Made by a program: the position numbers and the translations under genes. The notes under the pieces are model-generated. The model searched no databases. It worked only from the letters and a program-made list of their open reading frames with translations, and was not told the origin of the DNA. Of a DNA stretch of 64,000 nt, positions 1 through 64,000 are shown one piece after another. Each line of letters begins with the position of its first letter. The first letter of the stretch is position 1. Source of the stretch: Porticoccaceae bacterium. GTDB taxonomy: Bacteria > Pseudomonadota > Gammaproteobacteria > Pseudomonadales > Porticoccaceae. The stretch spans positions 1-64,000 of the forward strand of contig CACETF010000008.1 of assembly GCA_902562425.1 (NCBI GenBank). Reading direction: 5' to 3'.

Positions 1-1
1 A

Positions 2-427
2 TTAGTTTTAGGATTAACCAACGTAAGAAATCTTTATGATAACTGGGTTGTTGGAAATCAATTAAGAGGAAAATTTGTTATATCTGATAAAGACTGGTCT
101 TTTGGTGATGTAATAGAATTAAATTCTTGGGTTCAATATGAAATTAATTCGTCTGTATCTTTATCATCAAGAGTAGAGTTTATTGAACAAGATAGCATTG
201 CTGGAAGCAATCCTATGATTATGGCACCAGTCCAAACAGCAAATCCGAAAAATTATGGTGGTCAAGAAATACAACTTGGTTTGGGAATCAATATGTTAAC
301 TTCTATTTTTCCTGGACATGCCGATAGAATTGGAATCGAATTTTTTATACCTATAGAACAGGATAAAAATGGGTTACAACTGGCAACTGATTATCAGTTG
401 CCAGTTGGATATCAGAAGTCCTTTTAG
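2..427 (+). CDS. Outer-membrane 'transporter' family protein, C-terminal part (5' truncated by window edge)
   Basis: The frame is open from base 2 and ends with TAG at 425-427, so only the last 141 residues are visible. The segment carries the family-like signature NPMIMAPVQTANPKNYGG followed by a glycine-rich strand, and it ends in an aromatic residue (QKSF), as beta-barrel outer-membrane proteins usually do. I recognise it as a relative of the Phenol_MetA_deg-like 'transporter' barrels. A second, broken copy lies on the minus strand at 4960-6022 and shares the APVQTA / NYGG / LGLGIN block, which supports the reading. Substrate unknown. No frameshift is visible in this part. Confidence 0.6.
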   Translation, partial: LVLGLTNVRNLYDNWVVGNQLRGKFVISDKDWSFGDVIELNSWVQYEINSSVSLSSRVEFIEQDSIAGSNPMIMAPVQTANPKNYGGQEIQLGLGINMLTSIFPGHADRIGIEFFIPIEQDKNGLQLATDYQLPVGYQKSF

Positions 428-639
428 AATAGTTTTGCCTTTATTGTTGGTGCGCAGAGATGGAAGTGAAAAACTCTACCATAAAGATGGAACCTTAGAA
501 AAAATCAAACTTACGAAAATGGAGGTGTTACAAAATTGCAGGTTTCCGAGAAGATGGAACCTTACAAAAAATTGGTAGGCACGAAAGAGGAGTGTATTTA
601 TTTTCGAAAAAGATGAAGTCAATTAATTAATTTTATGAA
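428..639. other. Short spacer with a degenerate two-copy repeat
   Basis: No gene is supported. The 12-base word gatggaacctta occurs at 486-497 and again at 553-564, each followed by an A-run. The 67-base period is close to the roughly 23-codon spacing of MORN-like repeats, but the frame breaks between the copies. This may be the remnant of a repeat protein; evidence is weak. Confidence 0.25.
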
Positions 640-1338
640 TCAATAGATCGGGTTTTGTCTTTTGATCCCAAAATTTCCTAGACTTGTATCAATTATTAAA
701 CTTTCTGTATTTCTCAATATTCTTCGTATTGAATTACCTTGATCATCCCATTTGGGTTTTCGAACCGTGTAATGCTTGTAGTTAATTTCGATTAATTTAC
801 AAATCTCTTTTCTGTTGTATCCCATTTGACTCCACACGAACACGTTGTATTTCATGTGAGTTGGTAAATATTTGTGTTGCTTGGTGAATCTGAACTTTGA
901 GGAATAAGGATCTTTATCAATCATTTGTCTTAATACTCTTGTAACGTCCGTTACTTTCGAACCCCTGTGAATTTTAAGGTAAAAATATCGTTCTGAATCA
1001 TCCTCAATCTCATCGATGATAGTTGGTTTGGTTTGAATAAAGAGTGATTTTTTATCATTCCACCACACATCGAATGTATCGGTTTTAATTCTCTCTAAAT
1101 CCCACTCTTCATAAAATACTTCATCGATTTTTACTTTGGTTTTTAGTTTTGTACCAGGATCAATTAGTTCAATTTGGTTTTCACCACAATCAATTGTTAA
1201 TCTGACGAAGAAGAACCACATCCGATATAACTGAATCGATCTCCTTAAAACATCACTTTTAAATGTTTTATTGAAATTAACCCTAGTATTTCCGATGGTA
1301 AGGCTCAGAGGAGTTGAGTAAGTTAATGCCATATTCAT
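640..1338 (-). CDS. Hypothetical protein, unrecognised
   Basis: The reading frame is about 232-237 residues long and rich in charged and aromatic residues, with no signal peptide or membrane segment. The N-terminal third is beta-like (YSTPLSLTIGNTRVNF) and contains a WFFF patch. The C-terminal third, from about residue 165, reads like a small helical unit (WSQMGYNRKEICKLIEINY) that could be a helix-turn-helix, but no family is recognised. The frame extends upstream to 1428 through a TTG. ATGs at 1353, 1338 and 1332 are more plausible starts, none with a good Shine-Dalgarno. The neighbouring broken genes suggest accessory, possibly phage-derived, DNA. Confidence 0.5.
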   Translation of the reverse strand: MNMALTYSTPLSLTIGNTRVNFNKTFKSDVLRRSIQLYRMWFFFVRLTIDCGENQIELIDPGTKLKTKVKIDEVFYEEWDLERIKTDTFDVWWNDKKSLFIQTKPTIIDEIEDDSERYFYLKIHRGSKVTDVTRVLRQMIDKDPYSSKFRFTKQHKYLPTHMKYNVFVWSQMGYNRKEICKLIEINYKHYTVRKPKWDDQGNSIRRILRNTESLIIDTSLGNFGIKRQNPIY

Positions 1339-1441
1339 ATTATATAGATACATTACTTTAAGCACAAAATAATTTCTTATGTATCTTTCTAATTCTGTCA
1401 AAATGCATACATAAATAAAAGAGGTCAATGAATGGAAAAAA

Positions 1442-1701
1442 ATGAGTAAAGCAGAGGATCAATTTGCGAAGGCATACGACTCGATCAGATAACAAAGATC
1501 AGGAATAATTTATATGATGGAGTTATCAGTATTAAAGAGCTCGACAGAAAGGAAGAATTATACAGAGTAAAACCTCGTGCCAGATTAGTAGAGTAACGTA
1601 ATTTTACTGTGGAAGAATATTGTAAGAAGGAATTTGATCACTTTCCCTTTCCGAAGGAATATTTCTTTATAATAAACGACGGAAAAAGTAACCATGTTTG
1701 A
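1442..1701 (+). pseudogene. Degenerate small gene of unknown function
   Basis: Starting at ATG 1442, the frame reads MSKAEDQFAKAYDSIR and hits TAA. Shifting frame there continues as ITKIRNNLYDGVISIKELD and runs to an in-frame TAA at about 1594-1596. The same frame then goes on as RNFTVEEYCKKEFDHFPFPK and stops at TGA 1699-1701. The charged, protein-like composition on both sides of two lesions (one frameshift, one nonsense) is what a recently inactivated gene of about 85 codons would leave. No homologue is recognised. It is divergent from the orphan gene at 640-1338. Confidence 0.4.
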
Positions 1702-1969
1702 CGTTTAATCTAGGATTTTACATTCATAAATAAAGTTTACCCGTTTTATAATTTCAGCACTCTAATTGAAAGTTACCAGTAACAAACGGAGAACTCAAAA
1801 AAGTTAGATAAATCGATCGCGAAAATCGAACAAATTGATCAAGATTGTAAGTAAGAATGATCCAGAAGATATTTACATCTTTTTTTAGAAATCTCGTACC
1901 AAATTAACTATTTTCTCTTAGCAATTAATTCGATAATGTTTCAAAGACTCGCAAAAGGCATCTCTCGAT

Positions 1970-3136
1970 ATGAACAAACCATTAAAAATAATTTTGTGGA
2001 GTTTATTTTTTCTTCCGATAACTTTTGCAGCCATATTGTCTGTCATGTATTTCGTGTTTTTAAAGATGCACACTCCCGACCATGCATTCGGAGAAATTCC
2101 GATACCCGCAGAACCTGACTATGACTTGCGGTCAAATTGGGCAGGATGGCCAGGACCGGATAATCCTGCAGATAGGCTTCCGTCGAATCTGTCTGCGGTT
2201 CCATACCACTCCCGTCCAGCTGCGGCATTTTTTTTGCACCCAACGACGTTTGGATCCAGTGAGAATTACGTTCAATCAATGGACGATTTGGAAGTAAAAG
2301 CTCGTACTGATTCCTTATCTATTGCAACACAGGCATCGGTATTCAATCACTGTTGTGTTGTTTTTGCTCCGAGGTATCGCCAGACAGGAGCCAACTATCC
2401 GGAGGGTGATGTCGGTAATAGAGTTTTTGAGATCGGTTATACTGACATTCGGACCGCTTTTTTCTATTTTTTAAATGAGATTGGAGATGACAAACCATTC
2501 ATTCTTGCCGGTCATAGTCAGGGCTCATTCCACCTAGCTAGGCTGCTGATGGAGGAGATTAGCGAGACACCGCTTGTGGACAGATTGATTGCTGTATATG
2601 CGATCGGACATCGGTTGCCTATTGCGCTTGTGGATGAGGGATTACCTGATATCGATATTTGTGAAAGTCCATTACAATTGGGATGCCTCATAAGTTGGGA
2701 TTCTCATCGAGGTGACAAGACTCCGATAGAATCATTGGAAGGCTTTGATGAGCCTCTTTGGAACGGCGATGACTATGGTGGATACAAAAATAATAACCAG
2801 ATATGCGTGAATCCAATTACGTGGAAAACTGATCTTGAACCAAGTAGCAGAGAGGACCATCTTGGAGCCATATTGACCTACAAAGGAAAATCGTCAAAAG
2901 GGGATGTGTTGCCAGATTTAATTAAAAATGATGTTTCTGCGTATTGTCGAACTTATCACTCGTCAAATTGGTTGATGGTGAATGCGGAGTTAGTGGAGCA
3001 GTTAAAAGATCACAGAATATTTTCATACTTTGAGAGAAATACACATGGATATGACTATGATTATTTTTGGGCGAATATTCGACAGAATGCCCGTGACCGA
3101 ACTGATGAATTTTTTGCAAAAAAAATTACTGAATAA
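1970..3136 (+). CDS. DUF3089 family alpha/beta hydrolase, membrane-anchored
   Basis: The protein has 388 residues. Residues 7-31 form one hydrophobic segment (uncleaved signal or N-terminal anchor), so the catalytic part is probably periplasmic. The body matches my memory of DUF3089: AAFFLHPTTFGSSENY near residue 85, a paired-cysteine stretch NHCCVVFAPRYRQ near 126, and the nucleophile elbow FILAGHSQGSFH near 180, a GxSxG serine hydrolase motif. Family members are lipase/esterase-like with no settled substrate. The ATG at 1970 directly precedes a Lys plus hydrophobic signal, which fits. It stands alone, with no operon partner, followed by a long gene-free stretch. Confidence 0.75.
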   Translation: MNKPLKIILWSLFFLPITFAAILSVMYFVFLKMHTPDHAFGEIPIPAEPDYDLRSNWAGWPGPDNPADRLPSNLSAVPYHSRPAAAFFLHPTTFGSSENYVQSMDDLEVKARTDSLSIATQASVFNHCCVVFAPRYRQTGANYPEGDVGNRVFEIGYTDIRTAFFYFLNEIGDDKPFILAGHSQGSFHLARLLMEEISETPLVDRLIAVYAIGHRLPIALVDEGLPDIDICESPLQLGCLISWDSHRGDKTPIESLEGFDEPLWNGDDYGGYKNNNQICVNPITWKTDLEPSSREDHLGAILTYKGKSSKGDVLPDLIKNDVSAYCRTYHSSNWLMVNAELVEQLKDHRIFSYFERNTHGYDYDYFWANIRQNARDRTDEFFAKKITE

Positions 3137-4065
3137 TCATTCAATTGGACGCTCTGGTTATTAATAAGGAAGCAGTCTAATTTTATACATATATTAGAGA
3201 TTTTATTTTAATATGTTTTGGTGGCCGCCTTTCAATTTGTAAAGGGCAGACATTATTGATTATTCATAAATCGGCGGACTGGAGGTCACAAAGAGGTTGT
3301 ACCCCTTAAAGCAGCATATTTTAACAATGAGTCTCAATGCCACACGTTAAGTCGGATATGTCAACATTAGTAACTTGAATGTTTTGTTAATTATTGCGAT
3401 CGTTAATTATCGTTAATTAATGGCACTTCATAAAAACGATAATTTAAGGGTACATCCAATGTAAAAGTAGATGAAACTGAAGACTAAATTGCTGCGATTT
3501 GGGGAGCGATCCGCTATATCAAAGCTGCAGTTATTTAAAAAAGAAGCACTCATGTGGTAAACAAGATATGTAAGATATCCTTGCTACCACATACAACATC
3601 GGTGGTCCTTCGAGCTGACCCTGATCTAACCAAACCTTGATAATGCCGCAATTAATGGGATATCACTTATATATTTAATAAACCGCTCGGAATTAAATAG
3701 CTCGGTACTTGCTATTATTAAAATATGGCCTATGTGAATTGAGGTTAATAAATTCATTGTGGTAGCAAATTTATCAACCTTTAAGATATAACGTTCAAAA
3801 CGTTAAGATTGAGTCTAAAATTTTAAATGGACTTATTTTTGTAGTACGTGCAACTTCTGACAAGAATGCGGTTATGGTTACTCACACTTTAGATTTACTA
3901 AAGGAATTAAGCAAGAATGTGGAATAGTTTTAATTAAACATCAAAAAAAATTTTATTTTGGACTTGTATCGGCAAAAAACAAACTAAGATATGCCGCCTG
4001 CATTAAAAGTATATCCGCGTTATTATACTTTAAGTAGGTTGTGCGTCTTGGTTAATATTCGGTGA
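3137..4065. other. 929-base gene-poor stretch, possible transposase scrap
   Basis: No intact reading frame of note. Around 3838-3927 the plus strand reads FVVRATSDKNAVMVTHTLDL followed by LKELSKNVE and a stop. This loosely resembles the DDE-domain 'K..A..V' region of IS30-type transposases, but it is too short to assign. The rest is AT-rich with no recognisable feature. With the flanking pseudogenes it looks like decaying accessory DNA. Confidence 0.3.
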
Positions 4066-4833
4066 TTATGGTTTGCGAAATCTTAACGTCATTCGATCGC
4101 TTTCTCCAATTGCTAAATACCTTTCCTTATCTTTGTCGCCCAAACGCAGAGAGGGCGGTAAAGTCCAGACACCTCTTTCATAATCCTTCGTGTCTCTGGG
4201 GTTTGCGTTAATATCGGACTTTGCCTCTAAGAAAAAACCGGCTTTTTCAGCAATTGAAATAACATAATTTTCGGAAACGTATCCAGTTGATCTCTTTCCA
4301 GCTATGGGGGTTTCATTATCTGCACGATGTTGCACTACTCCAAGTATTCCACCTGGTTTAAGTGCTTTAAAGAACAGTATAAAAGCAGAAAGTTCTTTTT
4401 TATTCCTCATCCACCCGTGAAAATTTCTGAATGTAACAATTGCATCTACGGAAGCATCAGGGACTGTGAGTTTACCGCTGCCGGCATCAAAGATTTGAAT
4501 AGACACATTTGAAAAGAGATCTTGATCAGAATCTAAAAGTTTACGAAAGTTCCTTAATGAATTTTGGTGATATTTACTGGGTGAGTCAGGATCAAAATGC
4601 GCGGCTATCAAATTTCCGTTTAGATAACCCGCTAAATATTCAGTATACCAGCCTCTACCTGGAGAAATTTCTATTACGTTCATTTCAGGATTTAATCCGA
4701 AGAATTCAATCGTCTGATCTGGATTCCTGTATTTGTCTCGAGCGGTATCCCGATCAGCACATGCATAGAAACTTATGAAAGATAGCGTGATTAATAAAAG
4801 TATGGAGCTGTAAAACATTCGATATGGTTTCAT
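4066..4833 (-). CDS. Exported class I SAM-dependent methyltransferase-like protein
   Basis: The protein has 255 residues. Residues 8-25 are hydrophobic and end in SFYACADRD, a probable signal peptide; the cysteine at 25 gives only a poor lipobox. The mature part begins with DKYRNPDQTIEFFGLNP and then the nucleotide-binding motif I, NVIEISPGRGWYTEYLA (about residues 52-68), followed by FDAGSGKLTVPDASVDAIV as the motif II/III region. This combination of a secretion signal with a Rossmann methyltransferase core is a known odd family in proteobacteria whose substrate is undetermined. The gene is alone, transcribed toward the gene-poor region. Confidence 0.7.
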   Translation of the reverse strand: MKPYRMFYSSILLLITLSFISFYACADRDTARDKYRNPDQTIEFFGLNPEMNVIEISPGRGWYTEYLAGYLNGNLIAAHFDPDSPSKYHQNSLRNFRKLLDSDQDLFSNVSIQIFDAGSGKLTVPDASVDAIVTFRNFHGWMRNKKELSAFILFFKALKPGGILGVVQHRADNETPIAGKRSTGYVSENYVISIAEKAGFFLEAKSDINANPRDTKDYERGVWTLPPSLRLGDKDKERYLAIGESDRMTLRFRKP

Positions 4834-4959
4834 ACAAATTTACCTTATTCTGTCGATATGTGATATTAGCCAACATAAATTCTTTCTACAAATTCAAACA
4901 GCAGCCACTTGCGAAATAATAGAGCTGGTTGTAAATGCATTGATTCATTGGGCAACTGT

Positions 4960-6022
4960 TTAAAATGCCTCTTCATATCCAAATAGGATCTCATAGTTTG
5001 CACCTATTTGACGGTAATTTTTACTTTGTAGCAAAGGAATTAATAATTCAAAGCCAAGACGACCTTTTTTTCGTGTAAAAATTTGGCTATGAGGTTGATC
5101 CCAAGACCAAGGTACAGCATTTTTCCTCCATAATTATCTGTGTCAGCGGTCTGTATGGGAGCTAAAACTAGAGGATTTCTGCCCGTAATTTCATTTTCAT
5201 AATTAAATTTAAACCTACCTGATACGGATAATTGCCGGTAAAATTCATATTGCAGCCACGTGTTAAAGGAGTGCTCGCCACCAAATACCCAATCATCTTT
5301 ACCTACAGAAGCTTTCATGCGAACCTGATTTCCCCAATTCAAGTTATCGGTAATTTGTTTCACGTTAGTGAGATCAAGTGCTAATTTGGACGCGCCATCC
5401 CTCGGTTGCATGGCGTATGGAAGAACTATTTCTGCTATTTGTCCCATTGGGGTTACCATAGTGTCTTTGACATCTTTTTGGCCAAACGATTTTTGAAAAG
5501 TAATTTCTCCGTGTCACTTAGATTTCCTATCCTTTTTTAGACTAATAAGCGCACACATCATAACATTTCGAAAATCATTGGAAGATGCACTAAAACTACC
5601 AACTAAATTTCGACTCATCATTGCTTGATGAGTATTTAAATTCATATCCTTGGAGACATAATTAATCATACACATCAAAGTAATTTTGTCGGTTGGAGCA
5701 AACATAACTCCAACCATCGTCATCTGCATTTCCATCTCTTTGGGTATAACGGACAGCGAACTGGATGAGTACCAAAAGCGCTGGGCATTAACAGCACATC
5801 AGCATCCTGAGATAGCATTACCGTTAAAAATGTGCCCAGACATCCCCAGATGACTTTGTCGTGCTGATACTCCCACTCACCTTCTTTGTGGTAGTGGTTA
5901 AGTATCACTCTTATGGGGGCATGGTCAGTGGCTCTCTGAGCGCCCAATTAATCAGCGATCACATTAGGTCCCAGCATTATTATGCACAGCAACAAAAACC
6001 TCAAAGAGATGCCTAAAAACAT
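4960..6022 (-). pseudogene. Broken copy of the outer-membrane 'transporter' family gene
   Basis: Reading the minus strand from ATG 6022 gives a signal peptide (MFLGISLRFLLLCIIML...VIAD) cut at once by TAA (5948-5950). The frame then continues HAPIRVILNHYHKEGEWEY, shifts, and reads MTMVGVMFAPTDKITLMCMI and NTHQAMMSRNLVGSFSAS. It shifts again into TPMGQIAEIVLPYAM and NPLVLAPIQTADTDNYGG, reaches a stop at 5040, and after one more shift the true end IPLLQSKNYRQIGANYEIL ... EEAF appears, stopping at 4960-4962. All parts fit one protein of the same family as the fragment at 2-427. At least one nonsense and several frameshift lesions are present, so it cannot make a full barrel. Confidence 0.8.
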
Positions 6023-6103
6023 TATGTAAAGTGTGTAATTGGATTGCTTTTAAATACTATGCCTAAGGGGGTACTCTTTGTAACTTTTTGGTACACTAAA
6101 GCA

Positions 6104-6367
6104 ATGACGAATCCATGCCATCAAAAAAGAGTTGCCTCATTACGAAGGATTATAGGGCAGATAAATGGGGTCATCAAGATGATTGAGTCGCGGGAATACT
6201 GCGTTGACATACTTAATCAGACTAAAGCTGCGAAAAATGCTCTGAAGACCGTTGAAACGAAGATCCTCGAAACGCACTTATCGCGATGTGTACATGAATC
6301 TTTTTCAAACACTGATGATGCAAATAAAAAGATTGAGGAGTTGATTAAGGTCCTTAAGAGAAATTAA
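6104..6367 (+). CDS. csoR: CsoR-family copper-sensing repressor
   Basis: The protein has 87 residues from ATG 6104, is all helical, and carries the family core LRRIIGQINGVIKMIE. The metal site of copper sensors is complete: Cys33, His58 and Cys62 have the spacing (25 and 4) of the mycobacterial CsoR triad, and Tyr32 and Glu78 fall on its second-shell positions. A copper(I)-responsive DNA-binding repressor is therefore predicted. The frame also opens at ATG 6044, but that would add 20 non-family residues over a G-rich tract (ggggg at 6066-6070) more likely to be operator DNA. It is divergent from the broken outer-membrane gene, its probable former target; no copper ATPase is in view. Confidence 0.75.
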   Translation: MTNPCHQKRVASLRRIIGQINGVIKMIESREYCVDILNQTKAAKNALKTVETKILETHLSRCVHESFSNTDDANKKIEELIKVLKRN

Positions 6368-6548
6368 TATTTGTACTATTTTGAGTATATTAAATCCAGG
6401 AGTTGTGGTTTAGATATAAATTTTATTTTTTTAATACGACAGTGTCCAAGAGGCAGTTTTTTAACCAAGTTTTGTATGTCTTGGGTTTGAGTGGCCTCCT
6501 CTCTCAATCGCGACGATGTTTTTGCGCAACTATTCAGTAGGAGATTTT

Positions 6549-7724
6549 ATGTCCATTTTTGGAAAAGACGAAGTTGCAATGCAGAAATTCTCGGCAACCC
6601 TTCCTCTGCCAGAATTCGACGAAGATAACTTCAATCGACCGAAGTCGCTCCAATTTGCGAAAGTGGCTATTGTAACTACTGCTGCCCTTTATCGAACTGG
6701 GCGCGATGGTTTTAAGTTAGGAGATAGTGATTTCCATTATGAGACGTTTTCGAGATTAGCAAGAGATTTGAAACTCGGACATCACAGTGTCAATTTTGAT
6801 CGAGGTGGGTTTGCTGCTGACATTAACGTGGTCTACCCTATTGACCGTCTTGAGGAACTACTTGAAGAAGGAGTTATCGGTGATGTTGCAGATAATCATT
6901 ATTCGTTTGCAGGAAACCAGCCAGCAACATTGTCAGAAATCCGGTTAGATTCTGGTCCTAGCTGTGCAAGGGAAATGATAAAAGAGGATGTAGACATTGT
7001 TTTATTGACAGGCACATGACCTCTCTGTCCGCGTACCGTGTGTACGCTAGCTCATATTTTTGAGGCAGCAGGGCTATCGAGTGTTGTTCTTACTCCGATG
7101 AGGGATATTGCAGAACGGATGAGAGTACCAAGAGCACTTTATACCGCTTTTCCGGTGGGTAGACCGTTGGGAAAACCGAGAGACAAAACATTTCAATCTG
7201 AAGTATTAAAGGCTGCTTTTTGTTTGCTAGAAGCTCCAAAAGGGCCAATTATTAGTGAATTTCCAGAGAGAATAAGTTCAGATGATGCTGAACCGTTGCT
7301 CTGTTCTCTTCCCCCCAGAGTAAGTACGAATTTGCATCCTGCTGTAGATGAGGCGCAAGCTTTGAGAGCCGCATATGATCGCGCCTTCAGGAAAACTAGA
7401 AGAACTTCTGTTGGAATGCAGATAGTTGCTGAAGAGGTACCAGAGGCGATTGAAAAATTTTTAAAAATTGCAGAGGGCATAGACTGGAGTGAGGCTGGAT
7501 TCTCTGCAGAATCAATTTACGGAACAGCGCATGACATACGCTCTTATTACGAAGAGATATGCTGTGAATTGGCCGAAGGGGAAATTGGTGCGTGGGCGAC
7601 TGAGGAGTGGTTTTACGACACTACTGCAGCAGGTCAGGTGATTTTGCAAGCCAGAAGAACCATGCGAGATAAAAATGTTGCGCAATCGATCTGGTTTGGA
7701 CTTGCTCCAGCAGGCAGAGAATAA
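6549..7724 (+). CDS. Probable selenoprotein: glycine/sarcosine/betaine reductase selenoprotein B-like (Sec at TGA 7017-7019)
   Basis: One frame runs from ATG 6549 (AGGAG at 6539-6543, five bases upstream) to TAA 7722-7724, interrupted only by TGA at 7017-7019. Read as selenocysteine, the product has 391 residues with Sec157 in DIVLLTGT-U-PLCPRTVCTL, a U-x-x-C redox motif. Both sides belong to the same family: before it comes VYPIDRLEELLEEGVIGDVAD, after it HIFEAAGLSSVVLTPMRDI. The family includes GrdB-related proteins in which related members, as I recall them, carry UPVC or CPVC here. A perfect SECIS-type hairpin follows the TGA (7031-7047). The downstream half has no Shine-Dalgarno of its own. 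The reaction is unknown; a thiol/selenol redox role is inferred. Confidence 0.8.
7031..7047 (+). promoter_or_regulatory. Bacterial SECIS element (selenocysteine insertion hairpin)
   Basis: The sequence GCGTAC-CGTGT-GTACGC forms a perfect 6-bp stem with a 5-base loop. The stem starts 11 bases after the TGA and the loop about 17. The loop has G at its second position followed by U, as required in known bacterial SECIS loops such as E. coli fdhF. It lies within the coding sequence, as bacterial SECIS elements do. Supports TGA 7017-7019 as a selenocysteine codon. Confidence 0.8.
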
Positions 7725-7777
7725 ATACATGTGTAGAGTTGTCAGGATATTAGACGTGAGGCTAAGAAAGGACTAAT

Positions 7778-8704
7778 TTGCATATTATGCAACCGATTCA
7801 GAAAAAAACCTTTACCTCCGCGCATTTGGAGGAATGGTACCGAGATGGAGTCATTGTCGTAGAAAACTTTTTCAATAAGAGTGAAGTGGTTTCGGTTTTT
7901 GATACTTTCGTTGGTATGTATGGAGATAAAGGATCCGATATACATGATGACACCTCGCTCAACAGAGCAAGCTTCAAAAAGCAATTCGAATTTATCGATA
8001 TTTTACCATACTGCTCGGGTTTAGATTTAAATCTTATCTCCCTCCACCCTGACTTAATTAGCCTTGCTAAATCTTTGTTGAAAGTAGAGTCCGTTCATTT
8101 ATATCAATCTCACACTTGGGCAAAATTCACAGGTGCAACTAACTATGATCAGGCGTTTCATTGTGATTTTTCAAACCATACCTTGACTGTTCCTTCCTCG
8201 AAGCTAGGTTCAAGTACAGTGAATTTTCTAATTTATATATCCGATGTCCATGCAGACCTTGGAGCCTTTGAGTATGTTACAAGATCTGATGCGACAAAGA
8301 TCTTAGGTCCCGGAGTAGTGCAAATTTCAGAGAATTATAAAGCACGTCAGGCGCAATTATCCGAGTGCGCTAAGTCAGTGGAGGCGCCAGCAGGTTCACT
8401 GATTGTCTACGGACTTGACGTTTTTCACCGCGGCACTAATCTGATCCGCCCAAGGGGGTACCGTTACTCAATGACGGTCAGTTATAAAAAGTCAGGGGAT
8501 GATGCAATTGGATTTCATGTATGGCAGTCAAAAAAGGAAGGTGATTGGAATTTAATCTTTGAAAGCGCAACGCCATGTCAGCTAAATTGCCTGGGAGTGC
8601 CTCTACCCGGTGATGAGTTTTGGAATAAAACCACTATCAGCCAAACACTTGAAAGGTGGCCTAACTGGAATTCAGAGCCTTATGTATCAGCTTTGAAGCG
8701 ATAA
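7778..8704 (+). CDS. Phytanoyl-CoA dioxygenase (PhyH) family oxygenase
   Basis: The protein has 308 residues, a cytoplasmic double-stranded beta-helix oxygenase of the Fe(II)/2-oxoglutarate type. The iron ligands are visible: H128-x-D130 in AFHCDFSNH and H217 in DVFHRGTN. An Arg a few residues on, in the RPRGYRY stretch, could hold 2-oxoglutarate. The N-terminus EEWYRDGVIVVENFF is typical of PhyH. The frame opens at TTG 7778 with AAGGA six bases upstream; ATG 7787 is the alternative. It starts 53 bases after the selenoprotein gene on the same strand, so co-transcription is likely. Its tail overlaps the convergent ADP-ribosylglycohydrolase gene by 18 bases. Substrate unknown. Confidence 0.8.
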   Translation: MHIMQPIQKKTFTSAHLEEWYRDGVIVVENFFNKSEVVSVFDTFVGMYGDKGSDIHDDTSLNRASFKKQFEFIDILPYCSGLDLNLISLHPDLISLAKSLLKVESVHLYQSHTWAKFTGATNYDQAFHCDFSNHTLTVPSSKLGSSTVNFLIYISDVHADLGAFEYVTRSDATKILGPGVVQISENYKARQAQLSECAKSVEAPAGSLIVYGLDVFHRGTNLIRPRGYRYSMTVSYKKSGDDAIGFHVWQSKKEGDWNLIFESATPCQLNCLGVPLPGDEFWNKTTISQTLERWPNWNSEPYVSALKR

Positions 8705-10051
8705 TTGTGCAATTGCAACAGTTCTTTGAGCTAGTTCCGAAATCTTGTTCTCTTGGAAGCCTCTGACTGCGCTTTCTAGCCGATCATTGAATACCCCCAC
8801 CCATTTTTTCGGTAGTGATTTTGCCCCATTTACAATTCCCGCGATCGAACCTGCTGTTGCGCCGGTGCAGTCAGCGTCCCAGCCACCAAGTACAGTAGTA
8901 ACGATTGTATTTTGGAAATTCAAATCTCCCTTGAGGATTCCTAGCACTATCATTGCAGCATTTGGGATTACATGAACAGGATTATAATGTCCATAATTAT
9001 CATGTACTTTTTGCCAAGTACTTTCCCAGTTATCCGTTGTTCTTGACCAAGTCACTACATTATTTACTGCCTCTGACAAGCGGCAATTTTTTGGTATTTC
9101 TGAGAGACCAATTTGAATGATCACTCTTGGATCATTAGTTAGATAGGATCCAGATATCATCGCTGCTACAAACATCTCTCCATATATGCCATTCTTTGTA
9201 GCAGAAACGCACGCGTCATTAAATGCTAGTTCAGCAGCTTTTTCGGGCCATCCCGGACAAACATAACCCCATATGTCAGCGCGAATTTGTGCGCCAATAA
9301 ATTCTCGGTAAGGATTGTTATAACTTCCAGAGCAAGGAGGATCGATTCGATTTAAAAGATTCCGGTATGCAACATGCTCCGCTGTATACACAAATTTGGC
9401 AGGGATCCTGTGAAGCCAGGTTTCAGCCGTATCCAAAGATGATATGTCAAGGCCGCATCGCTCGAGTGTGATTAGGCCGAGAATTGGATAATCCATATCG
9501 TCGTCGCGGCTCATCCGCCGTATGTGGCCTCGAGTACATTCTATTGCAGCAATGTGTAGTTCTTCCGGATGTTTATCTGGAAATCCCTGTCCGATTGGAA
9601 TGTAATCATCCAATGGAAGAGCACCATAAAATTCTAGGTAGTCGTGGATTGCGTCTTTGGTCCACTTCTCGATGGGTTTTCCTAGCGCGCAGCCTGCTGA
9701 CCTCCCTAACCAACCACCATAAATTCGGTCATAAAGATCGATAGTAGAGTCAAGTGGTTCTCGCCGTGGACCGTCAGGTCTGCAAGATCTTATTTCACTT
9801 AAGGTTGAGGGTTCAAAGAATTTAAAATTTGGATCAAAGTCCAATTTTTTTAAACTATCACGTAATTTATAAAGCGTTGATACATCCTTTTTAGTGCGAG
9901 CTCTTAAAATTTGATTTGTGGTTGATTCGTCTATTAAAAATCCTTCTTGTTTGAGCTGAGTGCATTCTTCCAATATTAAATAATCGATTTCTTCCCAAAA
10001 CCCCCAAAGAGATTGTTTCCGCTTATTTTTTTTAAATAGTTTTTTCTCCAT
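8687..10051 (-). CDS. ADP-ribosylglycohydrolase family protein (copy 1)
   Basis: The protein has 454 residues from ATG 10051, which has GAGGTG six bases upstream; the frame runs on to 10099 but without a better start. Residues 1-100 are a helical extension. The ARH fold starts at DRIYGGWLGRSAGCALGKPI (109-127). Metal-binding acidic motifs are SRDDDMDYPILGL (181-193) and GGWDADCTGATAGSIAG near the C-terminus, the expected pair for a dinuclear magnesium site. Members remove ADP-ribose from proteins or hydrolyse related N-glycosides; the actual substrate cannot be told. A clear paralogue lies at 56013-57626. It is convergent with the PhyH gene. Confidence 0.8.
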   Translation of the reverse strand: MEKKLFKKNKRKQSLWGFWEEIDYLILEECTQLKQEGFLIDESTTNQILRARTKKDVSTLYKLRDSLKKLDFDPNFKFFEPSTLSEIRSCRPDGPRREPLDSTIDLYDRIYGGWLGRSAGCALGKPIEKWTKDAIHDYLEFYGALPLDDYIPIGQGFPDKHPEELHIAAIECTRGHIRRMSRDDDMDYPILGLITLERCGLDISSLDTAETWLHRIPAKFVYTAEHVAYRNLLNRIDPPCSGSYNNPYREFIGAQIRADIWGYVCPGWPEKAAELAFNDACVSATKNGIYGEMFVAAMISGSYLTNDPRVIIQIGLSEIPKNCRLSEAVNNVVTWSRTTDNWESTWQKVHDNYGHYNPVHVIPNAAMIVLGILKGDLNFQNTIVTTVLGGWDADCTGATAGSIAGIVNGAKSLPKKWVGVFNDRLESAVRGFQENKISELAQRTVAIAQLSLQS

Positions 10052-10808
10052 GAACACCTCTCTGGGTATTTTTATTTGTTCGCGAGTTGGGCACACCAAC
10101 TTGTGTCGATATTTGACTAATTATTGGTGCTGTCAAAACCACCACCAAAGATTTATACCTGTTTTTCAGCCTCTGCGTAATTGTAATAGTTTATCTGTAG
10201 TTTTTATTATCAAAAAGTCAAATGACTTTGATTAAATAATGGTATGTGATCATTTTTGCTTTTAAAAATTGCCTCTACTCAGTAATCGAACTAAGAAATG
10301 GTAAATTTAATATTGAAACCAACCATTCCAGTTGAAAATCATTCATCAATGTATTTTTTCGGTTTGTCTAAAACTTTTTAAGTTAGTGGCCTGAGCTGAG
10401 CTCTGTGAGGAGTAAGCGTATTTGTTGGCGCATTTTGCACTTTATCAATTTACCTGAGTCCAAGCTTGGTCTTGACGTAATGGTCATTTTTTAGCAGACA
10501 CATCTGTATTTTAAGTATGTTAATTTCTGTATTTATTAGGTAATTGTTGTTTTCGATCGCAGACAGAAACATATTATTTTTGAGTATTGTCATATCACGT
10601 GTAAAAACTTGCGCTTTCACTTGTTCCAGATTTCATATATCAGGACGGTGAACTTAAGCTGAATTGTTATCGTAACTAAACCGACGGGTGTCTTTGCTGG
10701 TACCCGAATCTACGAACTATAAAATAAGATACTAACGACACAATGTGATTAAGTCTTTGCGGCTGTTGGAGCACTCACGACACCTTTGCCTTGCTGCTGA
10801 TAAATGTT
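10052..10808. other. 757-base intergenic region, no gene seen
   Basis: Between two divergent genes (ADP-ribosylglycohydrolase minus, DUF1295 plus). AT-rich, no convincing reading frame, RNA gene or long hairpin. It must contain promoters for both neighbours, but none could be singled out. Confidence 0.4.
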
Positions 10809-11681
10809 ATGACCCGAAAATCCTTTATATTAACTATTATCGCAAGTATAACGATATCACTCTCAATAGCTGTACTCATAGGACAGGGCGGCTCTGACGT
10901 AAATGGTATTCCCACCTCTTTGATCTGTTGTGTAATTGCTTTCTTCTTTCAGTGGGCGGCTTTTTTACCTGCCTACCATTTTCAAACTGAGCGTTATTAT
11001 GATTTAGTGGGTAGCGCATCTTATTTATGTTTGATCGCTTTAGCATTGTCTCTATCTAAACCGCTCGATGTTCGTGATACAGTTATTGCAATGTTTGTTA
11101 GTATTTGGGCTCTGAGATTAGGGATATTTTTATTCTACAGGATAAAGAAGCAGGGGCATGATTCTCGCTTTGACGATATAAAGCCGGATTTTTGGTGGTT
11201 CTTGATGGTATGGACACTCCAAGGCTTATGGGTATTCATTACTTTAACAATGGCATTGGCAGCAATAACAACAAATGTTAAGCAAGAGTTTGGATTATTA
11301 GGTTTATTAGGTATTGCAGTGTGGATTTTTGGTTTTTCATTTGAGGTGATTGCGGATTTTCAGAAAAGTCGGTTTCGTAACAATGATAAGAATACAGGTT
11401 CATTTATTACGACTGGACTTTGGTCTTGGTCAAGGCATCCTAATTATTTTGGTGAGATCGTTCTTTGGATAGGTATATCGCTGATTGCGGCGCCGGCAAT
11501 TTCCGGATGGCAATGGGTAGCATTGATATCACCTTTATTTGTTGCTTTTTTGGTAACTAGAATAAGCGGAGTGACTTTATTAGAAACAAAAGCCCTTGAG
11601 CGTTGGGGAAAAGATCCAGCTTATCGCAATTATTTGTCGCGTACATCATGTATAATTCCAATGCCTCCACGATGTGAATGA
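10809..11681 (+). CDS. DUF1295 (steroid 5-alpha-reductase-like) membrane protein
   Basis: The protein has 290 residues from ATG 10809 (an upstream TTG at 10791 in frame is less likely). It is an integral membrane protein with about seven hydrophobic segments. The C-terminal third carries the family hallmark GLWSWSRHPNYFGEIVLWIG and then LLETKALERWGKDPAYRNYL, the isoprenylcysteine methyltransferase/steroid-reductase-like cofactor region. The family's function in bacteria is unassigned; a membrane lipid or isoprenoid substrate is inferred. The gene stands alone, convergent with hexR. Confidence 0.8.
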   Translation: MTRKSFILTIIASITISLSIAVLIGQGGSDVNGIPTSLICCVIAFFFQWAAFLPAYHFQTERYYDLVGSASYLCLIALALSLSKPLDVRDTVIAMFVSIWALRLGIFLFYRIKKQGHDSRFDDIKPDFWWFLMVWTLQGLWVFITLTMALAAITTNVKQEFGLLGLLGIAVWIFGFSFEVIADFQKSRFRNNDKNTGSFITTGLWSWSRHPNYFGEIVLWIGISLIAAPAISGWQWVALISPLFVAFLVTRISGVTLLETKALERWGKDPAYRNYLSRTSCIIPMPPRCE

Positions 11682-11705
11682 TTTTTTCAGTGATGTTTTT
11701 ATCGC

Positions 11706-12605
11706 TCAAGCATTTTTATATTTCTCAGCCACAGAAATGTAATGTTTCTCTTCGGTTTCTGGGGTTCGAAGCGATATGAGCCCTGCTTTTAAACGTTTTA
11801 AGTGTTCGTCAAGATTGGCTCCTTTTTTTTGTGCCACACCTATGGCAAGAACATCGATTACAGCAAGGTGGGCGATCCGCGAGGTCAGAGGGATATAGAT
11901 CTGGTTGTCCTCTTGAGAATCCACTTTTATTGAAATATCTGCGGTTTCTGCTACAGGTGAATTTGTAGGTGCGAGTGCTATTGTTATGCCGCGTACTTGT
12001 TTGACTAGTTGCATAGAATCTAAAAGAGCTCTACTGCGACCTGATTGAGATATTGCAATTACAACATCTCCGGGTTGCAGGGACGTTGCCGAAATGTTTT
12101 GGAGGTGCGGATCTGAGTAGGCTGCTGAGGTAATTTGTAAACGAAAAAATTTATGTTGCGCGTCAAAAGCCACTGCGGCAGAAGCTCCGAAGCCATAAAA
12201 TTCAACTCGTTTGGCAGCTATGATGGCCTCGACGGCGGCATCTAAATCCCCTAATACAAGAGAATCTCGAACCTTTAAAAGGGTGTCTACTGTTGAATCA
12301 AAAACTTTGTGGGTATACTCTCTTGTGGAATCTGACTCGGTTACGGCGATTCGACCAAAACTCGGACTAGATGCAAGCTGTTGCGCGAGTGCTAACTTAA
12401 AATCCTGAAAACCATGGCATCCTATTGCTCGACAGAAACGAACTACGGTTGGTTCACTTACGGAAGCATTTTGAGCTAAGTCAACAATGCGCATTCTTAT
12501 CACGGCGAAGGGATTCTTTAATACAAACTTAGCTACTTTTTTCTCGGATTTACGCAGCTTTTCGATCGAGTCGCTAATAAGTTGTGTGAGTTTTGCAGGC
12601 TTCAT
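11706..12605 (-). CDS. hexR: HexR-type transcriptional regulator (RpiR family)
   Basis: The protein has 299 residues. The N-terminal RpiR helix-turn-helix (about 1-80) includes RIVDLAQNASVSEPTVVRFCRAIGC. The SIS sugar-phosphate binding domain (about 125-265) includes VEFYGFGASAAVAFDAQHKF and GDVVIAISQSGRSRALLDSM. Length and both motifs fit HexR, which senses 2-keto-3-deoxy-6-phosphogluconate and controls central sugar metabolism in gammaproteobacteria. A HexR-like operator sits 20 bases upstream of its start (12625-12639), suggesting autoregulation. It is divergent from uvrD. No Entner-Doudoroff genes are adjacent, unlike the usual hexR-zwf arrangement. Confidence 0.8.
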   Translation of the reverse strand: MKPAKLTQLISDSIEKLRKSEKKVAKFVLKNPFAVIRMRIVDLAQNASVSEPTVVRFCRAIGCHGFQDFKLALAQQLASSPSFGRIAVTESDSTREYTHKVFDSTVDTLLKVRDSLVLGDLDAAVEAIIAAKRVEFYGFGASAAVAFDAQHKFFRLQITSAAYSDPHLQNISATSLQPGDVVIAISQSGRSRALLDSMQLVKQVRGITIALAPTNSPVAETADISIKVDSQEDNQIYIPLTSRIAHLAVIDVLAIGVAQKKGANLDEHLKRLKAGLISLRTPETEEKHYISVAEKYKNA

Positions 12606-12624
12606 AGAATTAGGTTAGCGCTCC

Positions 12625-12639
12625 AGTAAGTAAATTACA
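12625..12639. promoter_or_regulatory. HexR-like operator
   Basis: AGTAAGTAAATTACA matches 13 of 15 positions of the remembered HexR consensus TGTARTWWWAYTACA. It lies 20 bases before the hexR start codon and about 110 bases before uvrD. Most likely an autoregulatory site. Confidence 0.5.
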
Positions 12640-12750
12640 ACAATCGGCTGAATACCCAGCTATGCCTAAAAGTTAAAAAAAGTAGTTTAGGCTGCCATGT
12701 TACTAGGCTAATACTGTAAGATGAATCTTTAAACTTTATATTGTGCCAAA

Positions 12751-14916
12751 ATGGATGTTACTTCGATTTTAGAGAGGCTAAATCCTGCTCAACAAGAGGC
12801 AGTTGTTAGTGATCGAAAACATTTACTTGTTTTGGCTGGAGCAGGAAGTGGTAAAACTCGGGTTTTAGTGCATCGGATCACTTGGAAAGTGCAAGTAGAA
12901 AATATCGCACCACATTCAATTCTCGCCGTAACTTTTACAAACAAAGCATCCAGAGAAATGCGGGAGCGAATCGATAAACTGCTAGGATTTTCTTTGAAAG
13001 GAATGTGGGTGGGCACCTTTCATGGCTTGGCTCATCGATTGCTAAAATTACATTGGAGGGATGCAGAATTAGTTGAAAATTTTCAGATCTTAGATTCTGA
13101 TGATCAGCTTCGTATCATAAAAAGGATAACGCGAAGCTTAAATTTAGATGAACAGCGCTGGCCCCCTCGGCAAGCGCAGTGGTGGATAAATGCTCAAAAA
13201 GATGAGGGAGTGAGGGCTGCTCATATACAGCCGACTGACGATCCGTTTATAAAAACTATGTTAAATATCTATTTTGAGTATGAACTTACTTGCAAGCGTT
13301 CTGGTGTAATTGATTTTGCAGAGCTTCTTTTGAGGTCATTGGAACTATGGCGACAAAATTCCACATTATTGTCGCACTATCAGCAGCGTTTTAAGCATAT
13401 TTTAGTGGACGAGTTCCAAGATACTAATGCTGTGCAGTATGCGTGGTTACGTTTAATTGCAGGAAATGTGGGCGAGGTAACTGCGGTTGGCGATGATGAC
13501 CAGTCAATTTATGGCTGGAGAGGTGCGAAAGTAGAAAATATACGTAATTTTCAACTTGATTTTGAGGGGACTCATCTGGTTCGGCTTGAGCAAAATTACC
13601 GTTCTACATCGAATATTTTAAGAGCGGCAAATGCGGTTATTCAAAGAAATTCCGGTAGGTTAGGAAAAAAGCTTTGGACAGAAGCTGGTGATGGAGAGGC
13701 TGTAGCGCTTTATGCGGCACACAATGAGCATGATGAGGCGCAATATGTCACTGAGCGGATAAAAAAGTGGCTTAGTGAAGGGAATCGTCGAGACGAGGTT
13801 GCTATTCTGTACCGATCAAACCGGATATCCCGTGTTCTTGAAGGAGCATTACTTCAAGCTAATATTCCTTTTCGGGTATATGGTGGGCAAAGATTTTACG
13901 AGCGCATGGAAATAAAAAATGCGCTAGCGTATTTGCGATTGATGGTAGATAGACACTACGACAGCGCGTATGAAAGGGTGGTAAATTTTCCTCCTCGAGG
14001 AATCGGAGATAGGACGCTGGAAAGCATTCGACAAGAAGCCCGAAAACAGGATTTATCCTTGTGGAGCGCATCTTTGGCCATGATTTCAGACGGAAGTCTG
14101 TCAGGGCGAGCATGTAATGCCGTCGGCGGCTTCGCAAAGCTGATTGATTCAATGTCGGAGGGTTTGAATGGCGCAACGCTTGCACACCTAGCCGAGGTAG
14201 CAGTCCACAATAGTGGTCTGAAAGATTTTTACAGGCGTGATAAAGGCGAGGTCGGTCTATCGAGGGTCGAGAATCTCGAAGAATTGGTATCGGCATGTAT
14301 GAATTTTGACCCGGATGAGGAGGAGAGGTCTGCATTACTTCAATTCTTGGATCAAGTTTCTTTGGACGCCGGCGATCGACGCGGAATTGAGGGAGAGGAC
14401 TCGGTTCAGCTTATGACGCTTCATAGTGCAAAAGGGTTAGAGTTTCCCTTGGTCTTTATGGTGGCATTGGAAGAAAATATCTTCCCAAGTAAAATGGCGT
14501 TAGATGAACCGGGACGTTTGGAAGAAGAAAGACGCCTTGCGTATGTTGGTATTACCAGGGCCAAGACAAAGTTGTATGTAAGTTTTGCGGAAAATCGGAC
14601 CATGTATGGCGTTGGCAGTGGATCATACAACCCCATTTCTAGATTCATTCGAGACATACCTGCCGATGTGATCGAGGAAGTTCGTCTTCGTGGTGCGATT
14701 GCTGGACCCACAAGCGTTGGATTCAGAGGTTTGCGAAGTGATGAGGGAGATGGAACAGGCTTTCATTTAGGTCAACAAGTATCTCATCAAGTTTATGGAG
14801 AGGGAGTAATCTTGAATTTCGAAGGCAACGGACCGCGTGCGAGAGTGCACGTAAAGTTTGAGGAAGTGGGCATGAAAATATTGATATTGTCTTCGGCTCG
14901 ATTATCTCCGGTTTGA
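12751..14916 (+). CDS. uvrD: DNA helicase II (UvrD)
   Basis: The protein has 721 residues, the same size as E. coli UvrD. Superfamily 1 motifs appear in order: Q-motif LNPAQQEAVV, Walker A AGAGSGKTRVL (30-40), VGTFHGLAHRLL, Walker B VDEFQDTN, GDDDQSIYGWRGA, QNYRST, LMTLHSAKGLEFPLVF, and EEERRLAYVGITRAK. A 3'-5' helicase for nucleotide excision and mismatch repair. The final 60 residues (GQQVSHQVYGEGVILNFEGN) are the UvrD/PcrA C-terminal Tudor-like domain that contacts RNA polymerase. It is divergent from hexR and followed 49 bases later by an unrelated binding-protein gene. Confidence 0.95.
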   Translation: MDVTSILERLNPAQQEAVVSDRKHLLVLAGAGSGKTRVLVHRITWKVQVENIAPHSILAVTFTNKASREMRERIDKLLGFSLKGMWVGTFHGLAHRLLKLHWRDAELVENFQILDSDDQLRIIKRITRSLNLDEQRWPPRQAQWWINAQKDEGVRAAHIQPTDDPFIKTMLNIYFEYELTCKRSGVIDFAELLLRSLELWRQNSTLLSHYQQRFKHILVDEFQDTNAVQYAWLRLIAGNVGEVTAVGDDDQSIYGWRGAKVENIRNFQLDFEGTHLVRLEQNYRSTSNILRAANAVIQRNSGRLGKKLWTEAGDGEAVALYAAHNEHDEAQYVTERIKKWLSEGNRRDEVAILYRSNRISRVLEGALLQANIPFRVYGGQRFYERMEIKNALAYLRLMVDRHYDSAYERVVNFPPRGIGDRTLESIRQEARKQDLSLWSASLAMISDGSLSGRACNAVGGFAKLIDSMSEGLNGATLAHLAEVAVHNSGLKDFYRRDKGEVGLSRVENLEELVSACMNFDPDEEERSALLQFLDQVSLDAGDRRGIEGEDSVQLMTLHSAKGLEFPLVFMVALEENIFPSKMALDEPGRLEEERRLAYVGITRAKTKLYVSFAENRTMYGVGSGSYNPISRFIRDIPADVIEEVRLRGAIAGPTSVGFRGLRSDEGDGTGFHLGQQVSHQVYGEGVILNFEGNGPRARVHVKFEEVGMKILILSSARLSPV

Positions 14917-14965
14917 TATAATAAACGTTTGTAATAACCAGTTTTTATGCAAGATGAGGAATGTA

Positions 14966-16054
14966 ATGAGAGTTTTAATTTTAGGATTCTGTGCTTTTTT
15001 TCTTTGGGGATGTGGGTCAGAGGTGTCAGACTCTCAGATGGAATTAGACAAAAGTGAAGCAGTCTTCAATTGGAAGATGGTGACCACATGGCCAAAAAAT
15101 TTCCCCGGGCTTGGTACGGCGCCCGAGGACTTTGCTGAAATGGTTAGAAAAATGAGTGGAGGACGCTTGAGTATCAAAGTTTTTGGAGCTGGGCAATTAA
15201 TTCCTGCTTTTGAAGTTTTTGATGCAGTATCTCAGGGCACTGCGGAAATGGGTCATGGGGCAGCTTACTATTGGGCAGGAAAAGCGAGAGGTGCAGAATT
15301 TTTCGCCACAGTACCTTTCGGCTTGAATGCTCAAGAGATGAATAGCTGGATTCACCACGGGGGTGGATTGGAACTCTGGCGTGAGATGTACGAGCCTTTT
15401 GGTTTGATTCCCTTTGCTGCGGGTAATACTGGAGTACAGATGGCCGGATGGTATAACCGCGAAATAAAATCAATGTCTGATATCGTTGGGTTAAAAATTC
15501 GCATACCAGGACTTGGTGGAGATGTTCTCTCTCGTGCTGGCGCGTTGGTGGAAAAAATGGCTGGCGGAGACATTTACACGGCGATGCAGACTGGAGTGAT
15601 TGATGCCACTGAATGGGTGGGTCCTCACAATGACCTTGCATTAGGGCTTCATCAAGTCGCAGAATACTACTACTACCCAGGTTGGCATGAGCCAGGGGTC
15701 GCTGCCGAACTACTTGTGAATGCAGAGGCTTTTGGACAAATACCTCAAGATTTACAAGCAATAGTTGAGGTTGCGGCACGAGCTGTCAACCAGAATATGC
15801 TTGATGAGTACACTGCAAAAAATAATCACGCACTTGAAGAGCTTGTCAAAATCCATGGGGTAAAAGTTCGGCGCTTACCGGAACATGTGCTGTCAGAGCT
15901 AAAAAACATAGCGAATGAAGTCATAACTGAACAGTCTGATCAGACTGACTTGACTCGGCGGGTAGCTGCCTCTTTAGAAAAATTTAAATCTGAAGTTATG
16001 GCATATCATTCTATCTCGGAAGAGGCTTTTTATGAGGCACGCCGAACCAACTGA
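14966..16054 (+). CDS. TRAP transporter solute-binding lipoprotein (DctP/TakP type)
   Basis: The protein has 362 residues from ATG 14966 (an in-frame ATG at 14954 adds four residues). A lipoprotein signal ends at FFLWGC, Cys16, so the protein should be a periplasmic lipid-anchored receptor. The body is the TRAP mannitol/keto-acid receptor type: NWKMVTTWPKNFPGLGTAPE, then GGDIYTAMQTGVIDATEWVG with the conserved arginine region KIRIPGLGGDV before it, and the hinge PGWHEPG. It likely binds a small organic anion. No DctQ or DctM membrane genes are adjacent, so it is an orphan receptor here. It is convergent with trkH. Confidence 0.85.
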   Translation: MRVLILGFCAFFLWGCGSEVSDSQMELDKSEAVFNWKMVTTWPKNFPGLGTAPEDFAEMVRKMSGGRLSIKVFGAGQLIPAFEVFDAVSQGTAEMGHGAAYYWAGKARGAEFFATVPFGLNAQEMNSWIHHGGGLELWREMYEPFGLIPFAAGNTGVQMAGWYNREIKSMSDIVGLKIRIPGLGGDVLSRAGALVEKMAGGDIYTAMQTGVIDATEWVGPHNDLALGLHQVAEYYYYPGWHEPGVAAELLVNAEAFGQIPQDLQAIVEVAARAVNQNMLDEYTAKNNHALEELVKIHGVKVRRLPEHVLSELKNIANEVITEQSDQTDLTRRVAASLEKFKSEVMAYHSISEEAFYEARRTN

Positions 16055-16111
16055 AGTTTATATTAGCCTTTTGAGGGTGTTGTTTTGAAAAAAGAAGCGA
16101 ATAAGCTCCAG

Positions 16112-17560
16112 TTACCTTCTCCAGAAGGTGGGCGAAAACAAGACAAGCAAAGTAAAAATCTCTAGACGGCCAAGTAACATACCAGAGCACAATACTAATT
16201 TGGAAAAATTTTCAAGGCTGCCATAGTTTTCCGCAACTGAGCCTAAACCGGGCCCCAAATTGTTTAACGACGCAGCTGTGGCAGACCAAGCTGTGACGTA
16301 GTCAAGGCCATCTGCAAGAAGTAAAAGTACCATTAAATAAAAAACCGCCAAATACACTCCGAAGAACGCCCAAACTGCATCAGCAATCCTATCGGGGACC
16401 TTTCTATTATTTATTTTTATAGGTAAGACAGCATTTGGATGCACCAACTGATAAATTTCTCTGATGCTTTGTTGCATTAGAATCAACATGCGTCCTATCT
16501 TAATGCCCCCGCCGGTGGAACCTGCACAGGCGCCAAAAAATGATAAAAAGAGCAGAAAATATGGTAGGAAAGTCGGCCAAGCGGAAAACTCTGTCGTAGC
16601 AAAACCGGTGGTGGTCATTATAGACACTAAGTGAAAACTGCCTTGAATTATGCTTTCATCCAAACCATAAGTGCCACTGACATATAGAAAAAGACACACG
16701 ATCGTAATTCCCAACAGTAATATTGTTAAATACATTCGGGCCTCAGGGTCGCTCCAATAAAAGGATAATGTGCGGTCGTGCCAAACAGAGAAGTGAAGCG
16801 CGAAATTAATCCCTGATATAACCATAAAAAAAGTACAAATGGACATAATCGCAGTACTATTAAAAAAACCGATGCTAGCGTCATGCGTTGAAAATCCGCC
16901 TATGGCCACGGTTGAAAAGCTATGAGTTATTGCATCGAATATACTCATACCGGCACACCAATATGCGATAGCGCATGTTGCGGTGAGTGTCAGATATATC
17001 TTAAAAAGAACCGTTGCGGTTTCAGTTATACGGGGAGTAATTTTCGTATCCTTCATGGGACCTGGGGCCTCAGCTCGATATATCTGCATACCTCCAACGC
17101 CCAGCATAGGTAAAATTGCTACCGCGATCACTATAATACCTATCCCTCCCAGCCACTGAAGTTGTTGTCTGTAGTACAATAAGGATTTTGGTAGATCATC
17201 TAGACCAGAGAGGACAGTCGCGCCCGTAGTTGTTAAACCCGATACTGATTCAAAAAGAGCATCTACAAATGATAGTTCTAATTCGTTTGAAAACAGAAAA
17301 GGGAGTGTACCAAATACACTCAATACCAACCAAAATAATACGGTGACAACAAAGCCGTCTCTCGTTCTTAATTCGTAGGAGCTTTGCCGAGAAGGTAACC
17401 AAATGATTAATCCCACAAGGAGCGTAACAGAGAAAGCACTCAAGAATATCCTAGCAAAGGACTCGGAATATATGAAAGATACAACTACTGGTGGCAGCAT
17501 GGTTACACTGAACAAAATTAAAAGCATTCCGAGCACTCGTGCCGTTACAGTAGCATGCAT
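16112..17560 (-). CDS. trkH: Potassium uptake protein TrkH
   Basis: The protein has 482 residues, an inner-membrane K+ channel subunit with repeated pore units. Selectivity-filter-like loops appear as SGLTTTGATVLSGLD, STVAIGGFSTHDAS, SIMTTTGFATTEF and ASLNNLGPGLGSV, each with a central glycine. Length is standard. Its start lies 9 bases after the trkA stop, so it is the last gene of the def-fmt-rsmB-trkA-trkH operon. It works with TrkA to import K+. Confidence 0.95.
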   Translation of the reverse strand: MHATVTARVLGMLLILFSVTMLPPVVVSFIYSESFARIFLSAFSVTLLVGLIIWLPSRQSSYELRTRDGFVVTVLFWLVLSVFGTLPFLFSNELELSFVDALFESVSGLTTTGATVLSGLDDLPKSLLYYRQQLQWLGGIGIIVIAVAILPMLGVGGMQIYRAEAPGPMKDTKITPRITETATVLFKIYLTLTATCAIAYWCAGMSIFDAITHSFSTVAIGGFSTHDASIGFFNSTAIMSICTFFMVISGINFALHFSVWHDRTLSFYWSDPEARMYLTILLLGITIVCLFLYVSGTYGLDESIIQGSFHLVSIMTTTGFATTEFSAWPTFLPYFLLFLSFFGACAGSTGGGIKIGRMLILMQQSIREIYQLVHPNAVLPIKINNRKVPDRIADAVWAFFGVYLAVFYLMVLLLLADGLDYVTAWSATAASLNNLGPGLGSVAENYGSLENFSKLVLCSGMLLGRLEIFTLLVLFSPTFWRR

Positions 17561-17569
17561 ATTGGTAGC

Positions 17570-18952
17570 CTAAAAAAAAGTGAAGCCCACGGTAAAAAGT
17601 TTTTCTATGTCTCGTGTGTGCGCCTTATCAACTACAAATACTATAACATGATCACCGTTCTGAATAATTGTCTGCCGATGCGCAATATGAACTTCTCCGT
17701 CACGGACCAATGCAGCGAGAGTGGCGCCCGGGGGAGAGGAGATTTCTTCAATTTTTCGACCGACTACCTTCGAGTTTTTTTCATCACCATGAACTATTAT
17801 TTCTAGGGCTTCTGCGGCGCCTTTTCTGAGAGAGTGCACACCAACAGTGTCGGCTTTTCTTACATGTGCCAGTAGTGAGCTGATTGTTGCTTGTTGTGGT
17901 GATATCGCGATATCTATGTCTCCTCCTTGCATCAGATCTGCGTAGACAGGATTGTTGATCAATGTCATAACCTTTTTGGTGCCTAGCTGTTTTGCAAGGA
18001 GTGATGCCATTATGTTTACTTCATCATCGTTAGTAAGTGCTAGGAAAACGTCCACTCGATCAATATTTTCGTTCAGAAGAAGCTCTTGATCGGTGGCAGA
18101 ACCATTTAAAACAACCGTGTTATTAAGTTTTTCCGATAGAAATTCTGCGCGCACTTTTGATTGTTCAATAATTTTAATGCTGTAATCTCTCTCTAAAGCT
18201 TTGGACAGGCGGAAGCCAATGTTACCTCCTCCAGCAATTATTAAACGATGATAAGGTTTTTCTAGTTTGCGTAATTCGCTCATTACCTTTCGAATATTGT
18301 CTCGTGCAGCAATGAAAAATACTTCATCTCCATCTTCGATCACCGTCAAGCCAGTGGGAAATATTGCTCGATCCTTTCGGTATATTGCAGCTACTCGCGC
18401 GTCAGCATTGGGAATATGCTCTTTTAGTGTTCGTAGTTCTTGTCCGACCAGCGGACTGTTTTTTACCGCGCGTAAGCCAACTAATTGAATCACTCCGTGG
18501 GCAAAGTCCAGAACCTGCAAAGCTCCTGGTTGAGCAACTAATTTTGAAATATAGTCGGTTACGACCTGTTCTGGAGTTATCATGACATCTACAGGCATAT
18601 GTTTATCGTTAAAAAGTTTTTCATAAAACTTCGGATTAGTGTAGCTATAGGCTCTGATTCGAGCAATTTTCGTGGGTGTATGGAACAGTGAGTAGGCTAC
18701 TTGGCATGCAATGATATTTACCTCATCGCTGTTGGTAACAGCAATTAACATATCTGCATCCTCAATCCCCGCGTTTACGAGTATATCGGGGTGACTACCA
18801 GTGCCAGTAACGGTTCTTATGTCTAGTCTATCTTGTAACATCATCAAAATTTTTTCGTCGACATCTATTACCGTAATGTCGTTATATTCTCGTGCTAAAT
18901 TTTCGGCTAGAGTCGCACCAACTTGTCCTGCCCCAACGATGATTATTTTCAT
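17570..18952 (-). CDS. trkA: Trk potassium transport regulator TrkA
   Basis: The protein has 460 residues in two similar halves, each with an NAD-binding RCK-N domain (MKIIIVGAGQVGATLAENLA at 1-20; RLIIAGGGNIGFRLSKALE near 233) followed by an RCK-C domain. A peripheral cytoplasmic protein that gates the TrkH channel in response to nucleotides. ATG start; 21 bases separate it from the rsmB stop, and trkH follows 9 bases later. Fully intact. Confidence 0.95.
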   Translation of the reverse strand: MKIIIVGAGQVGATLAENLAREYNDITVIDVDEKILMMLQDRLDIRTVTGTGSHPDILVNAGIEDADMLIAVTNSDEVNIIACQVAYSLFHTPTKIARIRAYSYTNPKFYEKLFNDKHMPVDVMITPEQVVTDYISKLVAQPGALQVLDFAHGVIQLVGLRAVKNSPLVGQELRTLKEHIPNADARVAAIYRKDRAIFPTGLTVIEDGDEVFFIAARDNIRKVMSELRKLEKPYHRLIIAGGGNIGFRLSKALERDYSIKIIEQSKVRAEFLSEKLNNTVVLNGSATDQELLLNENIDRVDVFLALTNDDEVNIMASLLAKQLGTKKVMTLINNPVYADLMQGGDIDIAISPQQATISSLLAHVRKADTVGVHSLRKGAAEALEIIVHGDEKNSKVVGRKIEEISSPPGATLAALVRDGEVHIAHRQTIIQNGDHVIVFVVDKAHTRDIEKLFTVGFTFF

Positions 18953-18973
18953 TTATTTTCCCGAACTTTTATG

Positions 18974-20272
18974 TCAAGTTGATTTCCAGAGTTTTGCATA
19001 GTAAAAACCATCGTGGCTATTAATTGCAGGAAACAATTGAATCCCAAATTTTGTCGACGCTCCCCAACCATAATTTATGCTCTTTACGCTCACGTCGCAA
19101 AAGGATCTCATAAAATCTTCTATTACCAAATCATTTTCCTCTGGTAAAACCGAGCATGTTACATAAAGTAATATACCCCCCGGCCTGAGCACTTCCCAGA
19201 CACTACTTAATAATTTGAGTTGATTTTTTCTCAGCTTATCAATATCTGAAGAATTTCGCAGTATTTTGATGTCTGGATGCCGCCTAATCACACCGCTAGC
19301 GGAACAAGGAGCATCAACTAAAATTTTATCGAAAAAGACACCGTCCCACCAAGTTTGAGTCAAGGTTGCATCAGCAACCTTTAGATGGGCTTTCATACGC
19401 AGTCGTTCAAGATTTTCTCTGACTAAACTCATTCGCTTAGGGTTTTTTTCTAATGCTAAAAGTATTTCCAACTTTGGTTGTAGCTCAAGCAGGTGCCCTG
19501 TTTTTCCTCCCGGAGCACTGCAGGCATCGAGGATTCGCTCGCCGGGTGAGGGGCGCAAAAGAAAGGCTGCCAGTTGTGCTGCTTCATCTTGTACGCTGCA
19601 TTCTCCTTTTGCAAAGCCAGGCAACCTCCAAACATCTAAAGGCAGTCGAAGTGTTAATCCGTGCTTACTCATAGATGTGATTTCGACATCGATACCTGCT
19701 TCTTGGAGTTTTAATAAGTAATTATCGCGAGAAATTTTCAGAGAATTAACTCTGAGTGTCATGGGAGCACGTTCGTTATTTGCAGCTAGAATTTTCGACA
19801 CTAATGTTTCAGGCCAAGCTGTTTGCAAACGTTTAACGAGCCAATCTGGATGCATCGATGAATAGTTTAGATTTTCGGAAAAAGTATTTTCTAATTCAGA
19901 TTGTTTTCTCAAAAAATTTCGTAATACTGCGTTGATAAGCGGCCGAGCCCAACCTCGTCCTAGCTTTGCGCTTGTTTTGACAGTTTCGTTTACTATCGCA
20001 TATTTCGGTTCATTGTGGGTTAGTAATTGATAGATGCCAACGTAGATAAGTGCTTCTATTTCGATGTCCTTGGTGCGTATTGGTCTGGTCAGCAAGGCAT
20101 CGACAAGGAGTTTGATTTTCGGATGCGAACGTAATGTTCCAAAACAAAGCTCTTTGAGCAAAGGCTGATGGAGCATGTCGCAGCTTCTAAGAGCCCGAGG
20201 AAGTTCTGAAGCTAAGGACCTACCCTCGAATACTCTCGCGATTACTCTCGCTGCGGCGGTACGTGCGTCCAT
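18974..20272 (-). CDS. rsmB: 16S rRNA m5C967 methyltransferase RsmB (Sun)
   Basis: The protein has 432 residues. The N-terminal NusB-like RNA-binding domain (about 1-140) is followed by a Rossmann methyltransferase. SAM-binding motif ILDACSAPGGKTGHLLEL, the catalytic-region cysteine in ILVDAPCSASGVIRRHPD, and the second cysteine in LLYVTCSVLPEEND are all present. Methylates cytosine 967 of 16S rRNA. Its ATG is 3 bases downstream of the fmt stop, so the genes are translationally close. Standard length for the family. Confidence 0.93.
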   Translation of the reverse strand: MDARTAAARVIARVFEGRSLASELPRALRSCDMLHQPLLKELCFGTLRSHPKIKLLVDALLTRPIRTKDIEIEALIYVGIYQLLTHNEPKYAIVNETVKTSAKLGRGWARPLINAVLRNFLRKQSELENTFSENLNYSSMHPDWLVKRLQTAWPETLVSKILAANNERAPMTLRVNSLKISRDNYLLKLQEAGIDVEITSMSKHGLTLRLPLDVWRLPGFAKGECSVQDEAAQLAAFLLRPSPGERILDACSAPGGKTGHLLELQPKLEILLALEKNPKRMSLVRENLERLRMKAHLKVADATLTQTWWDGVFFDKILVDAPCSASGVIRRHPDIKILRNSSDIDKLRKNQLKLLSSVWEVLRPGGILLYVTCSVLPEENDLVIEDFMRSFCDVSVKSINYGWGASTKFGIQLFPAINSHDGFYYAKLWKST

Positions 20273-20275
20273 ATG

Positions 20276-21214
20276 TCACGTTCCTAATCGATTCCCCTTA
20301 GTAAGGAAAGAGGCATTTGAATTTAGTAAATCGGCGACTTTTATTCGCGATTTTCCCGGAAATTGTATTTCGAGCAGACGAAGACATTTGTCACGACATG
20401 CAATGGCCAGACCCTTTCTATCATCGGACAAAATGACACCTGGTGGGGCGGTGCTAAGTTTTTCAATTGGTTGTGCACGCCAAATTTTTATTCGGATTGA
20501 GTTCAGTGTTGTATATGCAATCGGCGAGGGGTTGAATGCACGTATTTTCCTTTCTATTTGTTGGACATCCTCCGACCAGTCAATAAAAGCTTCTGATTTG
20601 GTAACTTTTGGAGCATAGCTACTCCGATCGTGATCTTGAGGGATTGGGGTTGCAGATCCTGACTTGATTAATTCAATACACTTAAGTAGGTCAGAACAAC
20701 CGATTTTTGATAGCGTCCTGAGCAAGTCTCCGGCGGTATCTGAAGGCTTGATGAAATATTGAGACTGACAGATTACTGGTCCTGTATCCAGACCTTCATC
20801 CATCTGCATGACACTGATACCTGTTTCCTTTTCTCCAGCCTCTATGGCGCGCTGAATAGGCGCGGCTCCTCGCCACTTTGGTAGGAGGGATGCATGGACG
20901 TTAATGCAACCGAATGTGGGTATTTTTATAATGGTTTTTGGTAAGATTACGCCGTAAGCTACCACAACCATTAAGTCTGCATTTAAGGCAATTAATTGAT
21001 CTTCGATAGTTGTTGATTTCAATGATGCTGGCTGCAAAACTCTGAGCCCTCTCTTCAAAGATAATTGTTTCACAGCACTTGCAGTAATTTTGTTCCCTCT
21101 TCCGGCCGGCCGGTCGGGTTGAGTTAACACCGCTGAAATGTTTTGATTGTTGTTTAACAGAAAATCTAAATGCGAGGCTGCGAAATCAGGAGTCCCAGCA
21201 AAAACAATATTCAC
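20276..21214 (-). CDS. fmt: Methionyl-tRNA formyltransferase
   Basis: The protein has 312 residues starting with GTG at 21214. The formyltransferase core shows AGTPDFAASHLDFLL, CINVHASLLPKWRGAAPIQRA (with the Asn-His pair) and DEGLDTGPVI. The C-terminal OB-like domain includes GVILSDDRKGLAIACRDKCL. Formylates initiator Met-tRNA. It is the second gene of the operon, 12 bases after def. Confidence 0.95.
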   Translation of the reverse strand: MNIVFAGTPDFAASHLDFLLNNNQNISAVLTQPDRPAGRGNKITASAVKQLSLKRGLRVLQPASLKSTTIEDQLIALNADLMVVVAYGVILPKTIIKIPTFGCINVHASLLPKWRGAAPIQRAIEAGEKETGISVMQMDEGLDTGPVICQSQYFIKPSDTAGDLLRTLSKIGCSDLLKCIELIKSGSATPIPQDHDRSSYAPKVTKSEAFIDWSEDVQQIERKIRAFNPSPIAYTTLNSIRIKIWRAQPIEKLSTAPPGVILSDDRKGLAIACRDKCLRLLEIQFPGKSRIKVADLLNSNASFLTKGNRLGT

Positions 21215-21226
21215 GCTACTATTCCT

Positions 21227-21724
21227 CTAGGCACGATTTTTCTTGAGCTTCTTTCGAATGCGTTGGCGCTTCACGGAGGAGAGGTAATCTACAAATAATT
21301 TGCCATCAAGGTGATCAATTTCATGCTGGATGCACACCGCTAAAAGTCCTTCTGCTACTTCTTCGAACGGCTCACCTTTTTCGTTCAATGCGTTTATTAT
21401 GACCTTAGAGGGGCGTTCAACCTTCTCGACAACCTCTGGTATCGACAAGCACCCCTCATCAAAAGGTCTTGGTGTGTCATCTAAAATAGCAATTTCTGCG
21501 TTTATAAACACTCGGGGGTTACTCCGATCACCAAGAAGGTCTATTACAATTACACGCTGTTGGACGTCGACTTGTGTCGCGGCTAAACCAATACCATTAG
21601 CATTCCACATGGTTTCAAGCATGTCAGTTATTAGATTTTGAATATTTTCATCAAACTTTTCGACCGGCTCAGCTTTTAAGCGAAGTCTTGAATCCGGATA
21701 CTGCAAAATGCTTAGTAAAGGCAT
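21227..21724 (-). CDS. def: Peptide deformylase
   Basis: The protein has 165 residues from ATG 21724; a TTG at 21742 in frame would add six residues but the family starts with [11 protein letters not shown]. The three deformylase motifs are complete: [18 protein letters not shown] (metal Cys) and QHEIDHLDG (metal His pair with the catalytic Glu). Removes the N-formyl group from new proteins. First gene of the five-gene minus-strand operon ending in trkH. Confidence 0.95.
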
Positions 21725-22074
21725 TAGCTCAAAGCCTCTCAAATTAGGATAGATTAATGATTATTACTATCTCGCGATATCGTAACACGGTAATATTTTT
21801 TTGATCTTAAAATTGATTAACAATCATAATTATAGTTAAAAAATGTATGCTATTTTGATTAGCTTATTTAAATAATTTTCCAAAGCTCGAGGAGTTCAGT
21901 CCAAGAGGGTATATTAGTTGGATAATTTTGAAATACGTTGCACCAGCTAAAACAAGAAAAAGAATTCAATGAATCGGAAAACTTGTTGGGTTCTTCCATA
22001 GTAAGATTTGTTGAGGTTGCGGTATGGCGGTAGTTCAGATAACCTGCCATTTATAAACACCAGGTGATAGAAAC
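21725..22074. other. 350-base divergent promoter region between def and purE
   Basis: AT-rich, no credible gene. The dprA/smf and LysM genes that often sit beside def in related bacteria are absent. Promoters for both operons must lie here; none could be pinned down. Confidence 0.4.
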
Positions 22075-22584
22075 ATGAATAAACCATTTGTTGCCATCTT
22101 GATGGGATCAGACTCGGATCTTCCCACTGTAGAAACAGCCTTCACAATTCTAAAAAAGTTTTCGATTCCATACGAGGTTAGAGTTACATCAGCACACCGC
22201 ACTCCACGAGCAACTGCAGAATTTGTGGAAGACGCTGGCAAGCGTGGTTGTGCGGTTTTTATATGCGCTGCGGGCATGGCGGCTCACTTGGCAGGGGCTG
22301 TCGCAGCTATGACGTTGAGACCAGTTATAGGACTCCCTATCGATACCTCTCTAGGTGGAATGGATGCTATGCTATCCACTGTTCAAATGCCAGCCGGTAT
22401 CCCGGTGGCAACAGTTGCCATTGGCAAGGCGGGAGCAAAGAATGCCGCTTATCTAGCTACACAAATACTCGCTGTTAACGACGAGGCGCTCTATTTAAAA
22501 TTGATCAGCGAACGAGAAGAGGGCGCACGCGGCGTTTTGGCTAAAGATGCTGTGGTGCAGGAAAAAATCGCTAATCGAACATAA
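22075..22584 (+). CDS. purE: N5-carboxyaminoimidazole ribonucleotide mutase PurE
   Basis: The protein has 169 residues, the class I PurE size. Signature motifs: AILMGSDSDLPTVETA at the N-terminus, VTSAHRTPRAT (catalytic His), AAGMAAHLAGAVAAMT and GGMDAMLSTVQMPAGIPVAT. Converts N5-CAIR to CAIR in purine synthesis. The usual partner purK is not adjacent; instead tsaC begins 3 bases after the stop, so purE heads a purE-tsaC-hemF cluster. Confidence 0.95.
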   Translation: MNKPFVAILMGSDSDLPTVETAFTILKKFSIPYEVRVTSAHRTPRATAEFVEDAGKRGCAVFICAAGMAAHLAGAVAAMTLRPVIGLPIDTSLGGMDAMLSTVQMPAGIPVATVAIGKAGAKNAAYLATQILAVNDEALYLKLISEREEGARGVLAKDAVVQEKIANRT

Positions 22585-22587
22585 CCT

Positions 22588-23157
22588 ATGGACTGGGCAA
22601 ATCATCCCGGGATCGTCCAAGCGGCGGCGATAATAAAAAAAGGGGGCATAGTTGCTTGCCCTGCGGAGGGAGTTTGGGGGTTGAGCTGTGACGTTTGGTG
22701 TGAAGCGGCAATTAAACGGATCTTGGAACTTAAAAATAGGCCGGCAAGTAAGGGACTAATTTTGATTACCCACAGCGTGAGATCATTGAGATTTTTCGCA
22801 CCTGATTTAACTTCCGATCAAAATGCCCTCATTAAGGATTTCGGCAAAGAAAATCCCGTGACTTGGTTAATTCCGCATTCGGGACGCGTTTCAAAGTTAA
22901 TAACAGGACATCATCCTTGCCTGGCGGTGCGGATAGTGAGACATTCTCCGATCGCAGCCCTCTGCGCTAGGGTGGGGGCGCCGTTGGTTTCGACTTCGGC
23001 TAATCCGGCAGGATTACCCCCATCCAAGACAGCGGAAGAGGTATCCAGTTGCTTTGGAACTGCTTTAGACTTCATTGCACCCGGGGAAATAGGTAATGCA
23101 AGGAACTCTAGCGAGATAAGAGACCTGCTGACACTAGAGGTGGTCAGAAACCCATGA
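22588..23157 (+). CDS. tsaC: Threonylcarbamoyl-AMP synthase TsaC
   Basis: The protein has 189 residues of the short YrdC/TsaC type. Motifs: [20 protein letters not shown] for the nucleotide pocket, [16 protein letters not shown] with the KxR signature, and [12 protein letters not shown] near residue 131. It makes threonylcarbamoyl-AMP for the t6A modification of tRNA. Its stop overlaps the hemF start by 4 bases (ATGA), indicating translational coupling. Intact. Confidence 0.93.
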
Positions 23158-24065
23158 ATGCTAATAAGAAGCAGAGTGTGAAAGAGTACTTGAGCGTTCT
23201 TCAAGATAGACTTTGCAACGTTTTCGGTGGTGATCAGAAGCATCTTTGGAATCAACATCAATGGCGCAGATTGGAGGGCGGTGGTGGGTGTAGTCGTATT
23301 TTGACTAATGGATCAATAATTGAGAAAGCCGGCATCAACACTTCACATATTTTTGGGTCTATGCTCCCCAGTTCGGCGACCGAAGCACGTCCAGAGTTGC
23401 TCGGGAGAAGTTATGAGGCAATGGGATTATCCCTTGTGATTCATCCGCAAAATCCTTATGTCCCAACTGCTCATGCGAACGTTCGATTTTTCGTTTCGGA
23501 AAAATCGGGTCATGAAACCGTTTGGTGGTTTGGTGGCGGCTATGACTTGACCCCATACTACGGAAATCAAGAGGATTGTTATCATTGGCATTCCACTGCA
23601 AAAGCGGCTTGCGATCCTTTTTCACCAGAATTATACACTAGGTTTAAAAGAGCTTGCGATGATTATTTTTATCTTCCACACCGTTGCGAGGCACGGGGTA
23701 TAGGGGGGTTGTTTTTTGACGATTTTAATGAGTTAGGTTTCGAGAGGAGTTTTGCTTTGGTGCAAAGCGTGGGCGATAGCTTTGAACACGCGTATTGGCC
23801 CATTATAATGCGACGGTTTAAGCAACCTTTTTCAGATCGTCAAAGAAATTTTCAGCTCTATCGTCGGGGAAGATATGTTGAATTCAATTTGCTTTATGAT
23901 CGTGGAACCCTATTCGGGTTACAAAGTGCTGGACGTACTGAATCGATTTTAATGTCATTACCTCCAATTGCGAAGTGGGTTTATGATTGGAGTCCTGAGT
24001 CAGGATCAGAGGAGGCTGCATTGTATGAAAAATATCTGCCTTGTCGCGACTGGATTGAGGATTGA
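23154..24065 (+). CDS. hemF: Oxygen-dependent coproporphyrinogen III oxidase
   Basis: The protein has 303 residues. Conserved blocks: [59 protein letters not shown], and the C-terminal [20 protein letters not shown]. Aerobic decarboxylation step of heme synthesis, cytoplasmic. It fits an aerobic life and the heme demand of the oxidase cluster downstream. Coupled to tsaC by a 4-base overlap; aroE follows after 66 bases. Confidence 0.95.
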
Positions 24066-24131
24066 TAGGTCATAAGACTTTCGGATAGAAATTAAAATAT
24101 TAGGAATTTAATTTGGTAACAGACTTTGTCA

Positions 24132-24953
24132 ATGATTCGGAATAGATACGCTGTTTTTGGAAATCCAATAGCACACAGTCGTTCGCCCTTAATACACAGC
24201 AAATTTGCGTCAGATACTGGACAGGTTATTGAGTACGAAGCCCGTTTGATCGATGTCGAGAAGTTTTCTGACAGCGTGGATGAGTTTTTTCTCAGCGGCG
24301 GACATGGTTTAAATATCACGGTACCATTCAAGCTTGAAGCCAGTTCCTATGTTGATCAAAGGACACAAAGAGCTTTTCTTGCGGGGTCAGTAAACACATT
24401 GTGGCGTAACGAAAGGGGTGTTACTTGGGGCGACAATACCGATGGGGTGGGCTTATTAAATGATTTAAAGCATAACCTTGGATGGCGGTTAAACGGCTTG
24501 CGGGTTTTGGTGCTCGGTGCTGGTGGTGCAGTGCGAGGAGTTTTGGGGCCTTTGCTTTCGGAGAAACCAAGCAAGCTGGTTGTCGCAAACAGAACACTTG
24601 TCAAGGCCCAAATATTAAGACCCATTTTTTCGGCGTTGGGCCCGATCACTGTTTGCTCATATGAGGGACTGGAAGGTCAAAGTTTTGATCTTGTTATTAA
24701 CGGTACAAGTGCAAGTCTTGCGAGTCAGAGATTATCATTGCCGAAAGACATTTTAGCAAAGGAATCATGCTGTTATGATATGATGTATTCCAATGAACCA
24801 ACTGGATTTATGTGTTGGGGTAAAGCCCATGGCGCTCAAATTAGCGACGGCTTAGGCATGCTAGTTGAGCAAGCGGCGGAATCGTTTTTTCTTTGGCGTG
24901 GTGTTCGACCTCAGACGAAATTAGTCATTGAGGCGGTACGTGATTTATTGTAG
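24132..24953 (+). CDS. aroE: Shikimate dehydrogenase
   Basis: The protein has 273 residues from ATG 24132 (TTG 24126 is in frame just upstream). Shikimate-binding motifs YAVFGNPIAHSRSPLIHS, GHGLNITVPFKLEA (with Lys) and WGDNTDGVGLL are present, followed by the NADP fold VLVLGAGGAVRGVL and the NRT-type specificity loop VVANRTLVKA. Reduces 3-dehydroshikimate in aromatic amino acid synthesis. The tsaC-hemF-aroE order is common in gammaproteobacteria. Convergent with the carbonic anhydrase gene. Confidence 0.94.
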   Translation: MIRNRYAVFGNPIAHSRSPLIHSKFASDTGQVIEYEARLIDVEKFSDSVDEFFLSGGHGLNITVPFKLEASSYVDQRTQRAFLAGSVNTLWRNERGVTWGDNTDGVGLLNDLKHNLGWRLNGLRVLVLGAGGAVRGVLGPLLSEKPSKLVVANRTLVKAQILRPIFSALGPITVCSYEGLEGQSFDLVINGTSASLASQRLSLPKDILAKESCCYDMMYSNEPTGFMCWGKAHGAQISDGLGMLVEQAAESFFLWRGVRPQTKLVIEAVRDLL

Positions 24954-24961
24954 CTGTTTTA

Positions 24962-25504
24962 TTAAAAACCGTTTTCCGCCAAGTATACGTCTTTCAATTT
25001 GACGTAGTTAGCGGCTGTATACGAAAAAAAAATTCTTTCACTATCAGCGATCGGCCGCAAGACTCTGCATGGGTTCCCAACGTATACATATCCAGATACG
25101 AGTTTTTTGCCAGGAGGTACTACGCATCCCGCTCCCACTATTACTTCGCTCTCAATTTCGGCGCCATCATTTATTATCGCACCGTTGCCAACAAGCAATC
25201 GATCATGTAATTTACACCCATGGACAACCGCACCATGGCCAATCACCACGTCGGATCCGATAACCAGTGGCCATCCTTCGACATTGAATTTACTGGGATG
25301 AGTGATATGAAGAGTAGCGTTGTCCTGAATATTTGTTCTATGACCGACTACGATGCTATGCATATCACCTCTTAAAACTGCTCCCGGCCATACAGAGCAG
25401 TCGTCACCCAACACGACCTCTCCGATAACCACTGCAGAGGGGTCTACATATACACGTTTTCCAAGTTTTGGGCTTATGCCGCGGTGTTTACGTACATTGT
25501 TCAT
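24962..25504 (-). CDS. Gamma carbonic anhydrase family protein (YrdA-like)
   Basis: The protein has 180 residues from ATG 25504, a left-handed beta-helix of hexapeptide repeats. Zinc-ligand histidines fit the family: TNIQDNATLHITHPSK, then VVIGHGAVVHGCKLHDRLLVG. The frame extends to 25570, but those residues are not family-like and would run into the divergent zinc-ribbon gene. Enzymatic activity is not certain: many YrdA-like members are reported inactive. Convergent with aroE, its usual neighbour in this order. Confidence 0.88.
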   Translation of the reverse strand: MNNVRKHRGISPKLGKRVYVDPSAVVIGEVVLGDDCSVWPGAVLRGDMHSIVVGHRTNIQDNATLHITHPSKFNVEGWPLVIGSDVVIGHGAVVHGCKLHDRLLVGNGAIINDGAEIESEVIVGAGCVVPPGKKLVSGYVYVGNPCRVLRPIADSERIFFSYTAANYVKLKDVYLAENGF

Positions 25505-25554
25505 TGTATAATTGTAGCGTCGCATAGCTGGATAACCAAGGTGAGGAACATAAG

Positions 25555-25803
25555 TTGGCCTTTTCAACAAAAAAACGGTTTATTGCTGGAGTAGTCTGCC
25601 CTAAATGCTCTGCTTTAGACAGATTGGTGGCCTTTTCTGACGGTGGTGTCGACTTTCGCGAATGCACATCATGCGGTTTTAAAGACCAGCTCAGGATTAT
25701 GTCCCCACCTAGGGTCTTGCAGACGAGGGTCAACAAAATATCGGTCAACTCAAATGAAGAAGAGAGGCCATTGTACTTTCTGGATGACAAGGTGAGTGGC
25801 TGA
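25555..25803 (+). CDS. yheV: YheV-family zinc-ribbon protein
   Basis: The protein has 82 residues. TTG start at 25555 with GAGGA seven bases upstream. The N-terminus KKRFIAGVVCPKCSALDRLV and then DFRECTSCGF give four cysteines in two CxxC knuckles, the YheV zinc-ribbon pattern. Small cytoplasmic protein of unknown role found in gammaproteobacteria. Divergent from the carbonic anhydrase gene with a 50-base gap. Confidence 0.85.
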   Translation: MAFSTKKRFIAGVVCPKCSALDRLVAFSDGGVDFRECTSCGFKDQLRIMSPPRVLQTRVNKISVNSNEEERPLYFLDDKVSG

Positions 25804-25937
25804 ATTTTTTTTATATGCTTTATTGAAACATATCTTAACGCTACATTTTTTGATGCGTGCGAGGAGAGTTGTTGTTTCGAGTCAACTTTTTAATGGCTAT
25901 CTCCGTATAAATTGCGCAATACATTAATCTTATGGGT

Positions 25938-25954
25938 ACATAGGGCTCCTATGT
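25938..25954. promoter_or_regulatory. Inverted repeat upstream of coxB
   Basis: ACATAGG-GCT-CCTATGT is a perfect 7-bp inverted repeat about 130 bases before coxB. A second short dyad, TTGTA-AGA-TACAA, lies at 25996-26008. Either could be an operator for the oxidase operon; no known regulator consensus is recognised. Confidence 0.3.
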
Positions 25955-26083
25955 CACAACAGTGTTATAGAGAATAGCACATAACTTTGGTAAACTTGTA
26001 AGATACAATGATCAGTCATACCTCGAGAGAACTATCGGCTAAACAGTAATTGGATACTACTCATTATCACGGAGATTTACACC

Positions 26084-27238
26084 ATGTTTAAGAAAGCGTT
26101 GGCGCTTTTCCTGACTTACTTACCGTTTGTAAGCATGGAAAGTTTGGGCGTTGAGAGCGATAACTCCGTCATGGGTGGAGGGTTGACTAACTTAAATATG
26201 CCTAGGGGTGTAACTGAAGTAAGTCAGGTGGCCTACGATGTCCATATGTTGATGATGTGGATTTGCACTGCTATAGGAGTAGTTGTTTTTGGATTTATGT
26301 TTTATGTGATGTACGCGCATCGCAAGTCCCGAGGAGTAGAGGCGGCCAATTTCCATGAGCATTTGGGGGTCGAGATATTATGGACAGTGGTGCCGGCACT
26401 GATCCTAATTTTTATGGCGATTCCGGCTACCTCAGCACTTTTAAAGGTTTATGACACCGAAAATGCCGATATAGACATAAAGGTTACTGGTTATCAGTGG
26501 AAGTGGCAATATGAGCATCTTGGGGAAGGCATTAAGTACATGAGTGAGATGCGTACCTCTATAGATGAAATAGAAGGTCGTGAACCCAAGGGTGAGCACT
26601 ATCTCAGAGAGGTAAACCAACCTCTTGTCATTCCCGCTAACAAAAAGGTTCGATTCCTAATCACTGGCAATGATGTCATACATTCTTGGTGGGTGCCAGA
26701 TTTCGGTGTCAAGCGTGACGCGATTCCTGGTTTGTTTACGGCGGCTTGGGCAAGAGTAGAGCAACCGGGGTTATATGTGGGCGAGTGTACGGAACTCTGT
26801 GGGAAGGGTCACCCGTTCATGCCCATCGTGGTCGAGGTGAAGGAAGAGAAAGATTATGATTTATGGCTTGCAGGAAAAAAAGAAGAAGCCGCTAAATATG
26901 CGGCCACGATTGGAAAGGATTGGTCGCATGAAGAGCTTATGTCAAAAGGAGAAGACGTGTATAAGATTTCGTGCGCTGGCTGTCACCAAGCTGACGGTAA
27001 CGGCATACCCGGTATTTTTCCTGCGCTGAATGGGAGTTCGATAGTGCAGGGTCCTGCAGATGGGCACATTGCGGTTCTCATAAACGGGATAGCCGGATCA
27101 TCAATGCAGTCATTTGCTGATCAGCTTTCGGAGGTTGATATTGCAGCTGTGATTCATTACAAGCGGAACACATGGGACAACAGTGTCGGGGACATTGTCC
27201 AACCAATTGATGTACTTAATTTTAAAACCGCTCAATGA
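26084..27238 (+). CDS. coxB: Cytochrome c oxidase subunit II with fused cytochrome c domain
   Basis: The protein has 384 residues. An N-terminal signal and two membrane helices (about 55-80 and 100-125) are followed by the periplasmic cupredoxin domain. The CuA ligands are visible in IHSWWVPDFG and GECTELCGKGHPFMP (Cys-x3-Cys-x3-His-x2-Met). A C-terminal cytochrome c domain adds the heme motif SCAGCHQADG with a later Met ligand region, making this a caa3-like subunit II. The aromatic electron-entry stretch GYQWKWQYEH is present. First gene of the oxidase operon; coxA follows 38 bases later. Confidence 0.96.
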   Translation: MFKKALALFLTYLPFVSMESLGVESDNSVMGGGLTNLNMPRGVTEVSQVAYDVHMLMMWICTAIGVVVFGFMFYVMYAHRKSRGVEAANFHEHLGVEILWTVVPALILIFMAIPATSALLKVYDTENADIDIKVTGYQWKWQYEHLGEGIKYMSEMRTSIDEIEGREPKGEHYLREVNQPLVIPANKKVRFLITGNDVIHSWWVPDFGVKRDAIPGLFTAAWARVEQPGLYVGECTELCGKGHPFMPIVVEVKEEKDYDLWLAGKKEEAAKYAATIGKDWSHEELMSKGEDVYKISCAGCHQADGNGIPGIFPALNGSSIVQGPADGHIAVLINGIAGSSMQSFADQLSEVDIAAVIHYKRNTWDNSVGDIVQPIDVLNFKTAQ

Positions 27239-27276
27239 GCTAGCGATGTTAAATATATTTTAGTAGGAGTGAATTT

Positions 27277-28911
27277 ATGGCACATGGTCCGGCAGAGGGT
27301 ATAACACGGTGGTTATACACGACTAACCACAAAGACATTGGCACGCTATATTTGTGGTTCAGCTTTGCAATGTTTTTGACAGGTGGCTTTTTTGCAATGG
27401 TTATTCGGGCTGAGTTGTTCCAACCGGGCGTGCAATTGGTTCAACCAGAGTTTTTCATTCAGATGACCACAATGCACGGGCTTGTCATGGTTTTCGGAGC
27501 TATCATGCCCGCATTTGTCGGGCTGGCAAATTGGATGATTCCCATGATGATTGGCGCGCCAGATATGGCTCTTCCAAGGATGAATAACCTCAGTTTTTGG
27601 ATATTGCCATTTGCCTTTGCGATTCTTATTTCCACTCTTTTCATGGAAGGTGGCGGACCGAATTTTGGATGGACATTTTACGCACCTCTCTCAACGACTT
27701 ATGCTCCCGATTCAGTTAACTATTTTATTTTTGCCGTCCACATTATGGGTGCGTCCTCGATCATGGGATCAATCAATATTATTGCCACGGTTATGAATAT
27801 GAGGGCTCCGGGGATGACCTACATGAAGATGCCACTGTTCGTATGGACCTGGCTAATCACAGCATTCTTGTTGGTCGCAGTTATGCCGGTTTTGGCGGGT
27901 GCCGTGACTATGATGTTGATGGACATCAATTTTGGGACTAGCTTCTTCAATGCCGCGGGAGGTGGTGACCCAGTTCTCTTTCAGCACGTCTTTTGGTTCT
28001 TCGGGCATCCTGAAGTATACATTATAATCTTGCCTGCTTTCGGCGTAGTGTCCCAGATTATCCCAACGTTCAGCCGAAAACCTCTCTTCGGATACTCTTC
28101 GATGGTTTACGCTACAGCTGCGATTGCCTTTTTGTCATTTGTGGTCTGGGCGCACCATATGTTTACTGTAGGGATGCCGATCGCTGGAGAGTTATACTTT
28201 ATGTATGCAACCATGCTTATTGCTGTTCCCACTGGTGTAAAAGTTTTCAATTGGATCACGACGATGTATCGGGGTGCAATAACTTATGAGACACCAATGC
28301 TTTTCTGTATTGCTTTTGTGATCCTATTTACTTTTGGTGGTTTTACCGGATTAATGCTGTCGGTGGCTGCGGCCGATATACAATATCATGACACCTATTT
28401 TGTCGTAGCTCACTTCCACTATGTTATGGTCGCTGGTGCGGTTTTCAGTGGGACTGCAGCAGTGTATTACTGGCTGCCTAAGTGGTGTGGACGGATGTAT
28501 GATGAGACTATGGGCAAGGTGCAGTTCTGGCTTGCTTTTATTGCGTTCAACATCACATTCATGCCGCAGCACTTCCTTGGACTAGCTGGCATGCCGCGGC
28601 GATATGCGGATTATGGATTACAATTCGCCGACTGGAATATGGTTTCTAGCGTGGGTGCATTCTTGTACGGTGGTGCTCAGATCTTGTTTCTCTACAACGT
28701 TGTGCGCACTATCATGCATGGTGAACCGGTTAAAGAAGCGAAGGTCTGGGAGGGGGCGGAAGGTCTGGAGTGGCTTGTCCCAACGCCGGCGCCCTATCAC
28801 ACATTTAGTAAACCACCAGTAGTAGTTAGCAGCGCTGCCGGCGAGGACGAGTGGAGTATCTCGGGAGCCACGCCACATGTTTCGTTCAAGGCTGCACCGG
28901 AGGCGAGTTAG
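27277..28911 (+). CDS. coxA: Cytochrome c oxidase subunit I
   Basis: The protein has 544 residues with 12 membrane helices. The six metal ligands are in MTTMHGLVMVF, FGHPEVYIIIL (CuB His cross-linked to Tyr), WAHHMFTVGM and HDTYFVVAHFHYVM. The Glu in GHPEV marks the A1 type of heme-copper oxidase with a D-channel gate. Reduces O2 to water and pumps protons. The C-terminal 50 residues are a typical polar tail. SD GGAG before the ATG. ctaG starts 6 bases after its stop. Confidence 0.97.
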   Translation: MAHGPAEGITRWLYTTNHKDIGTLYLWFSFAMFLTGGFFAMVIRAELFQPGVQLVQPEFFIQMTTMHGLVMVFGAIMPAFVGLANWMIPMMIGAPDMALPRMNNLSFWILPFAFAILISTLFMEGGGPNFGWTFYAPLSTTYAPDSVNYFIFAVHIMGASSIMGSINIIATVMNMRAPGMTYMKMPLFVWTWLITAFLLVAVMPVLAGAVTMMLMDINFGTSFFNAAGGGDPVLFQHVFWFFGHPEVYIIILPAFGVVSQIIPTFSRKPLFGYSSMVYATAAIAFLSFVVWAHHMFTVGMPIAGELYFMYATMLIAVPTGVKVFNWITTMYRGAITYETPMLFCIAFVILFTFGGFTGLMLSVAAADIQYHDTYFVVAHFHYVMVAGAVFSGTAAVYYWLPKWCGRMYDETMGKVQFWLAFIAFNITFMPQHFLGLAGMPRRYADYGLQFADWNMVSSVGAFLYGGAQILFLYNVVRTIMHGEPVKEAKVWEGAEGLEWLVPTPAPYHTFSKPPVVVSSAAGEDEWSISGATPHVSFKAAPEAS

Positions 28912-28917
28912 CTTATC

Positions 28918-29472
28918 ATGTCGAAAGCTATTGGCAACAAATCTCTCTTACTTAAGTTATCTTTTCTGGCGATACTGATGTTTTCATTTGCTATATTCGT
29001 GATGCCGCCATTGTATAATCTTTTTTGCGACATACTCGGTATTGGCGGCAAGACAGGGGGTGCTTATACAGCAGTTGACGTAGAGGTTGATAAAAATCGG
29101 AGTGTCGAGGTGCAGTTTGTAGCGATGAATAACGCAACTATGCCCTGGGAGTTCTATCCGAAGCAGAGTAGCGTGTGGGTGCATCCTGGGGAGTCAAAAA
29201 AGGTCACATTTTATGCTCACAATCGGACTGCCAATGACATGGTGGGCCAGGCGATTCCGAGTCTTATTCCTTTTACGGCATCTAATTATTTCCACAAGAC
29301 AGAGTGCTTTTGCTTCAATAATCAGCCACTCTCCTCGGGTGAAGAGGCAGATCTTGAATTGGTATTCATCGTTGACCCTGATCTTCCTAAGAGTTTGAAT
29401 ACTTTGACGCTCTCCTATACCCTGTTCGATATTACTCATAATTTAAGTAACAATTTGGCGGTGTTAAACTAA
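28918..29472 (+). CDS. ctaG: Cytochrome c oxidase assembly protein CtaG/Cox11
   Basis: The protein has 184 residues. One N-terminal membrane helix (about 11-33) is followed by a periplasmic immunoglobulin-like domain. The copper-binding motif KTECFCFNNQPL (C-F-C) is intact. Delivers copper to the CuB site of subunit I. Located between coxA and coxC, as in Pseudomonas-type clusters. Confidence 0.93.
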   Translation: MSKAIGNKSLLLKLSFLAILMFSFAIFVMPPLYNLFCDILGIGGKTGGAYTAVDVEVDKNRSVEVQFVAMNNATMPWEFYPKQSSVWVHPGESKKVTFYAHNRTANDMVGQAIPSLIPFTASNYFHKTECFCFNNQPLSSGEEADLELVFIVDPDLPKSLNTLTLSYTLFDITHNLSNNLAVLN

Positions 29473-29507
29473 CATCATTTATGCCAAAGATGACCTTGGG
29501 AGGTCAG

Positions 29508-30482
29508 ATGTCTGAAGAAAAGTACTACGTTCCGGAGCAAAGCGCACTGCCTATTTTTTGTGCTACGGCAATGGGTGTAATGGCATTTGGGGCCGCTAGT
29601 TGGGTGATCGATGGTGGCGATGCCAAAATCTTCCTCGTTGGATTGGCTCTAATGACAATCGTTATGTACAAGTGGTGGAGTCTTGTAATTGAGGAAAACA
29701 TGCGGGGTCTTGCAAGCCCACAGCTTAAACATTCCTACGTGCTAGGTATGCTTTGGTTTATTTTTTCGGAGGTAATGTTTTTTGCAGCTTTCTTTGGTGC
29801 ATTGTTTTATGTTCGAGTCTTTGTGAACGCGTGGATCGGTGGTGAGGCCTCGGTAGCGCTTTTTGATAGCACCCCCACCGATGCTGCAATGGCTAATAAC
29901 GATATTTTATGGCCCGGATATGAGCGGCAGTGGCCGGTGATGGAGACGCCGGATCAGGCAGTGAACGGGGATGAGGCCATATTCAAGGGTCCAGAAAAGA
30001 ACATGAGTCTCCCTCTTTGGGAGTATCCAGCTAGTCAGTGGTTTTCAAAGCTTTATACCCTTTTGCCGTGGCTTCCACTGTGGAACACGGTTATATTGCT
30101 TTCCTCAAGCTTTACTGTGCATTTTGCACATATGGCCCTCAAAGAAGGTAACCGAAATGTTTTCCTCAGATATCTTGGAATTACGGTAATTCTGGGGTTC
30201 TTTTTTCTTTGTCTGCAGGTTGCAGAGTACTACGAAGCCTATGTTCATTATGGATTAACCCTTCAGTCCGGTATATATGGCACCACCTTTTTCATGCTAA
30301 CCGGGTTCCACGGCGCTCACGTGACGTTGGGTACGGGCATGCTTCTTATACAGCTTATTCGGGGATTAAAGGGCCACTTCAGTCATGAGGACCAATTTGG
30401 TTTTGAAGCAGCGTCTTGGTATTGGCACTTTGTTGATGTTGTGTGGTTGGGCCTCTTCATAGTTGTTTATATATTTGGTTGA
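29508..30482 (+). CDS. coxC: Cytochrome c oxidase subunit III
   Basis: The protein has 324 residues from ATG 29508, chosen because GGAGGT lies five bases upstream; the in-frame ATG at 29481 has no such signal. Seven-helix subunit III with VLGMLWFIFSEVMFFAAFFG and TGFHGAHVTLGTGML, and WYWHFVDVVWL at the end. A long polar loop (about residues 105-170) between helices is typical of gammaproteobacterial versions. Stabilises the proton-pumping core. Last gene before the interruption at 30.5-31.2 kb. Confidence 0.95.
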   Translation: MSEEKYYVPEQSALPIFCATAMGVMAFGAASWVIDGGDAKIFLVGLALMTIVMYKWWSLVIEENMRGLASPQLKHSYVLGMLWFIFSEVMFFAAFFGALFYVRVFVNAWIGGEASVALFDSTPTDAAMANNDILWPGYERQWPVMETPDQAVNGDEAIFKGPEKNMSLPLWEYPASQWFSKLYTLLPWLPLWNTVILLSSSFTVHFAHMALKEGNRNVFLRYLGITVILGFFFLCLQVAEYYEAYVHYGLTLQSGIYGTTFFMLTGFHGAHVTLGTGMLLIQLIRGLKGHFSHEDQFGFEAASWYWHFVDVVWLGLFIVVYIFG

Positions 30483-30872
30483 TTAATCGTAAAGGTTACG
30501 CATGTAGTCCCGGCCTACTTTCATCGCGGTTATTTTGCGATTCTGGTTTAAATTCAAATTATCTTATGACGGCTATATGAGCGACCGACATCTTAGTGTG
30601 CAAACTATTTCCAATATGGATCAGACCTTTAACTTTATAGGCAATTAATTGCCAACTCGTTAGGCTCCTTCACTTCAGCATCTGCAAGTTCAAGTTTCCT
30701 TAGTTATAGTAGGACTCACCGATGGATCACCATTTATAAGTCTTTACGTAATTCTTGAGACTAAGCCTACTATTGCATCAGTTAGAGACATAGCCATCAC
30801 AAGCTTTAAAGTAGATACCAATACGCTTGAGCGACGCAATCTTGTAGCCAATAAGATAAAATGTAAGGCCTG
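30483..30872. other. 390-base gene-free stretch upstream of the flagellin remnant
   Basis: No gene could be read here. The stretch directly precedes the flagellin scrap at 30873-31090 and may hold further, unrecognisable parts of the same dead gene. Confidence 0.35.
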
Positions 30873-31090
30873 CTTTTTGGTGCTCAATGAGCCGTCTTGA
30901 TTATGCAGTGGGCAACTTGTCTAACATCGTCATAAATGGTGGAGCCTCAAGGAGCCGGACCTCTGATGAAGACTATGCGCGTAAAACCAGCGAACTCGCT
31001 AGAACACAGACCATTTAGCAAGCAGCAATGGCAATGTTGACAAAAGCCAACACGCAAGCGAAACAGGTTTTTGAGCTCATCGAAGGCAGT
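30873..31090 (+). pseudogene. Flagellin C-terminal fragment (dead gene)
   Basis: The stretch reads LFGAQ, a frameshift at about 30887, then SRLDYAVGNLSNIVINGG, ASRSRTSDEDYARKTSELAR and TQTI, an in-frame TAG (31016-31018), then QAAMAMLTKANTQAKQVFEL and IEG. This follows the flagellin D0 C-terminus block by block: a LGA-Q-NRLD start, NLSNI, ASRSRI-D-DYA-ET, LART-QIL-QQA and MLAQAN. The frameshift, the nonsense codon and the lack of an upstream N-terminal domain show a decayed gene. Its position inside the cytochrome oxidase cluster is unusual. Confidence 0.8.
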
Positions 31091-31246
31091 CTCATTGATT
31101 CAGTCCGTACCATTAGTAACAAGTGAGGGCATTGAACTTTTACTGTCTTTGCAGCTGTTACCGAGTGGAGTCGGTTATTCCCATAATGCAATCATACAAA
31201 GTAATTATTGCCTCGATTGGAAAAGTTCGTCGAAATCTTTTTTATC

Positions 31247-31519
31247 TTATCGTGCCGGTTTATCGGGTTGCTGTCCTTCTATCGCATTTGTCATGCTAGG
31301 ATGCATACCCTGGTCCCAAGGTGCTTGGCTCCTGATCTGACCGGTATATGCGCCGTATATGATTGTAATAAGGAGAGTGGCAGCTAGGCTAATGCGAAGT
31401 CCTAGCGCACGTAGCAATCTCTTTTTTGGATCTCCGAGATCTTTGACGAGAAAGTTGAGTCCGCTGAAAAGGCTTGCTACAACTGCTAAGAAAAGAATAA
31501 TAATCAGGATTTTTAACAT
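31247..31519 (-). CDS. DUF2909 twin-helix membrane protein
   Basis: The protein has 90 residues. Two membrane helices (about 3-27 and 43-63) are joined by the basic loop DLGDPKKRLLRALGLR. The family of small 'twin transmembrane' proteins sits beside oxidase genes in gammaproteobacteria; the minus-strand orientation between coxC and SURF1 is the usual one. Function unknown; an assembly or stability role is inferred. Intact. Confidence 0.82.
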   Translation of the reverse strand: MLKILIIILFLAVVASLFSGLNFLVKDLGDPKKRLLRALGLRISLAATLLITIIYGAYTGQIRSQAPWDQGMHPSMTNAIEGQQPDKPAR

Positions 31520-31563
31520 GAATTTATTAATGCTCTGGGAATGACATCAATATTAAAACATAA

Positions 31564-32337
31564 ATGACAAAAAAACCCTATCATGTAAGAAAAGACTTCC
31601 GCTGGCAGTTCAACAGAAAAATAGTTTTGTTTGTTTTGCTGACGTTGCCATGCCTAGTGTCTCTCGGGTTTTGGCAATTATCCCGTGCTGAGGAAAAGCG
31701 CCTGATTAAAGAGTTATATAGTCAAAATCAAGTTGCGCCTGAAGCCTCGATCAAGGATTTGAGAGAAGATAAAAATATGCAATATCGTAAAGTAGAGTTC
31801 AGCGGTGTTTTGAGTAGAGATAAGCGGATATTTTTAGATAATAAAGTTCGTTTAAGCCGTCCGGGATACGAAGTCTTCGAGGAATTAACTCCTGCAGGAA
31901 TTGATGTTTCGATCCTTGTAAATAGAGGCTGGGTACCTGCGTCTTTAGACAGGTCTGTGTTGCCTACGTTAAAGGACATTGAAGGAAAAGTGATTATTAA
32001 AGGCTCTTTGTATCGAACGTTAGCAGGTGGTCTACAACTAGACGATGGAATTGAAGTTCCTGTTGAATGGCCTGTGCGAGTTGGTTGGATTACTGCCGAG
32101 AGAGCGCAAGTCCTTTATCAAAAACCATTTTATTCATATCAAGTTCGGCTCGATAGAGGCTCGCCGGGAGCTCTAGAAACAGGCTGGCCGGTGGTTTCGA
32201 TAAATCCTGAGAAGCATATTGCATATAGCGTACAGTGGTTTTTGATGTCGGGAGTATTAATTCTGATGGGCATAGCAGCAAACTCGAACTTAATTGAATG
32301 GTTGCAAGAAATTTTTCGGAGCTTTAGACATGACTGA
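31564..32337 (+). CDS. SURF1 family oxidase assembly protein
   Basis: The protein has 257 residues. Two membrane helices near the ends (about 21-39 and 223-241) flank a periplasmic domain. N-terminal LPCLVSLGFWQLSRAEEKR and central NRGWVPASL fit SURF1 (the GFWQL..R..K and RGWVP motifs). Participates in heme a insertion into subunit I. Overlaps the next gene by 8 bases. Confidence 0.92.
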   Translation: MTKKPYHVRKDFRWQFNRKIVLFVLLTLPCLVSLGFWQLSRAEEKRLIKELYSQNQVAPEASIKDLREDKNMQYRKVEFSGVLSRDKRIFLDNKVRLSRPGYEVFEELTPAGIDVSILVNRGWVPASLDRSVLPTLKDIEGKVIIKGSLYRTLAGGLQLDDGIEVPVEWPVRVGWITAERAQVLYQKPFYSYQVRLDRGSPGALETGWPVVSINPEKHIAYSVQWFLMSGVLILMGIAANSNLIEWLQEIFRSFRHD

Positions 32338-32944
32338 CGACATTTTAATTACAAAGCAACAGCGCAACATCAAGTACCAGATATGGCTCATGCTCGCAAT
32401 AGTAACTGTTTCATTGTTATTTGGGTTTTTGTTGATTCCGAAGGATGAGAATCAGAAGCAGCGATTGATATCTCTGGTTGGAACAACTAATCAAGGCGGT
32501 CTGGTAAGTCCTACCGTAAATCTGGATGAATTACTTAGTTTTGATACTCAATCGGAGAAACCAAAGTGGACTGTGCTAATTGTCGGCGGCGTATGTGACA
32601 TGAAATGTAAAGAGGTTTTGAGGGAGACGAAACATGTTCACATGTTATTGGGCAAGAACTCATTAAGGGTTCACAGAGTTTATTTGCAAGACCAGTCGAT
32701 TTTTAGCTCTACAAAAACTTCCAACTTGAAAGGTGAGCACCCACACCTGCAAATGGTATCTGGTAACGTTGATGCCTTTCGTCAAGCAACCGAAAAAGTA
32801 ACCTCAGCGTGGGACTCGGAGGAAACCCGTGTCTTTGTTTTAACTCCGGACAATGAGGCGGTTTTGTATTATAGTAAAGATCATTATCTGGGTGGTCTTC
32901 TGGATGACCTCAAACATTTGCTGAAGTACTCTCCCAGCCGATAA
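32330..32944 (+). CDS. Oxidase-cluster membrane protein with CxxxC (SCO-like fold?)
   Basis: The protein has 204 residues from ATG 32330, overlapping the SURF1 tail by 8 bases. One N-terminal membrane helix (about 18-38) is followed by a periplasmic domain with WTVLIVGGVCDMKCKEVL, a Cys-x3-Cys in a thioredoxin-like strand-loop-helix position like SCO proteins. Homologues sit at this place in many gammaproteobacterial cox clusters; no function is established. A copper or thiol role in CuA assembly is inferred from the motif and context. Confidence 0.7.
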   Translation: MTDDILITKQQRNIKYQIWLMLAIVTVSLLFGFLLIPKDENQKQRLISLVGTTNQGGLVSPTVNLDELLSFDTQSEKPKWTVLIVGGVCDMKCKEVLRETKHVHMLLGKNSLRVHRVYLQDQSIFSSTKTSNLKGEHPHLQMVSGNVDAFRQATEKVTSAWDSEETRVFVLTPDNEAVLYYSKDHYLGGLLDDLKHLLKYSPSR

Positions 32945-32951
32945 TTACACT

Positions 32952-33881
32952 ATGTCCCATATAAGGCGTGATATGAGTTCTCAAAGTGATGCGAATATAG
33001 ACCCAGCAGGCTGGCGCGATTATCTTCAGTTATGCAAGCCAAATGTTGTTGCCTTGATGATTCTTACTTCACTGATCGGTATGCTGTTGGCTACAGATCA
33101 GTTGGTTCCCTTTGATGTTCTAATACTGGGTAATTTGGGAATAGCCTTCAGTGCAGGCTCAGCAGCTGCAGTGAATCATATAGTCGATCAGCATGTGGAC
33201 GAATTGATGGATCGGACTTCCAATCGGCCTATAGCACGAGGACGTGTAACGGTTCGACAGGCAATTCTCTTTGCAACAGCGACGGGAGTTTCGGGTTTGT
33301 TTATTCTTATAACCTTTATCAACCCATTAACAGCCTGGCTAACATTGGGGTCGCTCGTTGGATATGCTTTTATATACACGATGTATTTAAAACGCGCGAC
33401 GCCGCAAAATATTGTGATCGGAGGCCTAGCCGGTGCCGCGCCGCCATTATTAGGATGGACAGCAGTGACAGGCGAGATTCATCATAACGCACTTTTACTG
33501 GTACTCATAATTTTTGCATGGACGCCACCGCATTTTTGGGCACTTGCGGTGCACCGTAAAGACGAGTACGCGAAGGCAGACATACCAATGCTTCCTGTTA
33601 CTCACGGTGAGAAATATACTAAAATCCACATTTTCCTCTATACACTGATTTTATTGGTCGTAAGCGTGATGCCCTTTCTCACAGGTATGTTAGGGTGGCT
33701 TTACCTAGTAGGGGCATTATCGTTAGGAATAGGCTTCATCTTTTGGTCAGTGAAAATGTTGTATTCAGAGGGGGGAGATTCAGGTATTAAGACATTCAAT
33801 TACTCGATTGTATACCTGATCTCTTTATTTTGTATTATGTTACTTGATCATTACGCTATAACATCATCCTATCCATTTTAG
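32952..33881 (+). CDS. ctaB: Protoheme IX farnesyltransferase (heme O synthase)
   Basis: The protein has 309 residues, a UbiA-type prenyltransferase with about nine helices. The motif NHIVDQHVDELMDRTSNRPI matches the first aspartate-rich signature; FAWTPPHFWALAVHRKDEYA with ADIPMLPVTHG is the second. Adds a farnesyl group to heme b to make heme O. In Pseudomonas-like clusters ctaA (heme A synthase) lies immediately before it; here only 7 bases separate it from the CxxxC protein, so ctaA is absent. Confidence 0.94.
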   Translation: MSHIRRDMSSQSDANIDPAGWRDYLQLCKPNVVALMILTSLIGMLLATDQLVPFDVLILGNLGIAFSAGSAAAVNHIVDQHVDELMDRTSNRPIARGRVTVRQAILFATATGVSGLFILITFINPLTAWLTLGSLVGYAFIYTMYLKRATPQNIVIGGLAGAAPPLLGWTAVTGEIHHNALLLVLIIFAWTPPHFWALAVHRKDEYAKADIPMLPVTHGEKYTKIHIFLYTLILLVVSVMPFLTGMLGWLYLVGALSLGIGFIFWSVKMLYSEGGDSGIKTFNYSIVYLISLFCIMLLDHYAITSSYPF

Positions 33882-33899
33882 TTTATCAAGGAGTTCTCT

Positions 33900-34541
33900 T
33901 TGGACAAGCAGCAGCGTGGTATCCGCAATACCATCATTGTCGTAGTCATATTTATGGTGGCGGTAGTTTGCGGATTTATATGGCGTATGGGACAGCCTGT
34001 AATAATGTCTAAGGAAGAGCTGTTAGTGAATGGTGCGGTATTGTTGAGCACACCGCGTAAGTTTAGTGATTTTGAGCTACTTGATCATAACGGTGATACT
34101 TTCTCTTTAAAAAACTTAAACGATCAGTGGAGTATTTTATTTTTTGCGTTCACCAATTGCCCGGATATTTGTCCAACAACTCTATCAACCCTCTCCAACA
34201 TGTATAGTAAACTGGATGTTGAAGAACAAAAAAGCTTACAAGTTATCATGGTCTCCTTAGACGTCGAGCGGGATACTGTCGATAAGCTTGCGGGCTATGT
34301 GCCTTATTTTCATGATGAATTTGTTGGTGTGACCGGAAATCGTCACTTCGTTCGACGGCTCACTGCTGAGTTAAATATTGCGTACAGCCGAGTAGATATA
34401 GGCGCAGACAATTATACAATTGACCACAGTACACAGTTGTTGTTGATTAATCCTAACGGGCACTATCATGCTTTTTTTAAAGCACCCCACAGTGAAGTGG
34501 CGCTACGGCAAACATGGAGATCGATGAAAGCCTTATTCTAA
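33900..34541 (+). CDS. SCO1/SenC copper chaperone
   Basis: The protein has 213 residues. TTG start at 33900 with AAGGAG six bases upstream. An N-terminal helix (about 11-29) anchors a periplasmic thioredoxin-fold domain. Copper site TNCPDICPTTL has Cys87 and Cys91, and the distant histidine lies in IDHSTQLLLINP. Delivers copper to CuA of subunit II and closes the oxidase cluster. Confidence 0.93.
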   Translation: MDKQQRGIRNTIIVVVIFMVAVVCGFIWRMGQPVIMSKEELLVNGAVLLSTPRKFSDFELLDHNGDTFSLKNLNDQWSILFFAFTNCPDICPTTLSTLSNMYSKLDVEEQKSLQVIMVSLDVERDTVDKLAGYVPYFHDEFVGVTGNRHFVRRLTAELNIAYSRVDIGADNYTIDHSTQLLLINPNGHYHAFFKAPHSEVALRQTWRSMKALF

Positions 34542-34733
34542 GAATGCCGATCGTTGCCAGTTTCTTGATGTTACTACCAGTCGACGAAACATGCTTTTAT
34601 GCGTTCTTGTCTAAGTTACTACCAAATTATAAAAGTTCATAGAGTTGAAAGAATCAAAATGCATTTGCGGGAATCAAAAGTCTTTTTTAAGGTTTGATTG
34701 CAAAATTTCAAATTGCTGGAGTCAATGCACTGT

Positions 34734-35246
34734 TTAATCTCTTGCTAATTTCTGAGTTGACTTAGATTCATTGCACAGGACGCATAGGCCAAACAATTCG
34801 ATATTTTTTGAATTTAGATTGAAGTTTGCATTTCCACAAGTTTTTTGTAGGAGATAATCTACGCTTCTACAGCTCACCTCAGCAATATTCCCGCATCCTT
34901 CGCAAATTAAAAATAAGTTACTTTGAGGGCTGTTTGGAAAAGGACACCCAATAAAGCTGTTAAGTGACGGAATTTTATGTATAAGACCAAGTTTAGTTAA
35001 GAATCGTAGTGCTCGGTATACCGTTGGGGGCGCAACAGCTTTACGGCTAATTCTAGCTAGTTGGTCCTGTATTTGATAAGCACCGATAGGACGATGGCTT
35101 TGCCAAATCAGTTTGAGAACTTGTTCTTTAGTAGGAGTCAAATTTACTTTATTTTGCTGGCATATTTCACGGGTTAATTTTAGAGCTGCATTTATACAGC
35201 GCTCGTGGTCGTGAATATTATAGGCTGTACGCGCATTTGACATCAT
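34734..35246 (-). CDS. zur: Fur-family zinc uptake regulator Zur
   Basis: The protein has 170 residues. The N-terminal winged helix includes PIGAYQIQDQLARISRKAVAP and PTVYRALRFLTKLGLIHKIP. The structural zinc site has two CxxC pairs, LICEGCGNIAEV and FGLCVLCNES. The long basic N-terminus and IHKIPSLNSFIGC are as in Zur rather than Fur. A perfect Zur palindrome lies 15 bases upstream of its start, confirming the assignment and implying autorepression. No zinc transporter gene is in the window. Confidence 0.88.
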   Translation of the reverse strand: MMSNARTAYNIHDHERCINAALKLTREICQQNKVNLTPTKEQVLKLIWQSHRPIGAYQIQDQLARISRKAVAPPTVYRALRFLTKLGLIHKIPSLNSFIGCPFPNSPQSNLFLICEGCGNIAEVSCRSVDYLLQKTCGNANFNLNSKNIELFGLCVLCNESKSTQKLARD

Positions 35247-35260
35247 ATACTTAACACCTA

Positions 35261-35279
35261 AATGTTATATTATAACATT
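35261..35279. promoter_or_regulatory. Zur box (perfect palindrome)
   Basis: AATGTTATATTATAACATT is a perfect 9-1-9 palindrome matching the remembered gammaproteobacterial Zur consensus core (GTTATAnTATAAC). It lies 15 bases upstream of the zur start codon, so it should repress zur when zinc is plentiful. Confidence 0.85.
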
Positions 35280-35377
35280 ACTTTTATTTAAGAATTTCTT
35301 CAATTTCTCACAAGCACATATATTTCTGAAAAGCATATATTTTTTTAATGACTAAGGAGTCAAGAACATATTTACTT

Positions 35378-35396
35378 AAAGTAATAATATAACATT
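35378..35396. promoter_or_regulatory. Second Zur box
   Basis: AAAGTAATAATATAACATT keeps one full half-site (TATAACATT) and 7 of 9 bases of the other. It lies about 130 bases upstream of zur and 300 before polA. No zinc gene flanks it, so it may serve the zur promoter or be left over from a lost gene. Confidence 0.55.
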
Positions 35397-35692
35397 ACGT
35401 AAAGAAATTAAATGTCATAGTAGCAGATTAATATACAGAAAACTAAAAGTACTATAACTTTTTTAGTAATTTGTTTGTCTTTGTGTTTATGTATTGATGT
35501 TAGATTGTTTCAGACTTAGATTTTGGAATTTTCTTAGCAAGTGTGAGTAAAGTTGAAATTACCACTCACGCACTTTTTGGTGGCGTCGCAACCATAGACT
35601 TCTTGTATAATTGAAATGTAGGAGTTCGAAACACCGATAGCCAGCTAGCTGTTCGGTATGCTATCTTCTGTAGAACAATTTAGAGTCCGAAT

Positions 35693-38446
35693 ATGCCAGA
35701 AAAACCACTTATACTAATTGACGGGTCATCTTACTTATTTCGTGCTTATCATGCTCTACCCTCGCTGACAACTAGCAATAACAAACCAACAGGTGCCATT
35801 AAGGGTGTAATCTCTATGATCAAGAGATTGCAAAAAGACAACCCAGAGAGCATGTTGGTTGTGATATTTGACGCAAGCGGGAAGACTTTTCGTGAGGAAA
35901 TCTTTCCGTCATATAAGGCCAACAGACCGCCGATGCCCGAAGACTTGCGACAACAAATTGAACCCATTCATTCAATCATAAAAGCAATGGGATTACCTTT
36001 GATATCTGTGGAGGGTGTTGAGGCAGACGATGTTATTGGTACTTATGCTCGAGAGGCTTCCGATAGTTTTCGTTCAGTGCTTATATCCACCGGCGATAAA
36101 GACATTACGCAGCTTGTGAATAAATATGTGAGTCTCGTCAACACGATGACAGGACAATTTTTAAATTCTCGGGGGGTGGAAGAAAAATTTGGTGTTCCCC
36201 CGCAAAACATTACTGACTATCTTGGACTACTTGGTGATAAGTCAGATAATATTCCGGGCGTTGCTGGTATTGGCGAGAAATCGGCGATTTTTTTAATTAG
36301 AGAAATAGGAAATTTAGATGCGATATATTCAAGGATCAACGATATTCCGATGCTTTCTTTGAGGGGAGCAAAGAACATTGCCAAGAAACTTCAAAATTCT
36401 AGAGAAATCGCATATTTATCTCGCGAACTAGCAACTATTAAAACTGACGTTGTGCTCCCTGTTGCTCTGGTGGACTTAAAGAATACGCCTCCAGATGAGT
36501 CAATATTATTGGAGCTATTTAAGGAAGCCGAATTTAAGAGTTGGGTAGACGAATTGGAATCCAGACAGAGCAGGAATGCTCAAACTTTGGAGATTCCAGA
36601 TAAAAGATTGATGACCAGAGAGAAGGAAATCGTTGAAAAACCAGACTATCAGTTAGTTGTGAACAAAGAAGATTTACTTAAGTGGATTAAACGTATTCGG
36701 GAAAAGGGGTTGGTATGTGTCGATACAGAAACGACGAGTTTAGATTACATGTCGGCACGCCTCGTTGGTATTTCGATCGCAGTAGACCCCCAAAACGCAG
36801 CATATATTCCTTTTGGACATGATTACCTTGGTGCGCCAGCACAGCTTTCAGAAAAACATGTATTATCGGAGTTAAAGCCAATTCTTGAGGACATGCGCAT
36901 AAAAAAAGTGGGACAAAACATTAAATATGATCTCAGCGTTTTTTCCCAGCACGGCATAGATATGCAGGGAGTGTTTTTTGACACCATGCTTCAATCGTAT
37001 GTCTTGGACGCCACTGCAACTAGACATGATATGGATACGCTTGCTGCTAAACATCTGAATTACTCAACTATTAAATTTGAGGATATTGCCGGCACTGGAC
37101 CATCTCAACTAACGTTTAACCAAATACCTTTAGAAAAAGCAGCTCCGTATGCAGCTGAAGATGCAGATATATCTTTACGTTTATTTAACGCTTTAGACTG
37201 TCGAGTCAGAGCGGAAGACTCACTTCTTAAATTATATAATGATATTGAGATGCCCCTAATAGCCGTGTTATCTCGAATGGAGTGCCGGGGTGCTCTAATC
37301 GATGGTAGCCTGTTGTTGAATCACAGTCAGGAGTTATCTGAAAGACTTGACCAGTTAGAGAGACATGCTTGGGATGTGGCAGGTCAACATTTTAATTTAG
37401 CCTCACCAAAACAAATTGGACATATTTTGTATAACTGCATGGGACTGCCCATTTTAAAAAAAACTGCCAAAGGATCTCCTTCTACCCGAGAGGATGTGTT
37501 GCAGGAGCTTGCACTGTCATACCCTTTGCCCAAAATCCTCCTAGAGCATCGAGGGATTGCAAAGCTTAAGTCAACATACACAGACAAGTTGCCCTCTATG
37601 ATAAATACTCGAACAGGCCGCATTCATACATCTTATCATCAAGCTGGCACTGCAACTGGACGCCTTTCATCTTCAAACCCAAATTTACAAAACATCCCGA
37701 TCAAAACCTCTCAGGGTCGGCGGGTTAGGGAAGCTTTCATAGCTGCACCTGGGTATAAAATTATCGCTGCGGACTACTCTCAGATTGAGCTTCGTATAAT
37801 GGCACATCTCTCTCGAGACCCTAATTTGATCGCCGCTTTCGCAAAAGGTGAAGATGTGCATCGAAGGACTGCAGCTGAAATTTTTTCAGCCCCAGCCTCG
37901 CAGATTACCGAATCTCAAAGGCGTAGCGCTAAAGCAATTAATTTTGGTCTCATATATGGCATGTCTGCGTTTGGACTATCAAAGCAGTTGAACATTGCCA
38001 GAAAAGATGCACAGGGTTACATAGACAGGTACTTTAAAAGATATCCGGGCGTTCTGCGTTATATGAATGAAACGCGCACGAGTGCTGCTGATTGTGGTTA
38101 CGTAGAAACTTTATTTGGCAGACGTTTATATTTGCCTGAAATAAACTCTCCTAATTCGATTCGTAAACAAGCAGCTGAGCGGATCGCCATAAATGCACCG
38201 ATGCAGGGCACTGCTGCAGATATTATTAAGCGCGCGATGCTAACAATGGATGCTTGGCTACAACAGGGGAACTCCTTAAGTTTTATGACAATGCAAGTTC
38301 ATGATGAATTAGTGCTAGAAGCACCGATAAGTGAAGTTGAAATTGTGGTTGAGGTGTTAAAGGAGAAAATGCAAAATGCTGCAGAATTGTTGGTCCCTTT
38401 GGTTGTAGATGTTGGAGTTGGTTTCAACTGGAACGAGGCCCATTAA
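35693..38446 (+). CDS. polA: DNA polymerase I
   Basis: The protein has 917 residues, full length. The 5'-nuclease domain (1-290) starts LILIDGSSYLFRAYHALPSL and has GDKDITQLV and GDKSDNIPGVAGIGEKSA. The 3'-5' exonuclease domain is active-looking: LVCVDTETTSLDYM with D-x-E intact and YAAEDADISLRL. Polymerase motif A ADYSQIELRIMAHLS, motif B RRSAKAINFGLIYGMSAFG and motif C MQVHDELVLEA are present. Repair and Okazaki fragment processing. The 3' flank keeps the conserved polA-sRNA-engB arrangement. Confidence 0.97.
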   Translation: MPEKPLILIDGSSYLFRAYHALPSLTTSNNKPTGAIKGVISMIKRLQKDNPESMLVVIFDASGKTFREEIFPSYKANRPPMPEDLRQQIEPIHSIIKAMGLPLISVEGVEADDVIGTYAREASDSFRSVLISTGDKDITQLVNKYVSLVNTMTGQFLNSRGVEEKFGVPPQNITDYLGLLGDKSDNIPGVAGIGEKSAIFLIREIGNLDAIYSRINDIPMLSLRGAKNIAKKLQNSREIAYLSRELATIKTDVVLPVALVDLKNTPPDESILLELFKEAEFKSWVDELESRQSRNAQTLEIPDKRLMTREKEIVEKPDYQLVVNKEDLLKWIKRIREKGLVCVDTETTSLDYMSARLVGISIAVDPQNAAYIPFGHDYLGAPAQLSEKHVLSELKPILEDMRIKKVGQNIKYDLSVFSQHGIDMQGVFFDTMLQSYVLDATATRHDMDTLAAKHLNYSTIKFEDIAGTGPSQLTFNQIPLEKAAPYAAEDADISLRLFNALDCRVRAEDSLLKLYNDIEMPLIAVLSRMECRGALIDGSLLLNHSQELSERLDQLERHAWDVAGQHFNLASPKQIGHILYNCMGLPILKKTAKGSPSTREDVLQELALSYPLPKILLEHRGIAKLKSTYTDKLPSMINTRTGRIHTSYHQAGTATGRLSSSNPNLQNIPIKTSQGRRVREAFIAAPGYKIIAADYSQIELRIMAHLSRDPNLIAAFAKGEDVHRRTAAEIFSAPASQITESQRRSAKAINFGLIYGMSAFGLSKQLNIARKDAQGYIDRYFKRYPGVLRYMNETRTSAADCGYVETLFGRRLYLPEINSPNSIRKQAAERIAINAPMQGTAADIIKRAMLTMDAWLQQGNSLSFMTMQVHDELVLEAPISEVEIVVEVLKEKMQNAAELLVPLVVDVGVGFNWNEAH

Positions 38447-38539
38447 CACTTCGTAAAGTGCTTTGTTCTTGATGTAAAATAAAAATAAAAAAATGAACTT
38501 ATTTAAAGAAACAGGTCTAAGTTTACGCATATGTTGTGT

Positions 38540-38632
38540 TTTTATACTCTCCCCCAACGAAACATGTGCATATTTTGGGCTTATGAAGACTGTAGCAACC
38601 TCGGCTAAGATGTTTAGCCGAGGTTTTTTTGT
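38540..38632 (+). ncRNA. Candidate small RNA between polA and engB (Spot 42/ErsA position)
   Basis: The space between polA and engB hosts Spot 42 in enterics and ErsA in Pseudomonas. Here a near-consensus -10 (TATACT at 38543-38548) with a weak -35 (TTTACG at 38522-38527, 15-base spacer) precedes an unstructured stretch with a C-rich run (tctccccc, 38548-38555), the kind that pairs with Shine-Dalgarno sequences. A strong intrinsic terminator ends it at about 38632. No open frame is needed to explain the region. The exact 5' end is uncertain; the terminator could instead serve polA alone. Confidence 0.4.
38597..38632 (+). terminator. Strong intrinsic terminator downstream of polA
   Basis: AACCTCGGCTAA and TTAGCCGAGGTT pair perfectly over 12 bp around the loop GATGT, followed at once by a run of T residues on the plus strand. 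The minus strand has no U-tract, so it acts for plus-strand transcripts: polA and/or the candidate small RNA. Confidence 0.9.
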
Positions 38633-38670
38633 GTCTTTTTGTTCAATTAGCATGGCTTCTGAGTGCGTCG

Positions 38671-39312
38671 CTAAAAAATTTGAGTTGGCGTAGTGAAGTT
38701 TGATGTAAGCCAGTGGTCGAGTGTTTCTTTCAATTCGGATATCCCGATTTTCTTGGTAGAGGAGAACATCTGAGAAGTAAAGAGTTCCTCTGTAGGGTCA
38801 AGGTGCTTTAAGTCTTGCTCCACGCTGAGGAGAGCATTTTTCGCTTGAGATTTACTTACTTTGTCGCACTTAGTAAGCAATGCATGAACAGGTACTCCAG
38901 CATGAATAGCCCAAACGAGGATTTGTAAGTCGAATGTTTGGAGTGGGTGTCTAATGTCAATTAGTAAGATAAGACCTGCTAAACTCCGTCGGTGCCGGAG
39001 ATATTCATTAACCTTTATTCCCCAGTTTTCTTTTACATGTCGAGGGACTTTTGCGTATCCGTATCCGGGGAGATCAACTAACCGCATCTCAGGATTAATC
39101 TCAAAAAAATTGATAAGTTGTGTTCGACCGGGTGTTTTGCTTGTTCGCGCCAAACTCTTGACGCCGGTCAGTGTATTGATTGCGCTCGATTTGCCTGTAT
39201 TGGAGCGACCAGTAAAAGCTACTTCAGAGCCCAAATCAGAAGGACAATCTCTGAGCGAGGGTGCGCTCATTAGAAATTTAACACTTTGGTAGCTGATAAG
39301 TGTCTTTGACAT
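38671..39312 (-). CDS. engB: Ribosome biogenesis GTPase EngB (YihA/YsxC)
   Basis: The protein has 213 residues from ATG 39312 (in-frame ATG 39324 adds four). G-motifs: G1 FTGRSNTGKSSAINTL, G2 region TSKTPGRTQLINFFEI, G3 VDLPGYGYAKVP, G4 LLTKCDKVSKS, G5 FSSTKKIG. Assembles the large ribosomal subunit. It faces polA tail to tail, as in most gammaproteobacteria, and is divergent from cytochrome c4. Confidence 0.93.
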   Translation of the reverse strand: MSKTLISYQSVKFLMSAPSLRDCPSDLGSEVAFTGRSNTGKSSAINTLTGVKSLARTSKTPGRTQLINFFEINPEMRLVDLPGYGYAKVPRHVKENWGIKVNEYLRHRRSLAGLILLIDIRHPLQTFDLQILVWAIHAGVPVHALLTKCDKVSKSQAKNALLSVEQDLKHLDPTEELFTSQMFSSTKKIGISELKETLDHWLTSNFTTPTQIF

Positions 39313-39438
39313 AAAAAGACCCATTTAAGCAAAAAGAAAATTTAGTATATAATAAAGTCTCGTGTGATTAGCGCGCATTTATGGACACCGATTGTCAAGT
39401 TTAATGCACAGTAGGTAAATTTGGTTTTTAAAGAAAAT

Positions 39439-40083
39439 ATGTCGATTATGAAATATATATGGATTTTGATAGTAACGCTCTTTTTCTTCAACATGCCGGT
39501 AATGGCGAAGGGAAATGCTGCCAAGGGCGCTTCTAAGATCGCAGTGTGTGCTGGCTGCCATGGAATGGACGGAAATAGTTTAGTACCCATTTTTCCTAGA
39601 CTTTCTGGTTTAGGAGAAAAATATTTATATATGCAACTTAAACATGTTCAGAAAGGCGAAAGAGTGATAGCTTCTATGACGGGCATTCTTGATGCCTCAT
39701 CGGATCAGGATTTGTGGGATATGGCGGCCTACTTCAACGAGAAAGAACGACAGCTTTCAGGATCTAAAGACATTACATTCACTGGAGTGGACGACCCAAA
39801 AGATGCGCTTGCTCTTGGTGAGCGCATATATCGCGGTGGAAATTTGCGAAGTAAAGTGCCGGCGTGCACGGGATGCCACTCTCCGAGTGGCTCTGGAAAC
39901 GGTCCTGCAGGCTATCCTGCTCTGGGGGGGCAGCATGCAGATTATATAGAGCAGCAATTACTTGCATATCGTAATGGAGAGCGTGATAGTGGTAATAACG
40001 CCAAAATAATGCAAGGGGTAGCGGAATATCTCAGTGACGGCGAGATAAAGGCTGTAGCAAACTACATTGCAGGGTTGAATTAA
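39439..40083 (+). CDS. Periplasmic diheme cytochrome c4
   Basis: The protein has 214 residues from ATG 39439; the frame opens 18 bases earlier at a TTG. A signal peptide ends near PVMAKG. Two similar cytochrome domains carry heme motifs CAGCH (C37, C40, H41) and CTGCH (C143, C146, H147), with axial Met candidates in ASMTGIL and KIMQGVAEYLSD. An electron donor to oxidases. Adjacent to dsbA 33 bases downstream; engB-c4-dsbA is the Pseudomonas order. Confidence 0.92.
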   Translation: MSIMKYIWILIVTLFFFNMPVMAKGNAAKGASKIAVCAGCHGMDGNSLVPIFPRLSGLGEKYLYMQLKHVQKGERVIASMTGILDASSDQDLWDMAAYFNEKERQLSGSKDITFTGVDDPKDALALGERIYRGGNLRSKVPACTGCHSPSGSGNGPAGYPALGGQHADYIEQQLLAYRNGERDSGNNAKIMQGVAEYLSDGEIKAVANYIAGLN

Positions 40084-40116
40084 GACTCAAGCGTCAAATG
40101 GTCAGGAAACAATCAT

Positions 40117-40758
40117 ATGGTGATTTCTAATAAACTAGTGTCTCTGATAATTTTGCTTCAAGCGATGTCTTGCGTGGCGCAGGATGAAAAATATCGTGCT
40201 GGAGAACATTACGAAATACTACCTCAAGCTGTAAGGACAGCTAATCCTGAGAAGATTGAGGTGAACGAAATTTTTTCATACATTTGTGGACACTGTTTCA
40301 ATTTTCAGAGTCAAGTACATGATTGGAGCGTTGCGCTCCCCGATGATGTCGATTTTCAGCGGACACATGTAATTTGGAACACGAATATGGAGGCTTTTGC
40401 TAGGGCTTATTATAGTGCGGTTTCGCTTGGTGTAATTGATCGAGTGCATATGGATATCTTTGAAGCACATCATCTAAAAAAGCAGCGGCTTCGTGGTGAA
40501 AGTGATTTTAGAGATTTATTTGTTGAGCACGGAGTGGAGGCATCTAAATTTACCCGAATGTTTAATTCTTTTGGTATTGGAAGCATGGTTAATCAGGGTA
40601 AAGCGCGGGTCCGTGCTTTCCGATCAACGGGTACTCCAGAAATCGTGGTAGACGGAAAGTATCGCATTACCTCTCGTTTAAGCGGCAATCTGAAAGGGAT
40701 GCTCGACGTGACAGGATTTCTGGTCGAAAAGGAGCGCCAAGCAAGAAAAACTGGTTAG
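40117..40758 (+). CDS. dsbA: Thiol:disulfide interchange protein DsbA
   Basis: The protein has 213 residues. A signal peptide of about 21 residues is followed by EYRAGEHYEILPQ-like N-terminal sequence and the active site FSYICGHCFNFQ (Cys57, Cys60, CGHC). The cis-proline loop is STGTPEIVVDGKY. A periplasmic oxidase of cysteine pairs, fitting the need to mature c-type cytochromes and CuA. Intact and of normal length. Confidence 0.92.
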   Translation: MVISNKLVSLIILLQAMSCVAQDEKYRAGEHYEILPQAVRTANPEKIEVNEIFSYICGHCFNFQSQVHDWSVALPDDVDFQRTHVIWNTNMEAFARAYYSAVSLGVIDRVHMDIFEAHHLKKQRLRGESDFRDLFVEHGVEASKFTRMFNSFGIGSMVNQGKARVRAFRSTGTPEIVVDGKYRITSRLSGNLKGMLDVTGFLVEKERQARKTG

Positions 40759-40866
40759 CAGATTAAGATTCAGAATATTGCAAGCCGTCGCTTGTAGATT
40801 GTCAAGACTTTCGTTAATTCGCCCAAGTATCGTGATCTGTAAATAAATTAATTTCGGTAGAGGAAT

Positions 40867-41982
40867 ATGAAGCCTATAGAAAAACCGCATAATCCGAACT
40901 TCTCATCAGGCCCATGTGCCAAAAGACCGGGATATGACGTGACAAAGTTAAGAATCGAAACTTTAGGTCGCTCGCATCGGTCAAGCGTCGGTAAGCAGGC
41001 TTTGCGCCAAGTATGTGCTCGTACAGCGGAAATTTTACAATTGCCTAAAGACTACAGGGTGGGAGTGGTCCCGGCATCAGACACTGGTGCTGTAGAGCTA
41101 ATAATGTGGTCGGTATTAGGCGAGCGACCAGTAGATGTCTTTGCTTGGGAATCGTTTGGGAAGGATTGGGTTACAGATATCACTCAGCAACTTCAACTAA
41201 AATCTGTTGAAAGTCATCTCGCTAGTTACGGCGAACTGCCGGATATGAATCGGTGTAACCCCGTAAACGATACTGTTTTCACTTGGAATGGCACCACCTC
41301 TGGAGTTCGGGTCCCTAATGCTGACTGGATCTCAGACGATCGAACTGGTTTGACGATTTGCGATGCCACTTCTGCAGTTTTTGCAATGCAACTGCCTTGG
41401 CAGAAGCTTGATGCAGTTACTTACAGTTGGCAAAAAGTGCTTGGAGGTGAGGGTGCTCATGGCATGTTAATCCTAAGTCCCCGAGCGGTAGAGAGACTTG
41501 AAAGATATACCCCACCTTGGCCACTCCCAAAAATTTTTCGTTTGATGAAAGGTGGTTCTCTAAACGAGGGAATCTTCCAAGGAGCCACAATTAATACACC
41601 CTCGATGTTGTGTGTTGCCGACTATTTAGATGCTCTTGATTGGGTGGAGAGGCTGGGTGGGGTTGAGGCTACTATAAAAAAGTCTGAGGAGAATCTCCGG
41701 GTGGTGGAAAGCTTTGTTAATCAGAGGCCTTGGATAAACTTTCTAGCGCGAGTGTCAGATCAAAGATCCAACACTAGTGTTTGTCTGACTTTAGATACGG
41801 ATCCATTGAAAGTAAGTGAAATAACGAAGCTCCTCGCTGATGAAGGAGTAGCTTATGATATTGGCGCATATCGAGATGCGCCTGCGGGTCTTCGTATATG
41901 GTGCGGAGCTACTGTTGCACAGAGTGACTTAGAGGCGCTAATGCCATGGATCGAGTGGGCCTTCGATACAGTAAATAAATAG
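40867..41982 (+). CDS. serC: Phosphoserine aminotransferase
   Basis: The protein has 371 residues of the PSAT type common in alphaproteobacteria and marine bacteria. It opens [19 protein letters not shown], has the [11 protein letters not shown] block, [12 protein letters not shown], and the PLP lysine in [17 protein letters not shown] pyridoxal phosphate enzyme of serine synthesis. SD AGAGGA seven bases before the ATG. serA starts 15 bases after the stop, forming a serCA operon. Confidence 0.92.
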
Positions 41983-41997
41983 AGAGAAAAAACGGCT

Positions 41998-43167
41998 ATG
42001 TATAAAATCCGCACCTACAACGCCCTTTCTGAAAAAGGTTTAAAGTCCTTCCCGTCAACTTACAGTGTGTCGCCCGATTGTGATGAGCCACAAGGGTTCA
42101 TATTACGGAGTCATAAATTGCACTCTGAGGAGGTGCCCGAGAGTTTGCTTGCCGTTGCTCGGGCCGGTGCTGGCGTAAATAATATCCCAATTTCGGACTA
42201 CACGTTAAGAGGTATTGTGGTATTTAATACCCCTGGTGCCAACGCAAACGCGGTGAAGGAGTTAGTAGCCGCTTCGTTAATATTATCATCACGCGATATA
42301 TTTGGCGGAATGAAATACGTCCAAAAGTTATCAGAATTGGATGACCCCGCCGCAATGGCTCGGATGCTAGAAAAAGAGAAAAAGCGTTTTGCGGGAAGAG
42401 AGATTACAGGGAAGACCCTCGGCGTGGTGGGCTTGGGAGCTATAGGATCAATTATAGCAAATTTGGCCATCGACCTTGGCATGAAGGTAATTGGATATGA
42501 TCCTGCGATATCAATAGAGGCGGCCTGGCAGCTATCTAGCCAAGTCGAGCGCATGGATACCATCGAGCTATTATTGAAGCAGGCCGATTTTGTTACGCTG
42601 CATGTTCCTGCGATCCCGGCTACAAAACATCTTCTTGATTCGAGTAAGTTTTCGCTAATGAAATCTTCGGCGAAACTCCTTAATTTCGCTAGGGAGGAGA
42701 TTGTCTCCACTCCTGATCTGATATCAGCTTTAGATAATGGAAAAATCGGGGGCTATATCAGCGATTTTCCTGCTCCTGGCCTTGTTGGGCGTAATGACGT
42801 TTTATTAATGCCCCATATCGGAGCTAGTACCGCCGAGGCTGAGGAAAATTGCGCGGTGATGGCTGCCACACAGTTAATAGATTTTTTAGAGAATGGGAAC
42901 ATTGTAAATTCAGTAAACTTTCCTAGTACGGTTCTTTCTCGAGGGTCTGGAAGTCGATTTACCTTTTGCAACAAGAATGTTCCAAAAGTCTTGGGTAACG
43001 TTCTATCTGTTTTTGCCGACGCAAATTTAAACGTAGTAGATATGGTAAATCAAAGTCGTGATGAAATTGCATATAACATTATAGATGTGGAAGGTGAAAT
43101 CGGGATGAATATAACGGAGCTTATGGGCGATGTTGAGGGAGTGATTGGTGTGAGGTTTCTCGATTGA
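41998..43167 (+). CDS. serA: D-3-phosphoglycerate dehydrogenase with ACT domain
   Basis: The protein has 389 residues. The NAD fold shows GKTLGVVGLGAIGSIIANLA and the catalytic His is in LLMPHIGASTAEAEENC. ARAGAGVNNIP is the substrate-side motif. A C-terminal ACT domain (about 315-389: LSVFADANLNVVDMVNQSRD) suggests serine feedback. The LNFAREEIV segment replaces the usual NxxRG, a variation known in this shorter SerA type. Second gene of the serCA operon, convergent with the GlxA-type regulator. Confidence 0.92.
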   Translation: MYKIRTYNALSEKGLKSFPSTYSVSPDCDEPQGFILRSHKLHSEEVPESLLAVARAGAGVNNIPISDYTLRGIVVFNTPGANANAVKELVAASLILSSRDIFGGMKYVQKLSELDDPAAMARMLEKEKKRFAGREITGKTLGVVGLGAIGSIIANLAIDLGMKVIGYDPAISIEAAWQLSSQVERMDTIELLLKQADFVTLHVPAIPATKHLLDSSKFSLMKSSAKLLNFAREEIVSTPDLISALDNGKIGGYISDFPAPGLVGRNDVLLMPHIGASTAEAEENCAVMAATQLIDFLENGNIVNSVNFPSTVLSRGSGSRFTFCNKNVPKVLGNVLSVFADANLNVVDMVNQSRDEIAYNIIDVEGEIGMNITELMGDVEGVIGVRFLD

Positions 43168-43184
43168 TATGCAGAGAAAGCTGT

Positions 43185-44171
43185 TTAAGACGAGAAATTT
43201 TTTGAGCGTACAGATTTGCGGTATCCACTGGGGGAACTGCCAGACCACTTTTTAAATCGCGATGAAAACCAGCTTTGGTTGTTATATCCACTAAAACTCG
43301 CCACCTCTAAGATCGACAGGTCGGTGTTCTGAAGTAGTTCGCAGGCAAAGCTCATGCGAACTTCGTTTAGGTAATCACCGGGACTCTGTCCGGTGGCTGA
43401 TTTAAACCTCCGGTTGAGCGTTCTTTTATTCATGCCGATATTTGCACTGAGATCTGATATATGTGAGTGCCTACTCATATTGTCTTGAAGCCAGATCTTT
43501 GCTTGAATTATAGCCTCGTCGGTTACTGAAGACTCTTCCTCGTCACTGTATCCGATTGCGTTAGAAAGATTTCTTATTTCGTGAAAGAAGTGTCTCTGCG
43601 CCTGTCTTGCAATGACACGACCAAAGATTCTCTCGACGTGATATACGATTATTTCAGCCATTGCATTGATACTTGCCGAGCAGTATATATTCCCCGTTTT
43701 GGTTGTGAAGTGTTGCCGTTGGAGCAATATATTCGGATAACTTTTTTTGAGCTGATCAAAATAATGCCAGTGGGTAGTAACAGGCTTATTGTCCAATAAA
43801 CCGGACTCTGCCAGAAAACAAACGCCGGTACCTACCGCAGTAAAAATGGTGTTCAGCCTATGTTGCTTAGATATCCAGTTTAGTAACCTTTCTGAGCGTT
43901 TAATTATAGGTCGAGGATTCCTCCAGATTGCAGGTAGATGTATAAGATCGCTCCGAAAACTTTCATTCAGGCGGTGTGTTGGTTGTATCTCAAAACCTGA
44001 GGAGGTGGTTACAGCGAGATCATTGGTAGATATTCTACGCACCACAAGGTCGCGTGTCGGGTGTGCAGTTGCCATGGCCATCGATTGGGCAAAATTGAAT
44101 ATCTCCGCAGCAAGTGTGCTGCTAGATACCAACATCTTATCGCAAAGTACTAGTGTTACATTAAAGCTCAT
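43185..44171 (-). CDS. GlxA-type AraC family transcriptional regulator
   Basis: The protein has 328 residues. The N-terminal DJ-1/PfpI-like domain includes LNTIFTAVGTGVCFLAESGLL, with a cysteine at the nucleophile-elbow position, and TTHWHYFDQLKKSYP. The C-terminal AraC double helix-turn-helix (about 225-325) includes MNKRTLNRRFKSATGQSPGD and LEVASFSGYNNQSWFSSRFK. GlxA-type regulators usually control nitrogen-compound or amine catabolism; the target here is unknown. Divergent from fabY. Confidence 0.85.
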   Translation of the reverse strand: MSFNVTLVLCDKMLVSSSTLAAEIFNFAQSMAMATAHPTRDLVVRRISTNDLAVTTSSGFEIQPTHRLNESFRSDLIHLPAIWRNPRPIIKRSERLLNWISKQHRLNTIFTAVGTGVCFLAESGLLDNKPVTTHWHYFDQLKKSYPNILLQRQHFTTKTGNIYCSASINAMAEIIVYHVERIFGRVIARQAQRHFFHEIRNLSNAIGYSDEEESSVTDEAIIQAKIWLQDNMSRHSHISDLSANIGMNKRTLNRRFKSATGQSPGDYLNEVRMSFACELLQNTDLSILEVASFSGYNNQSWFSSRFKKWSGSSPSGYRKSVRSKNFSS

Positions 44172-44268
44172 AGTGACTAAAAAATAGCATAAAATGGCTC
44201 AAAAACAACAGATTTGTTATAAAACAAAAGATATACTTATTTGCAAATGTTTCCTAGGGGTTTTAATC

Positions 44269-46170
44269 ATGAGCAGACCTCTGCCCGTTATAGTAGGTTT
44301 TGGTGGTTACAATGCCGCCGGAAGAAGCTCCTCATTCCAGTCATATCGCCGTATGATATTTGATTCCCTTTCGTCTGAGGGACAGCAGTTAACTATCGTC
44401 GGTCTCGCATGTCTCATGGGTTTAGTCCAAAAAGAAAGGCATGCTTACGTAACTCCCAGTGGATATAAACTGTCTGCTTGTGAGGTTGATATGCAATTCC
44501 GGACAGCAGTCTTGGCAGGTACCCTTGTACGTAAGACTTCTCTGTTTGATCCTGCTGCAATCCGAGGGAACCGAAAAATTAACTTTTCCAAGACCAAAGG
44601 TGGGTGTCAAGTCTTCACAATGTTGAGGCGTGATATGCCTCAGGATCCTCCATCTGACTGGCAGATCGAAGATTTGAGTGGGGGGCAGGTAAGAATAACG
44701 ACAAGTAACCTCCAAGATTTCTTGGTTGAATGTGACTATGAGCTGCTATCAAAAGCGTCAGGTCAACTGCCCGAAGGTTTCGAGCCGTCTCTTCATTACA
44801 GTTCCCGATTTCATCCGAGGGGACTGCAAATGGCACTGCTAGGGTGCAGTGACGCACTCCATTCAACGGGCTTAGACTGGCAGAAAATTGTGAGTAGTGT
44901 CCGCCCAGATCAACTTGGGGTTTACTCTTCTAGCGCGCTTAGCCAAATAACGGAGGACGGTTTCGGCGGGTTAATGCAAAATCGTCTCCGAGGTAAGCGG
45001 ACCACGGCTAAACAGGTTGCCCTAGGGCTTAACACTATGCCAGCCGATTTTATAAACGCATATATTCTTGGAAGCGTCGGACATACTGAGGCTGTAACCG
45101 GGGCATGCGCGACTTTCCTCTATGTACTTCAGGCGGCTTTGAGAGATATTCACAGCGGTCGACGTCGGGTGGCGATTGTTGGAAATGCCGAGGCAAGTAT
45201 ATCCCCGGAAATTTCAGAGGGATTTGCTAACATGGGAGCTTTGGCTGATGATGAAACTTTGTGCAAAATCGATGGGACGCATACCCCAGATTACCGGCGT
45301 GCGAGCCGCCCTTTTGCGGAAAATTGCGGTTTTGTGCTAGCGGAGTCGACTCAATATATCGTTTTGATGGATGATTCCTTGGCTATTGAGTTGGGCGCTG
45401 ATATTCATGGTGCCGTTACTAATGTCTTTATTAATGCAGATGGTGTAAAAAAATCCATCTCTGCGCCTGGAGTTGGGAATTATCTATCTTTTTCACAAGC
45501 GGTCGCTGCCGCAATTGCCGTAGTTGGTGAGGACACCGTCAAATACAATAGTTTTGTCCATGCTCATGGATCCAGTACTCCAGCGAATCGGGTCACCGAG
45601 TCAGACTTGATACAACGTGTTGCCGAGGTTTTTGACATATACGACTGGCCAGTCACTGCAGCGAAGGCTTATGTCGGACATTCTCTTTCCGCGGCGGGTG
45701 GTGACCAGCTCGTCTCTGCACTTGGCACATTTAAGTACGATATAGTTCCGGGAATAAAGACCATTCAACAGATTGCGTCTGATGTGGTTCAAGAGCGAGC
45801 AATATTCCCGATAAATGATATGGACGTAAGTGGGAGACAAATGGGTGTTAACTTCATAAATTCGAAAGGGTTCGGTGGTAATAATGCAACAGCTACTGTT
45901 TTGTCGCCCCACATTGTGAATAAAATGCTACAACGCCGTCATTCAAAAGATTACGAAGGTTACTTATTGCGGCGTGATGAAGTGAAGAATACAGCTGCTG
46001 AGTATGCAGAACGGGCGGATACTGGTCAATTAGGTGTGATTTATCGCTATGGTGAGCCTCTTCTCAACGAAAAGGACATCTTAATCAACAGAGAAGGAGT
46101 AACCATCTCTGGGTTTCGTCAATCAGTTTCCTTTGAATTTGACAACCCTTGGAGGGACATGAGCGGCTGA
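44269..46170 (+). CDS. fabY: Beta-ketoacyl-ACP synthase FabY
   Basis: The protein has 633 residues from ATG 44269 (AGGGG eight bases upstream), starting MSRPLPVIVGFGGYNAAGR just like Pseudomonas FabY. The frame extends to 44194 but the family start is clear. Thiolase-fold active site: Cys280 in TGACATFLYVLQ, histidines in SFVHAHGSSTPANRVTE and KAYVGHSLSAAGGDQL. FabY condenses acetyl-CoA with malonyl-ACP to initiate fatty acid synthesis in pseudomonads. The gene is single, convergent with nothing, and intact. Confidence 0.92.
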   Translation: MSRPLPVIVGFGGYNAAGRSSSFQSYRRMIFDSLSSEGQQLTIVGLACLMGLVQKERHAYVTPSGYKLSACEVDMQFRTAVLAGTLVRKTSLFDPAAIRGNRKINFSKTKGGCQVFTMLRRDMPQDPPSDWQIEDLSGGQVRITTSNLQDFLVECDYELLSKASGQLPEGFEPSLHYSSRFHPRGLQMALLGCSDALHSTGLDWQKIVSSVRPDQLGVYSSSALSQITEDGFGGLMQNRLRGKRTTAKQVALGLNTMPADFINAYILGSVGHTEAVTGACATFLYVLQAALRDIHSGRRRVAIVGNAEASISPEISEGFANMGALADDETLCKIDGTHTPDYRRASRPFAENCGFVLAESTQYIVLMDDSLAIELGADIHGAVTNVFINADGVKKSISAPGVGNYLSFSQAVAAAIAVVGEDTVKYNSFVHAHGSSTPANRVTESDLIQRVAEVFDIYDWPVTAAKAYVGHSLSAAGGDQLVSALGTFKYDIVPGIKTIQQIASDVVQERAIFPINDMDVSGRQMGVNFINSKGFGGNNATATVLSPHIVNKMLQRRHSKDYEGYLLRRDEVKNTAAEYAERADTGQLGVIYRYGEPLLNEKDILINREGVTISGFRQSVSFEFDNPWRDMSG

Positions 46171-46354
46171 TTGAGATTGTATGATTTTATTTGCAACATT
46201 ATGTTCTATAATTGGCGTCACTCCTTACTTTGTAATGAAGATTTAAAGATTTATCTCAAAAATAATGAAAACTATCGTGGCAATGACTAATAATTTTAAG
46301 CTTAGAACAATACTTGCTAACTTAATGATATAAAAAATAAGCACGGAGTTAACA

Positions 46355-47734
46355 ATGCATAAATTCTTTTTTGTTTTCATGCTGTTATTCCTAACTTCAG
46401 AAGCTGTTGCTTCCTCGTTACATGAAAACGACATTACTCAAGCCAGACCGGAGTCGTTAGGGATGTCGACCACTGAATTGAAAAAAATTAATGATGTAAT
46501 TTTAAAACGCATAAAAAATGGGGATATCCCCGGTGCTGTTATTGCGATTAGTTGGAAAGGTGAGCGTGTCTTCGTTTCCTCACAAGGCTTAATGGATCCA
46601 CAAAAAAAGATTCCAATGAGGCCAGATGCAATGTTTGTTATGCAATCCTCTTCAAAGCCAGTAGCAGGAGTTGCAGCAATGATTGCAATGGAGCAGGGGC
46701 TGTTTGATCTTCAGGATAAAGTACATAAATACATACCGAAATTCAAAGATATCCAAGTCGCAGTGCTCAAGGGAAGTAACGTTAGTCCAAATTATGTTTG
46801 GGCTACCAAAAAAAACCAACCTAACTATTTTTGGCGTGCTCTTGGAATATTAATGGGGTGGTTTTCAGACGAAATGCCATACATGTATGTTCCCGAGAAT
46901 AGTACTGTTCCAGCTGAGCGGCCGGTAACTATTCACGATCTTCTGACACACACGGCAGGTGTTGGAGCGATGGGCCTTGGGCAGGCAGTATCAGATTGGG
47001 GTGAGCTTCAGTGGGATAAAAATGGGTGGGTTGAAAGTGGTCATACGCTTCAATCTTACATTGATATGGTTGCTTCTGGCCCATTAGATTTTCAACCCGG
47101 ATCGCGTTGGGGGTATAGTATTGGACTTGATGTGGTAGCGAGGATTATCGAAATCACCTCAGGCCAACCTTATAACGAATTTGTGCAGGAGCATATTTTC
47201 GAACCGCTGGATATGAGGGACACCTATTGGTTCAACTCAATTCCGCACGAAAAACGATCTCGCGTTGTAGCATTGCCAGACCCAGACAATCCGGATGCAA
47301 ATTTATTAGAGAAAGCGCAACAGTCACAGTATTATTCTGCATCCATAGGATTAGTGAGCACCGCGAGTGACTTCTTGAATTTTGAGCAAATGCGAGCTAG
47401 TAGAGGTGTTTTTAAAGGACGACGTATTTTAGAGGAAAGGTCTGTAAATTTAATGGCAGCAGACCATGAAGGAAAACTTTACACAGCTATGGGCAAAACT
47501 AAAGTGCGTGCTGGAGCGGAGGGTATGGGATACACCGTTTGGGTTATCCTAAAGCCAGAGCTGGCGTTTTTACCTTTAAGCGAGGGTTCTTCGGGTTGGG
47601 GTGGAGCCTTTGGTACTTTAAGTTGGTCTGAACCGAAAAGGAATCTCGCCGTAGTAATAATGGCTCATGGGAGTGCCGATGGATTTAGCAGGGAAATTGC
47701 TGAGATCATTAATGCAGCGATAGTTACTGGGTAA
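46355..47734 (+). CDS. Secreted beta-lactamase-fold serine hydrolase
   Basis: The protein has 459 residues. A signal peptide (1-20, ending AVAS) leads to a class C/EstB-like fold. The catalytic S-x-x-K is FVMQSSSKPVAG (Ser98, Lys101), and the second tyrosine motif is RWGYSIGLDVVA. HDLLTHTAGVGAMG is the helix marker of the family. It may be an esterase or peptidase; a drug-resistance role is not indicated. A broken tandem copy follows 36 bases later. Confidence 0.85.
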   Translation: MHKFFFVFMLLFLTSEAVASSLHENDITQARPESLGMSTTELKKINDVILKRIKNGDIPGAVIAISWKGERVFVSSQGLMDPQKKIPMRPDAMFVMQSSSKPVAGVAAMIAMEQGLFDLQDKVHKYIPKFKDIQVAVLKGSNVSPNYVWATKKNQPNYFWRALGILMGWFSDEMPYMYVPENSTVPAERPVTIHDLLTHTAGVGAMGLGQAVSDWGELQWDKNGWVESGHTLQSYIDMVASGPLDFQPGSRWGYSIGLDVVARIIEITSGQPYNEFVQEHIFEPLDMRDTYWFNSIPHEKRSRVVALPDPDNPDANLLEKAQQSQYYSASIGLVSTASDFLNFEQMRASRGVFKGRRILEERSVNLMAADHEGKLYTAMGKTKVRAGAEGMGYTVWVILKPELAFLPLSEGSSGWGGAFGTLSWSEPKRNLAVVIMAHGSADGFSREIAEIINAAIVTG

Positions 47735-47770
47735 ACTGCCTCCGGTGCTTCAATTTAATGGCGGTCATTA

Positions 47771-49148
47771 ATGAGTAAGCTTGTATTTCTGGTTTTTTTA
47801 TATGTGCTTGAAGGCAGTGGCCTTTCCAATCGGCCGTAACAATCTAGTTTTAACAGAACCAGAAGTTGTTGGGATGTTTAATTCTGATCTTTTAAAGCTC
47901 GGTGGCGTGGTCAAAAAATGTATTGCTAATGATATGATTCAGGGTGCGGCGTTGGTAGTGATTGGGTATGGAAAACCTGTGCATTTTGGGGCATATCTGG
48001 TGTCAGACGTAAGTAAAGCCTCACTAACTAGAAAAGGCAACATGTTTTAGATGATGTAATCGACGAAACTAGTGCTTGTGGGTGGCGGCGATGATTACTG
48101 TCGAGCGCGGGCATTTCAGTCCCCAAGATGAGGTTCAAAAATATATACTCAGCTTCAAAGACATAAAAGAAGCGGTACTGCGGAGACGTTATTATAGTCC
48201 TAACTTGGTTTTGGCTGATCCAGACAAAAAGCCTGGCATCTTTTTCCGAATAGCTGGTGCACTGATAGGCCGGCTCACAGGTGTCTATATCTATAAGAAA
48301 CCATCGGGCTGTTGCCGCAAATCGCTCAATCACGATTCATGATCTCCAGATGCACATTGCGTGCATTGGTGCTTATGGACTAGGTACTGCAGTTTCTGAC
48401 TTGAGAGCCGAGACGGAGAATAAACTTGAATTTGTGAATAGCGATCACACCCTTGAGACATTTGTTGATGTTATGGCTAAAGCCCTCCTCGATTTTCAGT
48501 CGGAAATGCGTTAATTTTATAGTGGTATAGTCGACCTTGATGTGATTGCAAGGATAATAGAGGCCAACTCTGGTCAATCCTTTAATGTGTTTGGTTATGA
48601 AAATATTTTTAATCCTCTTAATATGCGGGACAAACATTCGTGGAACGATTTTCCCGCATGAAAACAATTTCGATTGGTAGTAAGACGAGAGGGTAGAGAG
48701 GGTGAAAAAGAGAAAAAGTTTGATGCTGCTACAACGAAAAAAGCGAGAGAAAGTCGTTATTATTTTGGATCCGTTGAGCTGGTAAGTGCCGCAAGGGATT
48801 AATTATATTTTGAGCAGATGCTTGTTAAAAGGGGTACCCTCTTGGAAACCGAGTGTTAAAGGAAAGTTCTGTAAAGTTAAGGTCTACAAATCAAGTAGGA
48901 GATCTTTTTGAGGGAGACGGGAAAGGGAAGTCCGGCAGTGTAGGTTTTGGTTAAATAGTGGCCGTTACGCTTGATCCCGATATCGCAGGGATGCCTCGGA
49001 ACAAAGAGCGTTTGACTGGGCTGGTGTCTTTAATACCATCTAAGATTAAACCTAAGAGACAGTTGGCAGTGGAGCTTATGGTGCACAACCCACTAAAAAG
49101 TTTCCTCTTGAAATCGCCAAAGTCTTAAGCGCCGCTATTATGGACTGA
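47771..49148 (+). pseudogene. Decayed tandem copy of the serine hydrolase gene
   Basis: From ATG 47771 a signal peptide is read (MSKLVFLVFLYVLEGSG), then frames shift repeatedly. LVLTEPEVVGMFNSDLLKLG, AAMITVERGHFSPQDEVQKY, AVLRRRYYSPNLVLADPDKK, HTLETFVDVMAKALLDFQS and finally EIAKVLSAAIMD follow the intact upstream protein in the same order to its last residues. The SxxK serine block (residues 98-101 in the intact gene) is not recognisable. Many lesions, so inactivation is not recent. Confidence 0.9.
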
Positions 49149-49164
49149 CATGCCGAAAGTCTGA

Positions 49165-50742
49165 CTAAGGGTCATACGCTCGATATTCGGGGCTTTTTAG
49201 TGCAGACCTCGGAAATCGACCTATGACCTCAGCAATTGATGCATCGGATCTTGGATATTGCCCCTTGTCGTCTGTGTCTTTGATCCATCGAGCTAACTGG
49301 ATTCTCATCTCCTCCAGAGTTTTGCGATGTTTTGGATCGTTAGCAAGATTGATTACTTCGTCCGGATCATTTTTTAAGTCATATAGCTCCTCGGCACTCC
49401 GCGGGCCATAGGGAGCCGCCTGAGCGGGTGTTAATTCTCCGTTGGTTGCCAGATCACGGATTTTTAAAAAATATCCAAACTTATACGGTAAATCCGCCGC
49501 GAAAAGTTCCCTGTATCCCCAGTTGAAGAGAGGTCGATCTGTCATAAAGTTTCGTATGTAATGGTAACGATCGCCCATGACGGATCGTACCCGATCGATA
49601 ACATTTGACATTCGATCTGCAGATGAAAACACGTAGTTTCTAGAGTAGTCGGCAGCAAAAACATTTTTAGAATCCATGAATGGTGGAATTTCCAGCCCAG
49701 CTAGGCTTAATGATGTTGCGGATATGTCGAGAAGGTTTACCAAATCTTTACGTCGACTACCCGGAGTAACTTTATCTTGTGCGCCCGGCCCTGAAATTAT
49801 AAGGGGCACGTGCAGACCTTCCTCGTAGCAGAATTCCTTGCTCCTAGGCAGATTTGAGCCATGGTCAGAAAATAGGAAAATTATTGTGTTTTTCCAGCGA
49901 TGATCATTTTTAAGGCTTTGAATTAAAACACCTAATTCATAATCTGTCTGGAGAATACTATTGTAGTGTCCTGCGATTTTTTCTCGTACTTCCGGTATGT
50001 CAGGGTACTGTGGAGGGACCCGAACATTTTCAGACTTCACAGGTGTGTAACCAAGCGACTTTAATTTCGGAGCGAGCGTGCTGTCGTCTTTCTTACCACC
50101 AGAGATCGAGGTCTGACCAAAGAAAGACATGCTTGTAGGGACATCACTCCAGTGACCACTACCCCGATCTAAACGGAAATTTCCTTTGTTTTCAGACTTT
50201 TTTAATTGACTTTTACCTGGATGTTTTTTGTGTTTGGGGTCGGTTTTTACGTTCGATATCACTAGTTTTTTGGGTACTGAATATAGATCAGAGCGGTTAT
50301 AAGAAAAGTTAAAGTCATCCTTTCCGTCGTTGTAGGTTTCATAGCCCGCTTCTAGAAACAACGTTGGCACAGTTTTTACTCCAGCTGGAAGGTATATTGG
50401 GTTCTCGGGGACCCTACCAGACCGGTGATCATGAGCGCCAATCCTGATGGAATAGCTGCCGGTTGCTATTGCGGATCGACTGGTGCTGCAAACGGGTGCA
50501 GGCGCGTATGCGCGTTCAAAAACCACGCCTGTATCAGCAAGATTATCGATATTCGGAGTTTGCACAAGAGTGTGTCCATAAGTTGCATACCAAGGGTGTT
50601 GATCATCGACCCAAACCCAAAGGATATTTGGTTTTTCTGTATCTATGGCGCTGCCAGTGGTCGGAAAGAAAGCGCTTAATAGAACCGCTGCTGCCACTGC
50701 TGTTACTTGTGCCAAGGTATTTTGAGAAGCAAAACTAATCAT
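49165..50742 (-). CDS. Sulfatase (copy 1), exported
   Basis: The protein has 525 residues. A signal peptide (about 1-32) is followed by the alkaline phosphatase-like sulfatase fold. Metal ligands start in NILWVWVDDQHPWY (Asp46, Asp47). The formylglycine site is PVCSTSRSAIATG (Cys85, a C-x-T-x-R variant of C-x-P-x-R). FLFSDHGSNLPRSKE gives the later Asp-His ligands. Hydrolyses a sulfate ester in the periplasm after conversion of the Cys by a maturase, which is not in the window. Last gene of the minus-strand run. Confidence 0.9.
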   Translation of the reverse strand: MISFASQNTLAQVTAVAAAVLLSAFFPTTGSAIDTEKPNILWVWVDDQHPWYATYGHTLVQTPNIDNLADTGVVFERAYAPAPVCSTSRSAIATGSYSIRIGAHDHRSGRVPENPIYLPAGVKTVPTLFLEAGYETYNDGKDDFNFSYNRSDLYSVPKKLVISNVKTDPKHKKHPGKSQLKKSENKGNFRLDRGSGHWSDVPTSMSFFGQTSISGGKKDDSTLAPKLKSLGYTPVKSENVRVPPQYPDIPEVREKIAGHYNSILQTDYELGVLIQSLKNDHRWKNTIIFLFSDHGSNLPRSKEFCYEEGLHVPLIISGPGAQDKVTPGSRRKDLVNLLDISATSLSLAGLEIPPFMDSKNVFAADYSRNYVFSSADRMSNVIDRVRSVMGDRYHYIRNFMTDRPLFNWGYRELFAADLPYKFGYFLKIRDLATNGELTPAQAAPYGPRSAEELYDLKNDPDEVINLANDPKHRKTLEEMRIQLARWIKDTDDKGQYPRSDASIAEVIGRFPRSALKSPEYRAYDP

Positions 50743-50760
50743 AAAATTGATATTTGTGAC

Positions 50761-51411
50761 TTAAATAAAATCTGTATAAGCAACCTTCCTTGCTCGCCCA
50801 AAAAAATCATCCCAGTCCTCTTCTGATAGCATATCCGGCTCTCCAATCGATCTAGCTAATATGTAATGTTTACAGATCTGTTCAAGGCGTTCTGCATGAT
50901 CAATAGCGACCTCAAAGTTGTTACCTCTACAAATCATGCCGTGGTTTCCAAGAAGGCATGCCGCACGGTCGGTAAGGGCTTTTGCAGCACTCACGCCAAG
51001 CTCCTCAGTTCCGAAGGTTGCATAGGGCACACATGGCACATCTGAACCACCGAAAAGGCCAACCATGTAGTGGAATCCGGGTAGCGGTAGGTTATGAACA
51101 GCTAGGGCCACGCAGTAGTCTGAGTGGGTGTGGATGACTGTATCTGCCTTCTCTTGATAGCGGTAAATTGCACTGTGCATCCGCCACTCGGAAGATGGTT
51201 TTATATCACCTTCGTAGCTACCATCTTCTTTTACAAACACCACCCTTTCAGTACTGAGGTTCTTTGCAGAGGCTCCAGAACAGGATATGAGCATGCCACC
51301 ATCAACACGACAACTCACATTTCCGCTAGACTGTCTCATAAGATCGCGCTCGGCGACCTCAAGGTACGCCTTTACCAGAGATTCTCGCTGAGCTTGCAGT
51401 GCGTGTAGCAT
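50761..51411 (-). CDS. Class II aldolase/adducin family (fuculose-phosphate aldolase-like)
   Basis: The protein has 216 residues, the size of L-fuculose-1-phosphate aldolase. Motifs: LMRQSSGNVSCRV at the N-terminus, ISCSGASAKNLS, the acidic Glu75 in SSEWRMHSAIYR, zinc ligands His94 and His96 in VIHTHSDYCVAL, and His157 in LLGNHGMICRG. Cleaves a phosphorylated deoxy sugar or sugar acid. Close spacing to the genes on both sides (18-20 bases) fits one operon. Exact sugar not known. Confidence 0.87.
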   Translation of the reverse strand: MLHALQAQRESLVKAYLEVAERDLMRQSSGNVSCRVDGGMLISCSGASAKNLSTERVVFVKEDGSYEGDIKPSSEWRMHSAIYRYQEKADTVIHTHSDYCVALAVHNLPLPGFHYMVGLFGGSDVPCVPYATFGTEELGVSAAKALTDRAACLLGNHGMICRGNNFEVAIDHAERLEQICKHYILARSIGEPDMLSEEDWDDFFGRARKVAYTDFI

Positions 51412-51431
51412 TTTTTACTCCTTATATTGAT

Positions 51432-52082
51432 TTAAATTTTGCCTTTTATACCGGCCTTCCAATAAAAGTAAGATATTGCGCGTCGAGGATGACCACTTCC
51501 GTTGCCGAGTGACCAGTGTATGGTCAAAGCGCTGTGGATGACTGCATCACCAGGGTCAAGTTCGGCGGCAACTGCGTCTTTTGACTGCGTATCTATACCT
51601 GAGATAAAAGTTTCCGTTGGATACTTTATTTTGTGTGATCCCCGCAAGTAATGTAAGCAACCGTTGTCTATTTGTGCTTGATCTAGGGCAAACCAGATCG
51701 TAGCCCCCGCGTCAGGTTTTCGATAACTCCCTATAATGTCGACGTGAGGGCTTATACCCCGGGAGGACCCGTCCGGTCGATCAAACCAAGCTGCCGAGGC
51801 CCCCTCTATCTCCCCGTTGAGGAGATATTTCATGAGCGACACGTGAGGCCCACGTTTCAGCTGATGATTGAACCAAGAGTCGCGTTTATCTAGACTTTTA
51901 ATGATATTTTGGTAAGGCGAGTTATTATCATTATTTTCTCGCAGTTCTTTTGCCGCGGATAGGGCACGGTTACGCAACTCCGATAGCGCTTTTTCATTAA
52001 GCAAATTTTTTAAAATAACAAAGCCGTCTTTATCGTAATTCTTTTTAACTGACGCAAAGTTTAACTTGTTAATATTTGACAT
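51432..52082 (-). CDS. Phytanoyl-CoA dioxygenase (PhyH) family oxygenase (copy 2)
   Basis: The protein has 216 residues from ATG 52082 (MSNINKLNF); the frame continues upstream but those residues overlap the preceding gene. N-terminal YDKDGFVILKNLLNEKALSE is typical of PhyH. Iron ligands: H113-x-D115 in ISPHVDIIGS and a distal His in VIHSALTIHWSLGN; Arg in HPRRAISYF for 2-oxoglutarate. A small Fe/2-oxoglutarate oxygenase, possibly acting on a catabolic intermediate. Second PhyH of the window, with low similarity to the first. Confidence 0.8.
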   Translation of the reverse strand: MSNINKLNFASVKKNYDKDGFVILKNLLNEKALSELRNRALSAAKELRENNDNNSPYQNIIKSLDKRDSWFNHQLKRGPHVSLMKYLLNGEIEGASAAWFDRPDGSSRGISPHVDIIGSYRKPDAGATIWFALDQAQIDNGCLHYLRGSHKIKYPTETFISGIDTQSKDAVAAELDPGDAVIHSALTIHWSLGNGSGHPRRAISYFYWKAGIKGKI

Positions 52083-53361
52083 GTGTACCATAGACAGCAG
52101 ATTGGCGGCCTCGTTCCAGAGTGTTACTAGCGCTATCGACATCTATTTGGGAAGTTTGCGCACCCAATTCTGGCCTGTAGTAGGTTCTCTGAATTTCTCC
52201 ATCATGAGGCTTGGTGGACATCTTTTTTTCGCTGATCGACAGAGATCCCTCTATGGAGGTCTCGTAATGTATCACGGTCTGCAGAAGAGTTATTAGTAAC
52301 TGAAGTCGGTTATATGTGAGGACACGGAATCCTGAAGGATCAAAGGTCTCGCGGAAGGCTGAGTGCAGCGAGATGATATCTTTGATAGATAAGTAAGATT
52401 CGACCAGCCCCATCACAGCTTTTCTCGATCGGAGTTTTATCTGGGAGGTTAATAACGGACTTGAGGCCTCTCCGGTGAGGCGGCTACTAGATTTTAGCGC
52501 TATAAGACTAAGCCGCCGGCTACACTGAGGCAGCCGAATTGGTATGGATCCCGCGTGCATAAAGAGATCCATATCTGTCTTACTGTTTCCCACAAGTCCC
52601 TCGGGCACAAGCTTGAACATCATTTTTCCATATTTTGTTTCTACTGTCTCACTAAGCTCTCCGAGTGAGTGTAATTCAGTTCCATGCACTGCCTTGAGAG
52701 AACGATCGCGCACAAGCGCAATAAAATCGAGACTAGGTTCGGAGACAATTGCTCTTATCGAACCAGTGTCGACTGTCTCATCATCAAGAAAAAACATCCC
52801 TCTTCCGCCTGTGGCAGTTTGCACCTGCATGATTGCGTTCTTGATTTCTTGGGCATCACTCTCATAATTTGGCACACGGTCAGACCATACCCGCGCTAAA
52901 AGAGGAGTGTATGTGTTAGAGTCTGGATCACTCGCTAAAATCTCACATACCTTGAATGCCGACTCCGAGTCGACCAGAGATGTGGGTAGATACTCAATTT
53001 TACAAGCATATTTTTTGTGCAACTCGTAGGTGTGCACAATAAGTCGTGTTTGTAGGCTAACGTTTTTAGCACCGATTTTTAGTAAACTTAGACTTAAATT
53101 TTTGGTTAGTTTAGGATCATCAAGATTCCTTGAAAGTCTCTTGTGGGTTGCGTGGAGACGGATCTTCTCATTCAAACCTCTCGCAACACTTGTTAGGTTG
53201 ACAGACTTTGTGCGGCGTATTCCCGTCAGCATATTACAAACAAACTTGTAACTCACTCTGCCTAGATTAGACCCCGGTACTTGGGAGCAGAGGACTTTAG
53301 CAAATTCATCGATCTGCGGTCGGTTGTTATGCGACTGAATATTGGAAAAAGCAGGTTGCAT
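52069..53361 (-). CDS. Transposase-like protein (IS4-type fold, possibly inactive)
   Basis: The protein has 430 residues. It follows the pattern of an IS4-like DDE transposase family: RSxSVxLxxVARxLNE near the N-terminus (TKSVNLTSVARGLNEKIRLH), then HKRLSRNL, KKYACKIEYLPTSLVDSES, GGRGMFFLDDETVD and VESYLSIKDIISLHSAFRET. In the family the first block reads IVDLSD, with the catalytic Asp; here it reads IVHTYE, so the expected Asp is missing, and the third acidic residue is not obvious. The reading frame is fully open and lies tightly between two same-strand genes (32-base gap before, 14-base overlap with PhyH). No terminal repeats are seen. Confidence 0.6.
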   Translation of the reverse strand: MQPAFSNIQSHNNRPQIDEFAKVLCSQVPGSNLGRVSYKFVCNMLTGIRRTKSVNLTSVARGLNEKIRLHATHKRLSRNLDDPKLTKNLSLSLLKIGAKNVSLQTRLIVHTYELHKKYACKIEYLPTSLVDSESAFKVCEILASDPDSNTYTPLLARVWSDRVPNYESDAQEIKNAIMQVQTATGGRGMFFLDDETVDTGSIRAIVSEPSLDFIALVRDRSLKAVHGTELHSLGELSETVETKYGKMMFKLVPEGLVGNSKTDMDLFMHAGSIPIRLPQCSRRLSLIALKSSSRLTGEASSPLLTSQIKLRSRKAVMGLVESYLSIKDIISLHSAFRETFDPSGFRVLTYNRLQLLITLLQTVIHYETSIEGSLSISEKKMSTKPHDGEIQRTYYRPELGAQTSQIDVDSASNTLERGRQSAVYGTHVKY

Positions 53362-53393
53362 AAGAGTTCACTCGTAAATGGCTGATGGCTACT

Positions 53394-54041
53394 CTAAATT
53401 CTACATAGTTGTAGAAATTGTTGTTTTTGCATTTCTGTCATTTTGTTAAATATCGGTACACCCAGCTCTGTACAAGGTAGTTCAGAAAATTCCGGTGTGG
53501 GGCTTTGCAGGCTTGCGGCGATATTATGTAGACCTGTTGTCTTGGACTCTGGATTATCGCCGCTAAGTGCAGCTATGATTGATTTTGGCCAAACGCTGTT
53601 CATAACATTAACAACGTTTATCGAGGAGCCAAGATGCTCTTCAATTTGTCTTTTTAATGTTTCCTCCTCCAAGCTACGTTGTTTCTGACCGGTGAGACCG
53701 TATTTACTGCGCGACTGGTTACAAATGAAAGCCCATGATGCTTTTACATGAAAACCTTGGAGTGTAAGACAGTGCTCAGGTACCCCCGCGCCACCCGATA
53801 CTACGCCGTTATCCACCATAAAATAGTAACCGGAGACAGGCCAAGCCTCAGAAATCAATCGTGGATGAGGATCAAGATAAAGCTCCGTGAAGCCCCATCG
53901 AAGGTCTGAGGGAATGTCGGCTGCCTGAAGCATTTTTGCGCCTAAAATACCGCAAGCCTCACACCAAAGTTTTGAGCCAAATTCACCCACTTCTGTGATC
54001 ATGGAGGAATCGAAGTTATTCAAGATGGACTCCACAGACAA
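53394..54041 (-). CDS. Unknown protein, 215 residues
   Basis: A soluble-looking protein with no signal peptide or membrane helix. Notable segments are LWCEACGILGAKMLQAADIP (a CxxC), LYLDPHPRLISEAWPVSGYY and SWAFICNQSRSKYGLTGQKQ. I do not recognise a family. The C-terminus LGVPIFNKMTEMQKQQFL is helical. It lies in the minus-strand run after the second sulfatase (132-base gap) and 32 bases before the transposase-like gene, so it is probably co-expressed with the sulfatase cluster. Confidence 0.55.
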   Translation of the reverse strand: MSVESILNNFDSSMITEVGEFGSKLWCEACGILGAKMLQAADIPSDLRWGFTELYLDPHPRLISEAWPVSGYYFMVDNGVVSGGAGVPEHCLTLQGFHVKASWAFICNQSRSKYGLTGQKQRSLEEETLKRQIEEHLGSSINVVNVMNSVWPKSIIAALSGDNPESKTTGLHNIAASLQSPTPEFSELPCTELGVPIFNKMTEMQKQQFLQLCRI

Positions 54042-54173
54042 TGTTTTTGGTTATTTTTCAACGATAATTTGCCCCCTATTTACATTTTAGGCAAATAAAA
54101 AATTAAGCAATTTCACCCATTTTAACTAATGGTCTTGCTAGTTTATTTCAAGATTATTGCGATAAACGTTTAT

Positions 54174-55754
54174 CTAAAGTGCCCAGTCGATTTCAATACC
54201 ATCTACAAAATAGTAGTCGGCTTTTTTCGAGCCTACGGCGGGCCAAGCGGGAGGAATGTTATCTTGGTCCCATAATCGATAAAGATCTGTCATTCTCGTT
54301 ACAATATCTGATCGTTCGTTGGCGAGGTTATGGATCTCGCCGATGTCATCGGACAGATCGTACAGCCAATATCGCTCCCCTGCATATATTAACTTCCAAT
54401 CTCCCTCTCTGATGGCCCAGTTTGCACCATTTCGCCAATAAAGTTCATTATGAGGAGTAAGGTTACTCGAACCATCAAGGTATGGGAGGAGGTCTACTCC
54501 CTCTATGGTGACTTCGCTAGGAATCTTCCCTCCGGCGGCGGCTATTGCCGTAGGGAGAATATCTAGAGAGCTTACGGGATTATGGTAAACTGTCTCCTTT
54601 GAAATTTGTTTTGGCCATTTTATCGTAAATGGTACTCTTATACCGCCTTCGAATAAGGTATGTTTGCCTAGGCGTAGTGGCGCATTGCTTGCGTAGTCAG
54701 CAACGCCCGCACCGTTGTCGCTAAGAAAAATAACCAGCGTATTTTCTTCTAGCCCTGTCTCTGTCAGCGCGTCGAGTATTGAGCCGATACCGTCGTCAAG
54801 AGATGCGGTCATGGCAGCGTAGATACGTTTTTGTTCATTCCCAATATCAGGGAAACGGTCATAGTATTTTTGGGTTACTTGAAGTGGGCCATGGGTGGCA
54901 GTGTAAGGAATATACAGGAAAAATGGTGTGTGTTTGTATCTCCTTATGAAGGCTACGGCCTCTCTCGAAAATGCATCGGTGAGGTAGTCAGGTTCATTGA
55001 CTATTTGCCGTCCTTTGAAGACGCTGCCAGCTCCTCTTCCTTTCCACGTAGAGTCTGAGCTTGAATTCTGAAGCCAATTTGCCATGTCATCGAGACCTTG
55101 TTCGGTAAGTGCATTAATGATTTGGTTGGATGTCATTTCGGATAGCTCAGATGTGGGTATTGTTTTTTCGAGAGCCTTCTTCGCTATATAATTTTGGAAG
55201 TCAAAAGATTTTACATCGGTTCGAGTCGGGTCGGCGTAATCGGTTGCCGCGGTGATAATACCGAACCATTCGTCAAAACCGCGATTTAACGGGTGAAATT
55301 CCTCGTTATCCCCGAGATGCCACTTTCCCGTCATTCCCGTAGTGTAGCCCGACATTTTAAGATAATTTGCGATAGTTTTTGCAGATACGGGGAGACCTGC
55401 GTCTCCAGATGGATCCCCCTCGGGAAGAAATTCATGACCAAACCGTTGCTGGTATCGACCGGTTAACATACTTGCCCTTGATGGAGAACACACTGGGCTA
55501 GTGACGTATCCTGAAGTAAAAAGAGCACCCTCCGTTGCTAACCTTTTAATGTTAGGTGTGGGCACGGCATTGCAGCCATAAAGTTCACTGTCGCAGTAAC
55601 CGAGATCGTCGGCAAAAATTAACACGATATTTGGCTGGGAAGAGTTCTGGCTGCAAGACGCGGACATCAGGCCTGTAAGACAGGCTAGAATAATAGTCAC
55701 TGGCTGTCTTATTCTGAATAGACGAAAGAACTGTTGTAGATATTCCAAAACCAA
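54174..55754 (-). CDS. Arylsulfatase-type sulfatase (copy 2), lipoprotein
   Basis: The protein has 526 residues. A basic N-terminus and hydrophobic segment end in LTGLMSASC, a lipobox at Cys34, so it is probably a lipid-anchored periplasmic enzyme. Asp49 and Asp50 in NIVLIFADDLGYCD bind calcium. The formylglycine site PVCSPSRASMLTGR (Cys89) is the canonical C-x-P-S-R. GMTGKWHLGD and FLSDNGAGVADY complete the site. Desulfates an ester outside the cytoplasm. First gene of the minus-strand group, divergent from ADP-ribosylglycohydrolase copy 2. Confidence 0.92.
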   Translation of the reverse strand: MVLEYLQQFFRLFRIRQPVTIILACLTGLMSASCSQNSSQPNIVLIFADDLGYCDSELYGCNAVPTPNIKRLATEGALFTSGYVTSPVCSPSRASMLTGRYQQRFGHEFLPEGDPSGDAGLPVSAKTIANYLKMSGYTTGMTGKWHLGDNEEFHPLNRGFDEWFGIITAATDYADPTRTDVKSFDFQNYIAKKALEKTIPTSELSEMTSNQIINALTEQGLDDMANWLQNSSSDSTWKGRGAGSVFKGRQIVNEPDYLTDAFSREAVAFIRRYKHTPFFLYIPYTATHGPLQVTQKYYDRFPDIGNEQKRIYAAMTASLDDGIGSILDALTETGLEENTLVIFLSDNGAGVADYASNAPLRLGKHTLFEGGIRVPFTIKWPKQISKETVYHNPVSSLDILPTAIAAAGGKIPSEVTIEGVDLLPYLDGSSNLTPHNELYWRNGANWAIREGDWKLIYAGERYWLYDLSDDIGEIHNLANERSDIVTRMTDLYRLWDQDNIPPAWPAVGSKKADYYFVDGIEIDWAL

Positions 55755-56012
55755 TCACCTCTCATGTAGACAATTACTCCAAAGCACAATTATTTTCAAA
55801 TAGCTGATGAATGCAATCACCCAAATTATCTTGTGGTTAGAATAAAAATCAATAGCTCTACGTGAAAAGGTTTTTATTTGAGCGAATCTGCGTACCCAGA
55901 GTAAATGATTTTTTTGTTTTGGGTGAAAGGGTTGTGGGAAATATTGACCAAAACTGCGCAAGTTCCTACGCTTACAAAAAAAAATTATTGCACAATTTTC
56001 GGAGATTATTTG

Positions 56013-57626
56013 ATGAAGTCGCTTGAGACACAATATATTAAAGCTGAGGTTAGGCAGAGAAGGGAAGAAGGGTGTGATACAGGAGATATTTCGGATCGGG
56101 TTGATGCGGCTTTGGAGGCAAAGGCAGGACAGTCAGAGATGACTGCTCTTTATGATGAGTTGATGAGTCTTCCGGTTGATGAGTCTTTTCCTTACAAAGA
56201 GCCATCAACCCTTGATGCGATCCGGGCTGAGCGTTACGAGGGTGAGCGTAAGCTTGAGGTGCCGTATGGTGATGATGTTCTCTATGATCGTATTTATGGA
56301 GCTTGGTTGGGTCGTGCTGCGGGCTGTGCGCTTGGTAAGCCCGTTGAGGGTTGGAAGAAGGAGCAGATTGATAAGTTTCTAACGGAGACGGATTCGTTGC
56401 CTTTGGATAATTATCTCCCTTTTAGAGAGAAATGGATCTCTAAAACTCAGAAAGCTTCTACCTTGGGAAACATAGAGTTTATGGACCGGGATGATGATAT
56501 GGATTACCCGATACTGGGTCTTCTGGCACTTGAGCGGCATGGTGCCGGGCTGACTTCACGCGGTATGGCTTATATCTGGTTGCAAAATATACCATTTGGG
56601 ACGGTGTATACCGCTGAAGATTCGGCATACCGTAACTTTGTTATGAACATCTTTCCTCCTAATTCTGCTATGTACCGGAATCCTTTCCGGGAGTGGATTG
56701 GTGCTCAGATAAGGGCCGATATTTTTGGTTATGCTGCTCCAGGCTGGCCTGAGAAGGCAGCGGAGCTTGCCTTTTATGATGCTGCGATTTCGCATGATAA
56801 GAATGGGATCTACGGTGAGATGTTTGTGGCGGCGATGGTGTCTGCGGCGTTCGTGCATACTGGTGCTGAGGAGATTATTGCAGCAGGGCTTGCAGAGATA
56901 CCGGCGGAAAGTCGTTTGGCGGAGGCCGTTCGCGATACGCTTGCTTGGTGTAAGGAAGAGGACGATTGGCTTGCTGTGTGGGAGAAAATAAACGAATCCC
57001 TGGGGCATTATCATGGTGTTCATACTATTAATAATGCAGCTCTTGTTGTAATGGGCGTCTGGTATGGCGTGGAAGATTTTGAGGCTGGGATTGTAAAAAC
57101 TGTAAGGGGTGGATGGGATACTGATTGCACAGGTGCGACGGTTGGATCGATTCTTGGTGCGAGGTTGGGAGCTGCATCATTACCGGACAAGTGGGTCGGG
57201 GTTTTCAATGACCGTTTAAAGTCAGTGGTGTCGGGTCATACTGATAATAAGATATCGGATCTAGCGCGAAGAACCCTTGATGTATCGAAGATCGTTATGA
57301 GCCCTGTGAGGGAGAAAGAGAAGGTAAAGTTGGGACCTAATGTTGGTGGGGTTTGGGAATTAAATAGTAAGTGGGGTAAGCAGGTTCTTGATTTTGGTCA
57401 GGGTACTATCGACTTTGCTAGTGAAGACCGAGGTGTACATTCTAAGCCGATGGATCTGTGGTCTAGCGAGTACACAAATCCGCATATGAGTTTTTCTTAC
57501 GGAGTAGATAAAGGTGGTTGGGATTATTGTATTGATTTTTCCGGCACCGTAGATGGTGATCATTTTGAAGGATTTTATTATCCGGGTGTGATTCCGGTTT
57601 CAGGTACTCGCAAGGTTAACACATAG
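56013..57626 (+). CDS. ADP-ribosylglycohydrolase family protein (copy 2) with C-terminal extension
   Basis: The protein has 537 residues from ATG 56013 (GGAG nine bases upstream). N-terminal helical region as in copy 1, then DRIYGAWLGRAAGCALGKPV and metal motifs MDRDDDMDYPILGLLALERH and GGWDTDCTGATVGSILGA. Clearly paralogous to 8687-10051. It adds about 100 C-terminal residues (VGGVWELNSKWGKQVLDFGQ onward, ending with DHFEGFYYPG) that look like a small beta domain absent from copy 1. First gene of the plus-strand group; the next gene follows 11 bases later. Confidence 0.85.
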   Translation: MKSLETQYIKAEVRQRREEGCDTGDISDRVDAALEAKAGQSEMTALYDELMSLPVDESFPYKEPSTLDAIRAERYEGERKLEVPYGDDVLYDRIYGAWLGRAAGCALGKPVEGWKKEQIDKFLTETDSLPLDNYLPFREKWISKTQKASTLGNIEFMDRDDDMDYPILGLLALERHGAGLTSRGMAYIWLQNIPFGTVYTAEDSAYRNFVMNIFPPNSAMYRNPFREWIGAQIRADIFGYAAPGWPEKAAELAFYDAAISHDKNGIYGEMFVAAMVSAAFVHTGAEEIIAAGLAEIPAESRLAEAVRDTLAWCKEEDDWLAVWEKINESLGHYHGVHTINNAALVVMGVWYGVEDFEAGIVKTVRGGWDTDCTGATVGSILGARLGAASLPDKWVGVFNDRLKSVVSGHTDNKISDLARRTLDVSKIVMSPVREKEKVKLGPNVGGVWELNSKWGKQVLDFGQGTIDFASEDRGVHSKPMDLWSSEYTNPHMSFSYGVDKGGWDYCIDFSGTVDGDHFEGFYYPGVIPVSGTRKVNT

Positions 57627-57637
57627 GAAAAAATTTT

Positions 57638-58747
57638 ATGAAGATATCAGATGTCAAGGTGGTTGTATGGAAGTGGACAGGGATCCCGCCGGTTAATTAC
57701 TCGCGCACTATAAAGGGTGTTGCGAATAGCGTTGACATGGCTTTGCTTACTATTTATACGGATGAGGGATATCAGGGACACGCGTTTATTGGCTCTGCAC
57801 TCTACGGTATCGGTAAAGATGCAGAACAAACTATCGATCGATACAGACCCGCTTTGGTCGGCAGAGATCCGTTAGATCGAGAGCGTATCTGGCAAAGTAT
57901 TTCAAGAACGGCCCTTGGTTTTGCGCAGATGCGTTTAATAGGTGCAATCGATATTGCGCTCTGGGATCTTGCTGGGAAGTTTGCAGGTGTGCCGATTCAT
58001 AAGCTCATGGGCTCCTTTAGAAAATCTGTTCCGGCCTATGCGAGCTCAGCGGTGCTAGATTCTCCAGAGGCATATGTGGAGGAGGCGCTGAAGTACAAGG
58101 ATTTGGGTTGGACAGCATACAAGATACACCCGCCGACGATACCGACTGAGGACATTCGAGTTTGTCATGCGGTACGAAAGGCTGTGGGCGACGATTTCAG
58201 GCTTATGCTCGATTGTGTTTGGTCCTATAAATATGCGGACGCGGTCCGTGTGGGAAGCGTTGCGGAGGAACTCGGCTTTTATTGGTACGAAGATCCACTT
58301 CATTTCGATGACATTGGCGGGTATATGAAGTTGAAGCAGGTACTTAAGATTCCTATTGCTGCCACCGAGCTTCCTCCAACCGGCCCCACCGCTTATGCTC
58401 CTTGGATCCTACAGCAGGCCACAGACTATCTAAGGGGTGATCCTGTGATCAAGGGTGGACTAACATCTTGTCTGAAAACCGCACATACAGCAGAGACCTT
58501 CAACATGAATTATGAGGTTCACCACGGAGGTAATTCTTTAACCAATGTCGCTAATCTCCACCTTATTATGGCGATTCGAAATTGTGAATACTTTGAGGTT
58601 TTGTTACCAGATGAGGTACAAAAGCACGGACTGGTAATAGATATAGAGGTTGATAGAGATGGCATGGTTCATGCCCCTCAGGAGCCGGGGCTTGGTATGG
58701 AGATCGATTTTGAAATGATAAACAGAAATAGGGTAGCAGAGTTATGA
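57638..58747 (+). CDS. Mandelate racemase/muconate lactonizing (enolase superfamily) enzyme
   Basis: The protein has 369 residues. The C-terminal barrel has the enolase-superfamily residues: Lys162-x-His164 in TAYKIHPP (KxH in place of KxK), metal ligands Asp192 (MLDCVW), Glu218 (WYEDPL) and Glu244 (ATELPP), and a late EVHHGGNSL His. It probably dehydrates or epimerises a sugar acid. Start codon 11 bases after the ADP-ribosylglycohydrolase stop. Its stop overlaps the following SDR start by 4 bases. Confidence 0.9.
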   Translation: MKISDVKVVVWKWTGIPPVNYSRTIKGVANSVDMALLTIYTDEGYQGHAFIGSALYGIGKDAEQTIDRYRPALVGRDPLDRERIWQSISRTALGFAQMRLIGAIDIALWDLAGKFAGVPIHKLMGSFRKSVPAYASSAVLDSPEAYVEEALKYKDLGWTAYKIHPPTIPTEDIRVCHAVRKAVGDDFRLMLDCVWSYKYADAVRVGSVAEELGFYWYEDPLHFDDIGGYMKLKQVLKIPIAATELPPTGPTAYAPWILQQATDYLRGDPVIKGGLTSCLKTAHTAETFNMNYEVHHGGNSLTNVANLHLIMAIRNCEYFEVLLPDEVQKHGLVIDIEVDRDGMVHAPQEPGLGMEIDFEMINRNRVAEL

Positions 58748-59550
58748 TGCAGGAATTTAACGGAAGGACGGCATTTATTACGGGCGGAGCGAGTGGGATT
58801 GGCTTTGGCATTGCGAAAACCTTTGCGAGGCAGGGAATGAATGTTGTGATAGGTGACGTGCAAGATGATCGCCTTAAGCATGCTGAGGGGCTGCTGAAAG
58901 AAATCACGAAGAATATCTTCTCAGTTAATGTGGACGTTACAGACAGAGAGGCGCTTCATGCGGTATCTGATAAGATAAAAAGTGTCTTTGGACCCTTACA
59001 TGTACTGTGTAATAATGCAGGGAGGACTGGCGGCGGTAAGGTACTTGATACTCCCGAAGACCGATGGCGACATGTCGAAGAGGTAAATTTTTGGGGACCT
59101 ATTAACGGACTCAAGGTCTTCCTGCCGGATATGTTAGAGAGCGGTGAGAGCGGCCACATAGTTAATACCTCTTCATTCAGTGGTATACATGGTCATGGGA
59201 ATCAGTCGGCATATGGAGCAAGTAAATTTGCGCTTGTGGGCTTATCGGAATTTTTGCGTAACGATCTTGCGGGGACACCGGTATCTGTGTCGGTCCTTTG
59301 CCCGCATGTAGTGGATACGCCAGTTATCGGAGCACTCAAGGAGAGGGTCAATCCAAGAGTGAGAGAGATGATTGAGGCCATGGCGGTCTCCGCTGATGTT
59401 GTAGGACAGCAGGTTCTCAGTGCAATCGAGAATGACGAGTTTTATATATTTTGTGATGGCAGTGATACGAGGAAGATGCTTGAGGAGCGTTGTGAAACTA
59501 TGTTAGCTGCAATGGAGCGGCAATTCCCAAGGGGGAATGAAAATGAATAA
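58744..59550 (+). CDS. Short-chain dehydrogenase/reductase (SDR)
   Basis: The protein has 268 residues. NAD(P) motif AFITGGASGIGFGIAKTF, the NNAG stretch LCNNAGRTGGGK, and the catalytic Ser-Tyr-Lys in NTSSFSGIHGHGNQSAYGASKFAL. Oxidises an alcohol or sugar. The ATGATG start overlaps the upstream stop by 4 bases, and its own end overlaps the kelch gene by 14 bases, so the genes are tightly coupled. Confidence 0.92.
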   Translation: MMQEFNGRTAFITGGASGIGFGIAKTFARQGMNVVIGDVQDDRLKHAEGLLKEITKNIFSVNVDVTDREALHAVSDKIKSVFGPLHVLCNNAGRTGGGKVLDTPEDRWRHVEEVNFWGPINGLKVFLPDMLESGESGHIVNTSSFSGIHGHGNQSAYGASKFALVGLSEFLRNDLAGTPVSVSVLCPHVVDTPVIGALKERVNPRVREMIEAMAVSADVVGQQVLSAIENDEFYIFCDGSDTRKMLEERCETMLAAMERQFPRGNENE

Positions 59551-60550
59551 ACCAGCTTTTGAGGCAAATTGGGAGAGGTTGGCTGACATGCCAATAGGGA
59601 AGTGGGAGCCAGCGAGCATAGTTCTTGATGACAAGCTGTATGTGCTTGGCGGCTATGAGTCCGGAATCAGATCGGGGAAGAATCTGCACGTTTTTGATCC
59701 GGCTGCAGCCGTCGGTGGTGTCTGGACCAAGCTGCAGGATTTACCAAGTTCCATAACCCATGTGAACCTTGCCCCAGGGGATACCGGTTTCTGGTTTGCG
59801 GGAGGCATGAAAGATATGGATCGACCAAAAGAAATTAAGGACCATATCATAGCTGAGGTCTGGCACTTTGATCCGGAGCTTGATCGATATACGGCAGGAC
59901 CCACATTACCCGGCCGCCGCGCGGGTGGTGGTTTGGTAAGATTTGGAGATAATCTTCATTATATCTCGGGGTTGATGGAGGATAGAGATACCGACTCTCC
60001 GGACCATTGGGTGTTTGATCTTGCAAGCTGGCGAAAGACGGGAGGCGGCATTTGGAAAAATTTAGCGCCCCTTCCGCTTGCCCGAAACCAGCTGATGGTC
60101 ACCGTTTTTGATGAGAAGATTTATGTCATCGGCGGTCAGCTAAATCATGATTCGCAACAATTGGATCAGCCAAATGTCGATATCTATGACCCTTGCACTG
60201 ATTCGTGGTCTGCGGGACCCTCTTTACCTTATGGGCACTCTCACTCTGAGGGGGCAACGTTTACTTATGACAACCGAATATGGATGGTCGGCGGGCATAC
60301 AACGCGGGACGGCGGGACTAAAGGACTTTGCGAGAATATACTTAGCTTAGGTGAGGGAGAGGATGAGTGGGAGCTTACTTACAAGCTGCCTAGGAAGCTT
60401 TCCTCGCCGGCCGCAAAGGTGGTTGACGGACGCTTATATGTGGCGGGTGGGTTTGACTTTGTGCGGATGAAGTCAGGTAACGCTTACTGGGCAGACCGAC
60501 AACTTTCTTCTGCAGAGGTTCTTGTTACCGATCTACCAGTAAGAGGCTAG
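59537..60550 (+). CDS. Kelch-repeat beta-propeller protein
   Basis: The protein has 337 residues with no evident signal peptide. Kelch units are recognisable by their GG pairs: KLYVLGGYESGI, KIYVIGGQLNHDS, RIWMVGGHTTRDG, RLYVAGGFDFVRM, with W-containing strands between. A six-bladed propeller is likely. Kelch proteins include sugar epimerases and lectin-like enzymes as well as binding proteins; given the neighbours, a sugar-handling role is inferred. It begins inside the SDR gene's end. Confidence 0.8.
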   Translation: MKMNKPAFEANWERLADMPIGKWEPASIVLDDKLYVLGGYESGIRSGKNLHVFDPAAAVGGVWTKLQDLPSSITHVNLAPGDTGFWFAGGMKDMDRPKEIKDHIIAEVWHFDPELDRYTAGPTLPGRRAGGGLVRFGDNLHYISGLMEDRDTDSPDHWVFDLASWRKTGGGIWKNLAPLPLARNQLMVTVFDEKIYVIGGQLNHDSQQLDQPNVDIYDPCTDSWSAGPSLPYGHSHSEGATFTYDNRIWMVGGHTTRDGGTKGLCENILSLGEGEDEWELTYKLPRKLSSPAAKVVDGRLYVAGGFDFVRMKSGNAYWADRQLSSAEVLVTDLPVRG

Positions 60551-60589
60551 TAAGTTCATCGGTTTCAAGGGGCTACATGGAGTATTTCT

Positions 60590-61549
60590 GTGGCGCAAAA
60601 GATGAAGTGCACCACAATTGTACTGTTACCGGTTCTTTTGTTGTTGATTGGAATTGCTCTTGTGAAGAACGATTCTTCGGCAACAACACAGGGGCAGTCG
60701 GATGGTTCCTTCTTGCATTATGAGGCGTTTTCATCAGATTATATTGAGCCTCGTCCCATTGATGTCTGGTTGCCTCCTGGCTATGAAAAAAATCTGGATC
60801 AATCTTATCCGGTTGTGTACATGCATGATGGACAATTAGTGTTTAAAAAGAAAACTTCTCCATACTCGAGCTTCTGGTATAAGCCTTTTGACTGGTATGT
60901 TGATGGTTTATTCTGGGAAGCGGATATCGTAATGTCCCGGCTGATTCGTCAAGGAAAGATACGCCCTGCAATTCTTGTCTCCATATGGTTTAAAAAAGGA
61001 AATCGGGCAATCGAATTTATGCCGCAGAAACCCATAACTGATGTACCGCACCCCATGTGGAGCATAGATGATTCTCAATATGTGGCCGGCGATATAATCT
61101 CCGACAGGTACCTTAAGTTTTTGGTGGAAGAGCTAAAACCTTTCGTGGATCGAAATTACCGAACGAGCTCAGATATGGAGAATACTTTTATTATGGGATC
61201 TAGTATGGGCGGGCTGATATCGGCCTACGCAATTTCTGAGTACCCTGATGTGTTTGGAGCCGCCGCATGTTTGTCAACTGACTGGACTCATGGAGACGGG
61301 GCGGAAATTAAATGGTATGAGAAACAGTGGCCCAAAGCTGGAACCCACCGGCTTTATTTTGACTTTGGAACTGAGACCTGGGATGCTCCTTTTGAGCATT
61401 ATCAGAAAAAGATGGATTTAGTAATGCGCCATCATGGGTATACCGAAGGGGTTGATTGGATCACTAAGAAGTTTGAGGGAGAAGACCATACCCCAAGGGC
61501 TTGGCGGGAGAGACTCCACTTCCCGTTAACATTCATGTTGGGCAATTAA
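60590..61549 (+). CDS. Exported esterase (alpha/beta hydrolase, esterase D-like)
   Basis: The protein has 319 residues, GTG start at 60590 with GGAG seven bases upstream. An N-terminal hydrophobic segment (about 8-26) is a signal or anchor. Fold motifs: IDVWLPPGYEKNLDQSYPVV, VVYMHDGQLVF, and the nucleophile elbow FIMGSSMGGLISAYA (G-x-S-x-G). C-terminal FEGEDHTPRAWRERL carries the probable catalytic His. Removes an ester group such as an acetyl from the substrate before uptake (inferred). Last gene of the plus-strand group. Confidence 0.85.
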   Translation: MAQKMKCTTIVLLPVLLLLIGIALVKNDSSATTQGQSDGSFLHYEAFSSDYIEPRPIDVWLPPGYEKNLDQSYPVVYMHDGQLVFKKKTSPYSSFWYKPFDWYVDGLFWEADIVMSRLIRQGKIRPAILVSIWFKKGNRAIEFMPQKPITDVPHPMWSIDDSQYVAGDIISDRYLKFLVEELKPFVDRNYRTSSDMENTFIMGSSMGGLISAYAISEYPDVFGAAACLSTDWTHGDGAEIKWYEKQWPKAGTHRLYFDFGTETWDAPFEHYQKKMDLVMRHHGYTEGVDWITKKFEGEDHTPRAWRERLHFPLTFMLGN

Positions 61550-61554
61550 TGGTT

Positions 61555-61586
61555 CCATGAGAATTCGGGCCCGAAGTTTCTCATGG
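61555..61586. terminator. Long hairpin between convergent genes (probable bidirectional terminator)
   Basis: CCATGAGAA and TTCTCATGG (61555-61563 and 61578-61586) pair over 9 bp, and the interior TTCGGGCCCGAA is itself self-complementary, giving one extended hairpin. It lies 5 bases after the esterase stop and before the convergent ABC gene end. No long T-run follows, so termination is inferred from position. Confidence 0.5.
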
Positions 61587-61658
61587 CGGCTTATTTTAGA
61601 CACGTATTTATATAAGTTTTTTCACCACGGCGTTACTAATCGTCCATTAACAATTTTA

Positions 61659-63635
61659 TTAGACAGCTTGTAGTTCAACAAATCGACGGTACCGTCCATG
61701 TGGTTTTGCCATTAAAGCATCATGTTCTCCTACTTCTACTATCCTTCCTTCCTCTAAAAAAACAATCTGGTCAGCCTCACGGATTGTTGAGAGCCTGTGA
61801 GCAATTATTACCATCAGACGACTTTTCGATGATTCCTTTAACGCTGCCATCATGTTGCGTTCGGTTTTTGGATCGAGAGCGGCAGTGGGCTCATCTAGGA
61901 CGATAATTGGAGTATTGCGGAGAAGTCCCCTCGCGATAGATAGTCGTTGCTTTTGTCCAACGGACAAGGTGTCTCCGCCTTTACCAACGGGGGTGTCTAT
62001 CCCATTTGGAAGCAGGTCAATAAATTCCATAGCTCCTGCGATGCGGCACGCCTCAATCATTTCATTCACTGTGGCATTAGGGTTGGAGAGCAGGAGATTT
62101 TCTCTGATACTGCTCGAAAGTAGCATGTGTTCCTGAAATACATAGGTAACTTGTTGGCGGATGTCTTTAATGTTGAGCCGACTGAGTTTCTGATCATCGA
62201 AAAATATTTCACCTTTACTGGGACGAATAAAGCCGGGCAATAGATAAGCGAGAGTTGTCTTACCCGCGCCGGTAGGGCCGACAACCGCGACAAGGTTATC
62301 TAAAGCGAGTTCGAGATTAACGTGTTGAAGTGCCACACGACCATCGGGGTAGGAGTAACTTACATCGTTGAGGTGAATGCCCTCTTTAATGGGTTTTATG
62401 GACATATACTCGCCATCGGTCTCGGTTGTGTAGTCAATAAAAAAGAAGACCCTTCGCACTGCTGCGATATTCTTCTGAAGCTCAATCCAGTACAGGCCGA
62501 TTGCGGCCGCGTTCTCGGATAGCATAAACATCATGCCCGAGAGAACGGCATAATCTCCTAAAGAAAGGGTACCGGCAATTACATCGTCGGTGATTAATAT
62601 AAAACCAATCGCCATCACTATCCATGTAATACAGGTCCTGATAACCTTGAGAATCATATCAAGTGCAACCGTGAGGCGATGGCGCCAGTAGGACTCTTCA
62701 CTTGAGTTTTCAAATCGGACGCTCTCTTTGTCTGATCCACCAAGTGCTTGTACTGCCGCTATGTTTTCCAGACTCTCCTCCATTCGGTTTGTGGTAGTGG
62801 CTCCAGAAGCCCTATTTTTTTGGTGAATCCGGCGGGCGAGAGCTGAAAACGGCGCGGTAACCAATATTGTTAGGGGAATTAAGCTAGCTGCAAGCCAGAT
62901 GAGCTCAGGTGTCACGTCGCCATAGCTAAATTGCAGTAGATAAATGCTGAGGGCGGCGCTTATTATGAGCAGCAGCGGATTTATCGCGATACGATAGATG
63001 ATTTCTGGCATAAGGGGGGCGTCGTACATCACCCGATAAATTGAATCACCAATCCTTTGCTCATCAAGGGTTGTCATCTCCAAATGTGTTAATCGTCCCA
63101 TTAGTCTTGCTCGTAAGGCGTTTCCCAACCTTTGCGTCATCCGAATACTTAAAGAAAGCTCCAGCAATCCCCACAGTCCGTTTGCATTGCTCCCACCCGA
63201 AGATAGAGCTTGTTCAGACTGGGTAGCCGCATCAAAACCCTTGGCTTGAGCAATTTCCTGCGCTTGTTCGGCTGCGGGTGCACGAAGACCAAAAAGAGTC
63301 AAAGCGATCAGGAGAAGAGAGGTCACAGAAAACATGATCTCGTATGGAGAAAGGTCATGGATCATGTTGATAAAAGGTATCATAAAGGGAGGGAATGGAA
63401 CTTCGGTGGTGTTGAACGGTTGCTGCATGATCACCTGGTCAACAATTATTTTTAAAATCCACGGTACAGCAAGAGCAGGTAAGATTGACACGAGGGCCAT
63501 GAGTAGTTTACAAATAAATAGGCCCTTGACGCCCTTCACGAATCTAAATGACCTCGAGATCAGTGTGAGCACCTGTTGGAGATTGATTTCAGAGGCGGTA
63601 TCAACTCGGTCGTCGTAAAGCTTAGAATAATTCAT
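61659..63635 (-). CDS. ABC exporter half-transporter (permease-ATPase fusion)
   Basis: The protein has 658 residues. Membrane domain (about 35-400) with six helices, then the ATPase: Walker A VVGPTGAGKTTLAYLL, the Q-loop region, signature TLSVGQKQRLSIARG (LSVGQ rather than LSGGQ), Walker B IIVLDEPTAALDPKT and the His switch IIAHRLST. A long acidic/polar insert (about 112-155, GFDAATQSEQALSSGGSNAN) interrupts the membrane part. The start codon lies 14 bases inside the end of the upstream ABC gene, so the two probably form a heterodimer. Substrate unknown. Confidence 0.9.
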   Translation of the reverse strand: MNYSKLYDDRVDTASEINLQQVLTLISRSFRFVKGVKGLFICKLLMALVSILPALAVPWILKIIVDQVIMQQPFNTTEVPFPPFMIPFINMIHDLSPYEIMFSVTSLLLIALTLFGLRAPAAEQAQEIAQAKGFDAATQSEQALSSGGSNANGLWGLLELSLSIRMTQRLGNALRARLMGRLTHLEMTTLDEQRIGDSIYRVMYDAPLMPEIIYRIAINPLLLIISAALSIYLLQFSYGDVTPELIWLAASLIPLTILVTAPFSALARRIHQKNRASGATTTNRMEESLENIAAVQALGGSDKESVRFENSSEESYWRHRLTVALDMILKVIRTCITWIVMAIGFILITDDVIAGTLSLGDYAVLSGMMFMLSENAAAIGLYWIELQKNIAAVRRVFFFIDYTTETDGEYMSIKPIKEGIHLNDVSYSYPDGRVALQHVNLELALDNLVAVVGPTGAGKTTLAYLLPGFIRPSKGEIFFDDQKLSRLNIKDIRQQVTYVFQEHMLLSSSIRENLLLSNPNATVNEMIEACRIAGAMEFIDLLPNGIDTPVGKGGDTLSVGQKQRLSIARGLLRNTPIIVLDEPTAALDPKTERNMMAALKESSKSRLMVIIAHRLSTIREADQIVFLEEGRIVEVGEHDALMAKPHGRYRRFVELQAV

Positions 63636-64000
63636 GATTTTTTTCGGTAGGAGCGTCTCCCTGCTCTGCCTCTACAAAGTTAGAATATGGACCTAAACGG
63701 GCCATCAATTGCTCGTGTGTTCCTGCCTCCGCAATTTTTCCCTTATCAAGAAAAGCGATCTGGTCAGCACTCCGGATAGTGGAGAGTCTGTGGGTGATAA
63801 TAAAGATGATTCGGTCCCTTCCCCATATGGTGAGATTCTTCATGACTCTCTGTTCGGTTTCGGCATCTAGAGAGGCTGTAGGCTCGTCAAGTATCAGAAT
63901 TGGTGTGTCTCTCAGGACAGCACGCGCGATGGATAATCGTTGTCGCTGTCCTGTGGATAACTTACCACCACGTTCGCCGAGTTCGGTAGAGAAACCCTTG
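63622..64000 (-). CDS. ABC exporter, C-terminal end of ATPase domain (truncated by window edge)
   Basis: The frame runs from the window edge to the stop at 63622. It contains the signature LSTGQRQRLSIARAV, Walker B ILILDEPTASLDAET and the His switch FIITHRLSTIRSADQI, so it is the last part of a second ABC exporter half. It overlaps the next gene by 14 bases. The membrane part lies outside the window. Confidence 0.9.
   Translation of the reverse strand, partial: KGFSTELGERGGKLSTGQRQRLSIARAVLRDTPILILDEPTASLDAETEQRVMKNLTIWGRDRIIFIITHRLSTIRSADQIAFLDKGKIAEAGTHEQLMARLGPYSNFVEAEQGDAPTEKNHELF

Follow-up and report, generated by a model that had tools for sequence, protein, structure and literature searches.

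An in-frame TGA codon in a gene of a Porticoccaceae bacterium is almost certainly read as selenocysteine, so that, to judge from sequence comparisons, the product is a true selenoprotein, belonging to marine gammaproteobacteria in the vicinity of Porticoccaceae and the SAR92 cluster. The decisive evidence for the apparent recoding is comparative: the TGA codon and a SECIS-type hairpin immediately after it are conserved jointly, and the stem of the hairpin covaries. Both the recoding and the membership of the protein in the PrdB/GrdB superfamily appear well supported. The gene is an added member of a known marine selenoprotein family and not the founder of a new one, a conclusion that is also well supported. 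It very probably yields a full-length protein by SECIS recoding, which would act as a stand-alone selenol reductase with a Sec157/Cys160 pair.

The gene, its TGA codon and the downstream hairpin

The gene lies in a window of 64,000 nucleotides, which is the whole stretch of DNA that we analyzed. The relevant features of the window are as follows.

6104-6367, plus strand: metal-sensitive repressor gene (PF02583), presumably of the CsoR/RcnR type, upstream of the selenoprotein gene and also seen in four close relatives
6539-6543, plus strand: AGGAG, a Shine-Dalgarno-like site 5 bases 5′ of the ATG at 6549, read from the sequence
6549-7724, plus strand: predicted gene for a PrdB-like selenoprotein of 391 residues, in which read-through of the TGA would place Sec at position 157
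6642-7229, plus strand: PrdB/GrdB-like core with the U-x-x-C site (residues 32-227, TIGR04483 match)
7017-7019, plus strand: in-frame TGA as putative selenocysteine U157, motif U-P-L-C in the context TGTUPLCPRTVC
7031-7047, plus strand: bacterial SECIS-type hairpin, GCGTAC-CGTGT-GTACGC, with a perfect 6-bp stem and the 5-base loop CGTGT
7257-7721, plus strand: predicted helical domain at the C-terminus, ~150 residues long, from the alignment and a structure model, with no significant Pfam match
7787-8704, plus strand: PhyH-type dioxygenase gene directly 3′ of the selenoprotein gene, an adjacency that is kept in four close relatives but not in distant loci

Translated with TGA as U, the frame from the ATG at 6549 to the stop codon at 7722-7724 has the TGA as its sole break, and the original prediction was exact in the coordinates, frame, U-PLC motif and residue number that it gave for this codon. 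A plain list of open reading frames (ORFs) splits the gene in two, at 6516-7019 and 7038-7724. An alternative start at ATG 6516 is possible, but the AGGAG and the conserved start of the protein favor ATG 6549. The Shine-Dalgarno site that had been claimed for the first half is present, and upstream of GTG 7038, where the second half would start, no clear Shine-Dalgarno-like site was seen, again as claimed. Three TGA codons in the window are flanked on both sides by 100 or more open codons, and a hairpin follows only that at 7017-7019. The other two look like a normal boundary between genes and the upstream part of a gene of the sulfatase type.

In bacteria, a SECIS hairpin located after the UGA recruits SelB with Sec-tRNA. 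The hairpin in the window begins 11 bases 3′ of the TGA and is part of the minimum-energy structure (-8.8 kcal/mol). Its energy alone is unremarkable (z -1.55; 15 of 200 shuffles fold equally well), some such hairpin follows 54 of the 2323 TGA triplets on both strands of the window (about 2.3%), and no Rfam family matched when the 201 bases around the TGA were searched. A marine survey describes the bacterial SECIS as a hairpin just downstream of the TGA whose small apical loop contains a guanosine (PMC1088965), and this is the arrangement found in the gene.

Covariation was assessed in 22 TGA-bearing rows, 19 of them distinct, which comprise 14 orthologs (the window included) and eight distant sequences. 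Base pairs form in 85.7% of the stem cells, and in 19 cells both partners are changed; none of 500 shuffles reached the observed paired share, two-sided cell count or covariation score. This score is 0.436, versus 0.013-0.104 when the partner is slid by 1-3 columns. On two of the five covariation measures the alignment does not exceed the shuffles, namely the pairs with two-sided changes (69 of 500 shuffles as high) and the further pair types (197 of 500). The outermost of the seven tested pairs is unpaired in 15 of the 19 distinct rows, and the shared stem is therefore 6 bp long. Loop positions T23 and G24 are invariant across the TGA-bearing rows. Codon usage is also constrained here: within the hairpin, all 14 Sec forms use the same codons for R, T, C and T, and the top codon has a mean share of 0.86 there (7 columns) versus 0.60 in the 146 other columns with an invariant amino acid. 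The SECIS hairpin that had been proposed from the sequence folds where expected, covaries in its stem and is conserved together with the TGA in orthologs.

Orthologs, selenocysteine machinery and the exchange of Sec and Cys

Related loci were found 17 times in named genomes: 13 have the TGA, three have a TGT cysteine codon (L044, L045 and L047) and one is a fragment without the site. Their proteins are 63-93% identical to that of the window, and 16 of the 17 match over nearly the whole length. The related records are named after Porticoccaceae, the SAR92 cluster and Gammaproteobacteria, in keeping with the marine gammaproteobacterial host that had been proposed. In a codon alignment of 17 sequences, including the window, the codon is TGA in 14 and TGT in three. 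Homologs have Sec or Cys at residue 157, as the original prediction had anticipated. The codon counts, hairpin alignment and tree leave out L032, which has the TGA but also holds an N, and the fragment, L048; loci L021-L025 and L027-L029 are the window itself or copies of named loci and are excluded from the counts.

Both sides of the TGA are under constraint. Synonymous changes outnumber replacement changes before the TGA in all 16 comparisons with the window, and after it in 13 of the 16; the exceptions, as synonymous and replacement changes, are L043 (76, 86), L046 (76, 93) and L047 (81, 90). Between the window and L042, for example, there are 25 synonymous and 12 replacement codons before the TGA, and 33 and 24 after it. 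With TGA read as Cys, positions 157, 160 and 165 are invariant as Cys in an alignment of 16 rows and in a structure alignment of 14 rows (the window plus 13 of the 17 named loci). Several distant members (L049, L050, L053, L054, L070 and L073) have Ser at residue 165, and a role for Cys165 is therefore not general.

The three Cys forms make up one clade in the tree (support 99/98), and its sister is a Sec form, L043 (94/91). Support is weak at the next forks (83/83 or open), and the outgroup sits on long branches. The simplest reading of these sequences is that the Cys clade arose by a single Sec-to-Cys change. In all three Cys forms, G24 of the hairpin loop is replaced by T, and the stem keeps five of its six pairs (L044 and L045) or only three (L047). 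L043 and L047 are a syntenic pair of a Sec and a Cys form, on contigs of genomes G035 and G025, respectively; selA is present in G035 and was not found in G025. Two of the Cys forms, L044 and L045, are preceded by genes for an APH-type phosphotransferase and a sodium:solute symporter (grouped by clusters, with Pfam assignments taken from the L044 copies), and these neighbors are a possible lead to the substrate.

The original prediction proposed a search for selA, selB, selD and the tRNA-Sec gene, and all four are present in the genome of the window (2.24 Mb in 38 contigs, 89.6% complete). Contig 12 carries three of them as neighbors, namely selA, selB and a tRNA-Sec gene with the anticodon TCA (76.2 bits); selD is on contig 2. 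Among 58 genomes (this one and 57 relatives), selA was found in six of the eight that have the full-length TGA form versus nine of the 50 others (one-sided Fisher test 0.0025, kinship ignored). We did not find selA in G002 (81% complete) or G004 (92% complete), both of which have the full-length TGA form, or in G025 (94% complete), the sole Cys-form genome among the 58. One of the nine other genomes with selA, G057, holds a distant TGA copy, L030 (G057:C2, 20575-21165), which is a short PrdB-like gene with an in-frame TGA; selA lies on the other strand, ~330 bases away. A distant (35%) long PrdB-like gene with an in-frame TGA, L031 (G005:C59, 3008-4099), adjoins a selB-like gene that reaches the edge of the locus. 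The same contig holds a second selA, so that L031 is either a second Sec locus or contamination in that assembly.

A wider search gave matches in eight of 369 genomes of the class and 16 of 398 genomes of the phylum, with the window's own genome in both sets. An in-frame TGA occurs in eight of the 26 distant loci that were read, a set from which L061 was left out for its short flank. Long forms of 397-423 residues also occur among distant members (L031, L049 and L050), and L031 aligns through the C-terminal part. In viral contigs, 19 stretches matched a pattern, and none of them encodes a relative.

Family placement and partner subunits

The best profile match of the protein is the D-proline reductase subunit PrdB (TIGR04483; 109.6 bits, E 1.6e-31, residues 32-227), at a score well under the cut-off of 300. 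The general GrdB-type model TIGR01918 gives 60.1 bits (cut-off 65.45) and the glycine reductase GrdB model TIGR01917 gives 52.5 bits (cut-off 602.2), while Pfam family PF07355 passes its gathering cut-off (40.2 versus 22 bits; residues 10-156). The term “GrdB-like” in the original prediction is apt at the level of the PF07355 superfamily, but it is loose, since the PrdB model scores higher than the general GrdB-type model.

Comparison with the known members supports this placement and also sets the protein apart. Its Sec column coincides with the TGA column of the annotated prdB genes of Terrisporobacter and Peptoclostridium; a wider alignment of 15 rows with the window and these two genes has eight U and seven C in that column. 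PrdB thus shares the U-x-x-C motif with Sec in one alignment column, but has U-G-T-C where the new protein has U-P-L-C, and the 241-residue Terrisporobacter PrdB lacks the extra C-terminal domain. Moreover, we found no PrdA-type partner here, and the score is under the equivalog cut-off. GrdB of glycine, betaine and sarcosine reductases has the same reductase core, with PF07355 above its cut-off. However, the protein is under the cut-offs of TIGR01917, TIGR01918, NF040794 and NF040795, GrdB profiles are matched over only about their second half, and no PF09338 partner was found. Alphaproteobacterial proteins of Haematobacter and Roseomonas that are annotated as “glycine/sarcosine/betaine reductase selenoprotein B family protein” also share the core and have Cys at the Sec column, but they are about 300 residues long, with a shorter C-terminal part.

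The C-terminal domain is predicted to be helical, with a pLDDT of 78.5 for its structure model versus 67.7 for the full-length model. Pfam gave no significant match in 15 members of the domain. Cupin_6 was considered and rejected, as it was hit by only three of the 15 (best E 0.0035) and the window's own score is 16.2 bits versus a cut-off of 26.7. In a Foldseek search of the full-length model against the PDB, nothing was found at E 0.001 or better (best 5.8e-3). A sequence search of solved structures gave nothing at E 1 for the whole protein, and for the C-terminal domain only a chance-level match (E 0.72). The best VIA-align hits of the C-terminal model, among 599 aligned chains, are unrelated helical proteins (Z 3.6), and no trustworthy fold emerged.

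The pyruvoyl subunit family PF09338 was found in none of ten genomes carrying the gene or a related one, five of which are listed as at least 92% complete (the window's own is about 90%). This result is from a repeat search in which two clostridial plasmid records served as positive controls, and both matched. The searches with TIGR04480 and PF04723 and the first search with PF09338 had no control match and are not used; GrdA (PF04723) was thus not found, but in a search without a matching control. The original prediction held that the protein is unrelated to clostridial glycine fermentation, and the failure to find the pyruvoyl partner of the clostridial reductases agrees with this view.

We also found no widely conserved operon partner among the loci compared. 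Neighboring genes for a CsoR-type protein, a PhyH protein and an ADP-ribosylglycohydrolase are common to the four closest relatives (L032, L033, L034 and L042). They are absent at L046, which is in the same genus, and at other loci, except for one ADP-ribosylglycohydrolase gene in L045 and PhyH-type genes in L038 and L041. Given that these neighbors are confined to the four closest relatives, the genomic context does not indicate a function. Elsewhere in the window, the minus strand at 5040-5947 looks like a broken gene, in that its three short ORFs each match a portion of a single longer ORF (352 residues) in L033 (4406-5464).

Marine selenoproteins of this type are already in the literature. 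A survey of the Sargasso Sea in 2005 lists proline reductase PrdB, with a UXXC motif and 42 sequences, among its known families (PMC1088965). In its account of PrdB, the GOS survey of 2008 gives 235 Sec and 110 Cys forms with a UxxC motif and assigns them to pfam07355 (PMC2398784), the Pfam label that also applies here. Proline reductases are given as 6.4% of 4324 selenoprotein genes in a later survey (PMC9402790). In the passages available to us, the families of these surveys (PMC1088965; PMC2398784; PMC9402790) resemble ours in the U-x-x-C motif, the marine origin and the occurrence of both Sec and Cys forms, and the fusions named there do not include PrdB. Compared by motif and Pfam label, these families likely include the present long form. 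The original description of the selenoprotein as new does not stand, given that U-x-x-C selenoproteins of the PrdB type were published for marine samples as early as 2005 (PMC1088965; PMC2398784). A GrdB-like fluoroacetate reductase is treated in another paper (PMC10838667). Our literature search found no paper that names SAR92 together with a selenoprotein.

Possible function and alternative explanations

We propose that the SECIS hairpin just 3′ of the UGA would bring SelB and Sec-tRNA to the ribosome, which would insert Sec at residue 157 and not stop. Sec157 and Cys160 of the PrdB/GrdB-type core would then constitute a U-x-x-C redox pair. Sec157 may attack or reduce a small electrophilic substrate, after which Cys160 would close a selenenylsulfide and a donor of the thioredoxin type would reset the enzyme; we infer this redox cycle and its donor. 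Since neither a pyruvoyl partner nor a widely conserved operon was found, we infer a stand-alone selenol reductase, and the protein probably acts alone.

The two ORFs of the plain list (6516-7019 and 7038-7724) could suggest that the TGA is a real stop codon, a sequencing error or a sign of decay, with two ORFs or a pseudogene as the result. This is extremely improbable given that the TGA recurs in 14 of 17 aligned sequences, that coding is constrained on either side of it and the hairpin covaries, and that GTG 7038 lacks a clear Shine-Dalgarno-like site. It is also improbable, if less strikingly so, that the protein is a true subunit of a D-proline (or glycine-type) reductase whose pyruvoyl partner was missed through incomplete assemblies. 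TIGR04483 is indeed the best model, the Sec column is shared with annotated prdB genes and the genome is only about 90% complete. However, the scores are far under the equivalog cut-offs (109.6 versus 300 for D-proline reductase) and PF09338 was found in none of the ten genomes, for which reasons the protein probably does not function as a proline or glycine reductase; the lack of a widely conserved operon partner and the added C-terminal domain, absent from Terrisporobacter PrdB, also argue against this role.

A different question is which chemistry a selenol reductase of this type might perform. It is a real possibility, although not the one we favor, that the selenoprotein detoxifies peroxides or disulfides and does not cleave C-X bonds, an alternative that concerns only the proposed chemistry. 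U-x-x-C is a general thiol redox motif, the gene stands alone, and in L037 and L039 it comes after genes of the DsbD type and with thioredoxin domains (Pfam assignments from the L037 copies). By contrast, the models matched by the core are those of subunits that cleave amines reductively, the link to DsbD is seen in two loci only, and no good match to thioredoxin emerged from the Pfam and NCBIfam scans, the one NCBIfam match to a protein disulfide oxidoreductase having E 0.046 and 13.1 bits versus a cut-off of 185. More speculatively, the fused C-terminal helical domain might replace the pyruvoyl subunit, giving a self-contained, Sec-dependent enzyme that cleaves C-N, C-S or C-halogen bonds in oxic seawater; we regard this proposal as unlikely, though less so than a true proline reductase.

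The preferred reading, a recoded stand-alone selenol reductase, adds a supported selenoprotein that a plain ORF search cuts in two. The family also offers a natural experiment, in that syntenic Sec and Cys versions occur in one marine family and the Cys version has a damaged hairpin and no selA that we could find. Our results suggest that this branch, at least, of the abundant marine “proline reductase” selenoproteins is without a partner for the reduction of proline or glycine. On this evidence, the “proline reductase” label is no guide to its metabolism. If the protein were indeed a self-contained selenoenzyme, this label would be wrong for one of the commonest marine selenoprotein families.
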